A stretch of 64,000 nt of DNA, from positions 54,890-118,889 of the forward strand of contig RSEH01000150.1 in NCBI GenBank assembly GCA_006503475.1, written 5' to 3'. Shown piece after piece: positions 1 to 64,000 of this stretch. Within the stretch, counting starts at the first letter, position 1. The number at the start of each line of letters is the position of its first letter. The translations under genes were made by a program, and so were the position numbers. The notes beneath the pieces are model-generated. The model had not been told where the DNA came from. It saw only the letters and a program-made list of their open reading frames with translations, and ran no database searches. Source of the stretch: Stentor roeselii. Taxonomy: Eukaryota > Ciliophora > Heterotrichea > Heterotrichida > Stentoridae.

Positions 1-1
1 A

Positions 2-220
2 AATAACTTCAAGAAAAATAAAAAATCGGTTCATGATCGACTTTATGAAGACTCGAAAACTTATAAAAAGAGTTTATCCGTCTTTGCAGCTGAGGGACTT
101 ACACAGTCTTTTAGTCCTGATTGCAAGTCGAATAAGCACTATTTAATTAAAGATGCTCTTGGTTCTGAGGTTTTCAGTCCCAAATCAACATCGGTTTGTA
201 TAGCATTGAAGAAGCCTTAG
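2..220 (+). CDS. Partial gene, 3' end of an unrecognised protein (left edge)
   Basis: An open frame enters from the left edge and runs 72 codons to a TAG at 218-220. The residues are basic and serine-rich with no domain I recognise. The 5' part lies outside the window, so the start and function are unknown. The same frame stays open for another 28 codons after the TAG and ends with TAG at 305-307, just across the stop of the facing gene. No GT lies close enough upstream for a 15- or 16-nt intron to remove the first TAG, so I take it as the real end. Confidence 0.5.
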   Translation, partial: NNFKKNKKSVHDRLYEDSKTYKKSLSVFAAEGLTQSFSPDCKSNKHYLIKDALGSEVFSPKSTSVCIALKKP

Positions 221-299
221 AGACAGAATAGTGTAATTAAGAGTTTCTTAAGGACAGCAACGGGTTCAGTTGGAGGAATTAGATTAGTATTGGTGGATG

Positions 300-1289
300 C
301 TAACTAGTTAAATCATGGGACTTTTGGATTGAAAAAACTCCTTTGGTGTCTTGAATTTTGCATATTTCTTGCTTTTCAGGAAGATAGATGTGAATTGAAG
401 TTGATTCAGAGTTTTTCTTATAGACTAGATTGCTTGGAGTCCAGAAGTTTTCAGATTTCATTGCGAATCTGAAAATAGGATGATTTGAGATGTGACCATT
501 ATAGGAAGAGAGACTTTCAGTGTTTCTGGAGTTTAACTGTGTATTAAAAATCAAAACTTGTTTTTCGTTTTCTTTAGGGTTGAAAAAAAAAGTGAAGATT
601 GAATCATTTTCTATGAAACTCAGAGGACTGACTATTTTACATAAAATATCTGAAAATTCTACATTTTCAGTTTGATTCATGGAAAGGTTTAAACTTTCGA
701 TAGTAAAATACGACTTATACTTCAAAAGACCCCCAATCACAAATAGCACATCTCTATGAATGACAGCTGAATGAAAAAACCTTGGATTTGCAAGTTTCAA
801 CTTGAATCCCTTATCAAATAAATCGTCTACATCATCTAAAATTTTGTGAGATTTGTGCCCACCAGTCAAAATCAGGCGATTATTGAAAACATTCATCGTG
901 AACCCAGCTCTTCCATTCAAGTTTTCCTTAACAATCTTAAAACTTTCCTTCACAAGGTCAACAAGCCAAACAGACCCATCTATAACAACAGGAATCACAT
1001 CAGAATTTAAGTCTTCATCTTTTGCTTTATTCAAATAAACCCTCTTCCCATTTTCAATCCAAAAGGGCCTTAACCCCTTAGACCGATCATTTTCTAATTT
1101 TGTCAAGTTTTCTCTTGATTTTTCCATTACTTTTTTGTTAAACTCTTGAATTTGTTTAATATTTTCAGTCGTTTTGCAGATTAAGTAATGAGGAGGGCCG
1201 ATATGTTCAAAAGAGTGAAATTTACATAAGACTTGTAAGTCATAAGCACAGTAAACATCAGCTTCTAAGCATTCATGGCAATCTGACAT
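300..1289 (-). CDS. B-box-like zinc finger / kelch-like repeat protein
   Basis: 329 residues. The first 35 residues contain Cys4, Cys7, Cys14, Cys22, His25, His29 and His34, a spacing that resembles a B-box zinc finger. After a short charged helical stretch (about 45-70), the middle has kelch-like strands ending in TGG and IGG near residues 145 and 190. The family layout (B-box plus kelch) is usually a protein-interaction scaffold; no enzyme motif is seen. Its ATG lies only 8 nt from the ATG of the divergent gene at 1298, so the two genes must share a very small promoter. The stop is TAG. The zinc finger call is moderate and the kelch call is weak. Confidence 0.6.
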   Translation of the reverse strand: MSDCHECLEADVYCAYDLQVLCKFHSFEHIGPPHYLICKTTENIKQIQEFNKKVMEKSRENLTKLENDRSKGLRPFWIENGKRVYLNKAKDEDLNSDVIPVVIDGSVWLVDLVKESFKIVKENLNGRAGFTMNVFNNRLILTGGHKSHKILDDVDDLFDKGFKLKLANPRFFHSAVIHRDVLFVIGGLLKYKSYFTIESLNLSMNQTENVEFSDILCKIVSPLSFIENDSIFTFFFNPKENEKQVLIFNTQLNSRNTESLSSYNGHISNHPIFRFAMKSENFWTPSNLVYKKNSESTSIHIYLPEKQEICKIQDTKGVFSIQKSHDLTS

Positions 1290-1297
1290 TTATTATA

Positions 1298-1603
1298 ATG
1301 AAAAAGGTGGAACATGAGAGCAGTTCTACAAGAAATGTGGAATTGGTTGATAGTTACGAGATCTCTCCTTATAGTTTCGCTCGTGAACAAGGAATTGACT
1401 TGCAAAAACTTGTGACTGGGGTCTTGGTCTGTGTCTTGGGTTTCGTGTTTTTAGGTGTTTCTATCCAGTATCAAGAAGAGAAATTTATAAGGGATAAGAC
1501 TTTTAACTATTATTGTGCTACTGTTGTTTGCTTGGTGATCGGAGCGTCACTTATTTATAAAGCTTATTATGACAGATATCGCCTTCTCGGAAATTTCGTT
1601 TAG
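1298..1603 (+). CDS. Small two-helix membrane protein
   Basis: 101 residues: a polar N-terminus of about 35 residues, then two hydrophobic helices at about 38-57 and 69-88, separated by a short charged loop, and a basic tail. Both termini are probably cytosolic. The layout recalls TMEM230/TMEM134-type proteins of the endomembrane system, but I see no diagnostic motif and do not assign the family. The start is the first ATG, preceded by an AT-rich stretch typical of starts in this window, and it diverges from the gene at 300-1289 with 8 nt between start codons. Confidence 0.6.
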   Translation: MKKVEHESSSTRNVELVDSYEISPYSFAREQGIDLQKLVTGVLVCVLGFVFLGVSIQYQEEKFIRDKTFNYYCATVVCLVIGASLIYKAYYDRYRLLGNFV

Positions 1604-1701
1604 TCAAGATTTAAATAAGATTTGATGATAGGATTAAATATTCACCGTTTAAGTCTTTTTAATCATTCATAATGAATATCATTGAAAAATTATTTATTCA
1701 A

Positions 1702-3081
1702 TCACATCAAAGGCTTGATCCTCGGCTTGGGTTTTCCTTCAACATCTAAATTTTTATACCGAGCACAAACTTCATCTAAACTTTCAACAGCCTGATCAAA
1801 TCTTTCCTTTTCCATGAAGTTTGTGTAATGATGCACATTCGCCTTCCTCTTATAAAGTCTCATGAACTTAGTTTTAAGACTCGCGAAATGGTTAACAATG
1901 CAACTGTTATTAGAAAGACATAAAAGTGAATAAGGCATTCCAACAGGAGGAGTATTACAAAGTCCAATTTTATACCCTTCCTGATTCCAGCTGATCATTT
2001 TCATGTCATTTTTAATTCTACCGATATTTCGATGAATATCAGAAATTTTTGCATCGCCTCTTAAAATAAGTCCACAAGCCAAATAAGTAGAATGTTTCGG
2101 GTCGACTTTTAACAACTGGAAGTCTTTATCAATAACATCATTAAAGATCTGATCAAGTCGTCTCGGTTCCATTTTCACGTCTAAAATCGAGTACAAGGGA
2201 CTGATACTTGAAACTAGATAAGGCATCTTAGGAAAAGGCACAAGGTTCATTGTTATTTCGTTTAAGTCCACGTTTAACATTCCCTCGAAACGCATTGAAC
2301 AGGTCAGGTTGTTTAACATGTGAGCGATTATGTTGTTCATTTTGGCGAAGGCTTCTTTTTTGTCGCTTGGCTGGGCGATGTCGTTTTTTATTTCTTTTTT
2401 AGATTTTCTTTTGCTTTCTTCTATCATTTCTAGCATACCGATTAGTGCTTGGTTGTCTACTGGAAGTACACAGTCTGCGAACTCTGTTAGAACACTCATT
2501 GCTAGGACTGAGTTGTATGGACCTGTCACTACATCGTCTTCTGGGAAGACAACTGTGGAAAAACGGAAGACTTCTGGGAAGTTGTCTGCGAGTAATGATA
2601 AAGTGTAAGTTCCAACTCCACTTCCAGTTCCCCCTCCCATACTATGTGTAAGAAAAAACGACTGAATAGAGTCACAATGTTCCACATTATACCTAACTTT
2701 CTCCAAAATATCCTCATGATACTTCTGTCCATACTCATAATGTCCATGAGCCCAGTTATTTCCAGCTCCAGAAACATCCGAAATAAGCTGGCGGGAATCA
2801 AACAATTCGCCCAGGTCACTTCTAAGCATATTATTGATAACCCCTTCTTCCATATCAATAACAACCGACCTAGCCCTAAGATTACAAATAGGTTTTCCGA
2901 CAGGTATATCAAGAGGTTCAGCATACCGAGTATCAACATTTCTAAAAAAGCTCGACAAAGCATCATCAAAAACTCCAGACTTGTTATACCTTGCATGTTC
3001 CTGCAAAGCAAGATCCCAGAACCTCATAGCGATTTGATTTCCACATTGACCAACCTGCACCGTGACGAGTTCTCTAGGCAT
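1702..3081 (-). CDS. TUBE1: Epsilon-tubulin
   Basis: 459 residues with the full tubulin fold. The N-terminal nucleotide loop (VGQCGNQI, residues 10-17) and the tubulin signature GGGTGSG near 150 are intact, so GTP binding is expected. The epsilon class is shown by the FFRNVDTR segment near 45, the DMEEGV segment near 76, the DSRQLISDVSGAGNNWA block near 95 and the EDDVVTGPYNS stretch near 182, none of which fit alpha, beta, gamma or delta tubulin. Epsilon-tubulin is needed to form and stabilise the triplet microtubules of basal bodies, which suits a heavily ciliated cell. The stop is TGA. Composition flips abruptly inside the gene near 2605. Confidence 0.93.
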   Translation of the reverse strand: MPRELVTVQVGQCGNQIAMRFWDLALQEHARYNKSGVFDDALSSFFRNVDTRYAEPLDIPVGKPICNLRARSVVIDMEEGVINNMLRSDLGELFDSRQLISDVSGAGNNWAHGHYEYGQKYHEDILEKVRYNVEHCDSIQSFFLTHSMGGGTGSGVGTYTLSLLADNFPEVFRFSTVVFPEDDVVTGPYNSVLAMSVLTEFADCVLPVDNQALIGMLEMIEESKRKSKKEIKNDIAQPSDKKEAFAKMNNIIAHMLNNLTCSMRFEGMLNVDLNEITMNLVPFPKMPYLVSSISPLYSILDVKMEPRRLDQIFNDVIDKDFQLLKVDPKHSTYLACGLILRGDAKISDIHRNIGRIKNDMKMISWNQEGYKIGLCNTPPVGMPYSLLCLSNNSCIVNHFASLKTKFMRLYKRKANVHHYTNFMEKERFDQAVESLDEVCARYKNLDVEGKPKPRIKPLM

Positions 3082-3099
3082 TTATAAGATTAATACTTA

Positions 3100-3145
3100 A
3101 ACCTCCGACAACTGAATACTTTTCCAGCAGTCTTCACTTTGGTTG
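3100..3145 (-). promoter_or_regulatory. SECIS element of the first glutathione peroxidase
   Basis: Read on the minus strand, a hairpin begins about five bases after the TAA of the upstream GPx. It has a lower helix AACC/GGTT, a 5' core GTGA facing a 3' GA, an upper helix GACTGCTG pairing with CAGTTGTC (one T-T mismatch and one G-T pair), and an apical loop with AAAA. This matches the eukaryotic SECIS plan: the SBP2-binding kink-turn quartet plus apical adenosines. The same structure follows the second GPx with a changed base that keeps pairing. It lies between the GPx stop and the epsilon-tubulin start, so the 3' UTR must be tiny. Confidence 0.88.
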
Positions 3146-3149
3146 TGTT

Positions 3150-3656
3150 TTATAAGAATTTCTTGAAATGCTGAACGACTTCTAAAGGATCTGTCCTTGG
3201 TCCGTAATACTCAATCTTGCTTCCGTCTCTGTTCACGATGAACTTTCCGAAGTTCCAACCGATTCGACCACCGTCAAGGTTACTGCGAAGACGGAGGTAT
3301 TTGAAAAGGTCGCAGGCTTGCTTTCCGTTTACTTTTGTCTTGGAAAAGACGGGAAATTCTGCACCTTTTGAACGGACAAATGCGAGAATTTCTTGGTCTG
3401 AACCTGGCTCTTGTCTCATGAACTGGTTGCAGGGAAAGGCAAGGATTTGAAGACCTTGGGATGAGTATTCTTTTTCGATTTGGACCAATTCAGCGTAGTG
3501 CTGGTTGGTTAGACCTCACTTTGTCGCAACGTTTACTATCAATAGCACCTTGCCCCTGTAATCTGACATTGAGACAGATTCACCTCCCATCGCTCGTACG
3601 GAAATGTCGTAGATGGAGGTGAAGGGGTTGGCGCAGCTGGATTTAGCTCCACCCAT
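3150..3656 (-). CDS. Selenocysteine glutathione peroxidase (GPx4-like), TGA read as Sec47
   Basis: The gene reads as 168 residues only if the TGA at 3516-3518 is decoded. That codon sits exactly at the GPx catalytic position (NVATK-U-GLTN). The other catalytic residues follow: Gln78 in the PCNQF block and Trp134-Asn135 in WNF. Short length and lack of an oligomerisation loop point to the monomeric GPx4 group, which reduces hydroperoxides, including lipid hydroperoxides, with thiol donors. The ATG at 3656 is preceded by AATAAA. A SECIS-like hairpin starts just after the TAA, supporting selenocysteine insertion over a nonsense mutation. A paralogue follows upstream at 4242-4747. No transit peptide is evident. 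Confidence 0.92.
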
Positions 3657-4190
3657 TTTATTAGACCTAAATTTTTACTGATTTTATGTAATTTGCATGT
3701 TAAAAGCCAACAGAAATCCAGTTTAAGTTGAATTTTCAAGTGATTTAAAGATAAATTTGTCAATATATGTATATCTAATAATTTAACTTATGAAATCGAC
3801 TATAAATCCAATTAATCTTTTCAAAGTTTCATTCATTTTTTTTCAAAAACTATTATCATCAGAAATCCTTTGAATTTTCAATTTTAAATTGAAAGTTGAG
3901 CTAAAGATTTTGGATAAAATTAATTTCAATGAAACACAAGTTGAAGTTTTCATTTTAACTAAATATCACAAATTTATATGAAATAACATACGACCCAAGA
4001 CTAGATAATATTCAGCATAAATTATTCTCAGAAATATCATATCTTGAAAGAGAAAATTAAAGGCCTTCCACTCATAACTCCTTATTCTCTCTCTAAAATA
4101 TATTATAAGATTCGAATAAAAAACCCTCCTCCAAAGAATTTCACCTTTTTCATCATCTTCAAAGATACCATTTCTTATATTAATTATATT
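3657..4190. other. Intergenic spacer between the two GPx genes
   Basis: About 530 nt, very AT-rich. It should hold the promoter of the first GPx (minus strand, right next to 3656) and whatever follows the SECIS of the second. The open frames here are short, AT-driven and have no recognisable protein character. I see no RNA gene or repeat. Confidence 0.5.
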
Positions 4191-4235
4191 AACCTCAGAC
4201 AGCTGATTACTTTATCAGCAGTCTTCACTTTGGTT
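4191..4235 (-). promoter_or_regulatory. SECIS element of the second glutathione peroxidase
   Basis: It starts about six bases after the TAA at 4242-4244. The plan is the same as for the first: AACC/GGTT lower helix, GTGA and TGA core, GACTGCTG paired with CAGCTGTC, and an AAA apical loop. Relative to the first SECIS, one G-T pair has become G-C and the loop sequence has changed while the core is unchanged. This is the pattern expected for a selected RNA structure after duplication. Confidence 0.87.
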
Positions 4236-4241
4236 GTTATT

Positions 4242-4747
4242 TTATAAGAATGGTGTAAAAAAAGGAACTACATCCAAAGGACAAGTTTTAGGTCCAAAGT
4301 ACTGAATGAGGCTCCCATCTCTATTAACAAGAAACTTTGCAAAGTTCCAAGTAATTTCACCTCCATTCAAGTTGCTATTGAGTCTGAGATACTTGTAAAG
4401 ATCAGAAGCTTCATTTCCATTCACCATAATTTTAGAAAAGACTGGAATTCTGCACCTTTGGAACGAACAAATGAAAGAACTACTTGATCCGAGTCTGGCT
4501 CTTGAGCTCCGAATTGATTGCAAGGAAAGGCAAGGATCTGAAGGCCGGAAGAAGAATATTGTCTTTCGATTTGGACTAACTCGTTGTAGTATTGACTTGT
4601 AAGTCCTCACTTTGATGCCACGTTTACTATTAAAAGCACCTTGTCCCGGTATTCTGACATTGAGACAGAACCTCCTCCGATCGCGTTCACTGAGATGTCG
4701 TAGACGGAGGTGAAGGGATTGGTGCAGCTAGAATTAGCTCCATCCAT
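4242..4747 (-). CDS. Second selenocysteine glutathione peroxidase, with a one-base frame break
   Basis: A close paralogue of the neighbouring GPx. The ATG at 4747 and the in-frame TGA at 4607-4609 again fall at codon 47 within NVASK-U-GLTS; the PCNQF and WNF catalytic blocks are present. The gene is 506 nt against 507 for its twin. Around 4445-4450 one T is missing in the run encoding the conserved EFPVF segment, so the frame shifts by one base and everything downstream, including Trp and Asn of the tetrad, lies in another frame. It is either a recent pseudogene, a sequencing error or a shift site. The intact SECIS and preserved downstream codons suggest the break is recent or artefactual. 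Confidence 0.8.
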
Positions 4748-4997
4748 TTTTTATTAGTGTGATGGTGAAATAATTAAGAGTTGACTTGAGAGGGTTTTTA
4801 GATAAATTTTTATAGGAATGGGAAGATTGAGTGTTTTTTTATGGTGAAGAGAAAATATATTAGCTTTTTAAATTTATATTATGAGTCAAATGAGTGCAAT
4901 TTTTGTTATAAAGGAGTTTTTCAATATTATATGGGATCATAAATTATTCATTAACTAAAACTGCTTTAACAACATATCAATGTTAACTTTCCTAATT

Positions 4998-7900
4998 CTA
5001 ACTATGATGTAAAGCCAGAAGTTTATCAAGTTTCTGCTCAATCCTCAAGTTATTCTCAAGTCCCTTCAGCTGATTTTTCTCAATTTCCCTAAACCTTCCA
5101 TTAAAATCCTTTGAAATTTTTTCAATTTTCATTTCGATTTCCTTAATCTTCCCTCCCCAAGGTTCATCTTCATTTTCCTTAGTATCCAAATCACAAAGTT
5201 GTAAAAATCCCTTTTTTTTGACAGTTTTAACCAATAAAAACAAGCTTTCAACTTCTGAAATAACATCAAGTTTTTCTTTATAATCCAATTCCAGTGCCTC
5301 TATTTGAAACTTATCAAAAGAGTCACTGATAACAGCGATGAGTAGATTGAGCATCATGACGATATTCAGCAAAGAAGCTAAAACAAAATAAAGATACTCA
5401 ATATTCGGCTTTGAACTTGCTTCAAATACTCCAAAGTTCAATTCATAAGGAATTTTCCAAAGCATGTTGAAAGCGTCTTCCCTGGGGCCGACTGAAGCAA
5501 TATAAAGTCCTCCAAAGGCAAGCGTCGTGTAAAAGAAAATAATTAAAAAATACGCTGAGTCTGAAATGATCCGAGTCAACAAAGCGATGTAAAACCTTGT
5601 CCCGTCAAAAGCTTTAAAAATGTTCAGTCCTTTCATAAAGTTGAAAAAAGTCATCAACCATTGCACTCCCGGAGAATTAATATCATAAATCATGAAAATG
5701 CTCCAGATTAAAGTGAATATAATGCTGAGAATGTCGATGATGTTTCTTCTGCATATAAAGTAAACTTTCACTCCTTCATAAATAAACTGAAGGACTTCAT
5801 GTAACAACATCACCAAGTTCAACCCCATAAAAACCATCAAAATCCTCGAGTCCTTCCCTTCAGTCGACAAGTTTGCAAGCATCAAAACGATATTCAAACT
5901 CAAAACAGCACTAAAAAATAAAACAATTTTATAAAAAACCCGAAATTTATAATCAAGAATCGTTCTAACCAGTTTCGTTGTAAAGATTTTCTGATTTTTC
6001 ACAAAAGCCAGCGCTTTGATCATCTGAAAAAATCCAGAACTTCCATTAGTGAGATTGATTTGGAAAGGAGTCGTTCGAAATTCAACAAAACTTTCATATT
6101 TCAAGTTAATTTTCATTACCCCGCATTCACTTTTGAACTCTTCGAAGTTGATCTTGGTATGATGAGTGAACATGAGAACTGGCGGCTTTAAACATCTGAT
6201 GCTGTTAGGAAGTCCTTTGTCTTTACTCACCTTGAAAACACTTTCAAGGTACACAGGGACTAAAGGCGAGGAAAGTTTAAGAATTTTAAAAAAATCATCT
6301 CTGATAGCAAAGTTGTATTCAAAGTACTGTGCAAGAGTTTTTTCAGTTTTACTCAAGTTTATCAAGAACTGTAAAATAATGTCTGTTGATTTCTGAGAGT
6401 CTTTCTGGATTGAGTAGAAAAGAGGAGAGTTTTTATAGGAATCTCGACGAATTGGGCATCCTAGTTGAAGGGCTTTTTCCAGGTTGGTGTAATACCCGAG
6501 GTAACTGTAAAGATGAGCTAGGTTCACCTGCCCCGGCATGATAATCTTACAGTCAGAAGCCACTGGCAGAAGCTTTTTATTGAACCTTTGCCTGAAACCA
6601 TTATAAACAAGAGCAGGGTACAAATTCGAATTTCTTTCTAAAATTTCTGAGTGCTTCAAAGGCACCTTTTTCTTGATTTTCAAGTAGTCCCGGTCTAAAG
6701 ACCTATCGGGCAGGTCAAAAGTCTCATCTCCTGATTTTGAGCGATTGATTCTGAGCAACTGAGAAAGTTTCCAGATCTTTATCGAAGTGTCACGTGAACC
6801 ACTTATCAGGTACTTATTTGAGTCAGTCAATTCGAGACTTTCTACTTGATCTGTGTGGCCTTTGAAAGTCATTTCAATCCGCTTTTCAGACATGTTGAAA
6901 ATTTCGATGTTTCCTTCTTTGTTCCCCACGATGATGAAATTTCCACAACCGGTGACAACGCATTTTTTTATTGCTGAAGAACATCGAAAACAAGAAACTT
7001 CGAGTTTTTTGTTTATGTTGAAAACTTTTAACTCGACATCGTCTGAGACTATGGAAAAAACTGAGGAGGATAAAATGTTTAAGATTATTGGCCACTTGCT
7101 GTTTTGCTCTTTTAACACGCAGAATACTTCAAAATTGTCGAAATTTAAGATTTGAATTGTTGTGTCTGTTAAAATCACAACTAGTTTAGAATAATTTGCA
7201 ATGAACTGAAATCCGTGGATTGATGAATTAATTTTTTTCCTTTGTATGAAGACTTGCTTCTTCAAATTAAAAACGTCAAGACAGCCGTCAAGGGATGAAA
7301 TCACTATAAGTCCTTGCCTGTTGAATTCTAGAGACGAAATCGCATCGTCGTATTTTAAGGAAGTGTAAAAGCTTAGGGTTTCGATTGAACAGAACCTGAC
7401 GGTGTAGTCGCCTGAGGTGTACGCGAAAAAGTCATCTAAGTGATTCACAGCTAGACGATAAATATAACTCGAAGGACCTTCAAATGTATGAATCAAAGTC
7501 CCAGTGGAAACCTCCCACATCTTCACTGTCGAGTCCCAAGAGCAACTTAAAACTTTTCCATCTTGAGTCTGACCAAGTCCACTAACATAATGAGAATGTG
7601 ACTTGAGCACATGTAAAGGTTTTGATTGTTTCATCTTCCAGATGATCACAAGTTTATCCCACCCTCCACTTATCAGGTGTTTGTTGTCGACTGCCATTAG
7701 TAAACAACTCACGTAGTTTGAATGACCTGATAAGGAAATTTTAGTACTTTTGTCGTTGATGTCCCAAAATTTTAATGACTTGTCGAAACTACAGGATATT
7801 ATTTTACTGTTGTTTTCGATGGTCTCGATGTCTGTGATTATTCCAGAATGACCTTCGAGTATCAGCTCGTGCCGGTTTTCTAACATGTTGTCTATCACGA

Positions 7901-8855
7901 TGCTTCTGTATGAGACACTTATTAAGAAGTTACTTTTGCCGATTAGACGAACATAGCTTATGTAGCTTAAGTGAGAGTCTTGAAGGAAAAGTAGAGATTT
8001 TAATTTGGTGTCCCAAACTCGCACTGTTTTATCTTGTGAACCGCTTGCTAAAATGGAATCGTCGTGGTTGAAGGCTGTTGAGTATATTTCTCCTACATGC
8101 CCAATGAAAGTAAATATCTCTTCACCCTTCCCAAAATTCCAAAGTTTCACCGAATAATCCCCTCCACCAGAAGCCATAAGCTCCTTTTTATTCCCAACAG
8201 AAAAGCAGTTAATCCAACTTTTATGCCCTTCAAATTTCGCAGTATATTTAAAAGTATCCAAATCCCAAACAATCAAGCAAGCATCTTGCGAAGCCGAGAC
8301 CAAAACATTCCCCTTAGCAATTTTAATCGAATTGACAGGTCCCTGATGCGCACTAAGTTTAATTTCCGGAAAATCCGTGAGAAACTTCCAGACCCTGACA
8401 GAAAAATCATCACTTCCAACACAAGCCAAGTTTCCACCTTCATTAAAACAAATCGTTTCAGGCATGGCGGGTTCCAAGTTTAAAGACTTGAAGAACTTTG
8501 AACTAATCACATCAAAAATCGCGATAGTTGAATCATGAGAAGCTGTTAAAATAAACTGATCACAGGCAGAGATTTTAATTCCAATGATACTTTTCGAGTG
8601 ATATTTGAATGTTTCAACGATTTGATTAGAAGTGATGTCGAATTTTATCACAAGGCCTCCTTCACAGCCGATGAAGAGTTCTTTTGAGGTTTTTGTTGGG
8701 GCAAGGTTGTAAAGAACTACTTCTGAGTTGAAAGTTTGGTAGTAAAGAGGGTAGTCTTCTTTTAGTCGCTCGGAAAGAATTTTAAGTGAGTTGGACTTGG
8801 AGCATTTTTCTTCGAGAACTGTCGCGTCGTGAGGGATGTAGTCGGGAATAATCAT
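4998..8855 (-). CDS. WD40-repeat / TRP-like cation channel fusion protein (copy A)
   Basis: 1285 residues. Residues about 50-690 hold some 14 WD40-like repeats (GH...D..V..W patterns such as GSQDKTVRVWD and GSRDTSIKIWK), enough for two seven-bladed propellers. A linker region of about 690-960 follows. Helices lie near 972-995, 1005-1025, 1045-1065 and 1095-1118, with a pore-like segment near 1128 and a last helix with NIVMMLNLLIAVISDSF near 1155-1180, which matches the S6 end of TRP-type Ion_trans channels. The tail is helical. I infer a membrane cation channel with a large cytosolic WD40 sensor or scaffold. The ion and the stimulus cannot be read. The stop is TAG. Copy B lies directly upstream on the same strand. 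Confidence 0.85.
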   Translation of the reverse strand: MIIPDYIPHDATVLEEKCSKSNSLKILSERLKEDYPLYYQTFNSEVVLYNLAPTKTSKELFIGCEGGLVIKFDITSNQIVETFKYHSKSIIGIKISACDQFILTASHDSTIAIFDVISSKFFKSLNLEPAMPETICFNEGGNLACVGSDDFSVRVWKFLTDFPEIKLSAHQGPVNSIKIAKGNVLVSASQDACLIVWDLDTFKYTAKFEGHKSWINCFSVGNKKELMASGGGDYSVKLWNFGKGEEIFTFIGHVGEIYSTAFNHDDSILASGSQDKTVRVWDTKLKSLLFLQDSHLSYISYVRLIGKSNFLISVSYRSIVIDNMLENRHELILEGHSGIITDIETIENNSKIISCSFDKSLKFWDINDKSTKISLSGHSNYVSCLLMAVDNKHLISGGWDKLVIIWKMKQSKPLHVLKSHSHYVSGLGQTQDGKVLSCSWDSTVKMWEVSTGTLIHTFEGPSSYIYRLAVNHLDDFFAYTSGDYTVRFCSIETLSFYTSLKYDDAISSLEFNRQGLIVISSLDGCLDVFNLKKQVFIQRKKINSSIHGFQFIANYSKLVVILTDTTIQILNFDNFEVFCVLKEQNSKWPIILNILSSSVFSIVSDDVELKVFNINKKLEVSCFRCSSAIKKCVVTGCGNFIIVGNKEGNIEIFNMSEKRIEMTFKGHTDQVESLELTDSNKYLISGSRDTSIKIWKLSQLLRINRSKSGDETFDLPDRSLDRDYLKIKKKVPLKHSEILERNSNLYPALVYNGFRQRFNKKLLPVASDCKIIMPGQVNLAHLYSYLGYYTNLEKALQLGCPIRRDSYKNSPLFYSIQKDSQKSTDIILQFLINLSKTEKTLAQYFEYNFAIRDDFFKILKLSSPLVPVYLESVFKVSKDKGLPNSIRCLKPPVLMFTHHTKINFEEFKSECGVMKINLKYESFVEFRTTPFQINLTNGSSGFFQMIKALAFVKNQKIFTTKLVRTILDYKFRVFYKIVLFFSAVLSLNIVLMLANLSTEGKDSRILMVFMGLNLVMLLHEVLQFIYEGVKVYFICRRNIIDILSIIFTLIWSIFMIYDINSPGVQWLMTFFNFMKGLNIFKAFDGTRFYIALLTRIISDSAYFLIIFFYTTLAFGGLYIASVGPREDAFNMLWKIPYELNFGVFEASSKPNIEYLYFVLASLLNIVMMLNLLIAVISDSFDKFQIEALELDYKEKLDVISEVESLFLLVKTVKKKGFLQLCDLDTKENEDEPWGGKIKEIEMKIEKISKDFNGRFREIEKNQLKGLENNLRIEQKLDKLLALHHS

Positions 8856-8879
8856 TTACAGTAAATTATATTAAAAATA

Positions 8880-9254
8880 ATGATTGAAAGATGCTTCAAA
8901 ATTAATCCTGAAGGATTAACACTCAAACATGGAAATTCTTCAGGATTCTCTGCGAAAAGCTTTAGTTCGGTTAAAAGTTCTAATTTGGTATTTCCTAAAA
9001 GTGAATGGAAAAATAAGTCCTGCTCTTTTCAGGGATCTCAGTCGGCTTCTAAAGTTGTTGTCAAGATTCCTTGTGTGAAGAAAATTAGTTTGTTTGTGGA
9101 AAAACAAGAAAAGGTTTGCTTTAAATTGAATTATTTGAAGCTTTTGCCTTTTAGTCGTAATGGGAGGAAGGTGGATTTAGAAGGTGATAAGAAAAAAAGT
9201 ATGTCTTTAATGACAGGACTAACTAAGAAAAATTCAAGGATAAAATTTTATTGA
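8880..9254 (+). CDS. Unrecognised small basic protein
   Basis: 124 residues, Ser- and Lys-rich, with no domain I know and no membrane helix. It starts 24 nt from the ATG of the divergent channel gene at 8855, so the two would share a promoter of about two dozen bases. Codon composition looks like coding sequence and the frame is not antisense to another gene, which supports it as real. The stop is TGA. Confidence 0.5.
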   Translation: MIERCFKINPEGLTLKHGNSSGFSAKSFSSVKSSNLVFPKSEWKNKSCSFQGSQSASKVVVKIPCVKKISLFVEKQEKVCFKLNYLKLLPFSRNGRKVDLEGDKKKSMSLMTGLTKKNSRIKFY

Positions 9255-9408
9255 AATCTGAATAAATAAAGAAAATTCTTGAATTAGTTATCATTTCATT
9301 CAACCCTCTTGTTTTAATAATTCATCTCCTATATTAAATCCATTTATAAATAAATAAGCATCTTATTCAAACATATGCATATCAAAAATTATGCAATATC
9401 AAAATCTT

Positions 9409-12400
9409 CTATTTATTTAAAATTTTATCAAGTTTTTCCTCAATCTTTCCAAACATTTTCTCAAACTCATCATGCTTCTTCTCAATTTTTTCTTCAATCC
9501 TTTCATAAGCTAAAGCAACATTACTCTGTCCATTCAACAAGACCTTAAACTTTCCCTGAATATCTTTAGAAATCCTTTCAACTTTCATCTGAATTTCCTT
9601 AATTTTCCCTCCCCAAGCTTCCTGATCACGGTCCTCGATTTCCAGGTCACAAAGTTGCAAAAACCCTTTTTTCCTCTTCACTCTTCCCAAAAGACACAAA
9701 CTTTCAACTCGAGCAATGACGTCCATTTTTTCTCGATAGTCAGATTCAAGAGCTTCTATTTGGAACTTGTCGAAAGAGTCGCTTAAAATAGCGATTAAAA
9801 GGTTAAGCATCATAACAATATTTAACAAAGAGGCTAAAACAAAGTAAAAGTATTCAATGTCAGGTTCATGACTTGCTTCGAAGACTCCAAAGTTGAGTTC
9901 ATAAGGAATTTTCCATAACATGTGAAAATTGTCGAACTTTTGACCCACTGAGGCAATAAAAAGACCTCCAAAGGCAACTGTTGAGTACATGAAAATTATT
10001 AAAAATGAATAGGTCTCTTGAGTTACCCTTTTTAATAAGGCAATGTAAAAACGGGTCGCGTTGAAGGCTTTAAAAATGTTGAGACCTTTTAAAAAGTTTA
10101 GAAAAACCATTAGCCACTTTAGGTATCTGAAGTCTTTATTAGTCATTTCGAAAAACACCCAAGTCAAAGAAACTAAAACACTTGTTAAGTCCAGTAAGTT
10201 CCTACTGCATCTTAGATAATATTTTAATCCTTCATACTTCACCTGTAGAAACTCATGGATCAACATAAAGGAATTTAAAGTAAAGAAACTTAAAATCACT
10301 GAAAAATCACGAACTTGAACTGAAATACAAAAAATCATCAAAATTAACTCAAAGGCTAAAACGAAACTCAGTCCTAGAATAAGTTTAAAAAAAGTCTTGA
10401 ATTTGTAATCAAGAATAGTTTTAATGAGCTTAGTTGTAAAAATTTTCTTATTTTTACTAAAAGTCAGGGACCTGATCAACTGAAAAAAACCTTGACTACC
10501 GTGAGTTAATTCAAGTTCAAAAGGAGTTGTTCGATATTCAATAAAATGCTCGGATTTTTTGCATATTTTAGAAACACCAGAGCCTGTTTTAAACTTTTTA
10601 AAGTAAATCTTACTGTGTTCTGTTAGAATCATCACAGGAGGCACAAAACAACGAACACTGTTTGGAAGACTTTTGTCTTTTGATAAGAAAAAAATGCTTT
10701 CTAAGAATTGAGGAACTAATGATGAAGAAAGTTTCAATATTTTTAGTAAATCGTCTCTTAGAGCGAATGTGTATTCAAAAAATTTTTCTTCATTGGATTT
10801 GCTCAGGTCTATTAAAAACTTTAAAATTACATCTGATGATTTTTGTGAATCTTTAGATATTGCATAATAAAGTGGAGAGTTTTTAGATAAATCTCTCCTA
10901 ATTGGGCAACCTAACTTTAATGCTTTTTCCAAATGCTGGAAGTACCCGAGGTAGCAGTAAAGATGAGCCAGGTTAATCTGTCCAGCCATCATTATCTTGC
11001 AATCAGTTTCAACCGGCAGAAGTTTTTTACAGAACCTCTGACGAAACCCATTATAAACAAGAGCCGGGTATATTTTTAATGACTCAGCATAAGACTCAAA
11101 CGATTTTGGCATTTTTTCTTTGTGAGAGCTGCAAAATCGATGACTTAAAATTCGATTATCTTGTGAGTTTCTCTGATTTGCGTTGGTTTCTTCAGGGCCT
11201 GAATGGTCTAACTCTTTAAGGTACTGGCTCAGTTTCCACACTTTTAAAGTAGTGTCCCTTGAACCACTTATCAAGTATTTGCTTGACTCAGTTAATCCAA
11301 GACTACCGACTAAATCAGTATGGCCTTTGAATGTTGCTTCTTCTCGCTTTTCACTAACGTTAAAAATTATTATTGTTCCTGTCATTGTACCGACTATTAT
11401 GAAATTTCCACATCCGGTCGTTACACAACTTTGGACTGGATGAATTGATTTGAATGTGAAAAATTCAACTTTTCGCTCAATATCAAATATTTTTATATCA
11501 ACTCCGTTTGAGATGATTGTAAAGTAAGAGTAAGATAAGATATTCATTATAACTGGCCATTTAGCAAAATGTTCAAAAAAGCTAGATAAAATCTGAAAAC
11601 TATCAGCATCAACTAGCTTAAAGCTCTTATCACTAAGTACAACAATAATTTTTTTATAGTCAGAAGTAAACCTAAACCCAAAAACCTCAGATTGAAATTT
11701 TCTATTATTCAAGATTTTTTTTTTCTTGAGGTCATACGAATCAAGAGTTCCATCAAGTACACTAAGTACAACAACATCATTCAAATTAAAGTCCATGAAA
11801 GACACAAAATCCGAGTAAGCAAGACAAGAAACCTCATCAAAACTTCCAAGACTCCAAAACCAAGCCTTATAATCCCCAGAGCAGCATCCAACAAAATCAG
11901 AAAAAAACGAAAGCTTAAGTCGATGAATAGAAAATGCAGGTCCTTTGAACGTCTGAATTAAAATTCCATTAAAAACATCCCAAACTTTAATAGTAGAGTC
12001 CCAAGAGGCACTTAGCACCTTTTTGCCGTCATTAGTCTGTTCAAGACAGCTGACGTAATGAGTATGAGCTTTGAGACTGTGAAGATTTCGACATTCCTTC
12101 AACTTCCAGATGACCACCAAGCCGTCCCACCCGCCACTGACAACAAAGTTGTAGTCATTAGTAATTAAAATGCAACTCACGTTTCCTCCATGGCCGTTTA
12201 AACTAGTTTTCATGTTCTGGTCGTTGATGTCCCAAAACTTTACAGTCCTATCAAAACTGCAACTGATAATTTGACTACCAAAGACTTCCATTTGTGTTAT
12301 CATTCCAGTGTGACCCTCTAGAACAACTTCAGTTCTCTTTTCAGAGAGATTATCGACTAGAATATAACGATATGATGAACTTACTAGAAGGTTGTTGCCG

Positions 12401-13308
12401 ACAAATCGGAGAAAGCTGATGAAATTTTGGTGATTCTCTTGAATGAATTGAATTGACTTTGATTTTAAATTCCAAACACGAACTGTGCGGTCTTGTGAAC
12501 CACTTGCTAGAAGACTGTCGTCGAAGTTGAAGGCAAGTGAGTAGATTTCACCGACATGGCCGAAAAAACTAGAAATTTCTTCGAAATTTCTGAGATTCCA
12601 AAGTTTTACTGAATTTCCACCTCCTGAAGCGACTAGGTCTTGCTTATGACTGATTATAAAACAGTTAATTGAAGTCTTATGCCCTTGAAAGCAGCCTTTT
12701 TCTTTTAAACTTGCGATTTTCCATAGTTTTAAAGTCCCATCCTGTGAACTAGATGCTAAAAACTTCTCTTTTACAATCAAAAGTGTAATAATCGGCCCTG
12801 AATGAGCTAAAATTTGAGTTTCTTTGTCATTTGTTAGAAATTTCCAGATTCTGATGACGGAATCGTCTGATCCGACGCAGGCTGTTTCTTCATCTAAAGT
12901 AAAACAAATCGTTTCAGGCACTGCAGGGCTAAGGTTGAGTCTTTTGATGAATTTTGACAGGATGACATCAAAAACAGCTACAGTGCAGTCATGTGAAGCA
13001 CTCAATAAATAGCTGTCAAGAGTGGAGATCTTCAGGTTGACTACTCCTTTTGTATGATATTTGTATGTGCTTTTTTCTTCGTGTTTCTCCAGGTTGTACT
13101 CGATTATTGATCCACCTTCGCAGCCGATGAATAATTCGTTTGTTGTCTTGGTTTTTATGAAGTTGAAAAAGGCTGAATCTCCTTGAGAAGAGTGAAAAAA
13201 CATTGGATAGTCACTTTTTAGTGTGTCGACTAGAGATTTTATACTTGATTTCTCAATGGTATTTGGAAAGACTGTTGCATCGTGAGGGATGTAATTGGAA
13301 TTTAACAT
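9409..13308 (-). CDS. WD40-repeat / TRP-like cation channel fusion protein (copy B)
   Basis: 1299 residues, with the same domain order as copy A: about 14 WD40-like repeats (residues about 50-690), a conserved linker with the YPALVYNGFRQRF block, then channel helices. The last helix again carries NIVMMLNLLIAILSDSF, preceded by the strongly conserved LWKIPYELNFGVFEAS pore region. Copy B has a longer C-terminal helical tail (about 1240-1299) rich in Glu and Lys, likely a coiled coil. The two copies are a head-to-tail tandem duplication with considerable divergence in the propellers and highest identity near the pore. The function is inferred from the fold: a gated cation channel of the cell or ciliary membrane. 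Confidence 0.85.
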   Translation of the reverse strand: MLNSNYIPHDATVFPNTIEKSSIKSLVDTLKSDYPMFFHSSQGDSAFFNFIKTKTTNELFIGCEGGSIIEYNLEKHEEKSTYKYHTKGVVNLKISTLDSYLLSASHDCTVAVFDVILSKFIKRLNLSPAVPETICFTLDEETACVGSDDSVIRIWKFLTNDKETQILAHSGPIITLLIVKEKFLASSSQDGTLKLWKIASLKEKGCFQGHKTSINCFIISHKQDLVASGGGNSVKLWNLRNFEEISSFFGHVGEIYSLAFNFDDSLLASGSQDRTVRVWNLKSKSIQFIQENHQNFISFLRFVGNNLLVSSSYRYILVDNLSEKRTEVVLEGHTGMITQMEVFGSQIISCSFDRTVKFWDINDQNMKTSLNGHGGNVSCILITNDYNFVVSGGWDGLVVIWKLKECRNLHSLKAHTHYVSCLEQTNDGKKVLSASWDSTIKVWDVFNGILIQTFKGPAFSIHRLKLSFFSDFVGCCSGDYKAWFWSLGSFDEVSCLAYSDFVSFMDFNLNDVVVLSVLDGTLDSYDLKKKKILNNRKFQSEVFGFRFTSDYKKIIVVLSDKSFKLVDADSFQILSSFFEHFAKWPVIMNILSYSYFTIISNGVDIKIFDIERKVEFFTFKSIHPVQSCVTTGCGNFIIVGTMTGTIIIFNVSEKREEATFKGHTDLVGSLGLTESSKYLISGSRDTTLKVWKLSQYLKELDHSGPEETNANQRNSQDNRILSHRFCSSHKEKMPKSFESYAESLKIYPALVYNGFRQRFCKKLLPVETDCKIMMAGQINLAHLYCYLGYFQHLEKALKLGCPIRRDLSKNSPLYYAISKDSQKSSDVILKFLIDLSKSNEEKFFEYTFALRDDLLKILKLSSSLVPQFLESIFFLSKDKSLPNSVRCFVPPVMILTEHSKIYFKKFKTGSGVSKICKKSEHFIEYRTTPFELELTHGSQGFFQLIRSLTFSKNKKIFTTKLIKTILDYKFKTFFKLILGLSFVLAFELILMIFCISVQVRDFSVILSFFTLNSFMLIHEFLQVKYEGLKYYLRCSRNLLDLTSVLVSLTWVFFEMTNKDFRYLKWLMVFLNFLKGLNIFKAFNATRFYIALLKRVTQETYSFLIIFMYSTVAFGGLFIASVGQKFDNFHMLWKIPYELNFGVFEASHEPDIEYFYFVLASLLNIVMMLNLLIAILSDSFDKFQIEALESDYREKMDVIARVESLCLLGRVKRKKGFLQLCDLEIEDRDQEAWGGKIKEIQMKVERISKDIQGKFKVLLNGQSNVALAYERIEEKIEKKHDEFEKMFGKIEEKLDKILNK

Positions 13309-13910
13309 TTTTATGGGTTTTGCAGAGGCGTGAGGATTTTTATTGCTGGAGGTAGTTGGATTAGGTGATGTAAGGATTTACTGGTTTTTATTATGGTCAT
13401 TTTAGGATTATTAAAGATTATGTTGACAAATCACTTTTTTTAGATTATTTTTATTGATTTGAATTGAAAATTTATAACTAATAAACTGATTCGGATTAAT
13501 TGAAACTTAATTTGACATTGAGTAATTAAAATTATCTTAGAGTTTGCTTATTATATTTTTAGATGATAGTTATAAATAATAAACTTAAATTGCATGAATC
13601 GTCTCATACTTGAAAGAATTCTAAATGTTTTGATAAATGCATGCTTAGCTAGTCTAAGATTATTCAAAAATTCATTATTTTCATATAAACTGATCTTAAT
13701 CTCTTTAAAATTCGTGAATCTGGGTTTATTAATGAATATTTTACCTATATACAACATTTTATAGAGTTAATTATATTCATATGTTATAAAAGTTCTCTTT
13801 ATTATTATTTCTGCTACACAAAATTCCTGTAAAACTAAAAATACTATTATTTCTCATAGTATTATTAATAAATTATCTCTCTATAATTAAACTGCTATTT
13901 GATTAATTAT
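13309..13910. other. Intergenic region
   Basis: About 600 nt between the start of channel copy B (minus) and the end of the receptor gene (minus). The right-to-left promoter of copy B should lie near 13310-13400, a G/T-rich stretch on the plus strand. A 68-codon open frame (13551-13757, minus) is AT-driven and I do not call it. No RNA gene or repeat is seen. Confidence 0.5.
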
Positions 13911-16900
13911 CTAAGACTTGATACTCTGTGAAGAGTCATTAACTTGGTCATAATACAAAGAGTCCTTCTTGAAAATGTCATAAGTTGAAAAAAACTGAAA
14001 CTTTATAAAGTTGTTAATAGGAATTCCGATTTCCTTTCTAAACCCTTTAGGACACTTACTTGCAGCCAAAATTCCAGCAAATATTCCTGCAAAGCATCCA
14101 AAACCAAGCAAAAAGTAAAAATACCAGAAGTTGCCAAATAAAACGTAAAAACTCGATATAAAAATACACCAAAAACTTAAAAACAAGGACATAATTTGAA
14201 CCACATTCGCTCTTTTATAATTATAAGGCTGTAAAACACAAGTAAGGACAAGAAAAACAGCCAAAATTCCACTAATCAAGAATCCTGAAGTCGAAGAATC
14301 CGGTTTTTTGACAAGTTTTTTAATGACAATAGTTGAAACTTGAACATTGGTCAGAATCAACAAGTATAAAGGCTTTGTTTTAACATGAGCATCTTGTTTT
14401 AATTCCCAGTAAGGCCTAAGAAAAGCGAAAACTGATGAAAATAAATACAAACAAACTGTTCCGCTTACCAGAAATGAAAGATGTTTTTCTTTATAACAAA
14501 AAGTTTTGCAGTCTTTTTCCAGATAACTCGAAGTCAAAGATTCGCCGACACCTTCTTCACAGTCATAAATCGATAGTACCAAGTAAACAATAGGGAAAAG
14601 CCCGACTTGCCCTGAAAAATGACTGAGAACCTTCAAGATTTTAACAATTTTCTGAAAAAATAAACGTTTTTCTAAGTTAATTAAAACTCTTGCATAGTCT
14701 AGCAAAGCGATGAAAGAAGATAAAAAACAAGTTACGAGTAAAATCAAGTAAAAATTCCAGTATTTGTATTTTTCGAATCCAAAATAACTTAAAACATCGA
14801 AGCCTACTAAAAAGTTGATCTTTGTCACACTTCTTGAAATTATCCCGTTTTCAGGCTCGAGTGTTATGAACTGAAAGAACTCAAATATGAAAAAAGAAAA
14901 GAAATAAATGTCGTCTAAGTTTATAAGCTCTCCTGTGACGAATTCAGCAATTTGATAATTGAACACTTTCCATGAAATTAAAGAAAAAATCACTGTGATC
15001 AGAATTAAAATAACTGAAAAGATCATTTTCATTGTTTTTGCCTTTTCAGAGATTTGAATTACTCTTTGGTCAAAGCCGCAGTTGTTTAATTCGATGTAGT
15101 TTGAAGGTGTTGAACCTCCTACCCAGTTTCCAGGGTTCAGGTAAATGACTGTGTTTGTTGAGTATCTGTCTAGGATTAAAAAGTCGATTACTTCTGTGTT
15201 GTTTTTATCATTGTTTAGGATCACTTGTCTGAATAGAATTTTTCCACTGGTTCTTGTGTTGAAGCCTGGACTGAAGAAAATTCCTCCTATGCAGCCGACC
15301 ATTCTCTGTCGTCTCATTGCTTTAATTAGCAAGTAAGGATCTTCAAAATCTTCCCCAATACTTACCAGTTCCTGAATTGTAGTTTTTATTAAGAGGAAGG
15401 CATCATAAGTCAGACACATGAAGTTAATATCTTGAAACTTAGCCTCAAGTTCATGTTTCAATTTAATGCCCAGTTGACCTTCCCACTCTTTATAGCCCAT
15501 AATCATGTTTCCTTGAATTAATTCTAATCTTTTTTTCAAGTAAATTTGATTGGTTTCACTTCCCATTTTCTCAATATAATAAGGATCCCAAAAGGTAAAA
15601 AAATCTCCTTTTCTTAAACCTGCATCGTATAGGGCTTCTAGTATTAGCCCTGGGTCATTACAATAAATGATGAAAAATCTGCAGCGACTTTTTTTAGCAA
15701 ATTTGAAATATTGTTCGTATTTCGGGTAATCTTCTCTAGAGTAGTTTGCAGGTAAGATTCTTAAATTAGGTGGATTGATAATATTAAGTCCAAAAAGTAG
15801 TAAAACTTCTATGATAGGGTTAACAATTGATAAGTAATCATCAGTAGCCAAAATTATCAAGTCATTCCATTTAAAATTTTTTGCGATCAAAGAAGGTCCA
15901 GAAAGTGCAAAATCGATTATGGACAAGCTTAGTGTAAGATACTCTGGATATGTAGTTTGATTTTCTAGGCCTTGTAATATTCCATAGCCTGCTACTTGTG
16001 GTATGAAAAGTCTCATTTGTTTCAAGGTTATCAAATTTCCAAAAGCTCCAAACGCAGCATTACTCGTCAGATAAGCAACAGGAGGGTTATAAAACACAGC
16101 AGAAAGGCACGAAAAGTACCAATATGGTTCAAAAGCAACATTCCCACAATTGGTACTTTTAGTGATAAACTCAAAGTTTTCCAATTCATTATTTAAATTG
16201 GCCTGTTGAATTCCATAAAGAGCCCCTTGATACCACTCCGAATAGATAGGATTACTGACACTAGAATTCAATTCATTCGACCCATTCGCAATAAATAAAC
16301 TGATCTGTGATTTCAAGCTAATAATTCCTTGACTCATCGCTTGCGGGTAATAAAAAACAACAGACCCATTGAAAAACCCAACAATTTCCTTCAAAGAATT
16401 CTTTACTTTAACGATTTGAATTTCAGAGCAAAAATGATTCTGACAGTCTTCAAACAAATCGACATTCGACTCTCTTTTCTTTTCCAGGAATTTCAAAATG
16501 ATTTCATAAATCATTGAATAAAAAGAACTTGAGTTTGTCAGAAACTCTTGTGTCAAAATAATTGAATTTTCCAAAAATACTTGACCTGCTGTCAATGTAG
16601 GAAAGAAAAAATTGATACTTTTTTGATCTAGTTTTAAATCTTTTAATACCTGCTGAAAGTTTAGCAGAAAGTTTCCATAACCGATGATTATCAGGTTTTT
16701 AAGACCTGCTGCTTTTATCAGTCTTTTCGCAATTTTCGTGTATCTTTCTTTGTCGCTGGTTTCGGAAATCGTGTAGGTTGAAGTCATTTCTGGAAATTTT
16801 AACTTGATTGAGTTCATTAGTTGGATTGACTCTTGTGAAGAACTTGATAAAATCGCGAATTGAGTCCAGTTTAAGGCTTTTATTGTATTTTCGATGATTT

Positions 16901-17225
16901 TCGCTTCTTGATTATGATGTAAGAGAAGTGAAAACCTTCTTTTTGATGATGAGTTTTCAGGGACTTTAGTAATTGTCAGGTAGTTTGTTTGTAGTTGTTC
17001 TGATAGCATATCAAGAAATGTGAGGTAAAAAACATCTTCGGTTATGTCAATAATTAGGGTGATCTGGTGAATGAGGTTTGGACTTGGTTTAGACAAGATT
17101 TCAAGCTGGTTGGGGAAGTCTTGAAATAAGTTGAGTAGTTCTGGGGATGTCTTGTTACTGTGAATGATCAGTAATGATGAGTAGTCTAGGGCATGACCCG
17201 CGCTTATTAGTAACAGGATAATCAT
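13911..17225 (-). CDS. Multi-helix receptor with periplasmic-binding-like ligand domain
   Basis: 1104 residues. A signal peptide (residues 1 to about 13, MIILLLISAGHALD) leads into a long extracellular part of about 700 residues with the alternating alpha/beta pattern of the receptor ligand-binding (ANF receptor, Peripla_BP) fold, including a Cys-bearing stretch near 290-310 and many N-glycosylation sites. From about 730 there are eight or nine hydrophobic helices ending near 1060 and a short cytosolic tail. The plan resembles class C GPCRs, but the helix count appears higher than seven and I see no class C signature, so G-protein coupling is not claimed. It is probably a cell-surface chemoreceptor. 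The stop is TAG. Confidence 0.72.
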   Translation of the reverse strand: MIILLLISAGHALDYSSLLIIHSNKTSPELLNLFQDFPNQLEILSKPSPNLIHQITLIIDITEDVFYLTFLDMLSEQLQTNYLTITKVPENSSSKRRFSLLLHHNQEAKIIENTIKALNWTQFAILSSSSQESIQLMNSIKLKFPEMTSTYTISETSDKERYTKIAKRLIKAAGLKNLIIIGYGNFLLNFQQVLKDLKLDQKSINFFFPTLTAGQVFLENSIILTQEFLTNSSSFYSMIYEIILKFLEKKRESNVDLFEDCQNHFCSEIQIVKVKNSLKEIVGFFNGSVVFYYPQAMSQGIISLKSQISLFIANGSNELNSSVSNPIYSEWYQGALYGIQQANLNNELENFEFITKSTNCGNVAFEPYWYFSCLSAVFYNPPVAYLTSNAAFGAFGNLITLKQMRLFIPQVAGYGILQGLENQTTYPEYLTLSLSIIDFALSGPSLIAKNFKWNDLIILATDDYLSIVNPIIEVLLLFGLNIINPPNLRILPANYSREDYPKYEQYFKFAKKSRCRFFIIYCNDPGLILEALYDAGLRKGDFFTFWDPYYIEKMGSETNQIYLKKRLELIQGNMIMGYKEWEGQLGIKLKHELEAKFQDINFMCLTYDAFLLIKTTIQELVSIGEDFEDPYLLIKAMRRQRMVGCIGGIFFSPGFNTRTSGKILFRQVILNNDKNNTEVIDFLILDRYSTNTVIYLNPGNWVGGSTPSNYIELNNCGFDQRVIQISEKAKTMKMIFSVILILITVIFSLISWKVFNYQIAEFVTGELINLDDIYFFSFFIFEFFQFITLEPENGIISRSVTKINFLVGFDVLSYFGFEKYKYWNFYLILLVTCFLSSFIALLDYARVLINLEKRLFFQKIVKILKVLSHFSGQVGLFPIVYLVLSIYDCEEGVGESLTSSYLEKDCKTFCYKEKHLSFLVSGTVCLYLFSSVFAFLRPYWELKQDAHVKTKPLYLLILTNVQVSTIVIKKLVKKPDSSTSGFLISGILAVFLVLTCVLQPYNYKRANVVQIMSLFLSFWCIFISSFYVLFGNFWYFYFLLGFGCFAGIFAGILAASKCPKGFRKEIGIPINNFIKFQFFSTYDIFKKDSLYYDQVNDSSQSIKS

Positions 17226-17455
17226 TTATATGCTCAAAATGATTTTTATTATATTTATAGTTAATAAAGTTATTCCCAGTGATTTTTTGTCTCTGATTAC
17301 CTCATGCATAATTTTCAATGAAACATTATAAAAATGGACCAGGTAATCACCTAGAAAATATAAAAACCCATCATCAACCACTTAGATTCGAAATCCCAAT
17401 ATTCTCTATGATAAATAATAAACTACCTTAAAATCTTCCATTCCCATCAATAATC

Positions 17456-20206
17456 ATGTCAATCTCAAAAAATCTGACAGAAATCAAAAGCAAGCTATCA
17501 ACTCTAGACCATGATTCAAGCCTTTCATACCTAAAAGAACTTCTTCAAACAACTCAATCCACAGAAGACCTAAAAATCCTGTCTTCACTATTCAAAGCCC
17601 AAGGAGACTCCGAAGCAAGTTCAGAAATAGATTCACTATTGGCCACCTCCAAGTCACCCCCTTCAGACCCTCTACCAGTGAGTAAAGACCTCGAATTAGA
17701 TTCCTTCACAAGCCTCTTAAAATCAAGTACTCTGCAAGAAGGTTCCCTTTGGCACATAATTTCTAAAAATTGGCTTTCATCCTGGGAAAGTCACTTAAAA
17801 CTAGGAAGCCCAAGTCCAGGTGCTATAAGCAACAAAGACCTTTTAGAAAATGATGATCTTTTAGCAGATCCTCGACCTTCAAAGGCTTCAACAAACCTAA
17901 CACTAAAGGCGGGTCTTCAAGAAAAAGTCCATTTCGAGGTGGTCCCGAAGGCAGCTTACAACTTTTTAAGAAGTCGATACGGTGAAGACGATTCAGTTCT
18001 GAAAAGATGGTGCATCAGTCTCGCTGATGACGGCTCCGGCCTGCATGTGGAGGTCAGGCTGAAGCCGCTGAACCTCGTCATTTTGCCTTGTCAACAAGAA
18101 AAACCCTTTAAAGTCCTCATCAGCCGAATAGAGACCCTTTCACAACTTAAACAAAAAGTAATCCTTGCCCGGCCTGAACTATCAAAAAAAGACTTCAGGA
18201 CTTGGGTGCTTCGTGGATCAAACCACTTCTCACAGTTAAAATCAAACAGAAAAACTGACGTCAAAGGAAAACTCCTGCTAAATGCGAAACTTATGATAGA
18301 AGATTGCGAAATCGCTGAAAATGATTTAGTTGTTGCAGAGTTTAAATTTAATGACGACTGGCTTTTATTTAACTCTGAGCAACTTTGTGCATTTTGTAGA
18401 AATTCCGGAAATTTAAGAAAATGCACAGGTTGTGGAAACACGAAGTACTGCAGCAGGACATGTCAAGTAAATGATTACAAGTCACATAAAGGACTTTGCT
18501 GGAAGATAGAAAAAAAAGAAGGTTTAGGTCTTGTCGGATTTCAAAACTTAGGCTTTACTTGTTTTATGAACTCAGCGCTTCAATGTGTGATGCACTCTCC
18601 AGGGATGAAGAATTATTTTCTATCAGGGTTGTTCCAGACACATCTCAACCTGGACAACCCGCTGGGGACAAAAGACGCGGAACTTGCGAAGGTCTTCGCG
18701 AAACTCACTCAGGTTTATTGGTCTGGAGAAGAAACAGTCATCGCGCCTTGGTCATTGAAAAAAGTTATTTCTAAGTTCAGTCCACAGTTCATCGGGTACG
18801 ATCAACACGACGCTCATGAACTTCTCACTTTTTTATTATCGGGAATTCATGAAGACCTTAATCAGGTCCTCGTTAAACCTTATGTTGAAAGACCTGAAGT
18901 CGAAGGAATTCCTGATGAACAAGCCTCGAAAAATTCTTGGAAATGGTTTTTGTTGAGAAATAAAAGCTTTGTTGTTGATTTGATGTATGGGCAGCTTAAG
19001 TCTACTTTAAAGTGTCCGAAATGTGTGAAAAAATCGGTTACTTTTGACCCGTTTTTAACTTTATCAGTGAATATACCGAATAATAGAAGGATTTCTTTCA
19101 AGGTGTTGATGGTTAATCGGAAACTTGAAGTCACGAAGCAGAAATTTCTGGTGTTCGCGAATACTACTGTCGGAAAAGTGAAAAATTTAATGAAGAAAAA
19201 ATTCAAAGTCAGTAATTTGCTTTTGTTTTTTTATTATAAGGAAAAGGTTCAAGGGTTTTGTGAGGATAACCTTGAAATCGCTGATTTTCTGCAAAAAAAA
19301 ATGATTGCTTATGAAACTCCTGATGATTTAAAAGGTGCTTCGATTGTTTCTGTTCATTTAATGATACTTGAAAATGGGATTAAAAAAGAATCTGGTTTCG
19401 TTCGACTGCTTTTTTTTCATAAAAAAGACTCATTGAAAAAAATTCATAAGTTTCTAAAAACTCATCTTCCCCCAGGTTTTAAAGTTTTTTTCATCAACCC
19501 TGCACAATTTTCAGGATTTTTCAATAAAACTAAGGCACCCTGCGTTTTTTGTGGAAGTTCTTCTTGTGAAACTTGTCCTTTACCCAATTCTATCATCAGC
19601 TTAGAAGAAATTAATGAGAAAATCGGGAGTGACTCTCGTTTAGACCTTCAAGTTTTCTATGAAAACAGGTCAAATTGTTTGAAAATTGTAGAAATTAGAG
19701 AAACTGAAGAGATTTCTGATGTTTTTATCATGGATGATAACTTTGGTCTTAATCATTGCATCGCTTTTACTATGAACCCTGAAACTCTTGACTCGGAAAA
19801 TGAATGGTTTTGTTCAGGGTGCAAAGAAAATGTTCAGGCGCAGAAGACTTTGCAGATTTATATGCTTCCTAAGGTTCTAGTCGTTCATTTTGTGAGGTTT
19901 AGGACTCGAGGCGTTTTTTCATCGAAAAATACGGATTTTATTGAATTTCCTTTGAATGATTTTGATTTTCCTTTGAATGATTCGGAAATTTCTAGTGAAG
20001 CTGGGAAGAATTTAGGGAAATATGACTTGTTTGGCGTTGTTAATCATTATGGAGGACTTGGAGGAGGACATTATACTGCTTTTGTTTTGGTGGAGAAGGT
20101 TTGGTATTGTATGGACGACTCTTCTGTTACTCAGATTTCGCATGATAAGGTTGTTAGTCCTGCTGCGTATATCTTATTTTATAAATTAAAGTCGTTAGAT
20201 GCCTAA
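17456..20206 (+). CDS. DUSP-UBL-MYND-USP ubiquitin-specific protease
   Basis: 916 residues. A DUSP domain (about 98-190) and a ubiquitin-like stretch (about 205-300) precede a MYND zinc finger (about 311-349, CAFC...CTGCGNTKYCSRTCQ...H...C). The USP catalytic domain runs from about 358: Cys box NLGFTCFMNS with Cys369, zinc-ribbon pairs CPKC near 520 and CSGC near 787, and His box GGGHYTAF with His872 followed by a DDS acidic residue. The oxyanion Asn of the Cys box is kept; the usual second Asn (GNTC) is Phe. The DUSP-UBL arrangement recalls USP4/11/15, with MYND as in USP19. It removes ubiquitin from proteins. Its last 8 nt overlap the next gene. Confidence 0.9.
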   Translation: MSISKNLTEIKSKLSTLDHDSSLSYLKELLQTTQSTEDLKILSSLFKAQGDSEASSEIDSLLATSKSPPSDPLPVSKDLELDSFTSLLKSSTLQEGSLWHIISKNWLSSWESHLKLGSPSPGAISNKDLLENDDLLADPRPSKASTNLTLKAGLQEKVHFEVVPKAAYNFLRSRYGEDDSVLKRWCISLADDGSGLHVEVRLKPLNLVILPCQQEKPFKVLISRIETLSQLKQKVILARPELSKKDFRTWVLRGSNHFSQLKSNRKTDVKGKLLLNAKLMIEDCEIAENDLVVAEFKFNDDWLLFNSEQLCAFCRNSGNLRKCTGCGNTKYCSRTCQVNDYKSHKGLCWKIEKKEGLGLVGFQNLGFTCFMNSALQCVMHSPGMKNYFLSGLFQTHLNLDNPLGTKDAELAKVFAKLTQVYWSGEETVIAPWSLKKVISKFSPQFIGYDQHDAHELLTFLLSGIHEDLNQVLVKPYVERPEVEGIPDEQASKNSWKWFLLRNKSFVVDLMYGQLKSTLKCPKCVKKSVTFDPFLTLSVNIPNNRRISFKVLMVNRKLEVTKQKFLVFANTTVGKVKNLMKKKFKVSNLLLFFYYKEKVQGFCEDNLEIADFLQKKMIAYETPDDLKGASIVSVHLMILENGIKKESGFVRLLFFHKKDSLKKIHKFLKTHLPPGFKVFFINPAQFSGFFNKTKAPCVFCGSSSCETCPLPNSIISLEEINEKIGSDSRLDLQVFYENRSNCLKIVEIRETEEISDVFIMDDNFGLNHCIAFTMNPETLDSENEWFCSGCKENVQAQKTLQIYMLPKVLVVHFVRFRTRGVFSSKNTDFIEFPLNDFDFPLNDSEISSEAGKNLGKYDLFGVVNHYGGLGGGHYTAFVLVEKVWYCMDDSSVTQISHDKVVSPAAYILFYKLKSLDA

Positions 20207-20921
20207 TTATGGTGATCAAGACTACTGGGAAGCCAGATACAAAGATCAAATCGATAGAACATTTGACTGGCTTCAAGACTACCACTCAATAAAGCCATTT
20301 ATAACTGAATACCTCTCAAAAGACCAAAAGATCCTTCACATCGGCTGCGGAAACTCTTTACTTGCAGAAGAAATGCATTCAGACGGTTACAAAAATCTAT
20401 ACAACATTGACATATCAAAAGTAGTAATCGACCAAATGTCAAAAAGAACTAAAAATCTTTCAGAAGTCCACTGGTCAGTGATGGATATTCGAGAAATGAC
20501 ATTCCCTGCAGGTTTTTTCGATGTTGTCATTGACAAGTGCACTCTAGACACTCTGCTTTGCACCGACTGCAGCTACACCAGCACCGCCCGAATGACAAGA
20601 GAAGTTCAAAAGGTCCTTAAAAAAAACGGCGTTTTTTTAGTGATTTCTTGCGGAATGCCTGATGAAAGATTTGAATATTTGCAGTGGAAACATCTTTCTT
20701 GGGATATTTCAACGAAAATTATTAATGAAGAGAGCAATATTCATCATTATTTGTATGTTTGTAAGAAAAGAGAAGATGCTGATGAGGTTTGTGATGATAA
20801 TTGGTCACAGGTTATTAAAGCACTTCAGGAAGAAGAGGATGAAGATGCTTTGTACTCGGATGATGAAACTTCTGATATTAGGGTTGAGTATAAAGAGGAA
20901 AATAAAAGTGAGATGGGTTGA
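20199..20921 (+). CDS. EEF1A lysine methyltransferase-like (METTL13/EEF1AKMT4 type) SAM methyltransferase
   Basis: 240 residues. The N-terminal YWEARY motif, the SAM-binding glycine loop HIGCGNS (about 48-54), the acidic end of strand 2 (NIDIS, about 72-76), a VMDIRE stretch and DVVIDKCTLDTLL (near 112-124) match the METTL13 N-terminal/EEF1AKMT4 family, which methylates lysines of translation factor eEF1A. The C-terminus is acidic and likely disordered. The start is fixed by the family motif: the ATG at 20199 precedes YWEARY by eight residues. The ATG lies inside the last codons of the USP gene in another frame (8-nt overlap). The stop is TGA. Confidence 0.85.
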   Translation: MPNYGDQDYWEARYKDQIDRTFDWLQDYHSIKPFITEYLSKDQKILHIGCGNSLLAEEMHSDGYKNLYNIDISKVVIDQMSKRTKNLSEVHWSVMDIREMTFPAGFFDVVIDKCTLDTLLCTDCSYTSTARMTREVQKVLKKNGVFLVISCGMPDERFEYLQWKHLSWDISTKIINEESNIHHYLYVCKKREDADEVCDDNWSQVIKALQEEEDEDALYSDDETSDIRVEYKEENKSEMG

Positions 20922-21028
20922 GGTTTGGATATTTAAGTGTTTAATTTTAAACTTTGAGTTTTATTAGTTATTTTTAGTAGTATTTCAATGAAATTTGATT
21001 AATGCTAGCAGTAATTTTAATTAATAAT

Positions 21029-21451
21029 ATGAGCCTCTCTAAAATTTCCACAACTTCAGCATCAAAAAACTTTATAACCCTAAAGAGTTCCGAAAAACGA
21101 GAATTTCTAATCTCAGGTGAGTTCATAACCGAAAAGTCAGATTTTTCGCTAGACTTTGACTCTTCACTATCAGAAAAATTTTCGAATTGTTATAAAGAAC
21201 TAGGAAATAAAGAAAAAAAACTAATCGAAAATTTAAAAGCTTTAGATGCGAGTTTGATCCCAGATGACAGTGATTCTATTTCAGTTCTCAAAGTTCTGCC
21301 TCAAGAAGAAGCGAGATTCGAAGCAAGGAAAGAAGAAATCGTTCCACCCAGGTCTCTAATGATGGAGAACAGTCAATATAAAGGAAAATGGTGGTGCTAC
21401 AACTGCATTCACACTGATGGAAAAGCTCAAAGTTCTTGTTTGATAATTTGA
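21029..21451 (+). CDS. Unrecognised small protein with a CaaX-like C-terminus
   Basis: 140 residues from the ATG at 21029; another in-frame ATG lies nine codons upstream at 21002. I prefer the inner one because AATAAT precedes it, as at most starts here. The N-terminal half is Ser- and Lys-rich, and the middle is acidic and helical. The end is unusual: a short Cys/Trp-rich patch (WWCYNC) and the terminal residues CLII, which fit a prenylation CaaX box. No known domain. It could be a lipid-anchored protein. Confidence 0.55.
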   Translation: MSLSKISTTSASKNFITLKSSEKREFLISGEFITEKSDFSLDFDSSLSEKFSNCYKELGNKEKKLIENLKALDASLIPDDSDSISVLKVLPQEEARFEARKEEIVPPRSLMMENSQYKGKWWCYNCIHTDGKAQSSCLII

Positions 21452-21655
21452 AACAAGTTCATTAAAATAAACTCTATTAATTGTGATGATCAAGGTTAAA
21501 ATTAATCTGAAATCATGAAATTTTCTTCAAATATTCTTATTTTCACTTTCGAGTATGGAAAATAATTATTTGACATATTTCTGTAAATTTTGTTAATTTT
21601 TCATGATTCATTAAATCTCGAAGAACTAAACTCAATCCTATTACCATCTAACTAT

Positions 21656-23098
21656 CTAATCAGTGCCTTTCGAGAAAGCACTTAAATATCCATTGATAAT
21701 TGCCTTATTCTTCAAAGTCTGTGCAGTAGTATTCCTGATCTTAATCTGAGTTTCCTTGATTTGCTCCTCTAATTCCGCGATTTTATTATAAGCAGGTCCT
21801 AGTTCATCTTCAGTGATCCTCTTCTGTTCTTCCATTCTGATAGAAGCTTGGTTATATTGCGAGTTCCATTTTTCAAATTCTTTTTTCATACTTTCAATAT
21901 CATCAGAGACGAATTCCATGCTTTTTCCCAGTGGATTCGTGCTTTGACATAAGCTTTGTATTGACTTTTTCACGTTTTCCAAGTCTTCTAAGTTTACAGG
22001 AGGAGCGATTTTTCTTTGCTCTACTTTCGCAGGCTTGTTTCTGGTCATTATGATTTTTTTCCCACCATCTCCCAACTCATCGTCTTCCTGGTCTTTTCCT
22101 TTGTCTTTACCTGTCGGACCTGTTTGTTTCAGCATCTCGTCGACTAGCTTACCATGCTTCGCACCTTCTGAGTATTTTATTTGTGATGGCTTTTTTGATG
22201 ATGCTTGGATCAGCTCGTCGTCGTCATCGTCGTTTCCTTCGTGCTCCATTATCACTCGTGGAGCGGGCTTTTTTTCAGGCTCGGGTTTCTTGGGTTCTGG
22301 CTTTTTTTGATCTACTTTTGGTTCAGGTTTTGCCTCAGGTTTTGCCTCAGGTTTTGCCTCAGGTTTTGCCTCAGGTTTAGGGTCTGGCTTTTTTGGTTCG
22401 GGCTTTTTGGATTCTTCGGGTTTTTTAGCCTCTTCTTTCTTTTTCGACTCCTCCCGTTTTTTCGTCTCTTCACGTTTTTTCGCTTCTTCTCTAGCCTTAG
22501 CATCCTCCCTAGCCTTAGCATCCTCCCTAGCTTTAGCCTCCTCCCTAGCTTTAGCCTCCTCCCTAGCTTTAGCCTCCTCCCTAGCTTTAGCCTCATCCCT
22601 AGCTTTAGCATCTTCTCTTTTTTTCGCCTCATCTCTAGCCTTGGCCTCTTCCCTAGCTTTTGCTTCATCCTTTCCTTTATTATCTTCCCTCGTTTTCCCT
22701 TTTCTCTCCTCTCTTTTTTTATCCTCCTTCTTTTCAGGTTTTTCGAACTGTCCAGTGGCGGCCATGAGAAGATATTGAAGCATCATGTTCGTTTTTTCAG
22801 GTTCCTGCCCCGCAACGATTTTCGAAGGATTGACGTCGATAGGACTTCCTAAAGTAGCTGAGACGTGATCAATTAATTTCTTCAAAAAGTTGATTTTGCT
22901 TTCTTTTTCTGAAACATTTGCAGAGTTGCACTCTTCTTCTGTGAAAACGCCCTGGGGATAGTTGGTGGCTGCCATGAGACTCATGATCACATCATGGAGG
23001 AATCGAAAAGGAGGCTTTTGCAGGAGTTTGTCAGTCAGTTTAGGTTTTTGAATGACTCCGCTGTACATTGCCGCTGTCTTAGCGTAGAGGTCTTCCAT
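21656..23098 (-). CDS. IFT54: Intraflagellar transport protein IFT54 (TRAF3IP1/MIP-T3)
   Basis: 480 residues. Residues 1-120 match the IFT54 N-terminal calponin-homology-like domain, with the KPPFRFLHD and KIVAGQEPEKTN blocks that are diagnostic. A long low-complexity middle (about 125-300) is made of AKAREE/ARDEA repeats followed by PEAK repeats. The C-terminal 110 residues form the IFT54 coiled coil that pairs with IFT20 in the IFT-B complex. The protein binds tubulin and carries cargo into cilia. The repeat block is much more regular than in most homologues and is built from 18-nt and 12-nt DNA units. The stop is TAG. Confidence 0.93.
   Translation of the reverse strand: MEDLYAKTAAMYSGVIQKPKLTDKLLQKPPFRFLHDVIMSLMAATNYPQGVFTEEECNSANVSEKESKINFLKKLIDHVSATLGSPIDVNPSKIVAGQEPEKTNMMLQYLLMAATGQFEKPEKKEDKKREERKGKTREDNKGKDEAKAREEAKARDEAKKREDAKARDEAKAREEAKAREEAKAREEAKAREDAKAREDAKAREEAKKREETKKREESKKKEEAKKPEESKKPEPKKPDPKPEAKPEAKPEAKPEAKPEPKVDQKKPEPKKPEPEKKPAPRVIMEHEGNDDDDDELIQASSKKPSQIKYSEGAKHGKLVDEMLKQTGPTGKDKGKDQEDDELGDGGKKIIMTRNKPAKVEQRKIAPPVNLEDLENVKKSIQSLCQSTNPLGKSMEFVSDDIESMKKEFEKWNSQYNQASIRMEEQKRITEDELGPAYNKIAELEEQIKETQIKIRNTTAQTLKNKAIINGYLSAFSKGTD
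22324..22378. repeat. 12-nt tandem repeat inside IFT54
   Basis: About four and a half nearly identical copies of a 12-nt unit (CAGGTTTTGCCT on the plus strand), encoding the repeated PEAK tetrapeptide on the minus strand. The copies are almost without substitutions, which suggests recent slippage or unequal exchange. Confidence 0.9.
22492..22615. repeat. 18-nt tandem repeat inside IFT54
   Basis: About six to seven copies of an 18-nt unit (AGCCTCCTCCCTAGCTTT on the plus strand) that encode AKAREE/AREDAK hexapeptides. The copies fade into diverged versions on both sides (to about 22650). The length is a multiple of three, so copy-number change keeps the frame. Confidence 0.88.
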
Positions 23099-23161
23099 TT
23101 AAATATAACTATTTAAAATGCCTGGGAAAGTTAGTTGAAGTCTTGAATAACTACCTCTAAA

Positions 23162-23785
23162 TTAAGCATAATTTTCAATAACTTCTTTTGGTTCATCATT
23201 TTCTTCTTTTTTATGTTTTTTATGTTTTTTCTTCAGTTCTCGGTTGGGGACACTGGGCAATTGGAACTCTTGAGCTTCTTCTACATCGAGAACTTCAAGT
23301 TGGTTTAATAGTTCTTCGTCGTTTTCCTCGATTCCCTGCTGGGCGAGGATCCTTCCAACTTCTTGTTGATACTCAATGGCTTCTTGGGTTTCTTCCATGA
23401 GTTTATTGACGTCTTCCACGGTAAGGGCCTTGTTCATGTTTTTTAAGAAATCGTTTCCTTGCTTCAAAGCATTGTAGACGTCTTTTTGAATCAAGGCATT
23501 TTCGACTGATAAGATTTGACCTTCGAGGTTTAAAAGCTCGTTTCTTCCTTGTTCTAAGGATTTTTGAAGGTATTTTTGTTTGCGCAGTGCAAGCATCGCC
23601 TTGTCTTTCTGCTTCAGTCGGATGCAGTCTTTCACGCAGGACTGGCAAGTGGAAATCATGTGTTCCAGGTTTTTCAAGTAGTTCTTTACCTTGTCTCGAG
23701 TCATTTTTAGCTCTGCTATTACCTTGTCGTTCTCGTTTACTCTTGATGGAGGGTCTTCAGAGTTCTTTGCGTGGAAACAGCCCAT
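23162..23785 (-). CDS. CHMP6: ESCRT-III subunit CHMP6 (VPS20)
   Basis: 207 residues. It starts MGCFHAK, a likely N-myristoylation site with an adjacent Cys, as in CHMP6/VPS20. The basic helical N-terminal half (about 20-100), the VEDVNKLMEETQEAIEYQQEV segment near 125-145 and an acidic C-terminal half with an LPSVPN motif near 176 match the Snf7 family, and the VE(E/D)V..LM.ETQEA.EYQ block is specific for CHMP6. This subunit links ESCRT-II to SNF7 polymerisation at endosomes. The C-terminus adds a Lys/His-rich run. The start ATG is preceded by an AT-rich stretch. The stop is TAA. Confidence 0.92.
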   Translation of the reverse strand: MGCFHAKNSEDPPSRVNENDKVIAELKMTRDKVKNYLKNLEHMISTCQSCVKDCIRLKQKDKAMLALRKQKYLQKSLEQGRNELLNLEGQILSVENALIQKDVYNALKQGNDFLKNMNKALTVEDVNKLMEETQEAIEYQQEVGRILAQQGIEENDEELLNQLEVLDVEEAQEFQLPSVPNRELKKKHKKHKKEENDEPKEVIENYA

Positions 23786-24036
23786 TTAGTATATTTTGGC
23801 TAAGGATGAAGAATTAAACTACTGGATTAAAGAATTATCGATGAAAAGGATTTGAAGTTATGAAAGAAAATTGAAGTATCAGATTTTAGAATTTTTTTTT
23901 AGTTTAACGAATGGTCTTAAGTGAGTTTTCAACTGTTCATTAACTTGATGAACAGAAAAATTTTTTCAATACATTTTCCTCTACTGACAAAATAAACAGT
24001 AAAACTAATGTTTCATTATCCATAAAATATTTATAT

Positions 24037-24444
24037 ATGAAAGAACCTGAAATTCTGGAAGATCTCTTAGAAAGTTCGGAAAATCTGGATAAGTTCAATT
24101 TTAAATGCCCTTATTGTCACAAAAACTTGTCCTCCAGGCAAAACCTAAAAGAACACGTTAACATACACACTGGAAATAAACCTTATCAATGTGACGAACC
24201 TGGATGTGGAAAACAGTTTAGGCAAGGAAGCCTACTTTCAATTCACAAAAGAATTCACATTGAAATCCGCAAAGGTTTGGAAATAAAAAAAATTCATAAA
24301 TTCGCTGTTTACCCTAATCTTACAACTTTGATAAGCAGCACTACTCATAATGTTCATTTTTCTTTGCAGGGGTTTGAAATTAAGGAGTGGATTGACAGGA
24401 TTGGACTCGACCAATTTAGTTTCTTGAAGACTTTTATTAGTTAA
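24037..24444 (+). CDS. Two-finger C2H2 zinc-finger protein
   Basis: 135 residues with two adjacent classical C2H2 fingers (about 24-76): C-x2-C...H-x3-H, a TGNKPY linker close to the canonical TGEKPY, then C-x4-C...H-x3-H. Such a linker normally supports sequence-specific DNA binding. The C-terminal half has no known domain. A nuclear DNA-binding or regulatory protein is the natural inference; the target is unknown. It ends with TAA. Confidence 0.8.
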   Translation: MKEPEILEDLLESSENLDKFNFKCPYCHKNLSSRQNLKEHVNIHTGNKPYQCDEPGCGKQFRQGSLLSIHKRIHIEIRKGLEIKKIHKFAVYPNLTTLISSTTHNVHFSLQGFEIKEWIDRIGLDQFSFLKTFIS

Positions 24445-24732
24445 TTATATTGAATATATATAATAAATTGGATTGGCCTGTTTCTGGTGATTATAATAGT
24501 AATATCTTTCGCGAGAGTTGAGGAATATTGAAAATCATTTGATTACATTATTATGAGTAGATAATGGCTTCTGTATTCAAGAGGTTAAAATGTTTTTAAT
24601 ATGAATTTTATTATAAGTTTTTTTTGTCTGATGATGCTAAAAACTCATCGAAATATGATACTTTTAGAGTATCTTACATAAATAACAACCAAAACTCTAA
24701 AATTAGTAAGTTTTAAAGGATTTATTTTATAT

Positions 24733-25101
24733 TTATATAGCATATGAGTTTGATAGCTTGTAAAGGATTGCTAGACAAGGCTTCACACTTTTAACAGGAT
24801 CTTGCTTCGATATAAGATACTGCCAATCAACTGATTTTTCATTAACAATGTCCATCGTATCTGGAGACCTTTCGGACTCAGGCTGGCAGGAACAGTTTAT
24901 CAGTCTTCGAAGAAACCCTTGAACAGCTCTGATTGAACCGAATTCACAGCGATGAGGGCAAAAATAGTTATGACTTCTATCAAACCACTCATAAATGCAT
25001 TCTAAACAGAATAAATTGCTGCATTCTGTACATTCAACTGGATTTTTAGGGAATTCAAGGCAAATACTGCAGCAGAGGATTTCTTTGACTCGTTGATCCA
25101 T
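24733..25101 (-). CDS. RING-finger protein
   Basis: 122 residues. The RING begins at residue 10: CCSIC...CTECSNLFCLECIYEWF...CPHRCEF gives C-x2-C, then C-x2-C, C-x2-C and a last Cys pair, but the usual central His is not clear, so it may be a variant (C4C4-like) RING. RING proteins usually act as ubiquitin ligases by binding an E2. The C-terminus has no known domain. The gene ends in TAA and faces the C2H2 gene across about 290 nt. Confidence 0.75.
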   Translation of the reverse strand: MDQRVKEILCCSICLEFPKNPVECTECSNLFCLECIYEWFDRSHNYFCPHRCEFGSIRAVQGFLRRLINCSCQPESERSPDTMDIVNEKSVDWQYLISKQDPVKSVKPCLAILYKLSNSYAI

Positions 25102-25679
25102 TATTTTACCTAATGGGGGATAATTTTTGTTCTAAGGTTATAATGATTAATTATTTTTGAATAATTTTGAGTTTTTAATCACATTCAATTACGATCTTAA
25201 TGATTTAATGCGATATGTAGACTGGAACTTAAGAATATTAGAGAATAAAATAGGAAAATACAGGAATTTTAGAATAGCTTTAAAAATGAGTAGGATTAAA
25301 TAGATCTTTAATAAATTTGATGAAATTCGCTGTTGTTTAAAAGAACTGTGAGGTTGAATTGATGAAGATTTTATTGAATCAGACCCATATCAAATTTTCT
25401 CTTAATTATGCCTTGATATTATAAATCTAACTTCAAGAGTAATCTCTAATAAACCCCAAAAACTTTTATACCACCTAAATCAATCTCTAATAAATAATAA
25501 ACTCAATCACAATCATCATTCCCATAACCTTAAATTCTCTTTAAAATCTTCTAACCTCAATCATAATAATCTTTCCCATAAACTCCAATTCTTCCTCTAA
25601 ATCTCCTACTCCTCTAAGATCACTTTCACAAACAAAAACTCTTCACTTTATTACCTCTAAACAATGTCAGTTATTTATA
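25102..25679. other. Intergenic region with diverged upstream repeats
   Basis: About 580 nt between divergent genes. The left half is G/T-rich on the plus strand and the right half is A/C-rich. Between about 25480 and 25620 there are two imperfect copies, about 55 nt apart, of a stretch beginning CTCAATCA and containing TTCCCATAA, and a motif CTCTAATAAATAATAAACT that is also found upstream of the gene at 17456. This probably holds both promoters. Confidence 0.45.
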
Positions 25680-28553
25680 ATGAAAAAAATTCCTGTTCTT
25701 CCTTCCCAAGTCTTTTCATCGCAGTACCCAACGCCAAAGATAATCTTTCTCTACGGTTACCCAGGTTGTGGACTAAAGCAACAAGCCGATCGTTTGCACA
25801 CCGAGTTCGGATACGTCCACCTCGACATGAAGACCTTGATGACCCAGGAGATAAAGCGAGGGTCAGAAGACGGTGACGCCATTCAAAAGACTTTAAACGC
25901 AAGAGTGATTCCTTCAGACTCACTTCGCATCAAACTATTAAAAAGAGCTTTTTCTTTGAGCCCTTCACCTTCTTACGTAATCACAGGTTTCTTGAAAAAC
26001 TTGTCAGAAACCCTTGAATTCGAGAAACAAGTCTGCGGAATCAAGGTCATCATCAACTTTTATATTGAGGATTGGAAGGCTTTTAGAGAAAAAAACGAAA
26101 AAAACTTGAAATTAGAGAAAATTGAAAACTTTCGGAATTCTCAACATGAAGTCATTGAATTTTATAAAAGTTTGAATATTGTTAGGAATGTTGATGCTGT
26201 TGGACAGGTTGAGAAAGTCTTTAGGAGGGTTAAAGTTGCTATTCAACCTGAATTGTTTTTGATTATTGGACCACCTTCTGCGGGGAAAAGCACTTTGGCC
26301 AGGAGAATGACGGAGAAGTATAATTTGACTTTTATTGATGTTGAGAAACTTATTTGGGAAAAAAATGTGAATAATCAGCTTCGCAGGATTTCAGATGATG
26401 ACGGGATCACCAAAAAAGTTTTACTTGCCTTAGAACAAAGCAATTCCTTACGATTCCTAATAGAAGGCTTCCCAATGAATCTATACCAGTTAAAAAAGTT
26501 CGAAACCGCCTTCGGTTCCCCTAAGAAGTTATTCAACCTGGCATTATTCAAAGAAGAGCTTCAAAAGCGTTCATCAAACCCAAACATAAGTCTAGACTAC
26601 TTCAACTACGTAAGCAAAGCCGGTTCAATGATAGACCACGCATCGAAAAAAGGTTATTTCTCAAACATAAACGTAAACCTTCCAGTAAACCAAAGTTTCG
26701 AAATGATATCAAAAGAAATAGAGCCAGAAATAATCTTACTTCGAAACGACGTCAACAATCACTTAAGACTCTTCCTGGAAAGCCAAGGATATCAGTACTT
26801 CAACTTGAACTCCGCCATGAAAAGTGTTGTTTCAAGACAAACTGAAAGAGGAAAAGAACTCATTCAACTCACAGAAGCTGGAAAAATAGTCCCTGCACGT
26901 CTTTTGATAAAGATAATGCAAGAGTTTATCTATAGCGGGTCTACCTTCGGGCAGAAGTTTTGCTTAGGAGGAGTTTTTCCAAGTAAACTTAAAGAACTGG
27001 AACTTATCGAAAATCACTGTGTTAGGATTTCAAAAGCTTATCATTATACTGAATATGAAGAAATCCCAATTGCGAGTGACTTGGAACAAGGGTCTATCGA
27101 TACTTTTATTTATAAAAGTGGAAGACTTTTAGCTTTTCATGCTGCAGATAACTACAAAGAAGCCTTTAAACGTGACCTGGACCATCGACTTGATAGAAAA
27201 CAAGGAAAATACATTTTGTTCATCGGTTCAGTCCTCAGCGGAAAATCCACTCAAGCCAAGAAATTTTCAGAAAAAACCGGTTTTAAACTAGTGAACTACG
27301 AAGAACTTCCAGATATCATAAAAGCCAAAAAATCAACTGAAGAAGAACCTTACGAAAAGGTTACTTTCGAAGACATTCTCGAAGAAATCTTCAGTTTCAT
27401 GAGAGACCCTTTAAGTACAATCATTCTCGACGGGCTGCCTCCAGAAAGTCAGGTGTTGCCAGAAGTAGAAGTCTCAGCTGACGATGAAGAAGTAAAGGAC
27501 AGGTCAGCTGAGTACATTCAAGAAGCTCATGGAAAACTGACATCAGTCCTTGGCAGTCCTTATCTCGTTTTCCATCTTTCAACCGATTTAAAAGCCCTGA
27601 AGCCTCGTCTTTTTAAAAGACTTGAACTGACCCCAGAGGACGAGTTAAACGAGGACCAAGTTGAGATCTTAACAAAATCTTTGAAACTCGACCAAGTCCT
27701 TCTCTCCAAGTTCAAATCACTGAACCAGTCCTTTCCAATCACGAGCAGTCGAAGTTTAAAGAAGAAAGTTTTCTATGAAGTCAACACAAACTTATCAGAA
27801 AGTCGAAGTTTCGGGTACATTACAAGCGTCGCTAGTCCCAAACTGATCATCGTCGAAGAAATGATGAAAAAAGTGCCGTCTTTAGTCATCACGAACATCA
27901 GCATGAACAATGATGTCAGACATATTCATGTACCTGACCTTCTCATCGCTGAGTCTCTTGAACAGTCAGATCGAGGAGAACTTGTGAAAAACTTATTGAA
28001 TAGGAAAGTCGCGGTTCCGACTAGTATCATTGTTCCTCTCTTGCAAGAATCACTCAAAACTCTTAGATTTGGAGACCAGGTCGTTATTGTCACTGGACTT
28101 TTTTATCAAAATGACCCAAATGAACAGCCTAGGACTATGGAACTTTTTATGAATATTGAGGAAAAAGTTGCAGAAATCGTTGCTGTTATCTTAGTTGCTC
28201 CTAGAATTAAAAAGGAAATTGTTGAAGTTGATCAAATACCTGTTGTTCATTACCCTCCTCCGAAAAAAGAAGATGATGAACCTCCGAGAAATGAAGAGGA
28301 AGATGGAGAAGAACAGACTGCGAAACCTCCTGAAATTGAATATCCTCCAAGGTCTTCACCGGGAAAACCGGTTAATTTGCCCAAGATTTTTCAACTTTAT
28401 AAGAGAGGAGTTGCTAAGTTCTTGAGTAATCCGAAAGATTTGGAACTTGAAGATGCGATTAAAATGGGTTTTGCTTATGTGGCTGGCAGGAAATATCTCA
28501 GCATGGATGACCAAGAACGGTTCAGCTGCCCTAACATTCAGCTAATAGTTTAG
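25680..28553 (+). CDS. Triple adenylate-kinase-domain protein (AK9-like)
   Basis: 957 residues with three P-loop kinase units. Unit 1 (about 20-190) has a degraded loop GYPGCGLKQQ without the Lys-Ser/Thr pair. Unit 2 (from about 195) has the intact loop GPPSAGKST, and unit 3 (from about 514) has the intact GSVLSGKST. Acidic, proline-rich sequence (about 850-900) precedes the end. Multi-domain adenylate kinases of this plan (AK7, AK9 and axonemal forms) buffer AMP, ADP and ATP, often in cilia. The first unit is probably inactive. The ATG at 25680 has an AT-rich TTTATA context. The stop is TAG, 10 nt before the stop of the facing malectin gene. Confidence 0.82.
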   Translation: MKKIPVLPSQVFSSQYPTPKIIFLYGYPGCGLKQQADRLHTEFGYVHLDMKTLMTQEIKRGSEDGDAIQKTLNARVIPSDSLRIKLLKRAFSLSPSPSYVITGFLKNLSETLEFEKQVCGIKVIINFYIEDWKAFREKNEKNLKLEKIENFRNSQHEVIEFYKSLNIVRNVDAVGQVEKVFRRVKVAIQPELFLIIGPPSAGKSTLARRMTEKYNLTFIDVEKLIWEKNVNNQLRRISDDDGITKKVLLALEQSNSLRFLIEGFPMNLYQLKKFETAFGSPKKLFNLALFKEELQKRSSNPNISLDYFNYVSKAGSMIDHASKKGYFSNINVNLPVNQSFEMISKEIEPEIILLRNDVNNHLRLFLESQGYQYFNLNSAMKSVVSRQTERGKELIQLTEAGKIVPARLLIKIMQEFIYSGSTFGQKFCLGGVFPSKLKELELIENHCVRISKAYHYTEYEEIPIASDLEQGSIDTFIYKSGRLLAFHAADNYKEAFKRDLDHRLDRKQGKYILFIGSVLSGKSTQAKKFSEKTGFKLVNYEELPDIIKAKKSTEEEPYEKVTFEDILEEIFSFMRDPLSTIILDGLPPESQVLPEVEVSADDEEVKDRSAEYIQEAHGKLTSVLGSPYLVFHLSTDLKALKPRLFKRLELTPEDELNEDQVEILTKSLKLDQVLLSKFKSLNQSFPITSSRSLKKKVFYEVNTNLSESRSFGYITSVASPKLIIVEEMMKKVPSLVITNISMNNDVRHIHVPDLLIAESLEQSDRGELVKNLLNRKVAVPTSIIVPLLQESLKTLRFGDQVVIVTGLFYQNDPNEQPRTMELFMNIEEKVAEIVAVILVAPRIKKEIVEVDQIPVVHYPPPKKEDDEPPRNEEEDGEEQTAKPPEIEYPPRSSPGKPVNLPKIFQLYKRGVAKFLSNPKDLELEDAIKMGFAYVAGRKYLSMDDQERFSCPNIQLIV

Positions 28554-28562
28554 TGAATCTAA

Positions 28563-29441
28563 CTAGTTCTTTTTTTTCTCTCTTCCTTTAGGCTTGGGCT
28601 CTTCAATCTGAACACTAGCAGGCTTTCCAGTGGGTAAACACGCAGCAACACTCAAGACAAGAACCAAAGCAATAAGTACCAAAGCAGGAACAGTCCCCAG
28701 CAATCCCAAAAGTGAATGATTTTCCTCTAAAACAATAGTCCTAGCAGCAGGGTCTTCAAAGTCCTCAAAATCATCTTCATTTTCATGAACCTTTACCTGT
28801 TTCTTCGTATCATACCTTCTAAGCTCCTCCTCACTCGCCTTTCTCATCCCATCTAAACTTTTCTTCTGTTGAGAAAAATTAGTATCCTCAATTTTCCCCT
28901 TCACCAAAGCAATCGCATTAATTTTCGGGTTATCAAAATCAGTCTTCACAAAAGTCACTTTCAACTTTCCATTCTTTACAGCATTTTTCGCTTCTTCTCC
29001 ATTGACAAAGATTTTTCCATTCTCGAATGAAAACTCGATGAACTCATCATAAGCTGCAAAAATTCCTACTTTTGAAAAGATGTCTAAAAACTCGACGACT
29101 CTCAAGTCTCCGAGGTTTATGTGGAACATTTTCTGTTGTTCGCTGTTGAACCAGACCTCTGAGAATTTCAAGATCAGGACGTAGGAACCTGACTCTGAGA
29201 CTGGAATTGTGTAGGACAGGTCTGATGTCGCGTAACGCTCGGTCTGGTATAGGTCTTGAGTGGTGGTTAAGCGGATTGGAGATGATTTTCCGTGCTCGCT
29301 TGTGATTCCTGTCGAGTAGCCTGTGTCGGATTGGTAAAGAACACCGTCGGGTGAACGGTAGTCTGGACCACCACAGTTTACTGCGAATTTTACTTTAGAG
29401 GGGTCGAGAGACAACACGACTGGAATCAGCAAAAAGAACAT
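28563..29441 (-). CDS. Malectin-like single-pass membrane protein
   Basis: 292 residues from the ATG at 29441. The frame is open further upstream, but this ATG is followed directly by a signal peptide (MFFLLIPVVLS) and preceded by AAATAAAA, so I choose it. The malectin core spans about 15-165, with the VNCGGPDYRSPDGV strand and YQSDTGYS. One C-terminal helix lies near 250-272 with a short basic tail. Malectin binds glucosylated N-glycans in the endoplasmic reticulum lumen and helps retain misfolded glycoproteins. The carbohydrate-contact residues were not checked individually. The stop is TAG. Confidence 0.85.
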   Translation of the reverse strand: MFFLLIPVVLSLDPSKVKFAVNCGGPDYRSPDGVLYQSDTGYSTGITSEHGKSSPIRLTTTQDLYQTERYATSDLSYTIPVSESGSYVLILKFSEVWFNSEQQKMFHINLGDLRVVEFLDIFSKVGIFAAYDEFIEFSFENGKIFVNGEEAKNAVKNGKLKVTFVKTDFDNPKINAIALVKGKIEDTNFSQQKKSLDGMRKASEEELRRYDTKKQVKVHENEDDFEDFEDPAARTIVLEENHSLLGLLGTVPALVLIALVLVLSVAACLPTGKPASVQIEEPKPKGREKKKN

Positions 29442-29599
29442 TTTTATTTGGAGTGGAAATTTTAAGTTTGGAGGAGTTGAATGGAGGTTTTTAGGTTTTT
29501 TTTTTTGGCTAAAACCAACCAAAACCCGAAATTCTTCCATCTATTATTCATACTCCAACCTCCCAACCCAATCTCAACTGTACTCATCTATGCAAATAA

Positions 29600-30352
29600 A
29601 TGGAAAAGTTCTTAGAAACTCAGTCCCAGCTTCTCTCAGAAGGCAAATACTACGAATTCGAGCAGAACATCGAGAACCGTGCTCGTCGACACCTGGCGAA
29701 AAAAGAGTTTTCTGAATGTCAGTACCTTTGCCTGACAGGTCTCAGCGAGCTGCTGAAAAAAGGCCAATCCTCAATTCTCGGCGAGCTTCAAGACCTGCTG
29801 GTGAAGTCAAGCCAAGTTACTTCTCCGAACTTCCAGCTTCTTGAAGGAGTTTTTAGTCTTCTCGCACCTTCAGAAGGAGTGAATCTGCTGAAAAAGATTT
29901 TAAAGCCTACCCAAGACCCTCGGATTTCAGAACTCTTGGCAAGGGCGATGGAAGAAAATGAAGATATAGGAAGAGCTTTTATTTATTGGGTTGGATCTGA
30001 CAGTTACAAAGACATGCTAAGAACTCTTCAGATACTAATCGACAGAGGCTTTCCTGGGGAGACTGACTTATTCGTCGCTAGGGCTGTTTTGATGCTGCTT
30101 TCTTATAAAAAGTCAGGAGTCGCTAAACACTTAATTGGAGAGTTCAAGTACCTCGAGTCTCCTATCATCAACTTCTCCAAGTTCTTGATACAGGCACTTG
30201 AAGCCGCCGAAAAAGGACTTGTCAATGTCTTGAAGGAAAAATATGTGAAAAGTATAGAAAGAGATCATAGAATGGTCAAGTATTTAGCGCAAGTTGAAAA
30301 AGTTTATTTTGGAAGTGAACCTACGGTTGGTTTGTTTGGATTTTTAGGTTAA
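29600..30352 (+). CDS. GET4: GET4, tail-anchored protein insertion factor
   Basis: 250 residues, all alpha-helical. The N-terminal LLSEGKYYEFEQ helix, the LFVARAVLMLLSY segment near 155 and the C-terminal KEKYVKSIERDHRMVKYLAQVEKVYFG region match GET4 (TRC35) in order and spacing. GET4 with GET5/UBL4A hands tail-anchored proteins from SGT2 to GET3 for delivery to the ER. The length is somewhat shorter than animal GET4. It has an AAATAA ATG context and ends with TAA. Confidence 0.85.
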   Translation: MEKFLETQSQLLSEGKYYEFEQNIENRARRHLAKKEFSECQYLCLTGLSELLKKGQSSILGELQDLLVKSSQVTSPNFQLLEGVFSLLAPSEGVNLLKKILKPTQDPRISELLARAMEENEDIGRAFIYWVGSDSYKDMLRTLQILIDRGFPGETDLFVARAVLMLLSYKKSGVAKHLIGEFKYLESPIINFSKFLIQALEAAEKGLVNVLKEKYVKSIERDHRMVKYLAQVEKVYFGSEPTVGLFGFLG

Positions 30353-30444
30353 TTTGTTTTTGCCGATGATGAGTAGATTATAAGTAGATTTTGGGAATTA
30401 GTTGAAAATTAGGTTTTGAGTCTTATATTAAGTTTATTAAAATT

Positions 30445-31266
30445 ATGGGAAGTATCTTCAAGACCCTCCTAAAAGCCTTAGAATACCTTCCACCACTGCT
30501 ACTATTTTTCTTCATCCTTCTAAACTTCTACTTTTTCTCAATCACTGCCAGTCCTCTACCGATTTCAATAGCGACTTACACATCAACACTAATAGTCCTA
30601 ATCTCATTTTTTCAATGTTTAAGAACCCATCCAGGAAAAGTGCCATCTTACTTCGATTTCATCGAAGACTCCTACAAAAAGCACGTATTTCATTCAGACT
30701 ACAAGACAGACCTTCGAGGATCATTAGTTACTTTCTGTGAAAAATGCTTAAAAGGAAGACCAGCAAGAGCACATCACTGTTCTTTCTGCGGAGAATGCAT
30801 TTTAAAGCGTGATCATCACTGCATGTGGATTAAAAATTGTGTTGGTCTTAACAATCACAAGCATTTTATTCATCTTCTTGCATATGGAGCACTTTCAACT
30901 TGCATGATCAGCTGTGTGTTAGGAAAGGAATTGTTAGAAATATATGAAAATGCTGGTTTTTTTAACTTTTTTGGGTTTTTTTTGAATTTTACGACTTGTG
31001 TTTGCTTGACTTTCATGACTAATTATCATGTTTGGCTGATTCTTACTAATAGGACTATGTTTGATATGCGCTGGGCAATTAAGAACAGCCCTTTTGATAT
31101 ATCGATGGAGTCTAACTTGAAGTGCCAGCTTGGTGAGGGGATTTTTTGGTACTTTTTACCGATATCTCGATCATTATCAGCGATTTTCTGGCCGATGAGG
31201 CTGATAACGACATCTGGGCAAGAAGAAATCATTTCAAACAAGGTATTAATCCCAAACAAAGACTAG
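30445..31266 (+). CDS. DHHC palmitoyltransferase
   Basis: 273 residues. Two N-terminal helices (about 12-55), the Cys-rich domain with C-x2-C...HC-x2-C...DHHC near 100-130 (RDHHCMWIKNCVG), and two further helices (about 145-195) match the DHHC family. The Cys of DHHC takes the acyl chain and passes it to target cysteines in Golgi, ER or plasma membranes. A TTxE-like motif is present as TNR near 200, weakly. The window also encodes several proteins with N-terminal MGC or MGSxxCC that could be substrates. The stop is TAG. Confidence 0.9.
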   Translation: MGSIFKTLLKALEYLPPLLLFFFILLNFYFFSITASPLPISIATYTSTLIVLISFFQCLRTHPGKVPSYFDFIEDSYKKHVFHSDYKTDLRGSLVTFCEKCLKGRPARAHHCSFCGECILKRDHHCMWIKNCVGLNNHKHFIHLLAYGALSTCMISCVLGKELLEIYENAGFFNFFGFFLNFTTCVCLTFMTNYHVWLILTNRTMFDMRWAIKNSPFDISMESNLKCQLGEGIFWYFLPISRSLSAIFWPMRLITTSGQEEIISNKVLIPNKD

Positions 31267-31285
31267 AACTAATAAGTTATTAATC

Positions 31286-32683
31286 ATGCATAAAAGTGGA
31301 GTGGAACCTCTAGTCCTAAACTGGAACCGTCTTGCAATGGATCATCTCCGCGAAGACCAGTTTTCCGAATGCCTTCGTCTTCTTCAAAAAGCAGAAGAGT
31401 TATTAAAGTACCCAGACGGTACTGACCTAAGCAAGTTACAAGCAATAACATACAACAACCTCGGCTGTTACTACCGAAAAAGTCACAAGTTCCCAACAGC
31501 TCTAAAGTACCTGACCCGAGCTCTGGACATAGAAGTGATTTCAGTTTTCGACAAAACGAACATCGCAGGGACCCATTTAAACATCTGTTCAGTTTACTCT
31601 TCAATGAACCTTCACGAGAAAGCCCTGAGTCACGGTATCCTTGCAGTGAAATTCTTAAAAGAAGCGAACGAATACGAAAAAAACACATCGACTCTAGTAT
31701 CCTTGGTGATCGCTCTTCACAACACAGGTTATGAATACGAAATGCTGAATGAAAAAGACAACGCGCTTCAAACTTACAAGTGCGGCATGGACCTGGCTTC
31801 GAAACATCTCGGGCAAGACCATCAAATCACTTCAGCCCTGTTCAAGTCCTACTCAGGCCTTTTATCGAGTTTTAACTACAAAGCCACAAAAACTAAAGTC
31901 TTGATAAAAAAAAGAAAAAGTCAGGGACTTCCTAATATCAAGTCTTTAAGTGTAAGGAATAAAAGTGTCGGGTCGAAAAATAAACTGATTCAATCAAGTT
32001 ATGAGAAAAATGGACATCGAGCTGGGTCAAATAAAGTTTTCGCTGAAAATATCGACCGTAAAAACCTTCCAGCTATTGAAAAACCTAGAACTGTTGCGAA
32101 AAGACCGAAAAGGATTATAAAAGATGAAAAAGTTGTAGGACTTGAGGAAAAAATCGCTGAACTTCAGAACCAGATTTCAGTTTTTCAACAAAAATATAAA
32201 AATTTAGAAGCTCAGGTGACTAGAAAGCTGAACAAACAACAAGCGGCAGTTATTATTCAAAGGTTCTGGAGAAATCACATAAAACGTCAACAAATCAGCG
32301 CGTCGAGTAAGGCAAGAATAGCTATAAAAGAACTGGAAATGTTAAAAAAACATATAACGAAAGAGAATAAAAAAAATGTGGTCACCAGGTCGAAAGATAA
32401 CTTTGAAAACCACCTGAAGTCTCTTGGAAACTACAGAAATTACAAACCTATCAAAATACCTCTCGATCCTATTCGTGAGTCAAAACTTGAAACCAAAGAA
32501 ATGAAAGCAGTTCTTATTCAAAGCGTCGTCAGACAGTTCCTTGCAAGGAAAAAGTTCTTGATAATGAAAAGAGCTGCTGTTAGAATACAGAGAAATTTCA
32601 GAGCTTTTCAATGTAAAAAGTTGTTCAATGGCATTCGACAGGCCATTGTTTGTATTCAGAGGTTTTGGAGGAGTAAGAGATAA
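31286..32683 (+). CDS. TPR and IQ-motif protein
   Basis: 465 residues. TPR-like helices occupy about 10-200 (for example YNNLGCYYRKSHKFPTALKYL near 52-72). A basic linker follows, then a short coiled coil (about 290-315). Four IQ-like motifs lie at about 320-335 and 408-465 (AAVIIQRFWR, AVLIQSVVRQFLARK, AAVRIQRNFRAF, AIVCIQRFWR). IQ motifs bind calmodulin or related light chains, so calcium-linked regulation of a scaffold is likely. The gap to the previous gene is only about 20 nt. The stop is TAA. Confidence 0.8.
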   Translation: MHKSGVEPLVLNWNRLAMDHLREDQFSECLRLLQKAEELLKYPDGTDLSKLQAITYNNLGCYYRKSHKFPTALKYLTRALDIEVISVFDKTNIAGTHLNICSVYSSMNLHEKALSHGILAVKFLKEANEYEKNTSTLVSLVIALHNTGYEYEMLNEKDNALQTYKCGMDLASKHLGQDHQITSALFKSYSGLLSSFNYKATKTKVLIKKRKSQGLPNIKSLSVRNKSVGSKNKLIQSSYEKNGHRAGSNKVFAENIDRKNLPAIEKPRTVAKRPKRIIKDEKVVGLEEKIAELQNQISVFQQKYKNLEAQVTRKLNKQQAAVIIQRFWRNHIKRQQISASSKARIAIKELEMLKKHITKENKKNVVTRSKDNFENHLKSLGNYRNYKPIKIPLDPIRESKLETKEMKAVLIQSVVRQFLARKKFLIMKRAAVRIQRNFRAFQCKKLFNGIRQAIVCIQRFWRSKR

Positions 32684-32697
32684 TTATTTAATAATAA

Positions 32698-33201
32698 ATG
32701 AAAGTTAATGTTTTACCGAAACGAAAGTTTTCTTCTAACAGCATGTCTTCAGATAGCTCGATGAGTGAATCGAGTTCGAGCAGTCTTGTCACTGAAGAAG
32801 ATACTTCTGGAAACCCGCTTCCAGTGGAAATTATTGAAATTCGCAAAAGAAATAAAAGACTTGAAAAAAATCTTACAAATGGGATTAAAAATTTGAAATT
32901 AAGCGAAATTACTCAGAATTCTGAAGAGACTTTAAAGGTTTTAGAAACTAAACCTGAAGATTTTATTAGTCTTTCTATTAATTCTAATAGAATTCAAGAT
33001 TCGAATAGTTTTAAGGAGATGATTTCAAGAATAGTTAAACTGCAGAATGAACTTCAAATAGCGAAAAGTCAGCTGAAGTCAACCGAACAAAATATTTACA
33101 ATGAAGAGTCTCAAAATATTTCACTAAAACAAACTCTGAGGCAAATAGAAACATTCAACCCTGAGTTAAGGCCAAGTTGTTGCGGTTGCCAGATATTTTA
33201 G
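32698..33201 (+). CDS. Coiled-coil protein with a cysteine-rich CaaX-like end
   Basis: 167 residues. A Ser-rich N-terminus (about 12-35), then heptad-type helices (about 45-155) suggesting a coiled coil. It ends CCGCQIF: the last four residues fit a CaaX box with Phe (geranylgeranyl type) and the preceding cysteines could be palmitoylated. Membrane attachment is therefore inferred; no family is recognised. It is separated from the IQ gene by 14 nt and from the next gene by 21 nt. The stop is TAG. Confidence 0.6.
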   Translation: MKVNVLPKRKFSSNSMSSDSSMSESSSSSLVTEEDTSGNPLPVEIIEIRKRNKRLEKNLTNGIKNLKLSEITQNSEETLKVLETKPEDFISLSINSNRIQDSNSFKEMISRIVKLQNELQIAKSQLKSTEQNIYNEESQNISLKQTLRQIETFNPELRPSCCGCQIF

Positions 33202-33222
33202 CCATTTTCAGTATATAATAAA

Positions 33223-33783
33223 ATGATGTGTTGTATGCCGTCAGGCATTCCAGAAAATGCCTCTAATCAGCTTACCCGATTGTGTTTTATGTTGAAGGTA
33301 TTTGCAGTGGTTCAATTAGGACTTGGCATTCTCAGCATGTTTGTAGACATTTTTTCCGGTCTGATGATGATGATCGGAGCACTAATTCTATACGTGATAA
33401 CCTGCGCACGAAACTGGTGCACCCCAGTATTTTACATCGTGATCACCATGACAGACGCGATGAAAAGCGTGATGTTAGTCGGCAACTACTTTGCAAATAA
33501 CAGTCGAATCGAAACTCAATACGGTGTACTTTTATTTTTCACAATGATAAAATTTCCATTTTACACTTTAACGATTTACTACTCGTTTTTGGCCTACCGA
33601 GAGTTAAAAGCCTTGTTTCTCGGAGTGATGTACTCAGGGATCTCAGAATTCGCACAAATCGCGAATCCAGGAGTAATTCGAGGCGGTTCAAACGCGAGTA
33701 GTTCAAACCCGAGCAGTTCCAACAACCAAGTCAGAAACCCTTCATACCAGCCTTTTTCAGGCCAAGGTTATCAACTGAATTAA
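33223..33783 (+). CDS. Four-helix membrane protein of unknown family
   Basis: 186 residues. It starts MMCCM and has four hydrophobic helices at about 24-45, 47-62, 66-88 and 103-122, followed by a Ser/Asn-rich cytosolic tail of about 45 residues. The YRELKALF motif after the last helix is seen in small tetraspan proteins of protists and plants, but I cannot name the family. It is likely an endomembrane or plasma membrane protein. The stop is TAA. Confidence 0.6.
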   Translation: MMCCMPSGIPENASNQLTRLCFMLKVFAVVQLGLGILSMFVDIFSGLMMMIGALILYVITCARNWCTPVFYIVITMTDAMKSVMLVGNYFANNSRIETQYGVLLFFTMIKFPFYTLTIYYSFLAYRELKALFLGVMYSGISEFAQIANPGVIRGGSNASSSNPSSSNNQVRNPSYQPFSGQGYQLN

Positions 33784-33799
33784 ATATATTAGGTTTAAA

Positions 33800-34876
33800 T
33801 TAACTCTCAAGTTCTTCTTTAATAATCTCAAGTCCTGAAATCTCCTTATTTTTATTTTCTTTTCTAGAAATCATCTGAAATTCATTCATAAGTCTTACAT
33901 TTTCTTGTTGTAATTTAAAATTTTCCTTTGAAAGGTTTTCTAAGACTTCCGAAGAAGAAGAGATTGACTCATTTAAACTTTTAAAAAGAGTTTTCAGTTC
34001 TTTTATAATGTGAGAACTTTCATATTCAATCTTCGGCATCGGCTGCTGCGTGAGGACTGTTTTATTTTTATTGATTTTCGTGAAGTCGATCTTAGGAACA
34101 ATTGAACTTTGTTTAGAAACTGTGGCAGTTCTGTTCATTTCAGAGATTTCAATCTCAGAGCTTTCTTCACTTTCTTCACTTTCTTCTAACACCTCCTGAG
34201 AATTCGTGAATTGGATTCTCTCTGATCCTGGTTTTCGATTTATTGGATTTTTCAACAAAATCTGCACTTTTGAATGAGCCATCGAGATCTTTTTAAAGAA
34301 ATCTGAAAGAATCTCTTTAAATTCCCCGGCAACGAAGCAGGTCCGTGCAAGTTCTTGAATTTTTTCTTTAAGATATTCAACATTTTCATGAATTTCTAGA
34401 AGTTCGTCTTTAGGAGGAACGACTTGCAAGAATTTTGTTTGGACTCCATTGACAAGATTTTCTGAAAGTTTTTTGTTGTAGTCTGAAAGTTCTTCGATCA
34501 CTTTTGATTTATTTTCAAGGGAAAAAGTGTATTCGTTTAGCTTTTCCGTGTATTCTGAAGTAATTTCATTTAACTTCTGAGAGACGTCATTGTATATCTG
34601 CTCGGAAAGAAGGGATTTTCCTTGAGAAACTTTTAACTCGCTGTAGGAATCTTTCAAGGATTGGCTTAGGGATACTGTTTCTTGGAAAAGGGACTCGAAT
34701 TGTTTGGAGGACTTTTCACTTGTGGAACATGTTGACTGCTCTGGTTTCATTGATTGTAAGTAGGTCAGGATTAGGTGTTGGTGGATCTCGATTGTGTTTT
34801 CGAGGTCGCTTATTCGAGCTGTTTGAGATTCGATTTTGGAACTGTAGAGTTTGTAGTTTAGTCTTGAAGGAAACAT
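33800..34876 (-). CDS. Coiled-coil protein
   Basis: 358 residues from the ATG at 34876, which is the first true ATG; the frame upstream is open but starts with TTG. Almost entirely helical with heptads (about 10-160 and 310-345), and an acidic Ser/Glu run near 235-250. No known domain. A cytoskeletal or basal-body structural role is plausible but not shown. The context before the ATG is ATCAAAA. The stop is TAA, 17 nt from the end of the facing gene. Confidence 0.6.
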   Translation of the reverse strand: MFPSRLNYKLYSSKIESQTARISDLENTIEIHQHLILTYLQSMKPEQSTCSTSEKSSKQFESLFQETVSLSQSLKDSYSELKVSQGKSLLSEQIYNDVSQKLNEITSEYTEKLNEYTFSLENKSKVIEELSDYNKKLSENLVNGVQTKFLQVVPPKDELLEIHENVEYLKEKIQELARTCFVAGEFKEILSDFFKKISMAHSKVQILLKNPINRKPGSERIQFTNSQEVLEESEESEESSEIEISEMNRTATVSKQSSIVPKIDFTKINKNKTVLTQQPMPKIEYESSHIIKELKTLFKSLNESISSSSEVLENLSKENFKLQQENVRLMNEFQMISRKENKNKEISGLEIIKEELES

Positions 34877-34959
34877 TTTTGATATTAGATGGTTAGAGAG
34901 AATCAATTTTACCTGTGGGTGAAAATTTAATTTTTTGGAATTACAGGAATTTTTAGATG

Positions 34960-35275
34960 CTGGATTATTTTTGAAGGTTTTTAGTTATTTTAATGAATTT
35001 TTAGGTGAGGATGGTTTAAATAGGCTGGATTATTTTTGAATTATTTTTGGATTTTTTTAGTTATTTTAATGGGTTTATAGGGAGGGAGGTTTAAACAGGT
35101 TGGATTATTTTTGGTTTTTTTTTAAGTTATTTTAATTAATTTATAGGTGAAGGAGGTTTAAACAGGATTATTTTTGAATTATTTTGAATTTTTTGAGTTA
35201 TGTAATGAAAATATCGTTTAACAGACTGGATTATTTTTTAATTATTTTTGAATTTTTTGAGTTATGTTAAAGTTA
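34960..35275. repeat. Degenerate minisatellite upstream of the coiled-coil gene
   Basis: Five diverged copies of a unit of about 62-75 nt, each beginning near TGGATTATTTTT (about 34961, 35026, 35101, 35164 and 35227), continuing with GTTATTTTAATG and ending GGAGGTTTAAACAGG. It is noncoding, G/T-rich on the plus strand, and sits in the shared upstream/downstream gap between two minus-strand genes. Unit lengths vary, so it is old or evolving by slippage. Confidence 0.75.
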
Positions 35276-35295
35276 GATGGTGTTTAGATAAGATT

Positions 35296-36096
35296 TTAAT
35301 GTACTTGACTTGTAGATGGAAAACTTTCGTCGAATCTTGGAATATCAAAAGTTGAGCAATCATTCAAATCTTTTGAGATTCGAATAAAACATTCTTCTAT
35401 TTTCTTCAATCTTTTATTATCCTTCTGTAAATCTTCAATCTCCTCACATTGATGAAGCATCTTATTGACAATATTTTGATAATTGATCAAAAAGTTAGGG
35501 TTTTCTTTAAAAATTCTTTCATATTCCTGCAGTTTCTCCTGAATCTCTTTTTTTTCATTATTCAGTTTGATATTAATATCACTCAAAGAGTTGATTTTCG
35601 CTAACAATCTTTTATTTTCCTTATCAACTTTTTCAATCTTTCCCAAATAGTCTTCTTTCGCGTATTTATAACATTCTTCTTTAATTTTCCTTCGAATCAT
35701 ATTCAAAATTGCATCAAAAGGTTTAAAAAAAGCTAAAACCTCATCAAAAACTGAGTCAAAAATTTCCATTTCTGATGAAAATTCGCTGTCACCGATTGAA
35801 AACCTCTCTAATCGTTCTTGGATGATTTTTTCAAGGTCTTCTGGTTTCATTTGAAAGCGGGACTTGAGGTCTAAGGATTGGTCGATTGAAAGTCTTTTGA
35901 TTTCAGAAGTTTTGTTTGGGTCTTGTAAACCATCATAAAAACTGAATTTTCCGGCTGAAGGCGAAGATTTTTTTGATATAAAGGATCGAGACTTCGAGTT
36001 ACTTGCTCTGATGAAGGGTTGAAAGTAAGGAGATGAAGTCAAATCTGAACTTAACTTTGAGCTTGAGCGTTTTTTGTTAGATACTGAAGGCAACAT
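35296..36096 (-). CDS. Coiled-coil protein
   Basis: 266 residues. The first 60 residues are Ser/Lys-rich and likely disordered. Residues about 95-245 are strongly helical with heptads. No enzyme motif and no recognised family. It is unrelated in obvious sequence to the neighbouring coiled-coil gene at 33800. The stop is TAA. Confidence 0.58.
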   Translation of the reverse strand: MLPSVSNKKRSSSKLSSDLTSSPYFQPFIRASNSKSRSFISKKSSPSAGKFSFYDGLQDPNKTSEIKRLSIDQSLDLKSRFQMKPEDLEKIIQERLERFSIGDSEFSSEMEIFDSVFDEVLAFFKPFDAILNMIRRKIKEECYKYAKEDYLGKIEKVDKENKRLLAKINSLSDINIKLNNEKKEIQEKLQEYERIFKENPNFLINYQNIVNKMLHQCEEIEDLQKDNKRLKKIEECFIRISKDLNDCSTFDIPRFDESFPSTSQVH

Positions 36097-36967
36097 AGTG
36101 TTTTTATTAAGGATTACTCATTTTTAATATCGATAATTGAAACTTGGAAGGTTAGAGAGAGGAGAATTTAGTGGGGTTAGGGGATTTGTGGATTTAAGTA
36201 GATTTAGAGAGGTTTGGATTATGGTTTAGTTTTAGAGGTGGAAAGTTTAAGGAAGTTTTTATTTTTAGTTGATTTTTGGAGCTTTTTTGCCGGTTTACAC
36301 TGGCTTAATCCTGAATATTAGAAGGGTGAGGTTATAAAGGTTTCATTTTTTGAATTTATTATTGAGGGTTTTGCATTAGATATGGAATCAGCTCAATCAT
36401 TTAGGAATGCTGATTGGATTAATGATTTTTTTTATTGAGTATGAAATCTATTGAATGAAACTTTTAAATTTTAAACTTTCATCATTAGAATATTTACTTT
36501 TATCATAATTTTACTTTTTTTTCCTAAGAATGCAATACCTTTTTAAATCCTCTAAGGTCTAAAGGTATTTTAAAGGACTAAAGGTGCTTAAGATAACTAG
36601 ATGATTTTATTAAGTGAGTATCTGAAGATTTAATTTTATACTGAGATTTTATTATTTATAAGTATGGATTCAAATTGCTTTTCTTTCATATGGACACAAT
36701 TTTTATTACGAATAATTGCATATACTTACCTAAAAATTACCTTTTTCAAATATACTCTAATCAGTTATTACCATTTGTGCGATTGGATAGTTAAAATTTC
36801 TAAGAGATATTGTTTATTAGGTTTATTTGATATTAAAGGGTACCTTATTTAGAAATTTCAATATTTATCAAGTATTATCATTTTATTTGAGAGGGAAGAA
36901 AACTTCCAGGTTCAAATCCCCCAAAAAACATAAAAAACTCTAAATACCCTTCCTAAATACATTATAA
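36097..36967. other. Intergenic region, 870 nt
   Basis: AT-rich, with the part up to about 36420 strongly G/T-rich on the plus strand (upstream of the minus-strand gene ending at 35296). A 62-codon open frame (36664-36852) is low complexity and not called. A GGTTCAAATCCC string near 36910 looks like a tRNA B box, but no cloverleaf can be built around it. Otherwise I see nothing in it. Confidence 0.5.
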
Positions 36968-37738
36968 TTATTGATAAATCTCTTCCTGTTTAAACCTAAT
37001 CATCGCTACCTCATTACCACACTCACTACAATAATGCACAATTTCCCTAAAGCTCTGTCCAAATCCCTTATAACAAACTCCACACAAAATCTTTTCCCAA
37101 AGACTTCTCTGCGCATTTCTAAACAAAAATTCAGTGACCACATTTTTTTCGCACTTGTCACAATAAATTTTCCTTCCAATGACCGAATACTCAGCTTCCA
37201 ATACCTTATGTTCATCAATAGAATTAGTAGTAAGCCGAGTGGCACTAGAGACCTTTTCCTGCAAGTCTGGAAGTCTTCCTTCATTATTTCTTTCCTTTTC
37301 CTCCTGAGGCGAGCAAGCCGGGTGGATGATGCAAAAGGACGACTCTGAGCTGAGTCTCGGAGAAGTATAAACAGTCTGTTGTTTCGGTTCTTCTTCAGAA
37401 GAAAGACTCGACTCCAGGTCTTCTGATCTTTCGGAATTCGGGAAGTCCGTCATGGGAGTTTGAAATTCTTCGAAAGGAGAAGTCGCTGTCGCCGCAATGA
37501 ATTTGAACCCACGGGGAGACACTGTTGAACTGCGCATGTGTTTCGATAGCAACTCGCTTGGAGGACTTGCTGGAGAGTAACTTACTCGGTATCGGTTTGG
37601 CGTTGAAGGACTTATTGAAAGCTCACCGTCTTTTTTACGAAGTTGACATGTGTTTAGAGGGTGCTTTGGAAGCTTCTTTAAACGGGACTTGTTTGGAACG
37701 TGCAGGTGAAGAGAGGATTTTTGCAGGTTTGGATTCAT
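36968..37738 (-). CDS. LITAF-like zinc-ribbon protein
   Basis: 256 residues. The first 180 are Ser/Pro-rich and probably disordered. The C-terminal 75 carry CDKC, CGVC and HYCSECG knuckles, spaced like the LITAF domain (two CxxC pairs flanking a membrane-apposed segment). In LITAF the segment between the knuckles is hydrophobic and inserts in endosomal membranes; here it is amphipathic, so membrane insertion is less certain. An alternative is a generic zinc ribbon. The stop is TAA. Confidence 0.55.
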   Translation of the reverse strand: MNPNLQKSSLHLHVPNKSRLKKLPKHPLNTCQLRKKDGELSISPSTPNRYRVSYSPASPPSELLSKHMRSSTVSPRGFKFIAATATSPFEEFQTPMTDFPNSERSEDLESSLSSEEEPKQQTVYTSPRLSSESSFCIIHPACSPQEEKERNNEGRLPDLQEKVSSATRLTTNSIDEHKVLEAEYSVIGRKIYCDKCEKNVVTEFLFRNAQRSLWEKILCGVCYKGFGQSFREIVHYCSECGNEVAMIRFKQEEIYQ

Positions 37739-37986
37739 TTTTATTATTTTTGAATCGCGTTCTGAATGGATTGAAGAGAGGGATTGGGATTATGGTTTAA
37801 TTAGGGGAATTTTGAAGGTTGGTTTTGGGGTTGGGTTGTTGGGGATTTAGAGAGATGAGGTAATTTAGTCTGATTTTTACAGAATATTCATTATAATCAT
37901 GATTCTACGAGTTTTAAAATCTTAAAGTTAATCGATGAGCTTTAAAATACTTTGAGTTTAGGATAGTTTGAATTTCGGAAATAAAA

Positions 37987-39621
37987 ATGTTTCTGCCGCC
38001 AGGAAACTCATCGAAGGAAAGTATTTTTTACAAAAAGATTGAAATGTATGCAGCCTTTTCCCTGTGCGCCTTTCCAATCGCATACTTACTAAAAGATGCT
38101 TACTACCTGTCAGCATCCTTATCAAAAACCAACAAAATAGCAGGAGTGGTGAACAGTCCATATTTCTCATCAAGTAGAGTAGACCTAAACGATGGGCAAT
38201 TGAAAGGTTTCTTAGAAGGTCTTCCACTTCTTTCATTAGTAGCAGTGATTTTTGTGGTCCTTCGACGTGCTTTGGTGTCTTTTACATCAAGTCTTTCAGT
38301 GTCGCTTGTTTATTACCTGGTCTTCGGAATTGGCTTCGCGACTTACATTCATGGGCCTGGAGTGGTTTACATAATCTTGATGGTTTTATGCAACTATCTC
38401 ATTGATAAGAACTTGGTTGGTACAAGACTCTTTCCTATTTTTACCTGGATTGGAAATCTTGCGTTTTTACTTATTACTGAATACTACCATGGGTACAAAT
38501 TTGCTTGGATTTCACAAAATCTTGCATTTCTTGATAGCTACTCTTATGAACTTCAATGGCACAGGGTAAGTAACTTGTGTATGCTTAAAGTTGTTAGCTT
38601 CATGATTGATCATCATTGGAAAGTATCTAACAAGGCAGTGCCGACCCACGAGAAGCACCTAAACAAATGCGACGAATGTACAGAGTCAATCCAATGTTTA
38701 AAATACCGAATGGAGAGTCACGGAAGACATTTCAGCTGCTTAAGTTTCATGAGCTACGTGTTTTACCCTCCTCTTTACCTAGCCGGTCCGACTCTAACAT
38801 ACAACGCGTGGATCTCTCAAGTGATCCGTCCACAAGAGACATTTTCAACGACTCGTTTAATGACTTACCTTCTAAGATTTTTAGTTGTTTTCGCAGTTCT
38901 GATGTGGTTCATCCACAACTTATTCTTCCCAACAATTGCAAACAACAGCAAAAATCGACATATTCTTGACAAGTTCGGACCTTATGAACTTATTGTCGCC
39001 AGTTACTTTATATTAAAGTGGATCTGGCTTAAATTCACAGTCATCTGGAGGTTCTTCCGCATCTGGGCTTTGCTTGACGGTATTGAAAGTCCTGAAAACA
39101 TGGGAAGGTGTATGTCGAATAATTATTGCTTTGAAGGGTTTTGGAGAATGTGGCATCGGGCTTTCAATCAATGGCTTATTAGATATCTTTTTATTCCTCT
39201 TGGAGGAGGGAAGTACAAGATTTTTAATATTTGGGTGGTTTTTGGATTCGTGGCACTTTGGCATGATTTGACACTTAACTTGCTGGCTTGGGGATGGGGA
39301 ATGTGCATTTTTATTATGCCGGAAGTACTTGCTAAGGCTTATTTTGCTAGTGAGAGAATGGCTGGGTTTAGGAAAACTTTGGTTTATTCATGGATGAGTG
39401 CTTGTGCTGGAGGAGTTTATATTTGTTTGATGATTCTGGCGAACCTAGTCGGATTCAGTTTTGGTCTAGCAGGTCTCCGAATAACTCTTGAAGGTATGAT
39501 GAACTTCGAAGGTTTTTTACTACTCTTAAAAAGCCTAACAGTCTTAACATTCGGCACACACTTCATGTTACTATTCCGTGAAGATGAGCAAAGACGAGGT
39601 CTAAAAGACAAAGGATACTAG
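37987..39621 (+). CDS. MBOAT acyltransferase, GUP1/HHAT type
   Basis: 544 residues with about ten to eleven hydrophobic helices. The diagnostic stretch is FWRMWHRAFNQWLIRYLFIPLGG (near 383-405) followed by a second conserved His in ALWHDL (about 424). FMSYVFYPPLYLAGP near 255 also fits GUP1/HHAT. Members transfer acyl chains onto lipids or proteins: GUP1 remodels GPI anchors in fungi and HHAT palmitoylates Hedgehog. The substrate here is not readable; GPI remodelling is the best guess. Codon composition resets sharply near 38630 and 39437. The stop is TAG. Confidence 0.87.
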   Translation: MFLPPGNSSKESIFYKKIEMYAAFSLCAFPIAYLLKDAYYLSASLSKTNKIAGVVNSPYFSSSRVDLNDGQLKGFLEGLPLLSLVAVIFVVLRRALVSFTSSLSVSLVYYLVFGIGFATYIHGPGVVYIILMVLCNYLIDKNLVGTRLFPIFTWIGNLAFLLITEYYHGYKFAWISQNLAFLDSYSYELQWHRVSNLCMLKVVSFMIDHHWKVSNKAVPTHEKHLNKCDECTESIQCLKYRMESHGRHFSCLSFMSYVFYPPLYLAGPTLTYNAWISQVIRPQETFSTTRLMTYLLRFLVVFAVLMWFIHNLFFPTIANNSKNRHILDKFGPYELIVASYFILKWIWLKFTVIWRFFRIWALLDGIESPENMGRCMSNNYCFEGFWRMWHRAFNQWLIRYLFIPLGGGKYKIFNIWVVFGFVALWHDLTLNLLAWGWGMCIFIMPEVLAKAYFASERMAGFRKTLVYSWMSACAGGVYICLMILANLVGFSFGLAGLRITLEGMMNFEGFLLLLKSLTVLTFGTHFMLLFREDEQRRGLKDKGY

Positions 39622-39655
39622 TTAGTTAAATCATTCAACAGTTTCACTAATAAAA

Positions 39656-40768
39656 ATGAGAGCTCAGTCAAAGTCTGGCGCTCGTAACACCGACTCAAAA
39701 AAGCCATCAAACCAAGGAAAGACTACTTTCGAAGTCTCCGGAAACACGTTTACAGTTGACGACTGTTATTCTTACATCCGCCAGATAGGTCACGGTGCTT
39801 ACGGAGTAGTCGTAAGTGCTCAAAACAAGAAAAACAACACGAAAGTCGCAATAAAAAAGGTCCCTAAAGCATTCGAAGACCTGATAGACGCGAAGCGTAT
39901 ATTAAGAGAAATACGTTTATTATCCTTCTTCGACCATGAAAATATCATCGCCCTTGTCGACCTTCAAAGGCCTCCAAGTCGTTCGAACTACGAAGATATC
40001 TACATTATCACTGATCTGATGGAGACCGACCTGCACCGGGTGATCTATTCACGACAAGACTTAAGTGATGAGCATATTCAGTACTTTATTTATCAGTTAA
40101 TGAGAGGACTGCTTTTTATGCATTCTGCTGATGTCATTCATCGTGACTTGAAACCGAGTAATCTCTTGTTGAATAAAAACTGTGACTTGAAAATCTGTGA
40201 TCTGGGACTCGCCCGAGGCTATTCTGACGGGCAGGATGAGAATCTCACGGAATATGTTGTCACTCGCTGGTACCGAGCTCCCGAAGTGATTTTAAACGCG
40301 AGTCATTACACTAAAGCTCTCGATATCTGGGGTGTTGGCTGCGTTTTTGCCGAAGTAATCGGACGTTCTCCCTTATTCCCAGGAGAGGACTATCTCGACC
40401 AGGTTCAAAGAATAATCGCAGTCCTCGGGATGCCGAGTCAAGAAGACATGGCTTTTATAGGAAACGAGTCAGCAAAGAGATACATAAAAAGCCTTCCCAA
40501 ACGACAGAGGGTGCCATGGTCGACTCTTTACCCAAAAGCGAATCCTGTGGCTTTGGACTTGCTGAATAAAATGCTTGTTTTTAACCCTGATAAAAGATTT
40601 ACTGTTGAAGAATGTCTCGCGCATCCTTATTTCGAAGGACTTCATAATCCTGATGAAGAACCTGTCTCTAATGTCAAGTTTGACTGGAGCGTCGATGACT
40701 TCACCCCTACCAAGCCTTTGCTGCAGTCGATGATTTTTGATGAGTCGCTGAAATTCCACCCGTTATAA
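39656..40768 (+). CDS. ERK-type MAP kinase
   Basis: 370 residues. Gly loop GHGAYGVV (near 42), catalytic HRDLKPSN (near 162), activation loop Thr198-Glu-Tyr200 (TEY) followed by VVTRWYRAPEV, and the MAPK insert region (about 265-300) are all present, so this is a complete ERK-class kinase to be activated by dual phosphorylation. The magnesium-binding motif reads DLG instead of DFG. The N-terminal 35 residues are basic and disordered. A common docking motif is not obvious. The stop is TAA. Confidence 0.93.
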   Translation: MRAQSKSGARNTDSKKPSNQGKTTFEVSGNTFTVDDCYSYIRQIGHGAYGVVVSAQNKKNNTKVAIKKVPKAFEDLIDAKRILREIRLLSFFDHENIIALVDLQRPPSRSNYEDIYIITDLMETDLHRVIYSRQDLSDEHIQYFIYQLMRGLLFMHSADVIHRDLKPSNLLLNKNCDLKICDLGLARGYSDGQDENLTEYVVTRWYRAPEVILNASHYTKALDIWGVGCVFAEVIGRSPLFPGEDYLDQVQRIIAVLGMPSQEDMAFIGNESAKRYIKSLPKRQRVPWSTLYPKANPVALDLLNKMLVFNPDKRFTVEECLAHPYFEGLHNPDEEPVSNVKFDWSVDDFTPTKPLLQSMIFDESLKFHPL

Positions 40769-40789
40769 TTAAGATTTTATTAGATTAGG

Positions 40790-41371
40790 TCAGCAACAGA
40801 GGAACTTCTTTCGCTCAGACTGGGTCACTGTGATGAATGAGTCTGGCTTTTTACTTAGAAGTAATGGGTTTTTTGAGACTGCTTCTTGAAGTAAGATTGT
40901 GAAGGCTGATTCCACGTTTTGACCTTGCTTTGCACTAGTAGTAATAAAAGGTATCATAAACTGATCAGCTAAATCCTGCCCTTCCTTTTCCTTAACCTGA
41001 TGATTTTCTTTATCAATTTTATTCCCAACTAAAACAACAGCAGTATTTTCAGGTGCTCTTTCTCCAATCAACTTCATCCAAGCGCCAACGGATTCAAAAG
41101 ACGCTCGATTGCAAACATCATAAACAAGAAGAATTCCATTCAAGCGATTGAACAAGTCCTTAGGTAAAGAGTTTCTATACATTTCCTGCCCAGCAGTATC
41201 CCAAACCTTGACCTCGACTTCGCGATCCTGGAAGTAAAACTTTCTCTTGTCCATGTCGATGCCGATAGTCTTGATGTGTGTGGCGCGGATGGGCTTTCCA
41301 GTGAAACTGAGCATCATGCAAGTTTTTCCTACTGTGCCGTTTCCAAGTAATATAAACTTGACACTGTCCAT
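40790..41371 (-). CDS. Rab-family small GTPase
   Basis: 193 residues. G1 GNGTVGKTC (about 10-18), G3 WDTAGQE (near 58-64), G4 NKID (near 116), G5 TSAK (near 145). The switch I effector stretch TIGIDM resembles Rab/Rab-like proteins. It ends in CC, the usual double geranylgeranyl site, so it should cycle on membranes. I cannot name the Rab subfamily. The stop TGA follows the two cysteines. It converges with the MAP kinase gene, 21 nt apart. Confidence 0.88.
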   Translation of the reverse strand: MDSVKFILLGNGTVGKTCMMLSFTGKPIRATHIKTIGIDMDKRKFYFQDREVEVKVWDTAGQEMYRNSLPKDLFNRLNGILLVYDVCNRASFESVGAWMKLIGERAPENTAVVLVGNKIDKENHQVKEKEGQDLADQFMIPFITTSAKQGQNVESAFTILLQEAVSKNPLLLSKKPDSFITVTQSERKKFLCC

Positions 41372-41511
41372 TATACCTCAATATTTTAAAAATATTTTTC
41401 TTTTTAATTAGATGTAAAGGAAGATTTGGAATTTTGGATTGGGGACTGGATCATTTGGAATTTTGGTCGATATTTGGACTTTAATGAATAGATGGAATTC
41501 ATAAACAAATA

Positions 41512-42153
41512 ATGGTGTCCATGAGATATAACCCGAACTATGATTTCTCGAATAAAGGAGTTGACTGGGAAAGCTACGAGAAAGATGTTCGTCTCCGAAC
41601 TGACGCAGTCTGGGAAAGAAGCAAGTTGAAAGACTACTTTCGTCTATTTTACAAGGTTTTCTACTGGGACCCAAAGTCAGAAAATTATTACATCTCAGGT
41701 CCTCTGCACGTCTTCGGAAACGGTACAGACGAATGGCGAGTAAGAGAGCATCACGGATACAACCCGACAGGAAAAAGTTTTTCTTATCAGTTCGCAAGAG
41801 GCTGGGAATATGCCGCAAGGTCGATTTCAGTGAATGCCGCTGATACCATCAGAGATAAGAACATCTTGTGCTATGCGCGATTCAGGAACTACAAAAAGTG
41901 TGAAGGAAACTCGCATATTCATAAGATCTGGGAAATGGACGATGAACATGGACCTGAACAAGTCAACCTTGCCTGCTATGCGGAAATGATGGAAATGATG
42001 GACAATTGCAGTCAAAAACAACTCAACTGGCTTGCTGATCTCTGGCATCATATGATGCTGTTTAAGGACCCAAGTTGTGTTGGGTATAATACTGAACTGG
42101 ATATGGTCTCTGATGAATTTGATAATCCGGAGATTGCCCAGCTTACCTATTAA
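41512..42153 (+). CDS. Unrecognised conserved-looking protein
   Basis: 213 residues, aromatic- and charge-rich, with few low-complexity stretches, so it looks like a folded globular protein. Two clusters, CYARFRNYKKC (about 124-134) and LACYAEMMEMMDNCS (about 154-168), could form paired cysteines as in CHCH or mitochondrial assembly proteins, but the Cx9C spacing is not clean. A subunit of a ciliate-specific mitochondrial complex is one possibility. There is no signal peptide or membrane helix. The stop is TAA. Confidence 0.6.
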   Translation: MVSMRYNPNYDFSNKGVDWESYEKDVRLRTDAVWERSKLKDYFRLFYKVFYWDPKSENYYISGPLHVFGNGTDEWRVREHHGYNPTGKSFSYQFARGWEYAARSISVNAADTIRDKNILCYARFRNYKKCEGNSHIHKIWEMDDEHGPEQVNLACYAEMMEMMDNCSQKQLNWLADLWHHMMLFKDPSCVGYNTELDMVSDEFDNPEIAQLTY

Positions 42154-42182
42154 GTAGTTTAGATGTTTTAGAAGGAAAGGGA

Positions 42183-43175
42183 TTAGATTGGAACACTATT
42201 AGAAACTTTAAAACAGTCAATAAAATCTGAAGAAATTGAAAACAAAGAGGAATTCTGAGGTATTAAACTCGGTTCCGAAGCCGCTGAATGAATCGACCGT
42301 TCTTTACCATACTGCATCTCTTTCGGAATCCCTCTATCATCTAAAGTCCCTAAAAAATACTTTAACATTGACTTATTCGGTATTTTTTCCAACAAGCTAA
42401 CGACCCTCGAGCTATTATACTGAAGAGGCACTTTAATAATTTGAACCAAATACATCAAAATCTCGAGATGCACATAAGAAAAAGACTTGGTACTCTCTTC
42501 AGCCAAGATATCATATGCGTTTCGATTTGAATTATCCATAACGTAAAAATCCGCATCATATTTCTCATAAAGGGTCTTGACCAAAGGAAAATTTGATGAA
42601 CGCAAAGAAAGCAAGGCACAATTTTCACCTGTGATTGGATTTATTGAGTGAAGGTCGAATAATGGGCTTTTTTGAGTTGTTTCAGATTTCAGTAAGTACT
42701 GGATTACTGGTAACTGGTTTTTTATAACAGCTATTTGGATTGGGCTGTAGGTCATCAGAAGAGAGCATAAAAACTTTGTGTCGGATTTTTTGTTATCTTC
42801 TACTTGGTTGTTTAGGTAAATAGGTAGCAAAAACTTGAGAAGTTCTAAATTTCCGGATTCGCAGATTAAGTGAATTGCGGAAATTCCCTTTTTTGATAGA
42901 CTTTCTAGCATCAGTTCGATGCTAACTTTTCTTTTAGAAACAAGGGCTTTGAAGCATTCCGTACTTCCATTAATCACAGCAAACTCCAACGGAGAAAACC
43001 TCTTTTTCTCAAATTCCAAAAACGGCGAATCAAACCCCAAATCTTTTTCCAATTTGAATACCTTCTCTAAAAGCACTAAAAGTTCATCAGACATATCCAT
43101 TTTAAAACATCTTTCCAAATTTCCAAGGACCTCTGAAGTTCCCTGTATTCGATTGATGCAAAAGTTGCATCCCAT
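42183..43175 (-). CDS. Ankyrin-repeat protein with possible N-terminal acyl anchor
   Basis: 330 residues. MGCNFC at the start fits N-myristoylation plus Cys palmitoylation. About five ankyrin-like repeats run from 65 to 230 (for example FAVINGSTECFKALVS, AIHLICESGNLELLKFLL, IQIAVIKNQLPVIQYLL). The rest is unassigned. It is probably a membrane-attached adaptor. A sharp composition reset lies near 42945. The stop is TAA. Confidence 0.72.
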   Translation of the reverse strand: MGCNFCINRIQGTSEVLGNLERCFKMDMSDELLVLLEKVFKLEKDLGFDSPFLEFEKKRFSPLEFAVINGSTECFKALVSKRKVSIELMLESLSKKGISAIHLICESGNLELLKFLLPIYLNNQVEDNKKSDTKFLCSLLMTYSPIQIAVIKNQLPVIQYLLKSETTQKSPLFDLHSINPITGENCALLSLRSSNFPLVKTLYEKYDADFYVMDNSNRNAYDILAEESTKSFSYVHLEILMYLVQIIKVPLQYNSSRVVSLLEKIPNKSMLKYFLGTLDDRGIPKEMQYGKERSIHSAASEPSLIPQNSSLFSISSDFIDCFKVSNSVPI

Positions 43176-43192
43176 ATTGATATCGAATCCAT

Positions 43193-44956
43193 TTACTTAA
43201 ACTCCCCACTAGAAGGTCTCGGCGATGTCATCGGGTTATTCTCAGCCGGTTGAAGCATATTCGTAAGAATTTCTTTTGTATACCTAAGTCTTTTGGTCAT
43301 TTCTCTATTTCCACTTTCCATAGCCGAAGCCAGTGGAAAAACAGTGATTTTCAAGTTTTTGTCAATATAAACAACTTGTTTAGTCCCACTGCAGAGCATG
43401 AGTTCAGTTTTATCCTGGAAATAAACCTGAACCACTTTATTGCTCAGTCTAAAAATAACCGCATGTTGAGTTGTAAGCCACTTCTTAATAAAAGTCATCG
43501 GCTCTGACACTTCGCCAGTCGCATCATTGATTGCCAGGTGTTTCTTGAAGTGAGTCAAAAGTGTTACTTTTTTATTTAGCTCTGCTGGGTATACTGAAAA
43601 ACCATGAGTCACGGTTTCTTCTTCGTGGTTAGGGGTCGGGCGGTACATGTATTGGAAGTTCTCTCCGCTTGGGTCACCGATTATCTTTGATGAGTCGTTG
43701 AAAAATACTCCTGCGCAACCATTTGAAAGCATGTAACCCAAACCGTATTTACTTGAATAGTCAACCCATTTTTTTACCCAGATTGTTGGACCGTTTTCTA
43801 CTGGCTGGTAGTTTGAAGTTGTGGCAACTTTTCTGGTATTTGAACCGGAACCTGAGGCTGAACCTGCTGATCCTGCGGAATCTGAACGTTCTCGTGAACC
43901 GGCCCTTCTAATTTCCCTAGGTGTAAGTCTTCCAGGGTCTTTCTTATCTTCTTCTGAGTTATTCTGAGAGCTAGATCTTGGAGGTTTAAGCATTCCATCC
44001 TCGACCCCTCGAGTAAGAGGTCTAGGGTTGTTATTTTTTTCGAACTGTCTCATATAAGAGCTTGAAGGAGGTACAGCCAAAGTGCTTGTCGGCAAAAGCT
44101 TAGGAATGGGATTTTTAGTGAAAAACAAGTGATTCATAATCTCATCAATTGTAGGTCTTTCAAGAGGGTCAGTCACTAGAATCCTTGAAATCAAGTCTCT
44201 GGCTTCTTCAGTCATTGGAATATGGTCTGGAAAGGTGTAAGCATTCATTTTTATTCTCTTGTAAGTTGCTTTCACGTCGTTCGTCTCAAATGGCGGCTTT
44301 CCGACTAACATTGTGTACATCAAAACTCCGAAACTCCATACATCGACTTCAAATGAGTGACCGTTTCGACCTTCTAGAATCTCAGGAGCGATGTAGTTGG
44401 GAGTCCCACATATTGTTCTTTTGCGTTCTCCATCGAACTCTAACTTTGCTGCTAGACCCAAATCGCCCATCTTAATTTCCATCTTGTCGCTGATGAAGAT
44501 GTTTCCTAGTTTTATGTCTCTGTGAATGACTCGATGAGAATGCATATACTTCAACGCAGACAAAACCTGAAACAAATAACACTGCACTTCCAATTCAACA
44601 AGTCTCTTCCTTCGTCTAACAAGATCATTCAAAGAATTATTCGTGCAAAGTTCCAGCATGATATAAACGAAGTTCTCATCTTCAAAGTAATGTTCAAACC
44701 TAACAATATTCGTATGATGCAAGCTCCTATGAATCTTAATCTCACTCATAAGTTTCTGCCTAGCCCTCGCTTTAGACAATGCAGATTTTTCCATGATTTT
44801 CCCAGCAGTGATTTGTTTAGTTTCAAGACAAACAAACTCATAAACTTTCGCAAATCCTCCTTTTCCCAGAAACCTTCCCTTTGAATACCTTTTAACAGCA
44901 ATGTCACCATTGACCTTCACAATTTTTTCTTCGATGATTTGAGCGTCAGATGACAT
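43193..44956 (-). CDS. PLK: Polo-like kinase
   Basis: 587 residues. The kinase domain (about 18-275) has the Gly loop GKGGFAKV, HRDIKLGNIF and the PLK-typical GERKRTICGTPNYIAPEIL; the DFG motif reads DLG. Disordered Ser/Arg-rich sequence follows, then two polo boxes: PB1 from about 392 (WVDYSSKYGLGYML, with the conserved Trp) and PB2 from about 489. In PB2 the phosphopeptide-pincer pair of animal PLK1 (His-x-Lys) is Lys-x-Glu in DKTELML. PLKs control mitosis and centriole/basal body events. Substrate targeting may differ from animal PLK1. The stop is TAA. Confidence 0.93.
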   Translation of the reverse strand: MSSDAQIIEEKIVKVNGDIAVKRYSKGRFLGKGGFAKVYEFVCLETKQITAGKIMEKSALSKARARQKLMSEIKIHRSLHHTNIVRFEHYFEDENFVYIMLELCTNNSLNDLVRRRKRLVELEVQCYLFQVLSALKYMHSHRVIHRDIKLGNIFISDKMEIKMGDLGLAAKLEFDGERKRTICGTPNYIAPEILEGRNGHSFEVDVWSFGVLMYTMLVGKPPFETNDVKATYKRIKMNAYTFPDHIPMTEEARDLISRILVTDPLERPTIDEIMNHLFFTKNPIPKLLPTSTLAVPPSSSYMRQFEKNNNPRPLTRGVEDGMLKPPRSSSQNNSEEDKKDPGRLTPREIRRAGSRERSDSAGSAGSASGSGSNTRKVATTSNYQPVENGPTIWVKKWVDYSSKYGLGYMLSNGCAGVFFNDSSKIIGDPSGENFQYMYRPTPNHEEETVTHGFSVYPAELNKKVTLLTHFKKHLAINDATGEVSEPMTFIKKWLTTQHAVIFRLSNKVVQVYFQDKTELMLCSGTKQVVYIDKNLKITVFPLASAMESGNREMTKRLRYTKEILTNMLQPAENNPMTSPRPSSGEFK

Positions 44957-44992
44957 TTATAGCATTAAAAAACGATTCAAAACTAAAATTAT

Positions 44993-47683
44993 TTAAAACT
45001 CTAGATCCCAGTCAACAGGTGCATTATTTCTTCTTTTATGTTTCGGGATCTCTTCCTTCATCTCAATCTTACTAATGACTTCATCAAGCATTTTCTTTCC
45101 TGACAATGCAGTTTCAACAGCACTATCATTAGAAGCCGCTTTTGGTACATAAGGCGCTTTAAGTTCTTTGCTGGTGATTTTATCCCAGTTGAATCCTGAG
45201 AACCAAACATTTGCCTTTAAATTTTCAAAACTGCCTCCAAGTCGATTAGCTGGATTTTTACTGAGAAGTTGATTAATGAATTCTTTGATGCGGTTTTTAT
45301 TGTCAAGCCATTTCGGAAAAATCAGCTTTCGCTCTTGGACTTGTTCATAAATGGCGTAAGGGTCGCTTTCATCTTCGCCGAAAGGGACATAGCCGATCAT
45401 GAACTCGTAGAGCATGATGCCGACAGTCCAGTAGTCAGCAGCGAGGCTGTACCCGTGACTTGTGACGATTTCTGGCGCCATGTAATGAGGAGTGCCGACT
45501 ATTGTATAAGTTCTTCCATTTACAAACTTCGCAGTTCCGAAGTCGATTAACTTTGGGTACCCGTCGACGTCGACGACCATGTTTTCCGGTTTTAAGTCTC
45601 GGTAAATAATTCCTCGTTCATGAAGATGTTCAAGAATAATGAAAATGCAGGCAATGTAAAAACGAGCGTCACATTCTTTCAATAGTCCTAATTTTCTTAA
45701 CACGTCAAACAGGTCCATCCCTTCGATGTACTCGAGTAAAAAGTAAAGTCTTTTACTGTCTTTGAAGGTTTTTACTAGTTTCATGATCAGGACGTGGTCT
45801 AGTTGAAGTAAAATTTTTCTTTCAAGTACCACATTTTCCTCGATTTCATAAGCGGCGATTTTTCTTCGGTCTACTGTTTTAAGTGCGTAAAGTTTACGTT
45901 TTTGACGATGGACTGTCAGAAAAACGTTGCCGAACATCCCGGCTCCTAAGGTTTTAACGATTGCTAAGTCGTTCATTAAGATGCTGTCGTCTTGAAGCTC
46001 GATACGCTCCAAAAGCTGCTTTTTTATGTTTTCGTTTAGAAGGGGTAAAAAGTCACTTTTGTGTAAAATCCAACAAACGACTCTTTTACGGGCGATGACA
46101 CTTGCACTGCGGAAGTTCTCGAAGAGAAGAGAACGTTCGCCGAAGTAGTCGTGTTTTGTTATTGCTCGGATCACTTGACTGTCTTTTATTATCTCGACTT
46201 TTCCTGATTTTATTATGAAAAATGAGTCTCCTGGGTTGTTTTGCTCGACGATTATTTCACCGTCTTGGAACTCTTGAGTCTTCATTGCTTGCGATAAGGC
46301 CTCGAATTGTGATGGGCCTAAACCTTTGAAGAGCTGGATTCGCTTTAAAAGTTGGATTGCCTCGTTGTTGGTTGTTACTTTGTTGAAGTCACCTCCGATT
46401 GAATTTGAGAAGCCTGAGGATGTTATGTGAGTTACGCTGACCTTTCCATTAGCAATCCAATTTTCCTGATAAACCTCTTGACTTTCCTTAACAACATGAT
46501 CATCTCCAAGAACATCAAAAACCTTGAGTTTAACTTCTGCATTTTCCGAGTTAATCAATTCACCCTGTACAATAACAAAAATTTCATCTTTTTTCGGTTT
46601 TCCTTTTTCAATAACAACAGCTTGATTCGAGTAGCTACAGACCTGCATGCCATTGATCAAGTTATCAATTTGAGTTTTGCTTAACTTTTTGAGAGTATCC
46701 GAATTATCAATTGCGATCCTCATCGAGTTCTTATAAATGATGTGTTCTAAAGAAGCTCCTAAAGAATTTTCCAAGTCTTCCCTGCTAAGAGCGACACAAG
46801 CGACTTCATCAACGGCGACGACTGTAGCGGTTCTTGTTGAGTTGTAAAGCAAGGCCTGGTCTCCGAAATACTCTCCTTTGCCCATCCTTCTTATTTCTTT
46901 TCCTTTTTGAGTGCAGAGGACATTTCCTTCTTTTATCACGTAAAATAAATCGCCTGGGTCACCTTCACTGACGATTTTTTGATTAGGAGAATATTTTAAC
47001 ATTGTGAAACAACTCACAAGGAGTTCTTTTTGACCTTCTGATAAAATTTGAAATTGGGGAACTGAGTCGATAAAGCTACGGTTTTCTTTGTAGTTCTGAA
47101 CGTTTAGTTCTTGTAGAATTTTGCGGAAGGTCTGTCGGTCTAACACCCATACTGCGGTGTTCATTACTGTACGAATTGTTGCACTACGCGGAGTATCATG
47201 AAGAAGTGCAAGTTCACCGAAACTGTCCCCTTCTCGTATGACATTAACCCTTTTTTCATTGACAATAACCTCAAGTCTTCCAGAGGCAACGATGTAATAA
47301 GCGTTTCCTTTACTATTTTGAAGAAAAATGATTTCATTTGCGTCTATCGCGAATAACTTCATTTCATCGATAATCATCTCTCGTTGTTTGTCAGAAAGAG
47401 ATGAAAAAATGAAATGACGTGAAAGAGATGATTTTATCAGCTTTATGTCCGACTGGGTCTTCTTTTTTTCTACTTGATTACCTACCAGGTTGTCTGCCAG
47501 ACCCATGTTTTGAGTTCTTCCGTCTACCACTGCTTTCTTTTGTTTTAAATGCTTACGCGCGAGTTCTAAAGAAGATTTCGGAGCTTTTTTGAAGTTGTCA
47601 GGTTCTGAATCCCTTATAGGGTCCGTCTGGTTGATCTTGATGATTCCACCTTCGGGTTTTTGTTTTGTCACGCAGCTTCCCAT
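44993..47683 (-). CDS. PKG: cGMP-dependent protein kinase with four cyclic-nucleotide domains
   Basis: 896 residues. MGSCVTK at the start fits myristoylation and palmitoylation. Cyclic-nucleotide domains lie at about 88-200 (FGELALLHDTPRSATI), 206-320 (FGDQALLYNSTRTATV), 325-430 (degenerate, no binding cassette) and 445-560 (FGERSLLFENFRSASV). An AGC kinase domain spans about 576-830, with GAGMFGNV, YRDLKPEN, DFGTAK and GTPHYMAPE, and a C-terminal extension. The four-domain plan with the third degraded is that of apicomplexan and ciliate PKG. It likely transduces cGMP signals in motility or secretion. The stop is TAA. Confidence 0.93.
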   Translation of the reverse strand: MGSCVTKQKPEGGIIKINQTDPIRDSEPDNFKKAPKSSLELARKHLKQKKAVVDGRTQNMGLADNLVGNQVEKKKTQSDIKLIKSSLSRHFIFSSLSDKQREMIIDEMKLFAIDANEIIFLQNSKGNAYYIVASGRLEVIVNEKRVNVIREGDSFGELALLHDTPRSATIRTVMNTAVWVLDRQTFRKILQELNVQNYKENRSFIDSVPQFQILSEGQKELLVSCFTMLKYSPNQKIVSEGDPGDLFYVIKEGNVLCTQKGKEIRRMGKGEYFGDQALLYNSTRTATVVAVDEVACVALSREDLENSLGASLEHIIYKNSMRIAIDNSDTLKKLSKTQIDNLINGMQVCSYSNQAVVIEKGKPKKDEIFVIVQGELINSENAEVKLKVFDVLGDDHVVKESQEVYQENWIANGKVSVTHITSSGFSNSIGGDFNKVTTNNEAIQLLKRIQLFKGLGPSQFEALSQAMKTQEFQDGEIIVEQNNPGDSFFIIKSGKVEIIKDSQVIRAITKHDYFGERSLLFENFRSASVIARKRVVCWILHKSDFLPLLNENIKKQLLERIELQDDSILMNDLAIVKTLGAGMFGNVFLTVHRQKRKLYALKTVDRRKIAAYEIEENVVLERKILLQLDHVLIMKLVKTFKDSKRLYFLLEYIEGMDLFDVLRKLGLLKECDARFYIACIFIILEHLHERGIIYRDLKPENMVVDVDGYPKLIDFGTAKFVNGRTYTIVGTPHYMAPEIVTSHGYSLAADYWTVGIMLYEFMIGYVPFGEDESDPYAIYEQVQERKLIFPKWLDNKNRIKEFINQLLSKNPANRLGGSFENLKANVWFSGFNWDKITSKELKAPYVPKAASNDSAVETALSGKKMLDEVISKIEMKEEIPKHKRRNNAPVDWDLEF

Positions 47684-47935
47684 TTTTATGAACTTTAGTG
47701 AAAATAATTGAAAGTTTAAAGGATATGAACATCAAACTAAAGACAATCAAGAATCCCTTGCCACTTTCTTCATTTTCCAAAAAACCCAATCAAACTCTAA
47801 AAACCCCCAAATCCTTCATCCCAAATTCAAACCTTCCAAAATCCATACAAATCCCATCAAATCATTCAAAAATCAACCCTCTTCTATCCATAAAACCTAA
47901 AACCCCATATTATAAAAAAAAAAGGCCCCTTATAA

Positions 47936-48340
47936 ATGCCTGGAAACGGTAAAGGAAAAAGTTCAAGAGGAAAAGCGATTTCAGCAACTGGAAAGACGAG
48001 CAGGTCTCAAAGAGCAGGTCTTCAGTTCCCAGTAGGCCGCATATCAAGATTCATGAAGAAAGGCAAATACGCAGACCGCATCGGTTCAGGGGCGCCAGTC
48101 TATTTATCCGCAGTCCTCGAGTACCTCGCAGCTGAAGTGCTTGAACTTGCTGGCAACGCAGCAAAAGACTACAAAAAGACGAGGATCATTCCAAGGCACA
48201 TCCAGTTAGCAGTTCGAAACGACGAAGAACTGAACCGTCTGTTGATGAACACTCACATCGCCAGTGGAGGCGTCGCTCCTTTCATCCACAGCAGCCTGAT
48301 TCCTGACGGTAAGGACAACAAGGAAAAAGACGAGATTTAA
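47936..48340 (+). CDS. H2A: Histone H2A, divergent
   Basis: 134 residues. [15 protein letters not shown], a canonical L1 loop ([31 protein letters not shown], split over residues about 55-85) and [18 protein letters not shown] are present, so it is an H2A. The docking domain after residue 100 is unusual: [13 protein letters not shown] with His resembles H2A.Z more than canonical H2A, and there is no C-terminal SQ motif. The terminus KEKDEI is short and acidic. The TATAAATG context at the start is a good example of the local pattern. The stop is TAA. Confidence 0.9.
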
Positions 48341-48378
48341 GTAATTTTTTATCTACTTTGACTTGAAATTTAATAAAA

Positions 48379-49047
48379 ATGCCGAAATTAACTTTCATCG
48401 GGAGGGTCTCAGACGGGATGATTTTATGCGAGACTTATGAAGACCTGCTTAAAGAAAATTACGAGTTAAAAAATCTCGCGAAAAACATCTTGAAAAAAGT
48501 TTCTCGATCAGCAGATTCTTCTATTGTCGATACCAGCTTCAGTCACACTTATTACTACAAAACTCTTGATGGAATCTGTTACTTGACATGCACTGAGTCA
48601 AAGTACCCTAGAAAACTCGCTCTTTCCTTTCTAGATGAAATAATTGCCGAGTTTCAACAAGAACTCAAAAAAACCTGGGGATCCGGGGAAAGTGTCGACT
48701 TGCGATCAAAGATTGAAACTATTGAACGTCCTTACTTTTTCATAAAATTCGACAGATTTATCAAGAAAAAAAGACAAATTTACTTGTCACCAAGTCAAGA
48801 CATGTTAGAAGCAAAACAAGAGCTAGACGAGGTAAAAACGATTTTAAGACAAAACATCAACTCTTTACTTGAACGTGAAAAATCACTAAGTGAAATCGGT
48901 GACATGGCCGGAAAACTCAAAAGTGACTCAGCAGGATTCGCGAGTAAAGCGAAAAGACTCAACTTTTCAATGTGGCTTCGGACTTATGGACTTCCTTTGG
49001 CGGTGCTGGTTTTGATTGTGTTAGGAATGTGGATGATGTTGTTTTAG
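48379..49047 (+). CDS. SEC22: SNARE SEC22
   Basis: 222 residues. An N-terminal longin domain (about 1-125), an R-SNARE helix (about 135-190) and a C-terminal membrane helix (about 200-221) without lumenal tail match SEC22, a v-SNARE of ER-Golgi transport. The SNARE zero-layer residue was not fixed with certainty: the Arg expected near 160 lies in a LLEREKSL context. As a tail-anchored protein it would be a client of the GET pathway, whose GET4 is also in this window. The stop is TAG. Confidence 0.85.
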   Translation: MPKLTFIGRVSDGMILCETYEDLLKENYELKNLAKNILKKVSRSADSSIVDTSFSHTYYYKTLDGICYLTCTESKYPRKLALSFLDEIIAEFQQELKKTWGSGESVDLRSKIETIERPYFFIKFDRFIKKKRQIYLSPSQDMLEAKQELDEVKTILRQNINSLLEREKSLSEIGDMAGKLKSDSAGFASKAKRLNFSMWLRTYGLPLAVLVLIVLGMWMMLF

Positions 49048-49071
49048 TTAGGGATTTATTATAAAACGGTC

Positions 49072-49533
49072 ATGAAGCGCGACATATTGTTTGATGAACT
49101 CACTCCTCTGAGTTTTAAGGCAAAGACTCTCGACCCGCCTCCAGTCTTTTCAGTGTTTTTTGTGTTTGAAGTTCTGGCTGCTGCGTTTTGTTGGGTCTTG
49201 ATGCCTGGACTTACAAGTTCTTGTGAACAGGCAAATCTTTATTTGTGGATTTTCGTTTTTATCATCGGAATCAACTTGCACTTGTTCGTCTTCGGAGTAG
49301 AAAACTTTTTAAGGGAAGAAGGAAATTTTTTTAATGTTGTGCATTATTTGTTTTTAACGACTGCCGGAATGTGGGTCGCTTATGGACATTATTTGCTGGG
49401 GTTTAAAGGAATTGAATGCTGGGATCATGATATTTTCTGGGCTTGCTCTTTGGTTGTAGCAGCTTTTGATCTGGTTGTTGTGGGGATTGGGATTAGTTGT
49501 GGGATTTTCTATTGTGCTGTTAAAAAGGAATAG
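49072..49533 (+). CDS. Four-helix membrane protein, unrecognised
   Basis: 153 residues with hydrophobic helices near 25-47, 55-77, 88-110 and 120-148. Short polar ends. No motif that names a family. It starts 24 nt after the SEC22 stop and ends in TAG. Confidence 0.55.
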   Translation: MKRDILFDELTPLSFKAKTLDPPPVFSVFFVFEVLAAAFCWVLMPGLTSSCEQANLYLWIFVFIIGINLHLFVFGVENFLREEGNFFNVVHYLFLTTAGMWVAYGHYLLGFKGIECWDHDIFWACSLVVAAFDLVVVGIGISCGIFYCAVKKE

Positions 49534-49778
49534 AGGTGGAATGTAAGTTAGGATTAATAGAATGAATGGCTCTTATCTGAATGAACCTTTACATAACTCG
49601 AGATATAGAAAACTCCAGCTGTTTCAAATGATTCAAATCATAAAAAGAATTTTTTAAGCACTGTCTGTTATATCACTAAAACACCTTTTAACAATTCAAT
49701 GATTGAAAACAATTGAGAAATAGATAGAAAATCAATAAACCTAACGTTTTTTTCTAATCATAATCTAGAAATTAATTA

Positions 49779-52454
49779 TTAGTTAAACTTTAGTTTAAGG
49801 TAGCTTGAATTTCCAACAATCACGAATGCAAAACAAAGTCTAACCACACTAAAATGATCCATCTGCAAAAAACTAAACCAACTGGCCACCACCGTCAAAC
49901 ACCCAAACCCAAAGAACACAAAAACACAAAAAAACGGCATCTTCCAAAACTTCAAATCAAAAATTTCATTGAAAAACACTGAAAAAATGGCGACCAATGC
50001 AAAACTAAAAAAAATTTCCTGTAATCTTTGATCCAAATCATTTCCTTCAATTTTTCCTTCAAAATAATTCCAAAAATTAACTAAAAAGTAAAAAACAATC
50101 AAATTCAAACTCAAGTCAATAAGAGTTTTAGAAAAAGTAACAAAATATCCTGAATTTTTCGGAAATTCTTTCAATTCAGGCCTTTTAAAAGGTAATACAA
50201 AAGTGTTCATAACAAGAGAAGCTGCGGTAATAAAGACAAGTCTATAAAATTCATGTAAAATTCTTCCCTCTTTCCAGCTGACTACAACAAAAATCACAGC
50301 AGCTGTGCAAAACATCGAAACATGTCCTTGAATATAAAAAGCGACCATTTTTTTCGAGTTTTTGCTCCATCTGAAGGCCGAAGGAACAAAATTCAGTTGT
50401 TTTAAATTGAAAACCAAGTCAAAGTTCCAATCAAGTCTTCCTTTTTTCCTTTTAACAACAGCGACTTCTCCATAAAGTTCATTCAACTTGTTTAAAAAAA
50501 GGTATCTTTGTTGTTCATTGCAGCTGGTCAGTAGTTTTATTTGAGACATCGACTTGTTTATCGGGTGGTCTTTTTCCATGAAATTCGGAGAATTGAGAAG
50601 AATTTTGTGATTTATTAAAAGATCGCTTCCTTCAACGACTAGGCCATCGTTTGGAGACTTTTTGTAGTTATTTGGAAGAATTCCTAGTTTTTTCGCGAAT
50701 GGAAGACTTTCTGATGAAGAATTTTCAGTCATTATTCGGACATCGACACCTGATTCCAGTGTTTTTCGAATTGACATCACTTCAGAATGACCTAAGACTG
50801 AGTTTAAAGCGAGAGAACAGATCAAAGTCATTTCATTTGTTAAGGAGTCGCTGATTATTTCACCTTTTTCACCTCCGAGAAGAGTCCAGTCTTGAAGAGA
50901 CAGGTCTTTATAGGCAAGGGACAGGGTTTTCATTGAACTGTTTTTCTTGGGTTTCACAAAATCTTCGAGGATTTTTAACTTTTCGATGGCTCCTAAAGAG
51001 GTTTTTGTGTTGTAGGAATTCAGGGTTGATGAGCAGTAGCTTATTAGGGATTTACAAGGACCGAAGGCTAATACTTGGATTTTTTTTTTCTCTTCTATAG
51101 CACATATTAGTGATTTTTTTACTTCGTCGAAGGATAAAAATTTTAAATCAAATCGAGGTTCAGTTCTCTTCTTGTTTCCAGTTAGTTGCTCCATTAAATC
51201 CTTAAAAGCCTTCGCCATTTCCTCCTCCAAAACAAAATTCTGATTCTTCTTAATTTCCAAAAAAACATTCAAAACCTCTCCAATCTTCTCAACCACAAAA
51301 TTAGGAACATTCACAAAATTCTTAAAATCAAAACATTCTCCATTCCCAAAGCTCAAAAATTTAACCTGAACATCCTTACCAACTAAAAAATTCGAAGCAT
51401 CAATGCAAAGGACATCAAGTCTTCCAAGTCTTTCAAAAGTTTCAATTTTGTCTAAGCACCCTCCAAATTCCTTCAAATTATAAGAAAAGACCAAGTAAAT
51501 CATTTTTTTAAAGATATCCGGAACAGCCATAACAAAAAAAGCACTTTGAAACAAAAAAAAGTCAAAAACATCAGTCAAGTGCCTTTCAAGCCATCCAAAC
51601 TTAACTGCATTTTGAACCAAGCAGTAAAAATCAACGCAAAAGACAACAGTTCCAAGAAGAAAAGTGTAAAAAGTAAGACTATCTGATAATTTTTCAACAT
51701 TTTTCTGAAATTCAGTCTGATTTTCAATTAAAACATTAGAACCTGTTAGTCGAAAAGAAGTTCTTCTCGACCCGAAAGCGACGATGAGTCCAGTCAATTT
51801 TCCTGTTGTTATTTCTGAGTTGCTTTTCACGAAACTGCCTTCGTAAGGACTTTGAGGAAGTTCCCCTGTATAAAAACTTTCATTTACCCTTAGGTCTTCA
51901 GAAGTCACTATCAAAATATCAGCAGGAAGCACCTGAGAAGGTTTCAAATGAATCAAATCGCCAACGACCAGGTCTTCACTGAAAACTTTCGACTTCTTCG
52001 AGTCTCTCGTCACTGAAAACATCTGAAAAGCATTAAAGCGGTTCAAGTTACTTTCAATAACCACATCTACCATGAATGAAAGACAGTAAATCAGTAAAAA
52101 TGATGAGAAAATCAAAAGACTGTCAAATACATCGATTTTTATTACAATGTAGTACTTCGATATCGTGCTCACAAGCAAGATAAACAATAAAAAACGCAAA
52201 CTTTGGTCTAAAGTCATTGAAAATGCTTTCTGCTTTATCAATGAAAAAGTTGAAAGCCTGTTCATTCCGAAGATACTCATCCGGGCTGGAATCGAGTCTC
52301 GATCCACTCCGGTTTTCATGGAAGTTCTGAGAAACTTGCAGATTTCAGCCAAAGTTCCTAGATTTTTCGAGAGGTAGTCTTCTGAACGATTCGACTGGTT
52401 GAAAAGTTCGGAAACTTTTCTTTGAAATTCTGAAAAATCTTGAAAATTTTCCAT
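49779..52454 (-). CDS. P-type ATPase-like protein with degraded catalytic motifs
   Basis: 891 residues with the P-type ATPase layout: two helices near 85-130, an A domain with GDLIHLKPSQVLPADILIV (about 165-183) and TGEL at 196-199 (normally TGES), two helices near 262-315 with VPDIF where calcium pumps have PEGLP, a P domain in which the phosphorylation motif DKTGT reads DASNF (Asp352), and C-terminal helices from about 700. The GDGxND hinge is replaced by an unrelated basic stretch near 665-680. I infer a pseudo-ATPase of the calcium-pump (P2) branch, unlikely to pump and perhaps regulatory. Composition resets near 51190. The stop is TAA. Confidence 0.78.
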   Translation of the reverse strand: MENFQDFSEFQRKVSELFNQSNRSEDYLSKNLGTLAEICKFLRTSMKTGVDRDSIPARMSIFGMNRLSTFSLIKQKAFSMTLDQSLRFLLFILLVSTISKYYIVIKIDVFDSLLIFSSFLLIYCLSFMVDVVIESNLNRFNAFQMFSVTRDSKKSKVFSEDLVVGDLIHLKPSQVLPADILIVTSEDLRVNESFYTGELPQSPYEGSFVKSNSEITTGKLTGLIVAFGSRRTSFRLTGSNVLIENQTEFQKNVEKLSDSLTFYTFLLGTVVFCVDFYCLVQNAVKFGWLERHLTDVFDFFLFQSAFFVMAVPDIFKKMIYLVFSYNLKEFGGCLDKIETFERLGRLDVLCIDASNFLVGKDVQVKFLSFGNGECFDFKNFVNVPNFVVEKIGEVLNVFLEIKKNQNFVLEEEMAKAFKDLMEQLTGNKKRTEPRFDLKFLSFDEVKKSLICAIEEKKKIQVLAFGPCKSLISYCSSTLNSYNTKTSLGAIEKLKILEDFVKPKKNSSMKTLSLAYKDLSLQDWTLLGGEKGEIISDSLTNEMTLICSLALNSVLGHSEVMSIRKTLESGVDVRIMTENSSSESLPFAKKLGILPNNYKKSPNDGLVVEGSDLLINHKILLNSPNFMEKDHPINKSMSQIKLLTSCNEQQRYLFLNKLNELYGEVAVVKRKKGRLDWNFDLVFNLKQLNFVPSAFRWSKNSKKMVAFYIQGHVSMFCTAAVIFVVVSWKEGRILHEFYRLVFITAASLVMNTFVLPFKRPELKEFPKNSGYFVTFSKTLIDLSLNLIVFYFLVNFWNYFEGKIEGNDLDQRLQEIFFSFALVAIFSVFFNEIFDLKFWKMPFFCVFVFFGFGCLTVVASWFSFLQMDHFSVVRLCFAFVIVGNSSYLKLKFN

Positions 52455-52712
52455 TTTACTAAGATTTTTTTAGAAGTTCTGAAAAAGATCGGATTGATTT
52501 GGTTGATAATTTAAATTTTTACTTGAGGATTGGAAGGATAATCTTTGAGGACTTTAGGTTTTTGTTTTTCTTTGGTTTTGGAGAGTATTGGATGATTGTT
52601 TAAGGTTTTCGGGATTATCTTTTGTTATTGAATTTAGTAGAGTTAGAAAAAATTTATTTGTTTTTTATTTAGGTATTTCAATCAAAAATTTGAATCATTT
52701 ATTACCAAGAAA

Positions 52713-53279
52713 ATGTTGAAACCAATCAGTCTTCTAGTGATGTGTCTGGGTCTGATCAGTGCCACGAACTGCTTTGACCAAAATGACCGTCTTATCACGT
52801 TTTATGTTGCTAGTGATACCACTAACTGGGTTATTGGGCCAGATCTACCAAATGGAGGGAGAGCATCTCAGACACAGGGCAACTCGGGATGGACTGCTAG
52901 CATTCCAGGAGCTGTCTGGATCTGGGACTTACCTTATATTTCACAACCATCTATCGATCAGACATCTTACTTCGCGAACGAATTTTTCATCCCAGGAGTG
53001 CCCGTTTCAGGTACATATGAAGTGAATGGAGATGATAAAATCTGGACAAGCATAAACGGTAAGTCAGTGAACTGCGACATCTTAAGCGGAGGGTGGACGC
53101 TTGATAGCAAAAGAACTTGCGACGTGAAACCATATCTAGTTCCAGGGATGAACATAATCCAGATCACGGTAACCAACAACGGTGCAGGAGGCAACCTAGT
53201 GGGCAGTCCAGACTTCTTCGGAAATCCAGGAGGAGCTCTTTACAAGTTGACCTTGACATCAAGAGTATCAGGAAACTAA
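52713..53279 (+). CDS. Secreted beta-rich protein
   Basis: 188 residues. A signal peptide (about 1-20, MLKPISLLVMCLGLISATNC) is followed by a Gly/Asn/Trp-rich, strand-type sequence with few charges, and four cysteines in the mature part. The pattern resembles a galactose-binding-like or other carbohydrate-binding jelly roll, but no diagnostic motif is seen. It is probably secreted or stored in granules. The stop is TAA. Confidence 0.7.
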   Translation: MLKPISLLVMCLGLISATNCFDQNDRLITFYVASDTTNWVIGPDLPNGGRASQTQGNSGWTASIPGAVWIWDLPYISQPSIDQTSYFANEFFIPGVPVSGTYEVNGDDKIWTSINGKSVNCDILSGGWTLDSKRTCDVKPYLVPGMNIIQITVTNNGAGGNLVGSPDFFGNPGGALYKLTLTSRVSGN

Positions 53280-53912
53280 ACTTAGATTATTAATAGTTCC
53301 GAATGATCACCGTCCTCTGTGACTCCAGATTCAATAATTTAAATGAAGATTTCAATTATTGGAAATTTATTATCTCTAACTGCAGAAAATCTAAACTATG
53401 GCTTTTTGATATTCTTAAATAGTCAGAAACGCCTAAATCTAGTCACAGGACTACATCGAGATGAAAACGCAGCAGCCTGGGTGACTCTCGTTGAAATGGT
53501 TATAAAGGATCGAATTAGATCTGGAAGACCACTTTCGCTCAGGACTAACAACTGAAAAAACCTTTCTTTTCATAGACTTTCAATTTCAGGAATCTCTGCT
53601 TTTGTCTTGATGTTTAGTCCAAGTGGCAATTCTTATACTGTGAGTGTAATGGAAATATTGTTGCATGTGCGAAACGAGAAATAGATAAATAAAATACTTT
53701 TCAAAGTAGCATGTCTGTGAAAGTGACTTTAAATCTGCTAAGTGAAAATCACGGTGACCGACCATCCAAGTAACATTTTCAGCAGTTTTCACCCTGGACC
53801 CTGCTCTAAACACTTATGTTAATTCATATCATTTAGTTTATACTAACTGAGTCTTAAGTCTCCATCATAATCCTTTACTTCAACTTTCTCCATCATTTTA
53901 ATAAATCTTCGC
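53280..53912. other. Intergenic region with a possible gene relic
   Basis: About 630 nt. Two overlapping frames look partly coding: one from an ATG at 53303 (39 codons to TAG at 53420) and one from 53343 to 53555 (70 codons). They could be parts of one broken reading frame, but no 15- or 16-nt intron with proper borders joins them. A Gly-Asn-Ser-rich frame continues weakly to about 53680. I do not call a gene. Confidence 0.4.
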
Positions 53913-55808
53913 ATGTTCGAACTCAACCCTTTGAACTTTACTCGTAACGGCCTCCAATTCATCACGACTCAAAAGATCATCGACAAAAAACTCTCTTTTC
54001 CTGAATCCTCTAAAGTCCAAACATCTAGACTCACTAAAAACGCCAGTGATTTATTCGAAAAAACACTGTTTAACAAGTCGGAAGAGCTAAAAAAGTTAAA
54101 AATCGATGAAAATAAAAGATACAAGTTCGAAAAAGTTGCATTGAAGCGCCAGGAGTTCTTAAATAAAAACCAGTTCGACTTGATCATCAACATTGAAAAA
54201 AAACCGATGTATGAAAGATCTCCTGAAATAGAAAAAAAACCATTGTTGAGGTCGTCATTGAAGCAAAACACCCCGTTTAAGACCTTTTATTCAAAGAAAA
54301 AATCGAAAAAAAACATGCAGCTTGAAAATTTTCAATCTTCTCAGCGAGAAAAACCTGCCATTTGTTTACTACCTCGACAGTTCAATACTTATGATACCTG
54401 GAAACTCAGTCAAGGACTTGTTGTTACTACTAAGGTCTTTATTATTGCTGGAACTTATCCTGATATTAGAAAAGCTTTGTTGATGAGAGGATGGTTTGAG
54501 AATAATGATTGTGATAGTATTTACTTTGACTTGAAATGGGCGAGAAATGCCAGAGTACCTTCGAGTCTTTTTGATTGGCAGATGATTAATCACTTTCCGA
54601 GGAATTTTGAACTTTCGGTCAAGTGGCAGTTGTATGAAAATATTAGATTGACTAATCGGGTTACGAAGTCTAATTACTTGACTTTTATTCCGAGATCATT
54701 TAGGCTTGACAGTAAAGGTTCAGAAGACTTTTTAGAATGTTTCCGCGCAATCTACTCAGTATCCCTTCTTCAATCATTCCTAAAAAGTCCAGCGAAGCAT
54801 TTACTAGAGCACGTGATAATCTCTAACCAAATCCTAAAAAGATGGCTTTGCGAGGTAGAAAAGCAGAACCAATGCTACGAAAAATACGGTAACATCTCAA
54901 TGAACGTAGAATGGAAGATCCTAAGTTGCAAAGACCCAATCGAGGTGAAGACAATGTACCAACGTTGCATGATAAGTGCTCCATCCGACATCTACTCATC
55001 CGTGAAGTCAAATCTAGAAAAACTCGAAGACCTTGACCCTCAGTTTTTCCTAAACGGGTCAAAAAACATCTGGATTGTGAAAGCAGGGCGAAAGTCAAGA
55101 GGACGAGACATTGTTCTCTTCAACGACTTGAACAAGTTGAAACTTCACACTTCGACTTCCAACGCCTGGGTGGTTCAAAAGTACATCGAGAACCCGCTGA
55201 TCATCTGTAATAAAAAGTTCGACATTCGACAATGGGTGCTGATCAGCAACTCAGACCCTTTAACTATCTGGGTCTATAAAAAGTGCTACTTGAGGTTCAG
55301 TCTAGAAGACTACTCCGATGATAATATTCAAAATGTCTTTATTCATCTGACAAATAACTCAATTTCGAAAAAATCTTCAAAATTCGGACAGTCTGAAATA
55401 AAAGGTTGCATGTGGGACATTCAGAAGTTTCAACAGTTTTTAAAAGATGAAAAAGGTGAAGACTTTTGGACTTCTCGGATTTTTCCACAGATTAAGAAAA
55501 TTGTGAAGTACTCGTTGTTAGCTGTTGGGAACTTGGGAAGGAAAAATAGCTTCGAGATCCTTGGATATGATTTCATGATTGATGAACAACTTAAACCTTG
55601 GCTTCTTGAAATCAACTCAAGTCCTGCTATGGACTACAGCACTGTAAGCATCATGTAGGACGTCACTGAAGTACTTGTTAAAGAAGTTCTTGAAGATGCT
55701 ATCAAGGTCATTGTCGACTTTAGTGAAGGAATCTTGGATACTGGAAATTTTGAGATGTGTTACAAGGCAAAGTCTTATATTCCCTTCAGGAAAACTACTG
55801 TCTTTTAA
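53913..55808 (+). CDS. TTL-family ligase, glycylase-like (TTLL3/8 type), with one 15-nt intron
   Basis: 626 residues after removal of a 15-nt intron at 55644-55658 whose last bases make a false TAG. N-terminal region basic and disordered (1-150). The TTL core follows: an ATP-grasp lysine segment (WIVKAGRKSRGRDI, near 388), FDIRQWVLI, a WVYKKCYLRF segment, HLTNNS and PWLLEINSSPAMDYST near 570-580. The FDIRQW...YLRFS pattern and the NHFPR segment fit TTLL3/8/10 glycine ligases, which modify axonemal tubulin. Without the intron the protein would be cut just before its last 50 residues. The stop is TAA. Confidence 0.85.
55644..55658 (+). other. 15-nt intron in the TTLL gene
   Basis: GTAAGCATCATGTAG: GTA start, AG end, A at position 10. 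It follows the conserved MDYST block. Splicing it keeps the frame and continues the C-terminal helix; keeping it would end the protein at TAG. Confidence 0.9.
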
Positions 55809-55828
55809 TGTTTTCTTTAATAATTTGA

Positions 55829-57073
55829 ATGGGATCTAATATTTGTTGTAGCTTTTCGAAGGCGGATGAAATCAAAATCGAGACTTTGAATCATCCTCTT
55901 TCTTCTAAAAGAGAACAAAATGATAGTCAAGAAGAGGTTTTAATGGCGGAAATAGTACTTCCTGGACTTGCGATTGATTTGAAAACTTCGAATGAGGATG
56001 AAAATGAAAGGATTGTTGTTCAAAAAAGGATCAACATGCAAAAAGCGGTTGTTTTGATTAGGGGCGAAGAAAAGTTACTTGTTACTGTTAAAAAGGAAAA
56101 TATTCAAGGCGACTTTCAGTTTTTTAAGTTTGTGGAAAAATGCAAACAACTTGATTCTGATAAGTTTTGTGTTCCGGAAGAGGTTTGGGAAGAAGAGGAT
56201 TGCTTTCAGATTGTTACTCAAGTACCTAATGGAGAGTCAGTTTTTGATTTTTATTTAAAAAACGATGAGTTTTCGGAAAGTCAGGTTATTGGATTTGTTA
56301 AGGAGATTGTTACAGCTCTTATACTTTCATCAGACATCCTCAGTAACTTAAACCCAGAAGAAGTTTACTTCAATTCCGAAAAGAACATAAAGCTGCTTCC
56401 TTTTATAACCCCTTCAAATCTCTTCAAAGCCCCAAGTTCAAATGCATCAGACACAATGAAAAACGGTCATCCATGGACATTAGGAGTAATAATCTACATA
56501 ATGCTCTGCGGAAAGTCTCCTTTCAAACAAGATTACGAAGCAGGACAAACCCCAGTCTTCAGTTTTCCGAATAAACATTGGGACTCGATTTCGACTTGCG
56601 CAAAGAACTTCATAATGAAGCTTTTATCAATCAACTCAGAAAAAAGACCATCTTTGACTGACATGTTGAAAGACTCCTGGCTCACTGAAAAACAAAGCAA
56701 AAAAAACAACTTAAAACTTAGAAAAGACTTAAAAGGCTTTCTGGATAAAGAAGGAAAAGAACTGGCTGTAAATGATTTAAAAGAATATTTTTCAAGTTAT
56801 TTTCGAGAATTTGAACCGGAGAAAAAAATTTTTGAAGTTGATTTTTTTGAATTAGGAAAAGGATTTAATAGCAAAGAAGCGGCAAGGGTTGAAAAGAAGA
56901 TGGTTTTGACACAGTTGATTTTGAATTATATGGGAGATGCTACTTGTCTTGACTCTGATATGGCTAATCAACTTTTAGCTGAATTTGGATGTTTTGATAG
57001 CTCTGATGTTGTTGAAAGTGAAATTAGTGTTGGTGAATTTGCGGATTTTGTACTTAATTTATTGGAGGCTTAG
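55829..57073 (+). CDS. CDPK-like pseudokinase with acyl anchor
   Basis: 414 residues. MGSNICC at the start fits myristoylation and palmitoylation, as in calcium-dependent protein kinases. The kinase-like domain (about 65-290) keeps the C-lobe pattern (WTLGVIIYIMLCGKSPF, then SINSEKRPSLTDMLKDSWL) but HRD is gone (SNLNPEEVYF near 168), DFG is replaced by a LLPF stretch near 188, and the Gly loop is not seen, so it should not phosphorylate. The C-terminal 110 residues look like EF-hand helices without clear DxDxDG loops, so calcium binding is doubtful. A regulatory or scaffold role is inferred. The start is 20 nt after the TTLL stop. The stop is TAG. Confidence 0.78.
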   Translation: MGSNICCSFSKADEIKIETLNHPLSSKREQNDSQEEVLMAEIVLPGLAIDLKTSNEDENERIVVQKRINMQKAVVLIRGEEKLLVTVKKENIQGDFQFFKFVEKCKQLDSDKFCVPEEVWEEEDCFQIVTQVPNGESVFDFYLKNDEFSESQVIGFVKEIVTALILSSDILSNLNPEEVYFNSEKNIKLLPFITPSNLFKAPSSNASDTMKNGHPWTLGVIIYIMLCGKSPFKQDYEAGQTPVFSFPNKHWDSISTCAKNFIMKLLSINSEKRPSLTDMLKDSWLTEKQSKKNNLKLRKDLKGFLDKEGKELAVNDLKEYFSSYFREFEPEKKIFEVDFFELGKGFNSKEAARVEKKMVLTQLILNYMGDATCLDSDMANQLLAEFGCFDSSDVVESEISVGEFADFVLNLLEA

Positions 57074-57375
57074 ATTAATTGTACTTAATGTGTTAGAGGA
57101 TTAGAATAAAATTGGAATATTAATGAGGATTGATCAAAATGGTTATAATTGAGATTGGATTAATTGCATTGTTATAAAGGCTTATTAGTTTCAGTATTAA
57201 TGATTAATAAAGATATGAATTTTTAGTTTTATTAATTAATTAAATGATAATCTTTGGATTCTAAGGGTTTAGATAAGTTTATTGATTAGTGATAAAGTAA
57301 TTCTTTATTGATAAATAAATTAGTTGAAGATATCCTTTGATTAAATTAGATGAGAAATTATTCGTTTTTATTAAA
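57074..57375. other. Intergenic region
   Basis: About 300 nt, AT-rich, with G/T-rich sequence following the pseudokinase stop. It holds the promoter of the next gene. No RNA gene or repeat seen. Confidence 0.5.
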
Positions 57376-58614
57376 ATGGTCAAATACGCTTTGAACATCA
57401 ACAACTCTGATGTCAAAGAATTTCTTTTATTAGAAGGCATTTGCAAAGATGAGCTGATTATCAAGTAGTTTGTATTCAGGAGCATAAAAGATTTCAATGA
57501 CCTGCATGTTTCAGATCAAATAAAACTTCTTCGTTTCAAATATTTCAAAGAAAAACAATCAAAAATCCTTGAAGACTTTGAACAGTTTCTAATCACAAAA
57601 ACCAAAAAATCCGAAGAACCATCATCAGAGCTTGAAACCCTCTCAGAGGACCCTAAAATGATAGCATCTAATTCAGTCCTAATGCAAAAAAATCCTGAAA
57701 AACCCAAGCCAGATGCAATAGAGTTAAATCCAAGATTTTTTGATTCCAAAAGTCAATCAACTCCAAGTATCAGGCCAGTCTGTTACCCTTCATTTAACTT
57801 TTCACCTTCTTTGAACTCATTTACTTCTAGAGTCACCAAAAAACCTTCTTTCAACTTCGAAGAACGACTTAAAAAACACAGAGAAAAGCAAAAATTGTTT
57901 GAGCAAGAACAAGAGGAAAAACTTCAAAATAAACTTAAAAGACTTGAAAAAAACTCTCAAAAAATAATAAAAACTGATTCTCATAAAAAATATCTTGAAA
58001 AAATCGAAAAAATTAAAGAAAAAAATAAGGAAAGTCAAGATAATCATGAAGAGTTCATCAAGAAAGAAATTCAAAAACATATGGAAATCGAAGCCAGAAT
58101 TAAAGAAAAAATGAAGCAGAAGATCAAAGACTGTTCAAATAAAGCTAAAACTTCAAGAAAAGATTTAATTGACAATAAAATCAAACAAGAAACACTCAAG
58201 GAAGTGGAAAGACATCAAAGTTATCTAAAAAAAGTTCAAAAAATTGAACAGATCCGGAAGAAAAACCTGGAAAAAATCAACAAACATTTAACAAAAACAG
58301 AAAAAACAACTTTTAAAAGAAAAAGCAAGTTTTCTGAAGACTTTCAAATCAAAACTGATCGACAAGAAATCCAAATTTCTCCTCGAAGTGACATCCAAAG
58401 AGAAGAGCACCAGAAAAAAATAACAAAAAAAGAGCTTAATCGATTAATAGTTGACACTCGAATATCCAGGAATAAATTCAGGATGGTAAAAAAAATTTAG
58501 ACTTTAGAACGCGAGAAGCTTTTCCAGCACCACATTAACAAAATAACGAAAACGAATAAGTTCCAGGAGAATCAAAAGTCAATCTTAAGAAGATATTCAA
58601 GTACCGAGATCTAA
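57376..58614 (+). CDS. Coiled-coil protein with two 15-nt introns
   Basis: 402 residues after splicing. Start at the ATG 57376 (TTAAA context). The intron at 57465-57479 removes an in-frame TAG, and the intron at 58486-58500 removes a second TAG near the end, adding 37 residues to the C-terminus. The reading frame is otherwise continuous and coding-like from 57376 to TAA at 58612. Residues about 150-350 are Lys/Glu-rich with heptads, a long coiled coil. No known domain. A cytoskeletal or ciliary structural protein is a guess only. An unspliced reading would give a truncated 280-residue protein starting at 57658. Confidence 0.78.
57465..57479 (+). other. 15-nt intron
   Basis: GTAGTTTGTATTCAG: GTA start, A at position 10, CAG end. 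Removal eliminates an in-frame TAG and keeps the frame through to the next exon. Confidence 0.87.
58486..58500 (+). other. 15-nt intron
   Basis: GTAAAAAAAATTTAG: A at position 10, TAG end. Removal joins a coding-like frame that ends with TAA at 58612-58614. Confidence 0.85.
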
Positions 58615-58726
58615 AATACCCTCTAACCTAGTTTAATAAAAAAAACACATAAAATATAACAAAAATCTATAAATACCAGATCAAGCAACTTAAAGTAATC
58701 ACTTTGCTGCATCATCTTAACTTAAA

Positions 58727-59589
58727 ATGTCAGACTTTCTATATATCAGAGTGGTTCAAACTCCTCTCTTCAAAGACATCAACTTCGAGTTACCACCAAG
58801 ATCAACTTATAAAGACCTAGAAGCCTCAATCCGTCTGAAATACCCAGAAGACGCCGACGTTATCTACGATTTTTTATTCAATCTAAAGCAAGTCCAAAAG
58901 TCAGATTTCATCCCCATAAAAACCGAGACCCTTTCAATCTGGTTAATTCGCATTCCTTTAATCAACTGGAAGCCCAAAAATCTTCACATAAATTCAAAAC
59001 TGTAAAAAAAAAACAGCACTTCAACAAATTTAACAAGCGCCAGTCAAATGAGGCAAGGAATGGAAGAACTTCAAAATATCTTCAATCTTAAAAATTTCGC
59101 AGGGTTTCAACTGGATCAAATCAAGTCCAACAGGGGAAAGTCAATCGTCGGCTTCTTGACAGATGAAAAAACTGTCAGTTTTCTATCGTCGATGATGAAA
59201 GACCCTGACACCCGAGGGCAATTTGTGAGTAAAGACTGAAACCAACAAATTAACTGAATAAAGCGAAAAGAATCTGGAGTCAGGAAAAATTTTACGACTT
59301 TTATCGACAGGTCGCCAGTGGAAGTATCGGGTTTCAGGAACTTTTTGATAAGGAAGAACTTACTGAGGCTTTTGAAGAAGTTGTGCAAGTAGTACCTGGA
59401 AGTTCTTACAAGTTTAATATGAAAAAATCTGATGATGATAATGAAATTGAAAAGGGGAGGAATGAGTTTCAACAGGAAATTCAGATGATGAGGGATTTTG
59501 GATTTATTAATGAGATTGCTTGTATTAGGGCTTTGCAGGAGAGTCATGGGGATGTTGATAAAGCTATTGATTTAATTATTGGGAATTAG
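58727..59589 (+). CDS. UBL-UBA protein (ubiquilin-like), with a 15-nt intron and one unresolved frame break
   Basis: The N-terminal ~80 residues have a ubiquitin-like strand-helix pattern. A 15-nt intron at 59002-59016 removes a TAA. The frame then runs to a TGA at 59237-59239. The downstream part, in another frame, ends with a clear UBA domain (IQMMRDFGFINEIACIRAL...VDKAIDLII), close to ubiquilin UBA. The two parts join without stops if a 35-nt GTAAAG...AAAG segment at 59229-59263 is removed, giving about 270 residues. UBL-UBA proteins carry ubiquitinated clients to the proteasome. The frame break could instead be an indel. The stop is TAG. Confidence 0.6.
59002..59016 (+). other. 15-nt intron (GTA10CAG type)
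   Basis: GTAAAAAAAAAACAG: GTA start, A at position 10, CAG end. It removes a TAA and keeps the frame of the UBL-UBA gene. Confidence 0.85.
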
Positions 59590-60253
59590 TTTATTTACTT
59601 TATAGTCTCAACTAGCTGTTGAGACTGAAGGTTTAGTTAATCAATTAGGGTAAATAGCAACTTTTAATGAATAGGGTTCGATTTTATATTTTACTGATCT
59701 AAATTTAAAAGTGGAAGAAATAGGATTATCATGGGTTTATTGCGCATTCAATTTATTTCTTTAGAATGTTACTCTTGAAATCAGAAGAAAATGATTCGAT
59801 ACTGAAAATGATACGATACAGAATAAAGATTTATAAAAAAATAAGATCCTTAATTTTGATTAGGAATTTTCTAAGATCTATTCATAAGTTCTTATATTTA
59901 TCATTAAGCAAAAGCTATTTGTTGTTTAAAATAACTTTCTATCCTTTTTCTAAATTTCTTTCTTAAACTCTTTGATTTATTCTCCTATTCTCAGTATCTC
60001 TAAAATTTGTATACTCATTTCAAAATATCTCCCATTCTGATAAGACAAACCATAGTCCAAAGTTAAAAACATATAAATAGTTCACAGAGCTTTAAAACCT
60101 TAATAATGAAATTTCAAAAATTTTATTACATTGAAAATTATTCATAACTAAACATATAAAAAACCATCATTTTTCAAAACATATTGAAACCAACAAAATC
60201 AAAAATAATTAAACCTCTTAAAGCATTATTAATTAACTATCCCTTATTCTCCA
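59590..60253. other. Intergenic region
   Basis: About 660 nt between the end of the UBL-UBA gene and the end of the second TTLL gene (convergent). AT-rich; a 66-codon open frame at 59766-59966 is Ile/Leu/Lys-driven and not called. An inverted repeat GTCTCAACTAGCTGTTGAGAC near 59605-59625 could form a hairpin just after the stop and may serve 3'-end formation. Confidence 0.45.
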
Positions 60254-62056
60254 TTAATCCCTCAACTTTCCATCCAACTTAAATTTCTCACTAATCTCCT
60301 TCCCATCAACCTGTTCATGAAAAATCAATTCAAACTTATTTTCCGGAATCATTTCCTGAACAAACCCTCCTTGCATCCTTTTCGGTATATTAATTGGTTC
60401 CGGAAAAACAGGGTCTAAAGCGATTCTTGCAACATTTTCCAACATAGCCGGAATAATCCTAACAAGAATAGAAGAACTGAGTTCAAGACAAGGATTTGTA
60501 TTGACTTCAATGAGCCAAGGCTTGAGTTCAGCGTCTAACATGAAGTCATATCCAAGGACCTCAAACGAATGACATCGCCTATTGGAGTCCAAGTCTAAAA
60601 ATGCCGCCTTGACAGTATCCTTGACGATTTCTTTGATTTCCGGCAGGATTTCATTGAAAAAATGCCGACTGGAGATATGACTATCAAGATATCTTTGAAA
60701 GTCAGAATAACTGAGCTTGTTACCGTTTTCGAACTTTCCGTAGTCATCAGCATGTTTTTGAATCGCGTCGTTGGTCAAATGAATCAAACTATTCGAGAGG
60801 TTTTTCAATGAAAACTCTTTACAAGAAGTCCTCAAGTACCCTTCTCTATAATAATAACACTGAAAAACACCATTCACACTAGTCACCAACGAGTACAACC
60901 TGATATCGAACTTTCTCTTGTTTATCAAAAAAGGCCTGTCGATGTATCTTTGAACGATAAAACTTGACCCACTTTTAAGAGTTTCACAAATTTTCCAAAT
61001 ATCATCAGTAACAAAAATTCCATTTCCCCTGTTCGAGTTTTCGCCAGGTTTCACGATCCACAAGGGATTTTTATCAAGAGCTACCAGGTTTTCATGAATA
61101 TTTTTAAAATCTTGAAATTCCTGAGAATCCTGAGAATTCATTTCAAAAGTAAGAGGAATGCAAGGTGTTTTTTCAATGATTTTATAGAACCTTTGCATGA
61201 CCTTACACAAGTTTTTCTTATCAGTGAGGACCTGGTTCATTTCGAGTTTATTATGTGTTCTGTAAAAACTTGAAGAATGGTTTTTCAGGTCTTTAAAAGC
61301 GAGATACGAGTCACTTTGACTGATAAGGTCATAACCAAGAGGCGACAGGTCCACATTAACCCTTTCCAAAGTTTCAGTCTCAAAAAGCACAGGACACTGT
61401 AAAGTCCTTCTACAGTCAAAAACTGGTTCTTCCGGTTTATACTTGGTCATTGTAATAGTTTTTAAATACTCTAAACTTGTCGACTGTGTCCAGACCAAAT
61501 TCACATTTGGAAGATGGCTCTCATCAACACAAGTCCACCACCACCGACTTGCCAAGACCTGCTTGACCAAAGCAGAGTTGTTCCCTTTTCCAACAAAACA
61601 CTTATAACAACTTTCATCAGCTCTCATGCAAATTCCGTTACTCTCATTGATGCACCTCGAGATTTCTTTTGTTATCATTTCTCGAGCTTTTAAAAGCCAG
61701 TCGCGATTTCGCATCGCATTTTTTATTGAAATTGAATTTATCTTTAAAAGTTTTGGAGAAAGCAAATTTGTTGAAAATTTCGATGCTTTTGAACGATGGT
61801 CTTTTAAGAAAGATGAGTTTGACTTCGGACTGAAGGATAAATCGTTTAAAGTTGAAGGTATTGGTGAAAGTTTCACTGCCTGGCGTGGAAAGGACTGATG
61901 GGAAAGAGGATTTGAGTCGACTTGGATGATTGGTTTATGTGCTCGGTTTCGGGTAGGAGTTTTGTACTCTGGCTTCTTGATTAAAGAGCGGTTTGCGTCT
62001 TTTCGCTTCAGAAGACTTGATGGAACTAGGGATAAATAGTTTGACTGCTTTAACAT
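60254..62056 (-). CDS. TTL-family ligase
   Basis: 600 residues. N-terminal 110 residues basic and disordered. The TTL ATP-grasp core follows: WIVKPGENSNRGNGIFV (near 346), FIVQRYIDRPFL, FDIRLYSLV (near 390), HLTNDAIQKHADDYGKFENGN, and GYDFMLDAELKPWLIEVNTNP near 520. The RxL (IRLY) and INTNP-type pattern fit TTLL glutamylases more than glycylases, but the target (alpha or beta tubulin, or another protein) is not readable. A divergent CxxC/RWWW segment precedes the core (about 155-180). It is a second TTLL beside the one at 53913. The stop is TAA. Confidence 0.83.
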   Translation of the reverse strand: MLKQSNYLSLVPSSLLKRKDANRSLIKKPEYKTPTRNRAHKPIIQVDSNPLSHQSFPRQAVKLSPIPSTLNDLSFSPKSNSSFLKDHRSKASKFSTNLLSPKLLKINSISIKNAMRNRDWLLKAREMITKEISRCINESNGICMRADESCYKCFVGKGNNSALVKQVLASRWWWTCVDESHLPNVNLVWTQSTSLEYLKTITMTKYKPEEPVFDCRRTLQCPVLFETETLERVNVDLSPLGYDLISQSDSYLAFKDLKNHSSSFYRTHNKLEMNQVLTDKKNLCKVMQRFYKIIEKTPCIPLTFEMNSQDSQEFQDFKNIHENLVALDKNPLWIVKPGENSNRGNGIFVTDDIWKICETLKSGSSFIVQRYIDRPFLINKRKFDIRLYSLVTSVNGVFQCYYYREGYLRTSCKEFSLKNLSNSLIHLTNDAIQKHADDYGKFENGNKLSYSDFQRYLDSHISSRHFFNEILPEIKEIVKDTVKAAFLDLDSNRRCHSFEVLGYDFMLDAELKPWLIEVNTNPCLELSSSILVRIIPAMLENVARIALDPVFPEPINIPKRMQGGFVQEMIPENKFELIFHEQVDGKEISEKFKLDGKLRD

Positions 62057-62086
62057 GATTTATTAGTTCTGATTATTAGCTAATGA

Positions 62087-62527
62087 CTACCCCACCAACT
62101 TCTTCACCATCTGTCCGAAGGCTTCTCCAGCGACTGGGTAGTCATAAGTTAGCAGACTTCCCCAAAAAAGACTCCAACTTTCAGAGATGTCTTGAAAACT
62201 TGCAATGAATCTTAAAAAAGTCGCTAATGAATTCGTGGTAAAGGCACTGTCAAGTAAATTCGCTATTTCAAGAAGGCTGCATTCAGTTGCTGCTACTGTC
62301 AGGTATAGCGTAAAGTCTCTTAACTTTGTCAATGCTGCGCCTGAACCGTCTCTTTCGGTCTCTTTGTAAGCGAACCACTTTCCATCGATTCCGTCTAGTT
62401 GATCGAGGCAAGTTTCTCCGAGGTCGTATCCGACTGAAAATCCTGTCAAAAAGTTTACGATTCCGAAGTCAGATGCTAGGGAGGAATATAGTCCTAAAGA
62501 TATCAGAAAAAATAATGAGTTTGACAT
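62087..62527 (-). CDS. Secreted small protein
   Basis: 146 residues. A signal peptide (about 1-18, MSNSLFFLISLGLYSSLAS) and a helical mature domain with two cysteines. No recognised family. Probably secreted. The start ATG is preceded by TTCAAAC and the stop is TAG, 30 nt from the TTLL start on the same strand. Confidence 0.6.
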   Translation of the reverse strand: MSNSLFFLISLGLYSSLASDFGIVNFLTGFSVGYDLGETCLDQLDGIDGKWFAYKETERDGSGAALTKLRDFTLYLTVAATECSLLEIANLLDSAFTTNSLATFLRFIASFQDISESWSLFWGSLLTYDYPVAGEAFGQMVKKLVG

Positions 62528-63099
62528 GTTTGAATTATGAATGATTTTTTTTGGGTTTTTTAGTTTGGATTGGAGTAGATAGATGGTTGTTAGGGGGTTT
62601 GGTTTTAAGGAAATTGGAAATAAATAGGTCTTTTTGTATTTGGTAATTAGATAATTTTTCTGGTTGTGAAGATAGGAATTTATTATTAGGATATTTTTTG
62701 TGATATGCAGAATTTTGTAGGAAAGTCATGATTATTATTTTACAAGAGTGTTTTCTTCAGAGAAGGTAATGACAAATAAATCCAAGTATGCAGATCTCTT
62801 GGGTAAGATGAGAAATATTTATAAGTTTTTATGCTATTCAGGGATTATATAAATAATTCCCACATTAAGTCTTATTTCTATTTCTCAAATTAAGTCTAGA
62901 AATACTAAAATCTATAATTGGTATACTCACTATCCTGATCCAACAATATAATTTTTCCAGTTTAAGTCACATACGGACTCAAAAGTGAAATTTCATCAAA
63001 ATTATTGAATTGTAAGAAAAGGGCTGCAAAGACTGAGAGAAATAGATAATTTATTTTGAGATTTAGAACTTTATGCTTTTGATGGTTTAACTAGGTTAA
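62528..63099. other. Intergenic region
   Basis: About 570 nt. The left part (to about 62700) is strongly G/T-rich on the plus strand, upstream of the minus-strand secreted gene. The rest is AT-rich. I see no gene, RNA or repeat. Confidence 0.5.
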
Positions 63100-64000
63100 C
63101 TAAACTAACGAAGCGATCACTCCCAACGACATAAATGAAGTCAGGGTTCCGAATGAACTTGAACTAGAACTTGAACTAGAACTTGAACTTGAACTAGAAC
63201 TACTATCATCAGGGTCTTTACCATCGATTGCTTTGTAGAAGCTCATTTGAGAAGTATCCAGGTTAAAAACTGTATAGAATTGGCTCAGGAAATGACTGCC
63301 CAATACAAAACTGTTTGCTGAATAATAACCATAAGGCGCATGAATGTTCAACTGACAAACAGAACCTTCATCAAATTTTTCACAAATCCAAGGATCAAAA
63401 GTAAATACGGATTGGCCAATATTAAGACTCATTAGAGGAATAACATCTCCTTTTTCGAACAAGCAGTAAGTTACAAACTCTCCAACCTCAGGGCAATTAT
63501 CACTAGCCGCCAATTTCGCAAAAATACTATTCACGGTCGATAATGGAAGAATAGTCCAGTCAGTTCCTAATTCAATCCAGAAATTCGAGGTTGTATAAGT
63601 GGCAGCATTAAAAGTGATGCTAGTTGTTTGCAGTGACCACACGGTATTAGAAGCTGAAGTAAATACAACAGGAACAGCTCCTTTAGTTGCATAAGTAGAT
63701 GGGTCTGAAGCTCCAATCATCAAATTCGATGCAGGTTCCCCGTATCCGACTAAAATATCATCGAACCTATTGATGTAAAGACTGAAAATCTTTGATTTAA
63801 TCAAACCTGCAGCGAGAAGTTCATCAATGAAGCCTGGGTATTGCAAGTCTGTATAAAGGCCAAGTCCTAACAATCCATCTATTCCGTTGTAATAAGTTGC
63901 TCCCAGTGATGTTGAGTTATCAATTTTTGTTATCATCAAAAAGTAAGTCGAAACTTGCTCCGAAGAACTAGTTCCAAGACCAATTTTGTCCTTTCCCCAG
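63100..64000 (-). CDS. Aspartic-protease homologue, GPI-type, partial at the right edge
   Basis: The frame runs to the right edge; the N-terminus, including the first active-site Asp, is outside the window. The visible 300 residues have the pepsin C-lobe: GLLGLG (near the visible start), a Tyr/Phe-rich body and FVLGSHFLSQFYTVFNLD near 225-245, the typical end of pepsin-like proteases. At the second catalytic site pepsins have DTGTS; here it reads ELGTD, so the second Asp is Glu or misplaced and activity is doubtful. The tail is a Ser run (about 17 residues) and a hydrophobic end, a likely GPI signal. The stop is TAG. Confidence 0.78.
   Translation of the reverse strand, partial: WGKDKIGLGTSSSEQVSTYFLMITKIDNSTSLGATYYNGIDGLLGLGLYTDLQYPGFIDELLAAGLIKSKIFSLYINRFDDILVGYGEPASNLMIGASDPSTYATKGAVPVVFTSASNTVWSLQTTSITFNAATYTTSNFWIELGTDWTILPLSTVNSIFAKLAASDNCPEVGEFVTYCLFEKGDVIPLMSLNIGQSVFTFDPWICEKFDEGSVCQLNIHAPYGYYSANSFVLGSHFLSQFYTVFNLDTSQMSFYKAIDGKDPDDSSSSSSSSSSSSSSSSSFGTLTSFMSLGVIASLV
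63146..63200. repeat. Serine-codon simple repeat
   Basis: A run of alternating AGT and TCA/TCT serine codons on the minus strand (GAACTTGAACTAG-type units on the plus strand) encodes the poly-Ser linker before the GPI-type tail. Codon alternation shows it grew by slippage of a 6- to 12-nt unit. Confidence 0.8.

Follow-up and report, generated by a model that had tools for sequence, protein, structure and literature searches.

A glutathione peroxidase (GPx) gene in the 64-kb stretch of Stentor roeselii DNA analyzed here (the window) very probably encodes a selenocysteine (Sec) enzyme, and the selenocysteine insertion sequence (SECIS) element lying close to its stop codon appears to represent the layout of selenoprotein mRNAs in this lineage, recurring in all 14 genes that we found; we put the probability of this reading at about 0.92. 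The gene, GPx1, has a neighbor, GPx2, whose frame is broken in the assembly, and each is followed by a hairpin of the same design. The features at this locus are given below; R1 denotes a covariance model built from the nine GPx hairpins of the genome only.

3656 to 3150, minus strand: GPx1, a glutathione peroxidase of 168 amino acids (aa) with TGA at codon 47 and its TAA stop at 3152 to 3150; Pfam PF00255, 124 bits
3518 to 3516, minus strand: Sec-position TGA of GPx1, codon 47, aligned to a Cys of 2p5q
3147 to 3094, minus strand: putative SECIS hairpin of GPx1, GTGA core at 3137 to 3134; R1 score 51.7 bits, a member of the training set
4747 to 4445, minus strand: 5' piece of GPx2, which spans 101 codons ahead of the frame break and includes the codon 47 TGA (4609 to 4607)
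4442 to 4242, minus strand: 3' piece of GPx2, which follows the frame break in a different frame and consists of 66 codons and the TAA at 4244 to 4242
4238 to 4185, minus strand: putative SECIS hairpin of GPx2, GTGA core at 4228 to 4225; R1 score 53.9 bits, a member of the training set
3081 to 1702, minus strand: tubulin gene, identified by its Pfam tubulin domains (the label epsilon comes from the initial annotation only)

Two GPx loci, one with a broken frame

The Pfam GSHPx model recognized GPx1 and also, with 92.7 bits, the whole first frame of GPx2. When GPx1 was aligned to known GPx structures, its TGA fell in the column of a Cys of structure 2p5q, which we take to be the active-site Cys. 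The initial annotation had placed an in-frame TGA at codon 47 of both genes, and both TGAs are indeed there. The frame of GPx1 is otherwise intact; a frame break in GPx2 near positions 4443 and 4444 had been overlooked. Past the break, the first frame of GPx2 runs into two further TGAs and one TAG, and the similarity to GPx continues in another frame (open reading frame [ORF] 4242 to 4610). The 122-aa frame that holds this 3' piece, searched alone, matched no Pfam family at an E value of 0.001. Between GPx1 and GPx2, dN was 0.137 and dS was 0.96 in the part before the break; in the part after it, 44 of 66 residues were identical and dN was 0.244, with dS not estimable. Judging from these substitution values and the shared residues, both parts of GPx2 look as though they were under selection until recently; the break may have arisen by a recent mutation, or it may be an error of the assembly.

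The first base of the GTGA core lies 12 nt past the stop codon in GPx1 (position 3137) and 13 nt past it in GPx2 (position 4228). As the initial annotation had described, the same hairpin, with a GTGA/GA core and apical A's, stands behind both genes, and by eye the lower helix of the GPx1 hairpin begins at the sixth nucleotide after TAA, in agreement with the roughly six bases given there. The GPx1 hairpin was further said to lie wholly between the GPx stop codon and the tubulin start codon, and it does fit inside the gap of 68 nt that separates the GPx1 stop from the tubulin ATG at 3081.

The GPx family and the structure of its hairpins

In the genome (44.39 Mb in 522 contigs), GPx searches returned nine matches, every one with exactly one TGA within the match, at the catalytic position. 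Apart from this TGA the frame is intact in eight of the nine genes (GPx1 and seven other copies, GPx2 being the exception), and identity among the proteins with intact frames ranges from 40 to 77%. The distance from the stop codon to GTGA is 12 nt in seven of the nine genes and 13 nt in the other two; the spacers have diverged in sequence and kept their length.

Covariation was strong among the hairpins, whose sequences have diverged considerably. In a MAFFT alignment of the nine GPx hairpins, 14 of the 16 pairs showed two-sided changes, and the covariation score was 0.691. Sliding the partner strand by 1 to 3 columns lowered the score to 0.247 or less, and none of 500 shuffles reached 0.691. 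With all 14 hairpins, in an alignment fitted to the model, two-sided changes were seen in 15 of 16 pairs and the score rose to 0.796 (at most 0.266 when slid), again reached by none of 500 shuffles, although 8 of the 500 did attain 15 pairs. GTGA and GAG were invariant in the 13 hairpins aligned, and both are also present in the 14th. In all 14 hairpins the apical AA follows the quartet by 10 to 13 nt and precedes GA by 15 nt or more, limits that we took from a published description of the element (as given in the part of PMC2375036 available to us). Compensatory changes support the two helices of the element, and the NUGA...GA core sits at the base of helix II.

Single-sequence folding was less uniform. 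The GPx2 hairpin had a fold z-score of -3.71, whereas the GPx1 hairpin, at -0.99, was by itself no more stable than its shuffles. RNAalifold alone recovered helix II and not helix I, so helix I rests on the covariation tests with 9 and 14 hairpins. When both strands of the window were scanned with R1, the GPx1 and GPx2 hairpins scored 51.7 and 53.9 bits and everything else scored 17.1 bits or less; since both hairpins belong to the training set of R1, independent support comes from the covariation across nine genes and from the genes outside the training set.

A SECIS score no better than background, which the initial annotation had named as evidence that would count against it, is not what we found: the structure is supported by covariation and common to 14 genes. 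The check that it had proposed with public Infernal models came out differently, the Rfam models giving no SECIS match in the window or in eight loci, TrxR and SPS2 included (a search run without a positive control). We read this silence as a sign that the public models perform poorly on this lineage. Four weak Rfam matches in the window lie on the opposite strand, far below the cutoffs, and were set aside as chance.

Decay would offer another account of these loci, in which the UGA terminates translation and the hairpins, that of GPx2 above all, are relics. The frame break of GPx2 fits such an account, and in a survey of ciliate GPx the SECIS elements of some GPx genes are termed relics (PMC7409322, in the portion available). 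Against this stand the divergence of GPx2 from GPx1 on either side of the break, the eight GPx frames that are intact apart from TGA, and the covarying hairpins, and we regard decay as improbable, at around 1 chance in 20.

Further selenoprotein-like genes

The GPx-only model also scores five further selenoprotein-like genes, namely, those for TrxR, SPS2 (weakly), a SelS-like protein, and two SelW-like proteins. The TrxR frame ends in Gly-Cys-UGA-Gly-stop and has an R1 hairpin of 38.2 bits at its 3' end. SPS2 has its UGA at codon 25 and a core exactly 12 nt past the stop, with an R1 score of 19.2 bits that is little higher than the background of that search (17.1 bits). SelW-like 1 is an 87-aa protein with a Cys-Gly-Gly-UGA motif (R1, 32.3 bits). 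The SelS-like frame ends in Gly-Gly-UGA-Arg-stop (R1, 30.0 bits; the Pfam SelS score of 19.6 bits is below the cutoff of 29.8). SelW-like 2 (R1, 23.9 bits) is peculiar in that the UGA of its GUGA core doubles as the stop codon of the gene. The frames of TrxR, SelS-like, and both SelW-like genes each have a single TGA at a Sec position and the hairpin at their 3' end.

BLASTP links the two SelW-like proteins to one another (8e-10), and in their alignment the UGAs coincide. Their assignment to SelW is weak: TIGR02174 matched one with an E value of 0.14 and no model matched the other. PDB searches with the two proteins returned nothing significant, and the nine matches of a SelW/SelT/SelH family search, all in long frames that lack TGA, include neither SelW-like gene.

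Protein family searches yielded 11 of the 14 genes. The other three (SelW-like 1, SelS-like, and SelW-like 2) came from a pattern search that required GTGA and, no more than 150 nt upstream of it, a stop codon, so that these three provide no evidence for GTGA or for closeness to the stop. The pattern was limited to 35-nt cores and to stops within 150 nt, and the count of 14 genes is therefore a lower bound. In the genome the GTGA pattern gave 79 matches compared with 43 in a backward control, and the corresponding ATGA pattern gave 139 compared with 49; because the excess is larger for ATGA, the raw excess says nothing about SECIS elements. The two patterns were told apart only by a helix II filter (at least 8 of 10 pairs), which was passed by 9 of the 79 GTGA matches and by 1 among the 100 ATGA matches listed of 139, the sole passing one among those listed being C162:51448. 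Inspection by eye showed a helix in shifted register in two ATGA matches that are almost the same, C88:99681 and C339:264880. AUGA-type elements may also occur in this genome. Of the nine GTGA matches that passed the filter, eight can be assigned to genes that contain UGA, and the ninth, C54:49465 (L085), is in a region with no recognizable gene; among the nine regions read, the same was true of L082, L083, and L087, and L081 contains no more than a partial copy of SPS2, in which a UGA lies 12 nt ahead of the core.

Selenocysteine machinery and the meaning of UGA

The genome also carries the Sec machinery genes that the initial annotation had suggested looking for, and more; their absence, a second outcome that would have counted against it, is not what we found. 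A tRNA-Sec with anticodon TCA was found at 64 bits (cutoff, 47), in agreement with ARAGORN, and is followed by a T run. SepSecS scored 388 bits, and SPS2, which bears a TGA itself, scored 219.7 bits. For eEFSec, the best PDB match is named a selenocysteine-specific elongation factor (4.5e-117), and the eukaryotic third and fourth domains are present; its score against the bacterial SelB model, 227.6 bits, is below the cutoff of 242.25. An SBP2-like protein of 302 aa matched SBP2 at 3e-22. The match to PSTK was weak (25.9 bits, with an E value of 7.8e-5, against a cutoff of 382.35).

Outside the selenoprotein-like genes, TGA does not look like a general sense codon. The 36 ORFs of the window contain no TGA in 16,663 codons, compared with 181 TGG codons (since every such frame is cut at TGA by definition, the weight of this count lies with the long proteins), and TGA was found in none of 61 thioredoxin-family matches. 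The stop codons of the 36 ORFs are TAG in 17, TAA in 16, and TGA in 3. This looks like a genome in which TGA is a rare stop codon and a Sec codon. UGA could in principle stand for an ordinary amino acid, such as Trp or Cys, as it does in some ciliates, with the hairpin serving some other role; UGA is read as Trp in Condylostoma and Parduczia (PMC4967479, in the sections available), and the scarcity of TGA among the stop codons of the window would suit such a reassignment. However, the absence of TGA from ordinary frames, its occurrence where selenoprotein families have Sec and ahead of a SECIS-like hairpin, and the presence of most of the Sec machinery leave this with only a very slight chance, smaller still than that of decay.

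On this interpretation, the SECIS element, with its GUGA/GA core, helix II, and apical AA, would occupy the first ~60 nt past the GPx1 stop codon, and the hairpin would recruit the SBP2-like protein, eEFSec, and Sec-tRNA(UCA), allowing the UGA at codon 47 to be read as Sec. GPx2 would carry the same signals, in a frame that is broken in the assembly.

Spacing between stop codon and SECIS core

Over the 14 genes, the distance from the stop codon to GTGA was 12 nt in eight (seven GPx genes and SPS2) and 13 nt in two (both GPx), and it was 16 nt in SelW-like 1, 26 nt in SelS-like, 35 nt in TrxR, and -4 nt in SelW-like 2. A strict 12-nt rule is rejected by the last four values. The two longest spacers, those of TrxR and SelS-like, belong to the genes in which Sec is two codons ahead of the stop. 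Counted from the Sec UGA, the core is 41 nt away in TrxR and 32 nt away in SelS-like, both less than the published minimum of 51 nt (PMC3737529, as stated in the part available to us); in the other genes recounted, this distance is 209 to 999 nt.

The initial annotation had called the tight spacer unusual and in keeping with an ultracompact genome. The short layout is real. The genes of the window are eukaryotic, and same-strand neighbors are separated by 14 to 36 nt in 7 of 21 pairs, with one overlap. In SepSecS, two 15-nt GT..AG stretches that break the frame with TAG were read as introns; introns of 15 nt are a heterotrich trait. Crowding by neighbors is not enough, however, to explain the spacing. 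GPx copies L007 to L012 have neither a frame of at least 90 aa nor a further GPx copy within 197 nt downstream (L012 itself lies 123 nt behind L013), and they keep the same 12 nt, so the idea that the next gene forces the spacing was rejected. Short heterotrich 3' untranslated regions (UTRs) had, moreover, already been published, with medians of 21 to 23 nt (PMC4967479, in the sections available).

We suggest that very short 3' UTRs, a cause borrowed from other heterotrichs, push the SECIS against the coding region. A SECIS would need ~50 nt, making the tails of selenoprotein mRNAs unusually long for such a lineage, and the shortest possible layout would be an element that starts at the stop codon. 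In most of the 14 genes the core would then lie immediately beyond the mRNA segment that a ribosome at the stop codon occupies, and in the two genes with a Sec codon beside the stop (TrxR and SelS-like) it would lie further off. Condylostoma ribosomes cover 11 or 12 nt beyond the stop codon (PMC4967479, same sections), and the numerical match with the 12- to 13-nt spacing is suggestive. The match is weakened by the fact that 9 of the 10 genes at 12 to 13 nt are GPx paralogs. SelW-like 2, in which the core overlaps the stop, contradicts a strict rule that the core lies beyond the footprint.

The 12- to 13-nt spacing may instead be inherited from one ancestral GPx gene without any constraint. 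Paralogy within the GPx family and the scatter of the other families (12, 16, 26, 35, and -4 nt) are what inheritance would produce; the unrelated SPS2 at exactly 12 nt, the GPx spacers that changed in sequence while their length was kept, and the agreement of that length with the cover of Condylostoma ribosomes speak for constraint. Given the GPx paralogy and SelW-like 2, we hold inheritance to be at nearly even odds, the suggestive match notwithstanding.

A more speculative extension concerns the UGA itself, whose meaning within one selenoprotein mRNA could be set by its distance to the core, the core being parked at the edge of the footprint of the terminating ribosome. A UGA within the core (SelW-like 2) or 12 nt ahead of it (the partial SPS2 copy) would terminate, the ribosome on such a UGA covering or melting the SECIS, and a UGA 32 nt (SelS-like) or 41 nt (TrxR) ahead of the core would be read as Sec. 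A natural lower limit for Sec insertion would then lie between 12 and 32 nt. We consider this proposal doubtful, giving it perhaps one chance in four.

Comparison with known selenoprotein systems

Parts of this picture have precedents, cited here from the portions of the sources available to us. A tRNA-Sec(UCA) was described in Condylostoma magnum, and in C. magnum and Parduczia the Sec UGA of TrxR is nearer to the SECIS than in the 51- to 111-nt model (Swart et al. 2016, PMC4967479). The present TrxR resembles these ciliate genes in its short UGA-to-SECIS distance; those species also use UGA for Trp, whereas here it looks like only a rare stop and Sec codon, and the present set extends beyond TrxR to 14 genes, including GPx and a stop-overlapping case, with evidence based on structure. 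In TrxR of Euplotes crassus and of humans, as probably here, a eukaryotic SECIS serves a Sec codon near the C terminus, but the stop-to-core distance is 124 to 138 nt in E. crassus and ~225 nt in humans, compared with 35 nt here (PMC3737529). Chlamydomonas, Ostreococcus, and a sponge commonly have GUGA_AA in place of AUGA_AA, as here (PMC3473315); unlike those cases, all 14 elements here have GUGA (11 found regardless of the core and 3 by the GTGA pattern), and the element stands against the stop. The stop UGA of SelW-like 2 within its SECIS core recalls the eukaryote-like SECIS of Lokiarchaeia, in which a UGA stop overlaps the core motif (cited in PMC11227280); those genes are archaeal, and the case here is 1 of 14 genes in a eukaryote with eukaryotic-type machinery.

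A further comparison is with Stentor coeruleus, in which all seven GPx genes carry Sec, just as all nine GPx genes here carry a Sec codon (PMC7409322). In the portion of that survey available to us, neither a SECIS in the Sec-GPx genes nor a Stentor tRNA-Sec is recorded, whereas SECIS-like hairpins and a tRNA-Sec were both found here.

Already published are the 21- to 23-nt 3' UTRs of heterotrichs, the close spacing in TrxR, and the occurrence of GUGA cores among algae and sponges. What appears to be new is the layout across 14 genes, the SECIS that overlaps a stop, and the natural series of spacings: in a literature search that covered few subscription papers, we found no description of stop-adjacent SECIS elements across a eukaryotic selenoprotein gene set or of a eukaryotic SECIS that shares its core UGA with a stop codon.

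Eukaryotic SECIS elements are usually described as separated from the stop codon by tens to hundreds of nucleotides, and in the 14 genes here the core lies at 35 nt or less. A stop-adjacent GUGA element that standard models miss would explain why SECIS elements of Stentor GPx genes went undetected (PMC7409322, in the portion available), an explanation that does not extend to the missing tRNA-Sec. The natural spacing series in this genome bears on how near a SECIS may be to a decoding or terminating ribosome.

Stop codons of the selenoprotein-like genes

The 14 selenoprotein-like genes (nine GPx, TrxR, SPS2, one SelS-like and two SelW-like) favored TAA as the stop codon. TAA terminated 13 of the 14, compared with 16 of 36 open reading frames in the window (Fisher P = 0.003, although the paralogues are not independent), and TAG terminated none of them (0/14). 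The SPS2 stop codon differed between two copies found at contig ends. Contigs C281 (locus L081) and C377 (locus L084) share a terminal 186-bp stretch, 98.4% identical, that contains the 3' end of SPS2 and its SECIS; the stop is TAA in the C377 copy, whereas TGA occupies the same place in the C281 copy, from which the remainder of the gene is absent.

One SECIS-like hairpin, around position 1966 of locus L085 (C54:49465), had 8 of 10 helix II pairs, and no recognizable selenoprotein gene adjoined it.

GPx copies and neighboring frames

GPx2 showed an apparent frame break at window positions 4443-4444, beyond which similarity to GPx1 resumed in a different frame; this reflects either a recent mutation or an assembly error. 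In the tandem GPx pair at L012 and L013, leucine replaces the tryptophan of the catalytic tetrad (GLNFGKF versus GWNFGKF).

Two large frames lie in tandem near the GPx genes:
Window 4998-8855, minus strand: 1,285 aa, with WD40 repeats by Pfam (among the best 25 of 47 families)
Window 9409-13308, minus strand: 1,299 aa, resembling the 1,285-aa frame by eye
The C-terminal part of each was judged by eye to be multi-pass membrane.

UGA codons and predicted recoding in SelW-like and TrxR genes

In the second SelW-like gene, the UGA within the SECIS core doubles as the stop codon:
L080:2483-2734, plus strand: second SelW-like gene
Its mRNA would thus carry one Sec UGA plus one stop UGA. The Rdx family (SelW/SelT/SelH) gave nine matches (L027 to L035), all in TGA-free frames of 143 to 972 aa.

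At the TrxR locus (L036, minus strand), the interval from stop codon to SECIS contains a GC-rich, self-folding stretch (RNAfold, -10.6 kcal/mol over 46 nt for the native sequence alone). Placed downstream of the Sec UGA and upstream of the SECIS, this predicted fold might serve as a second recoding signal.
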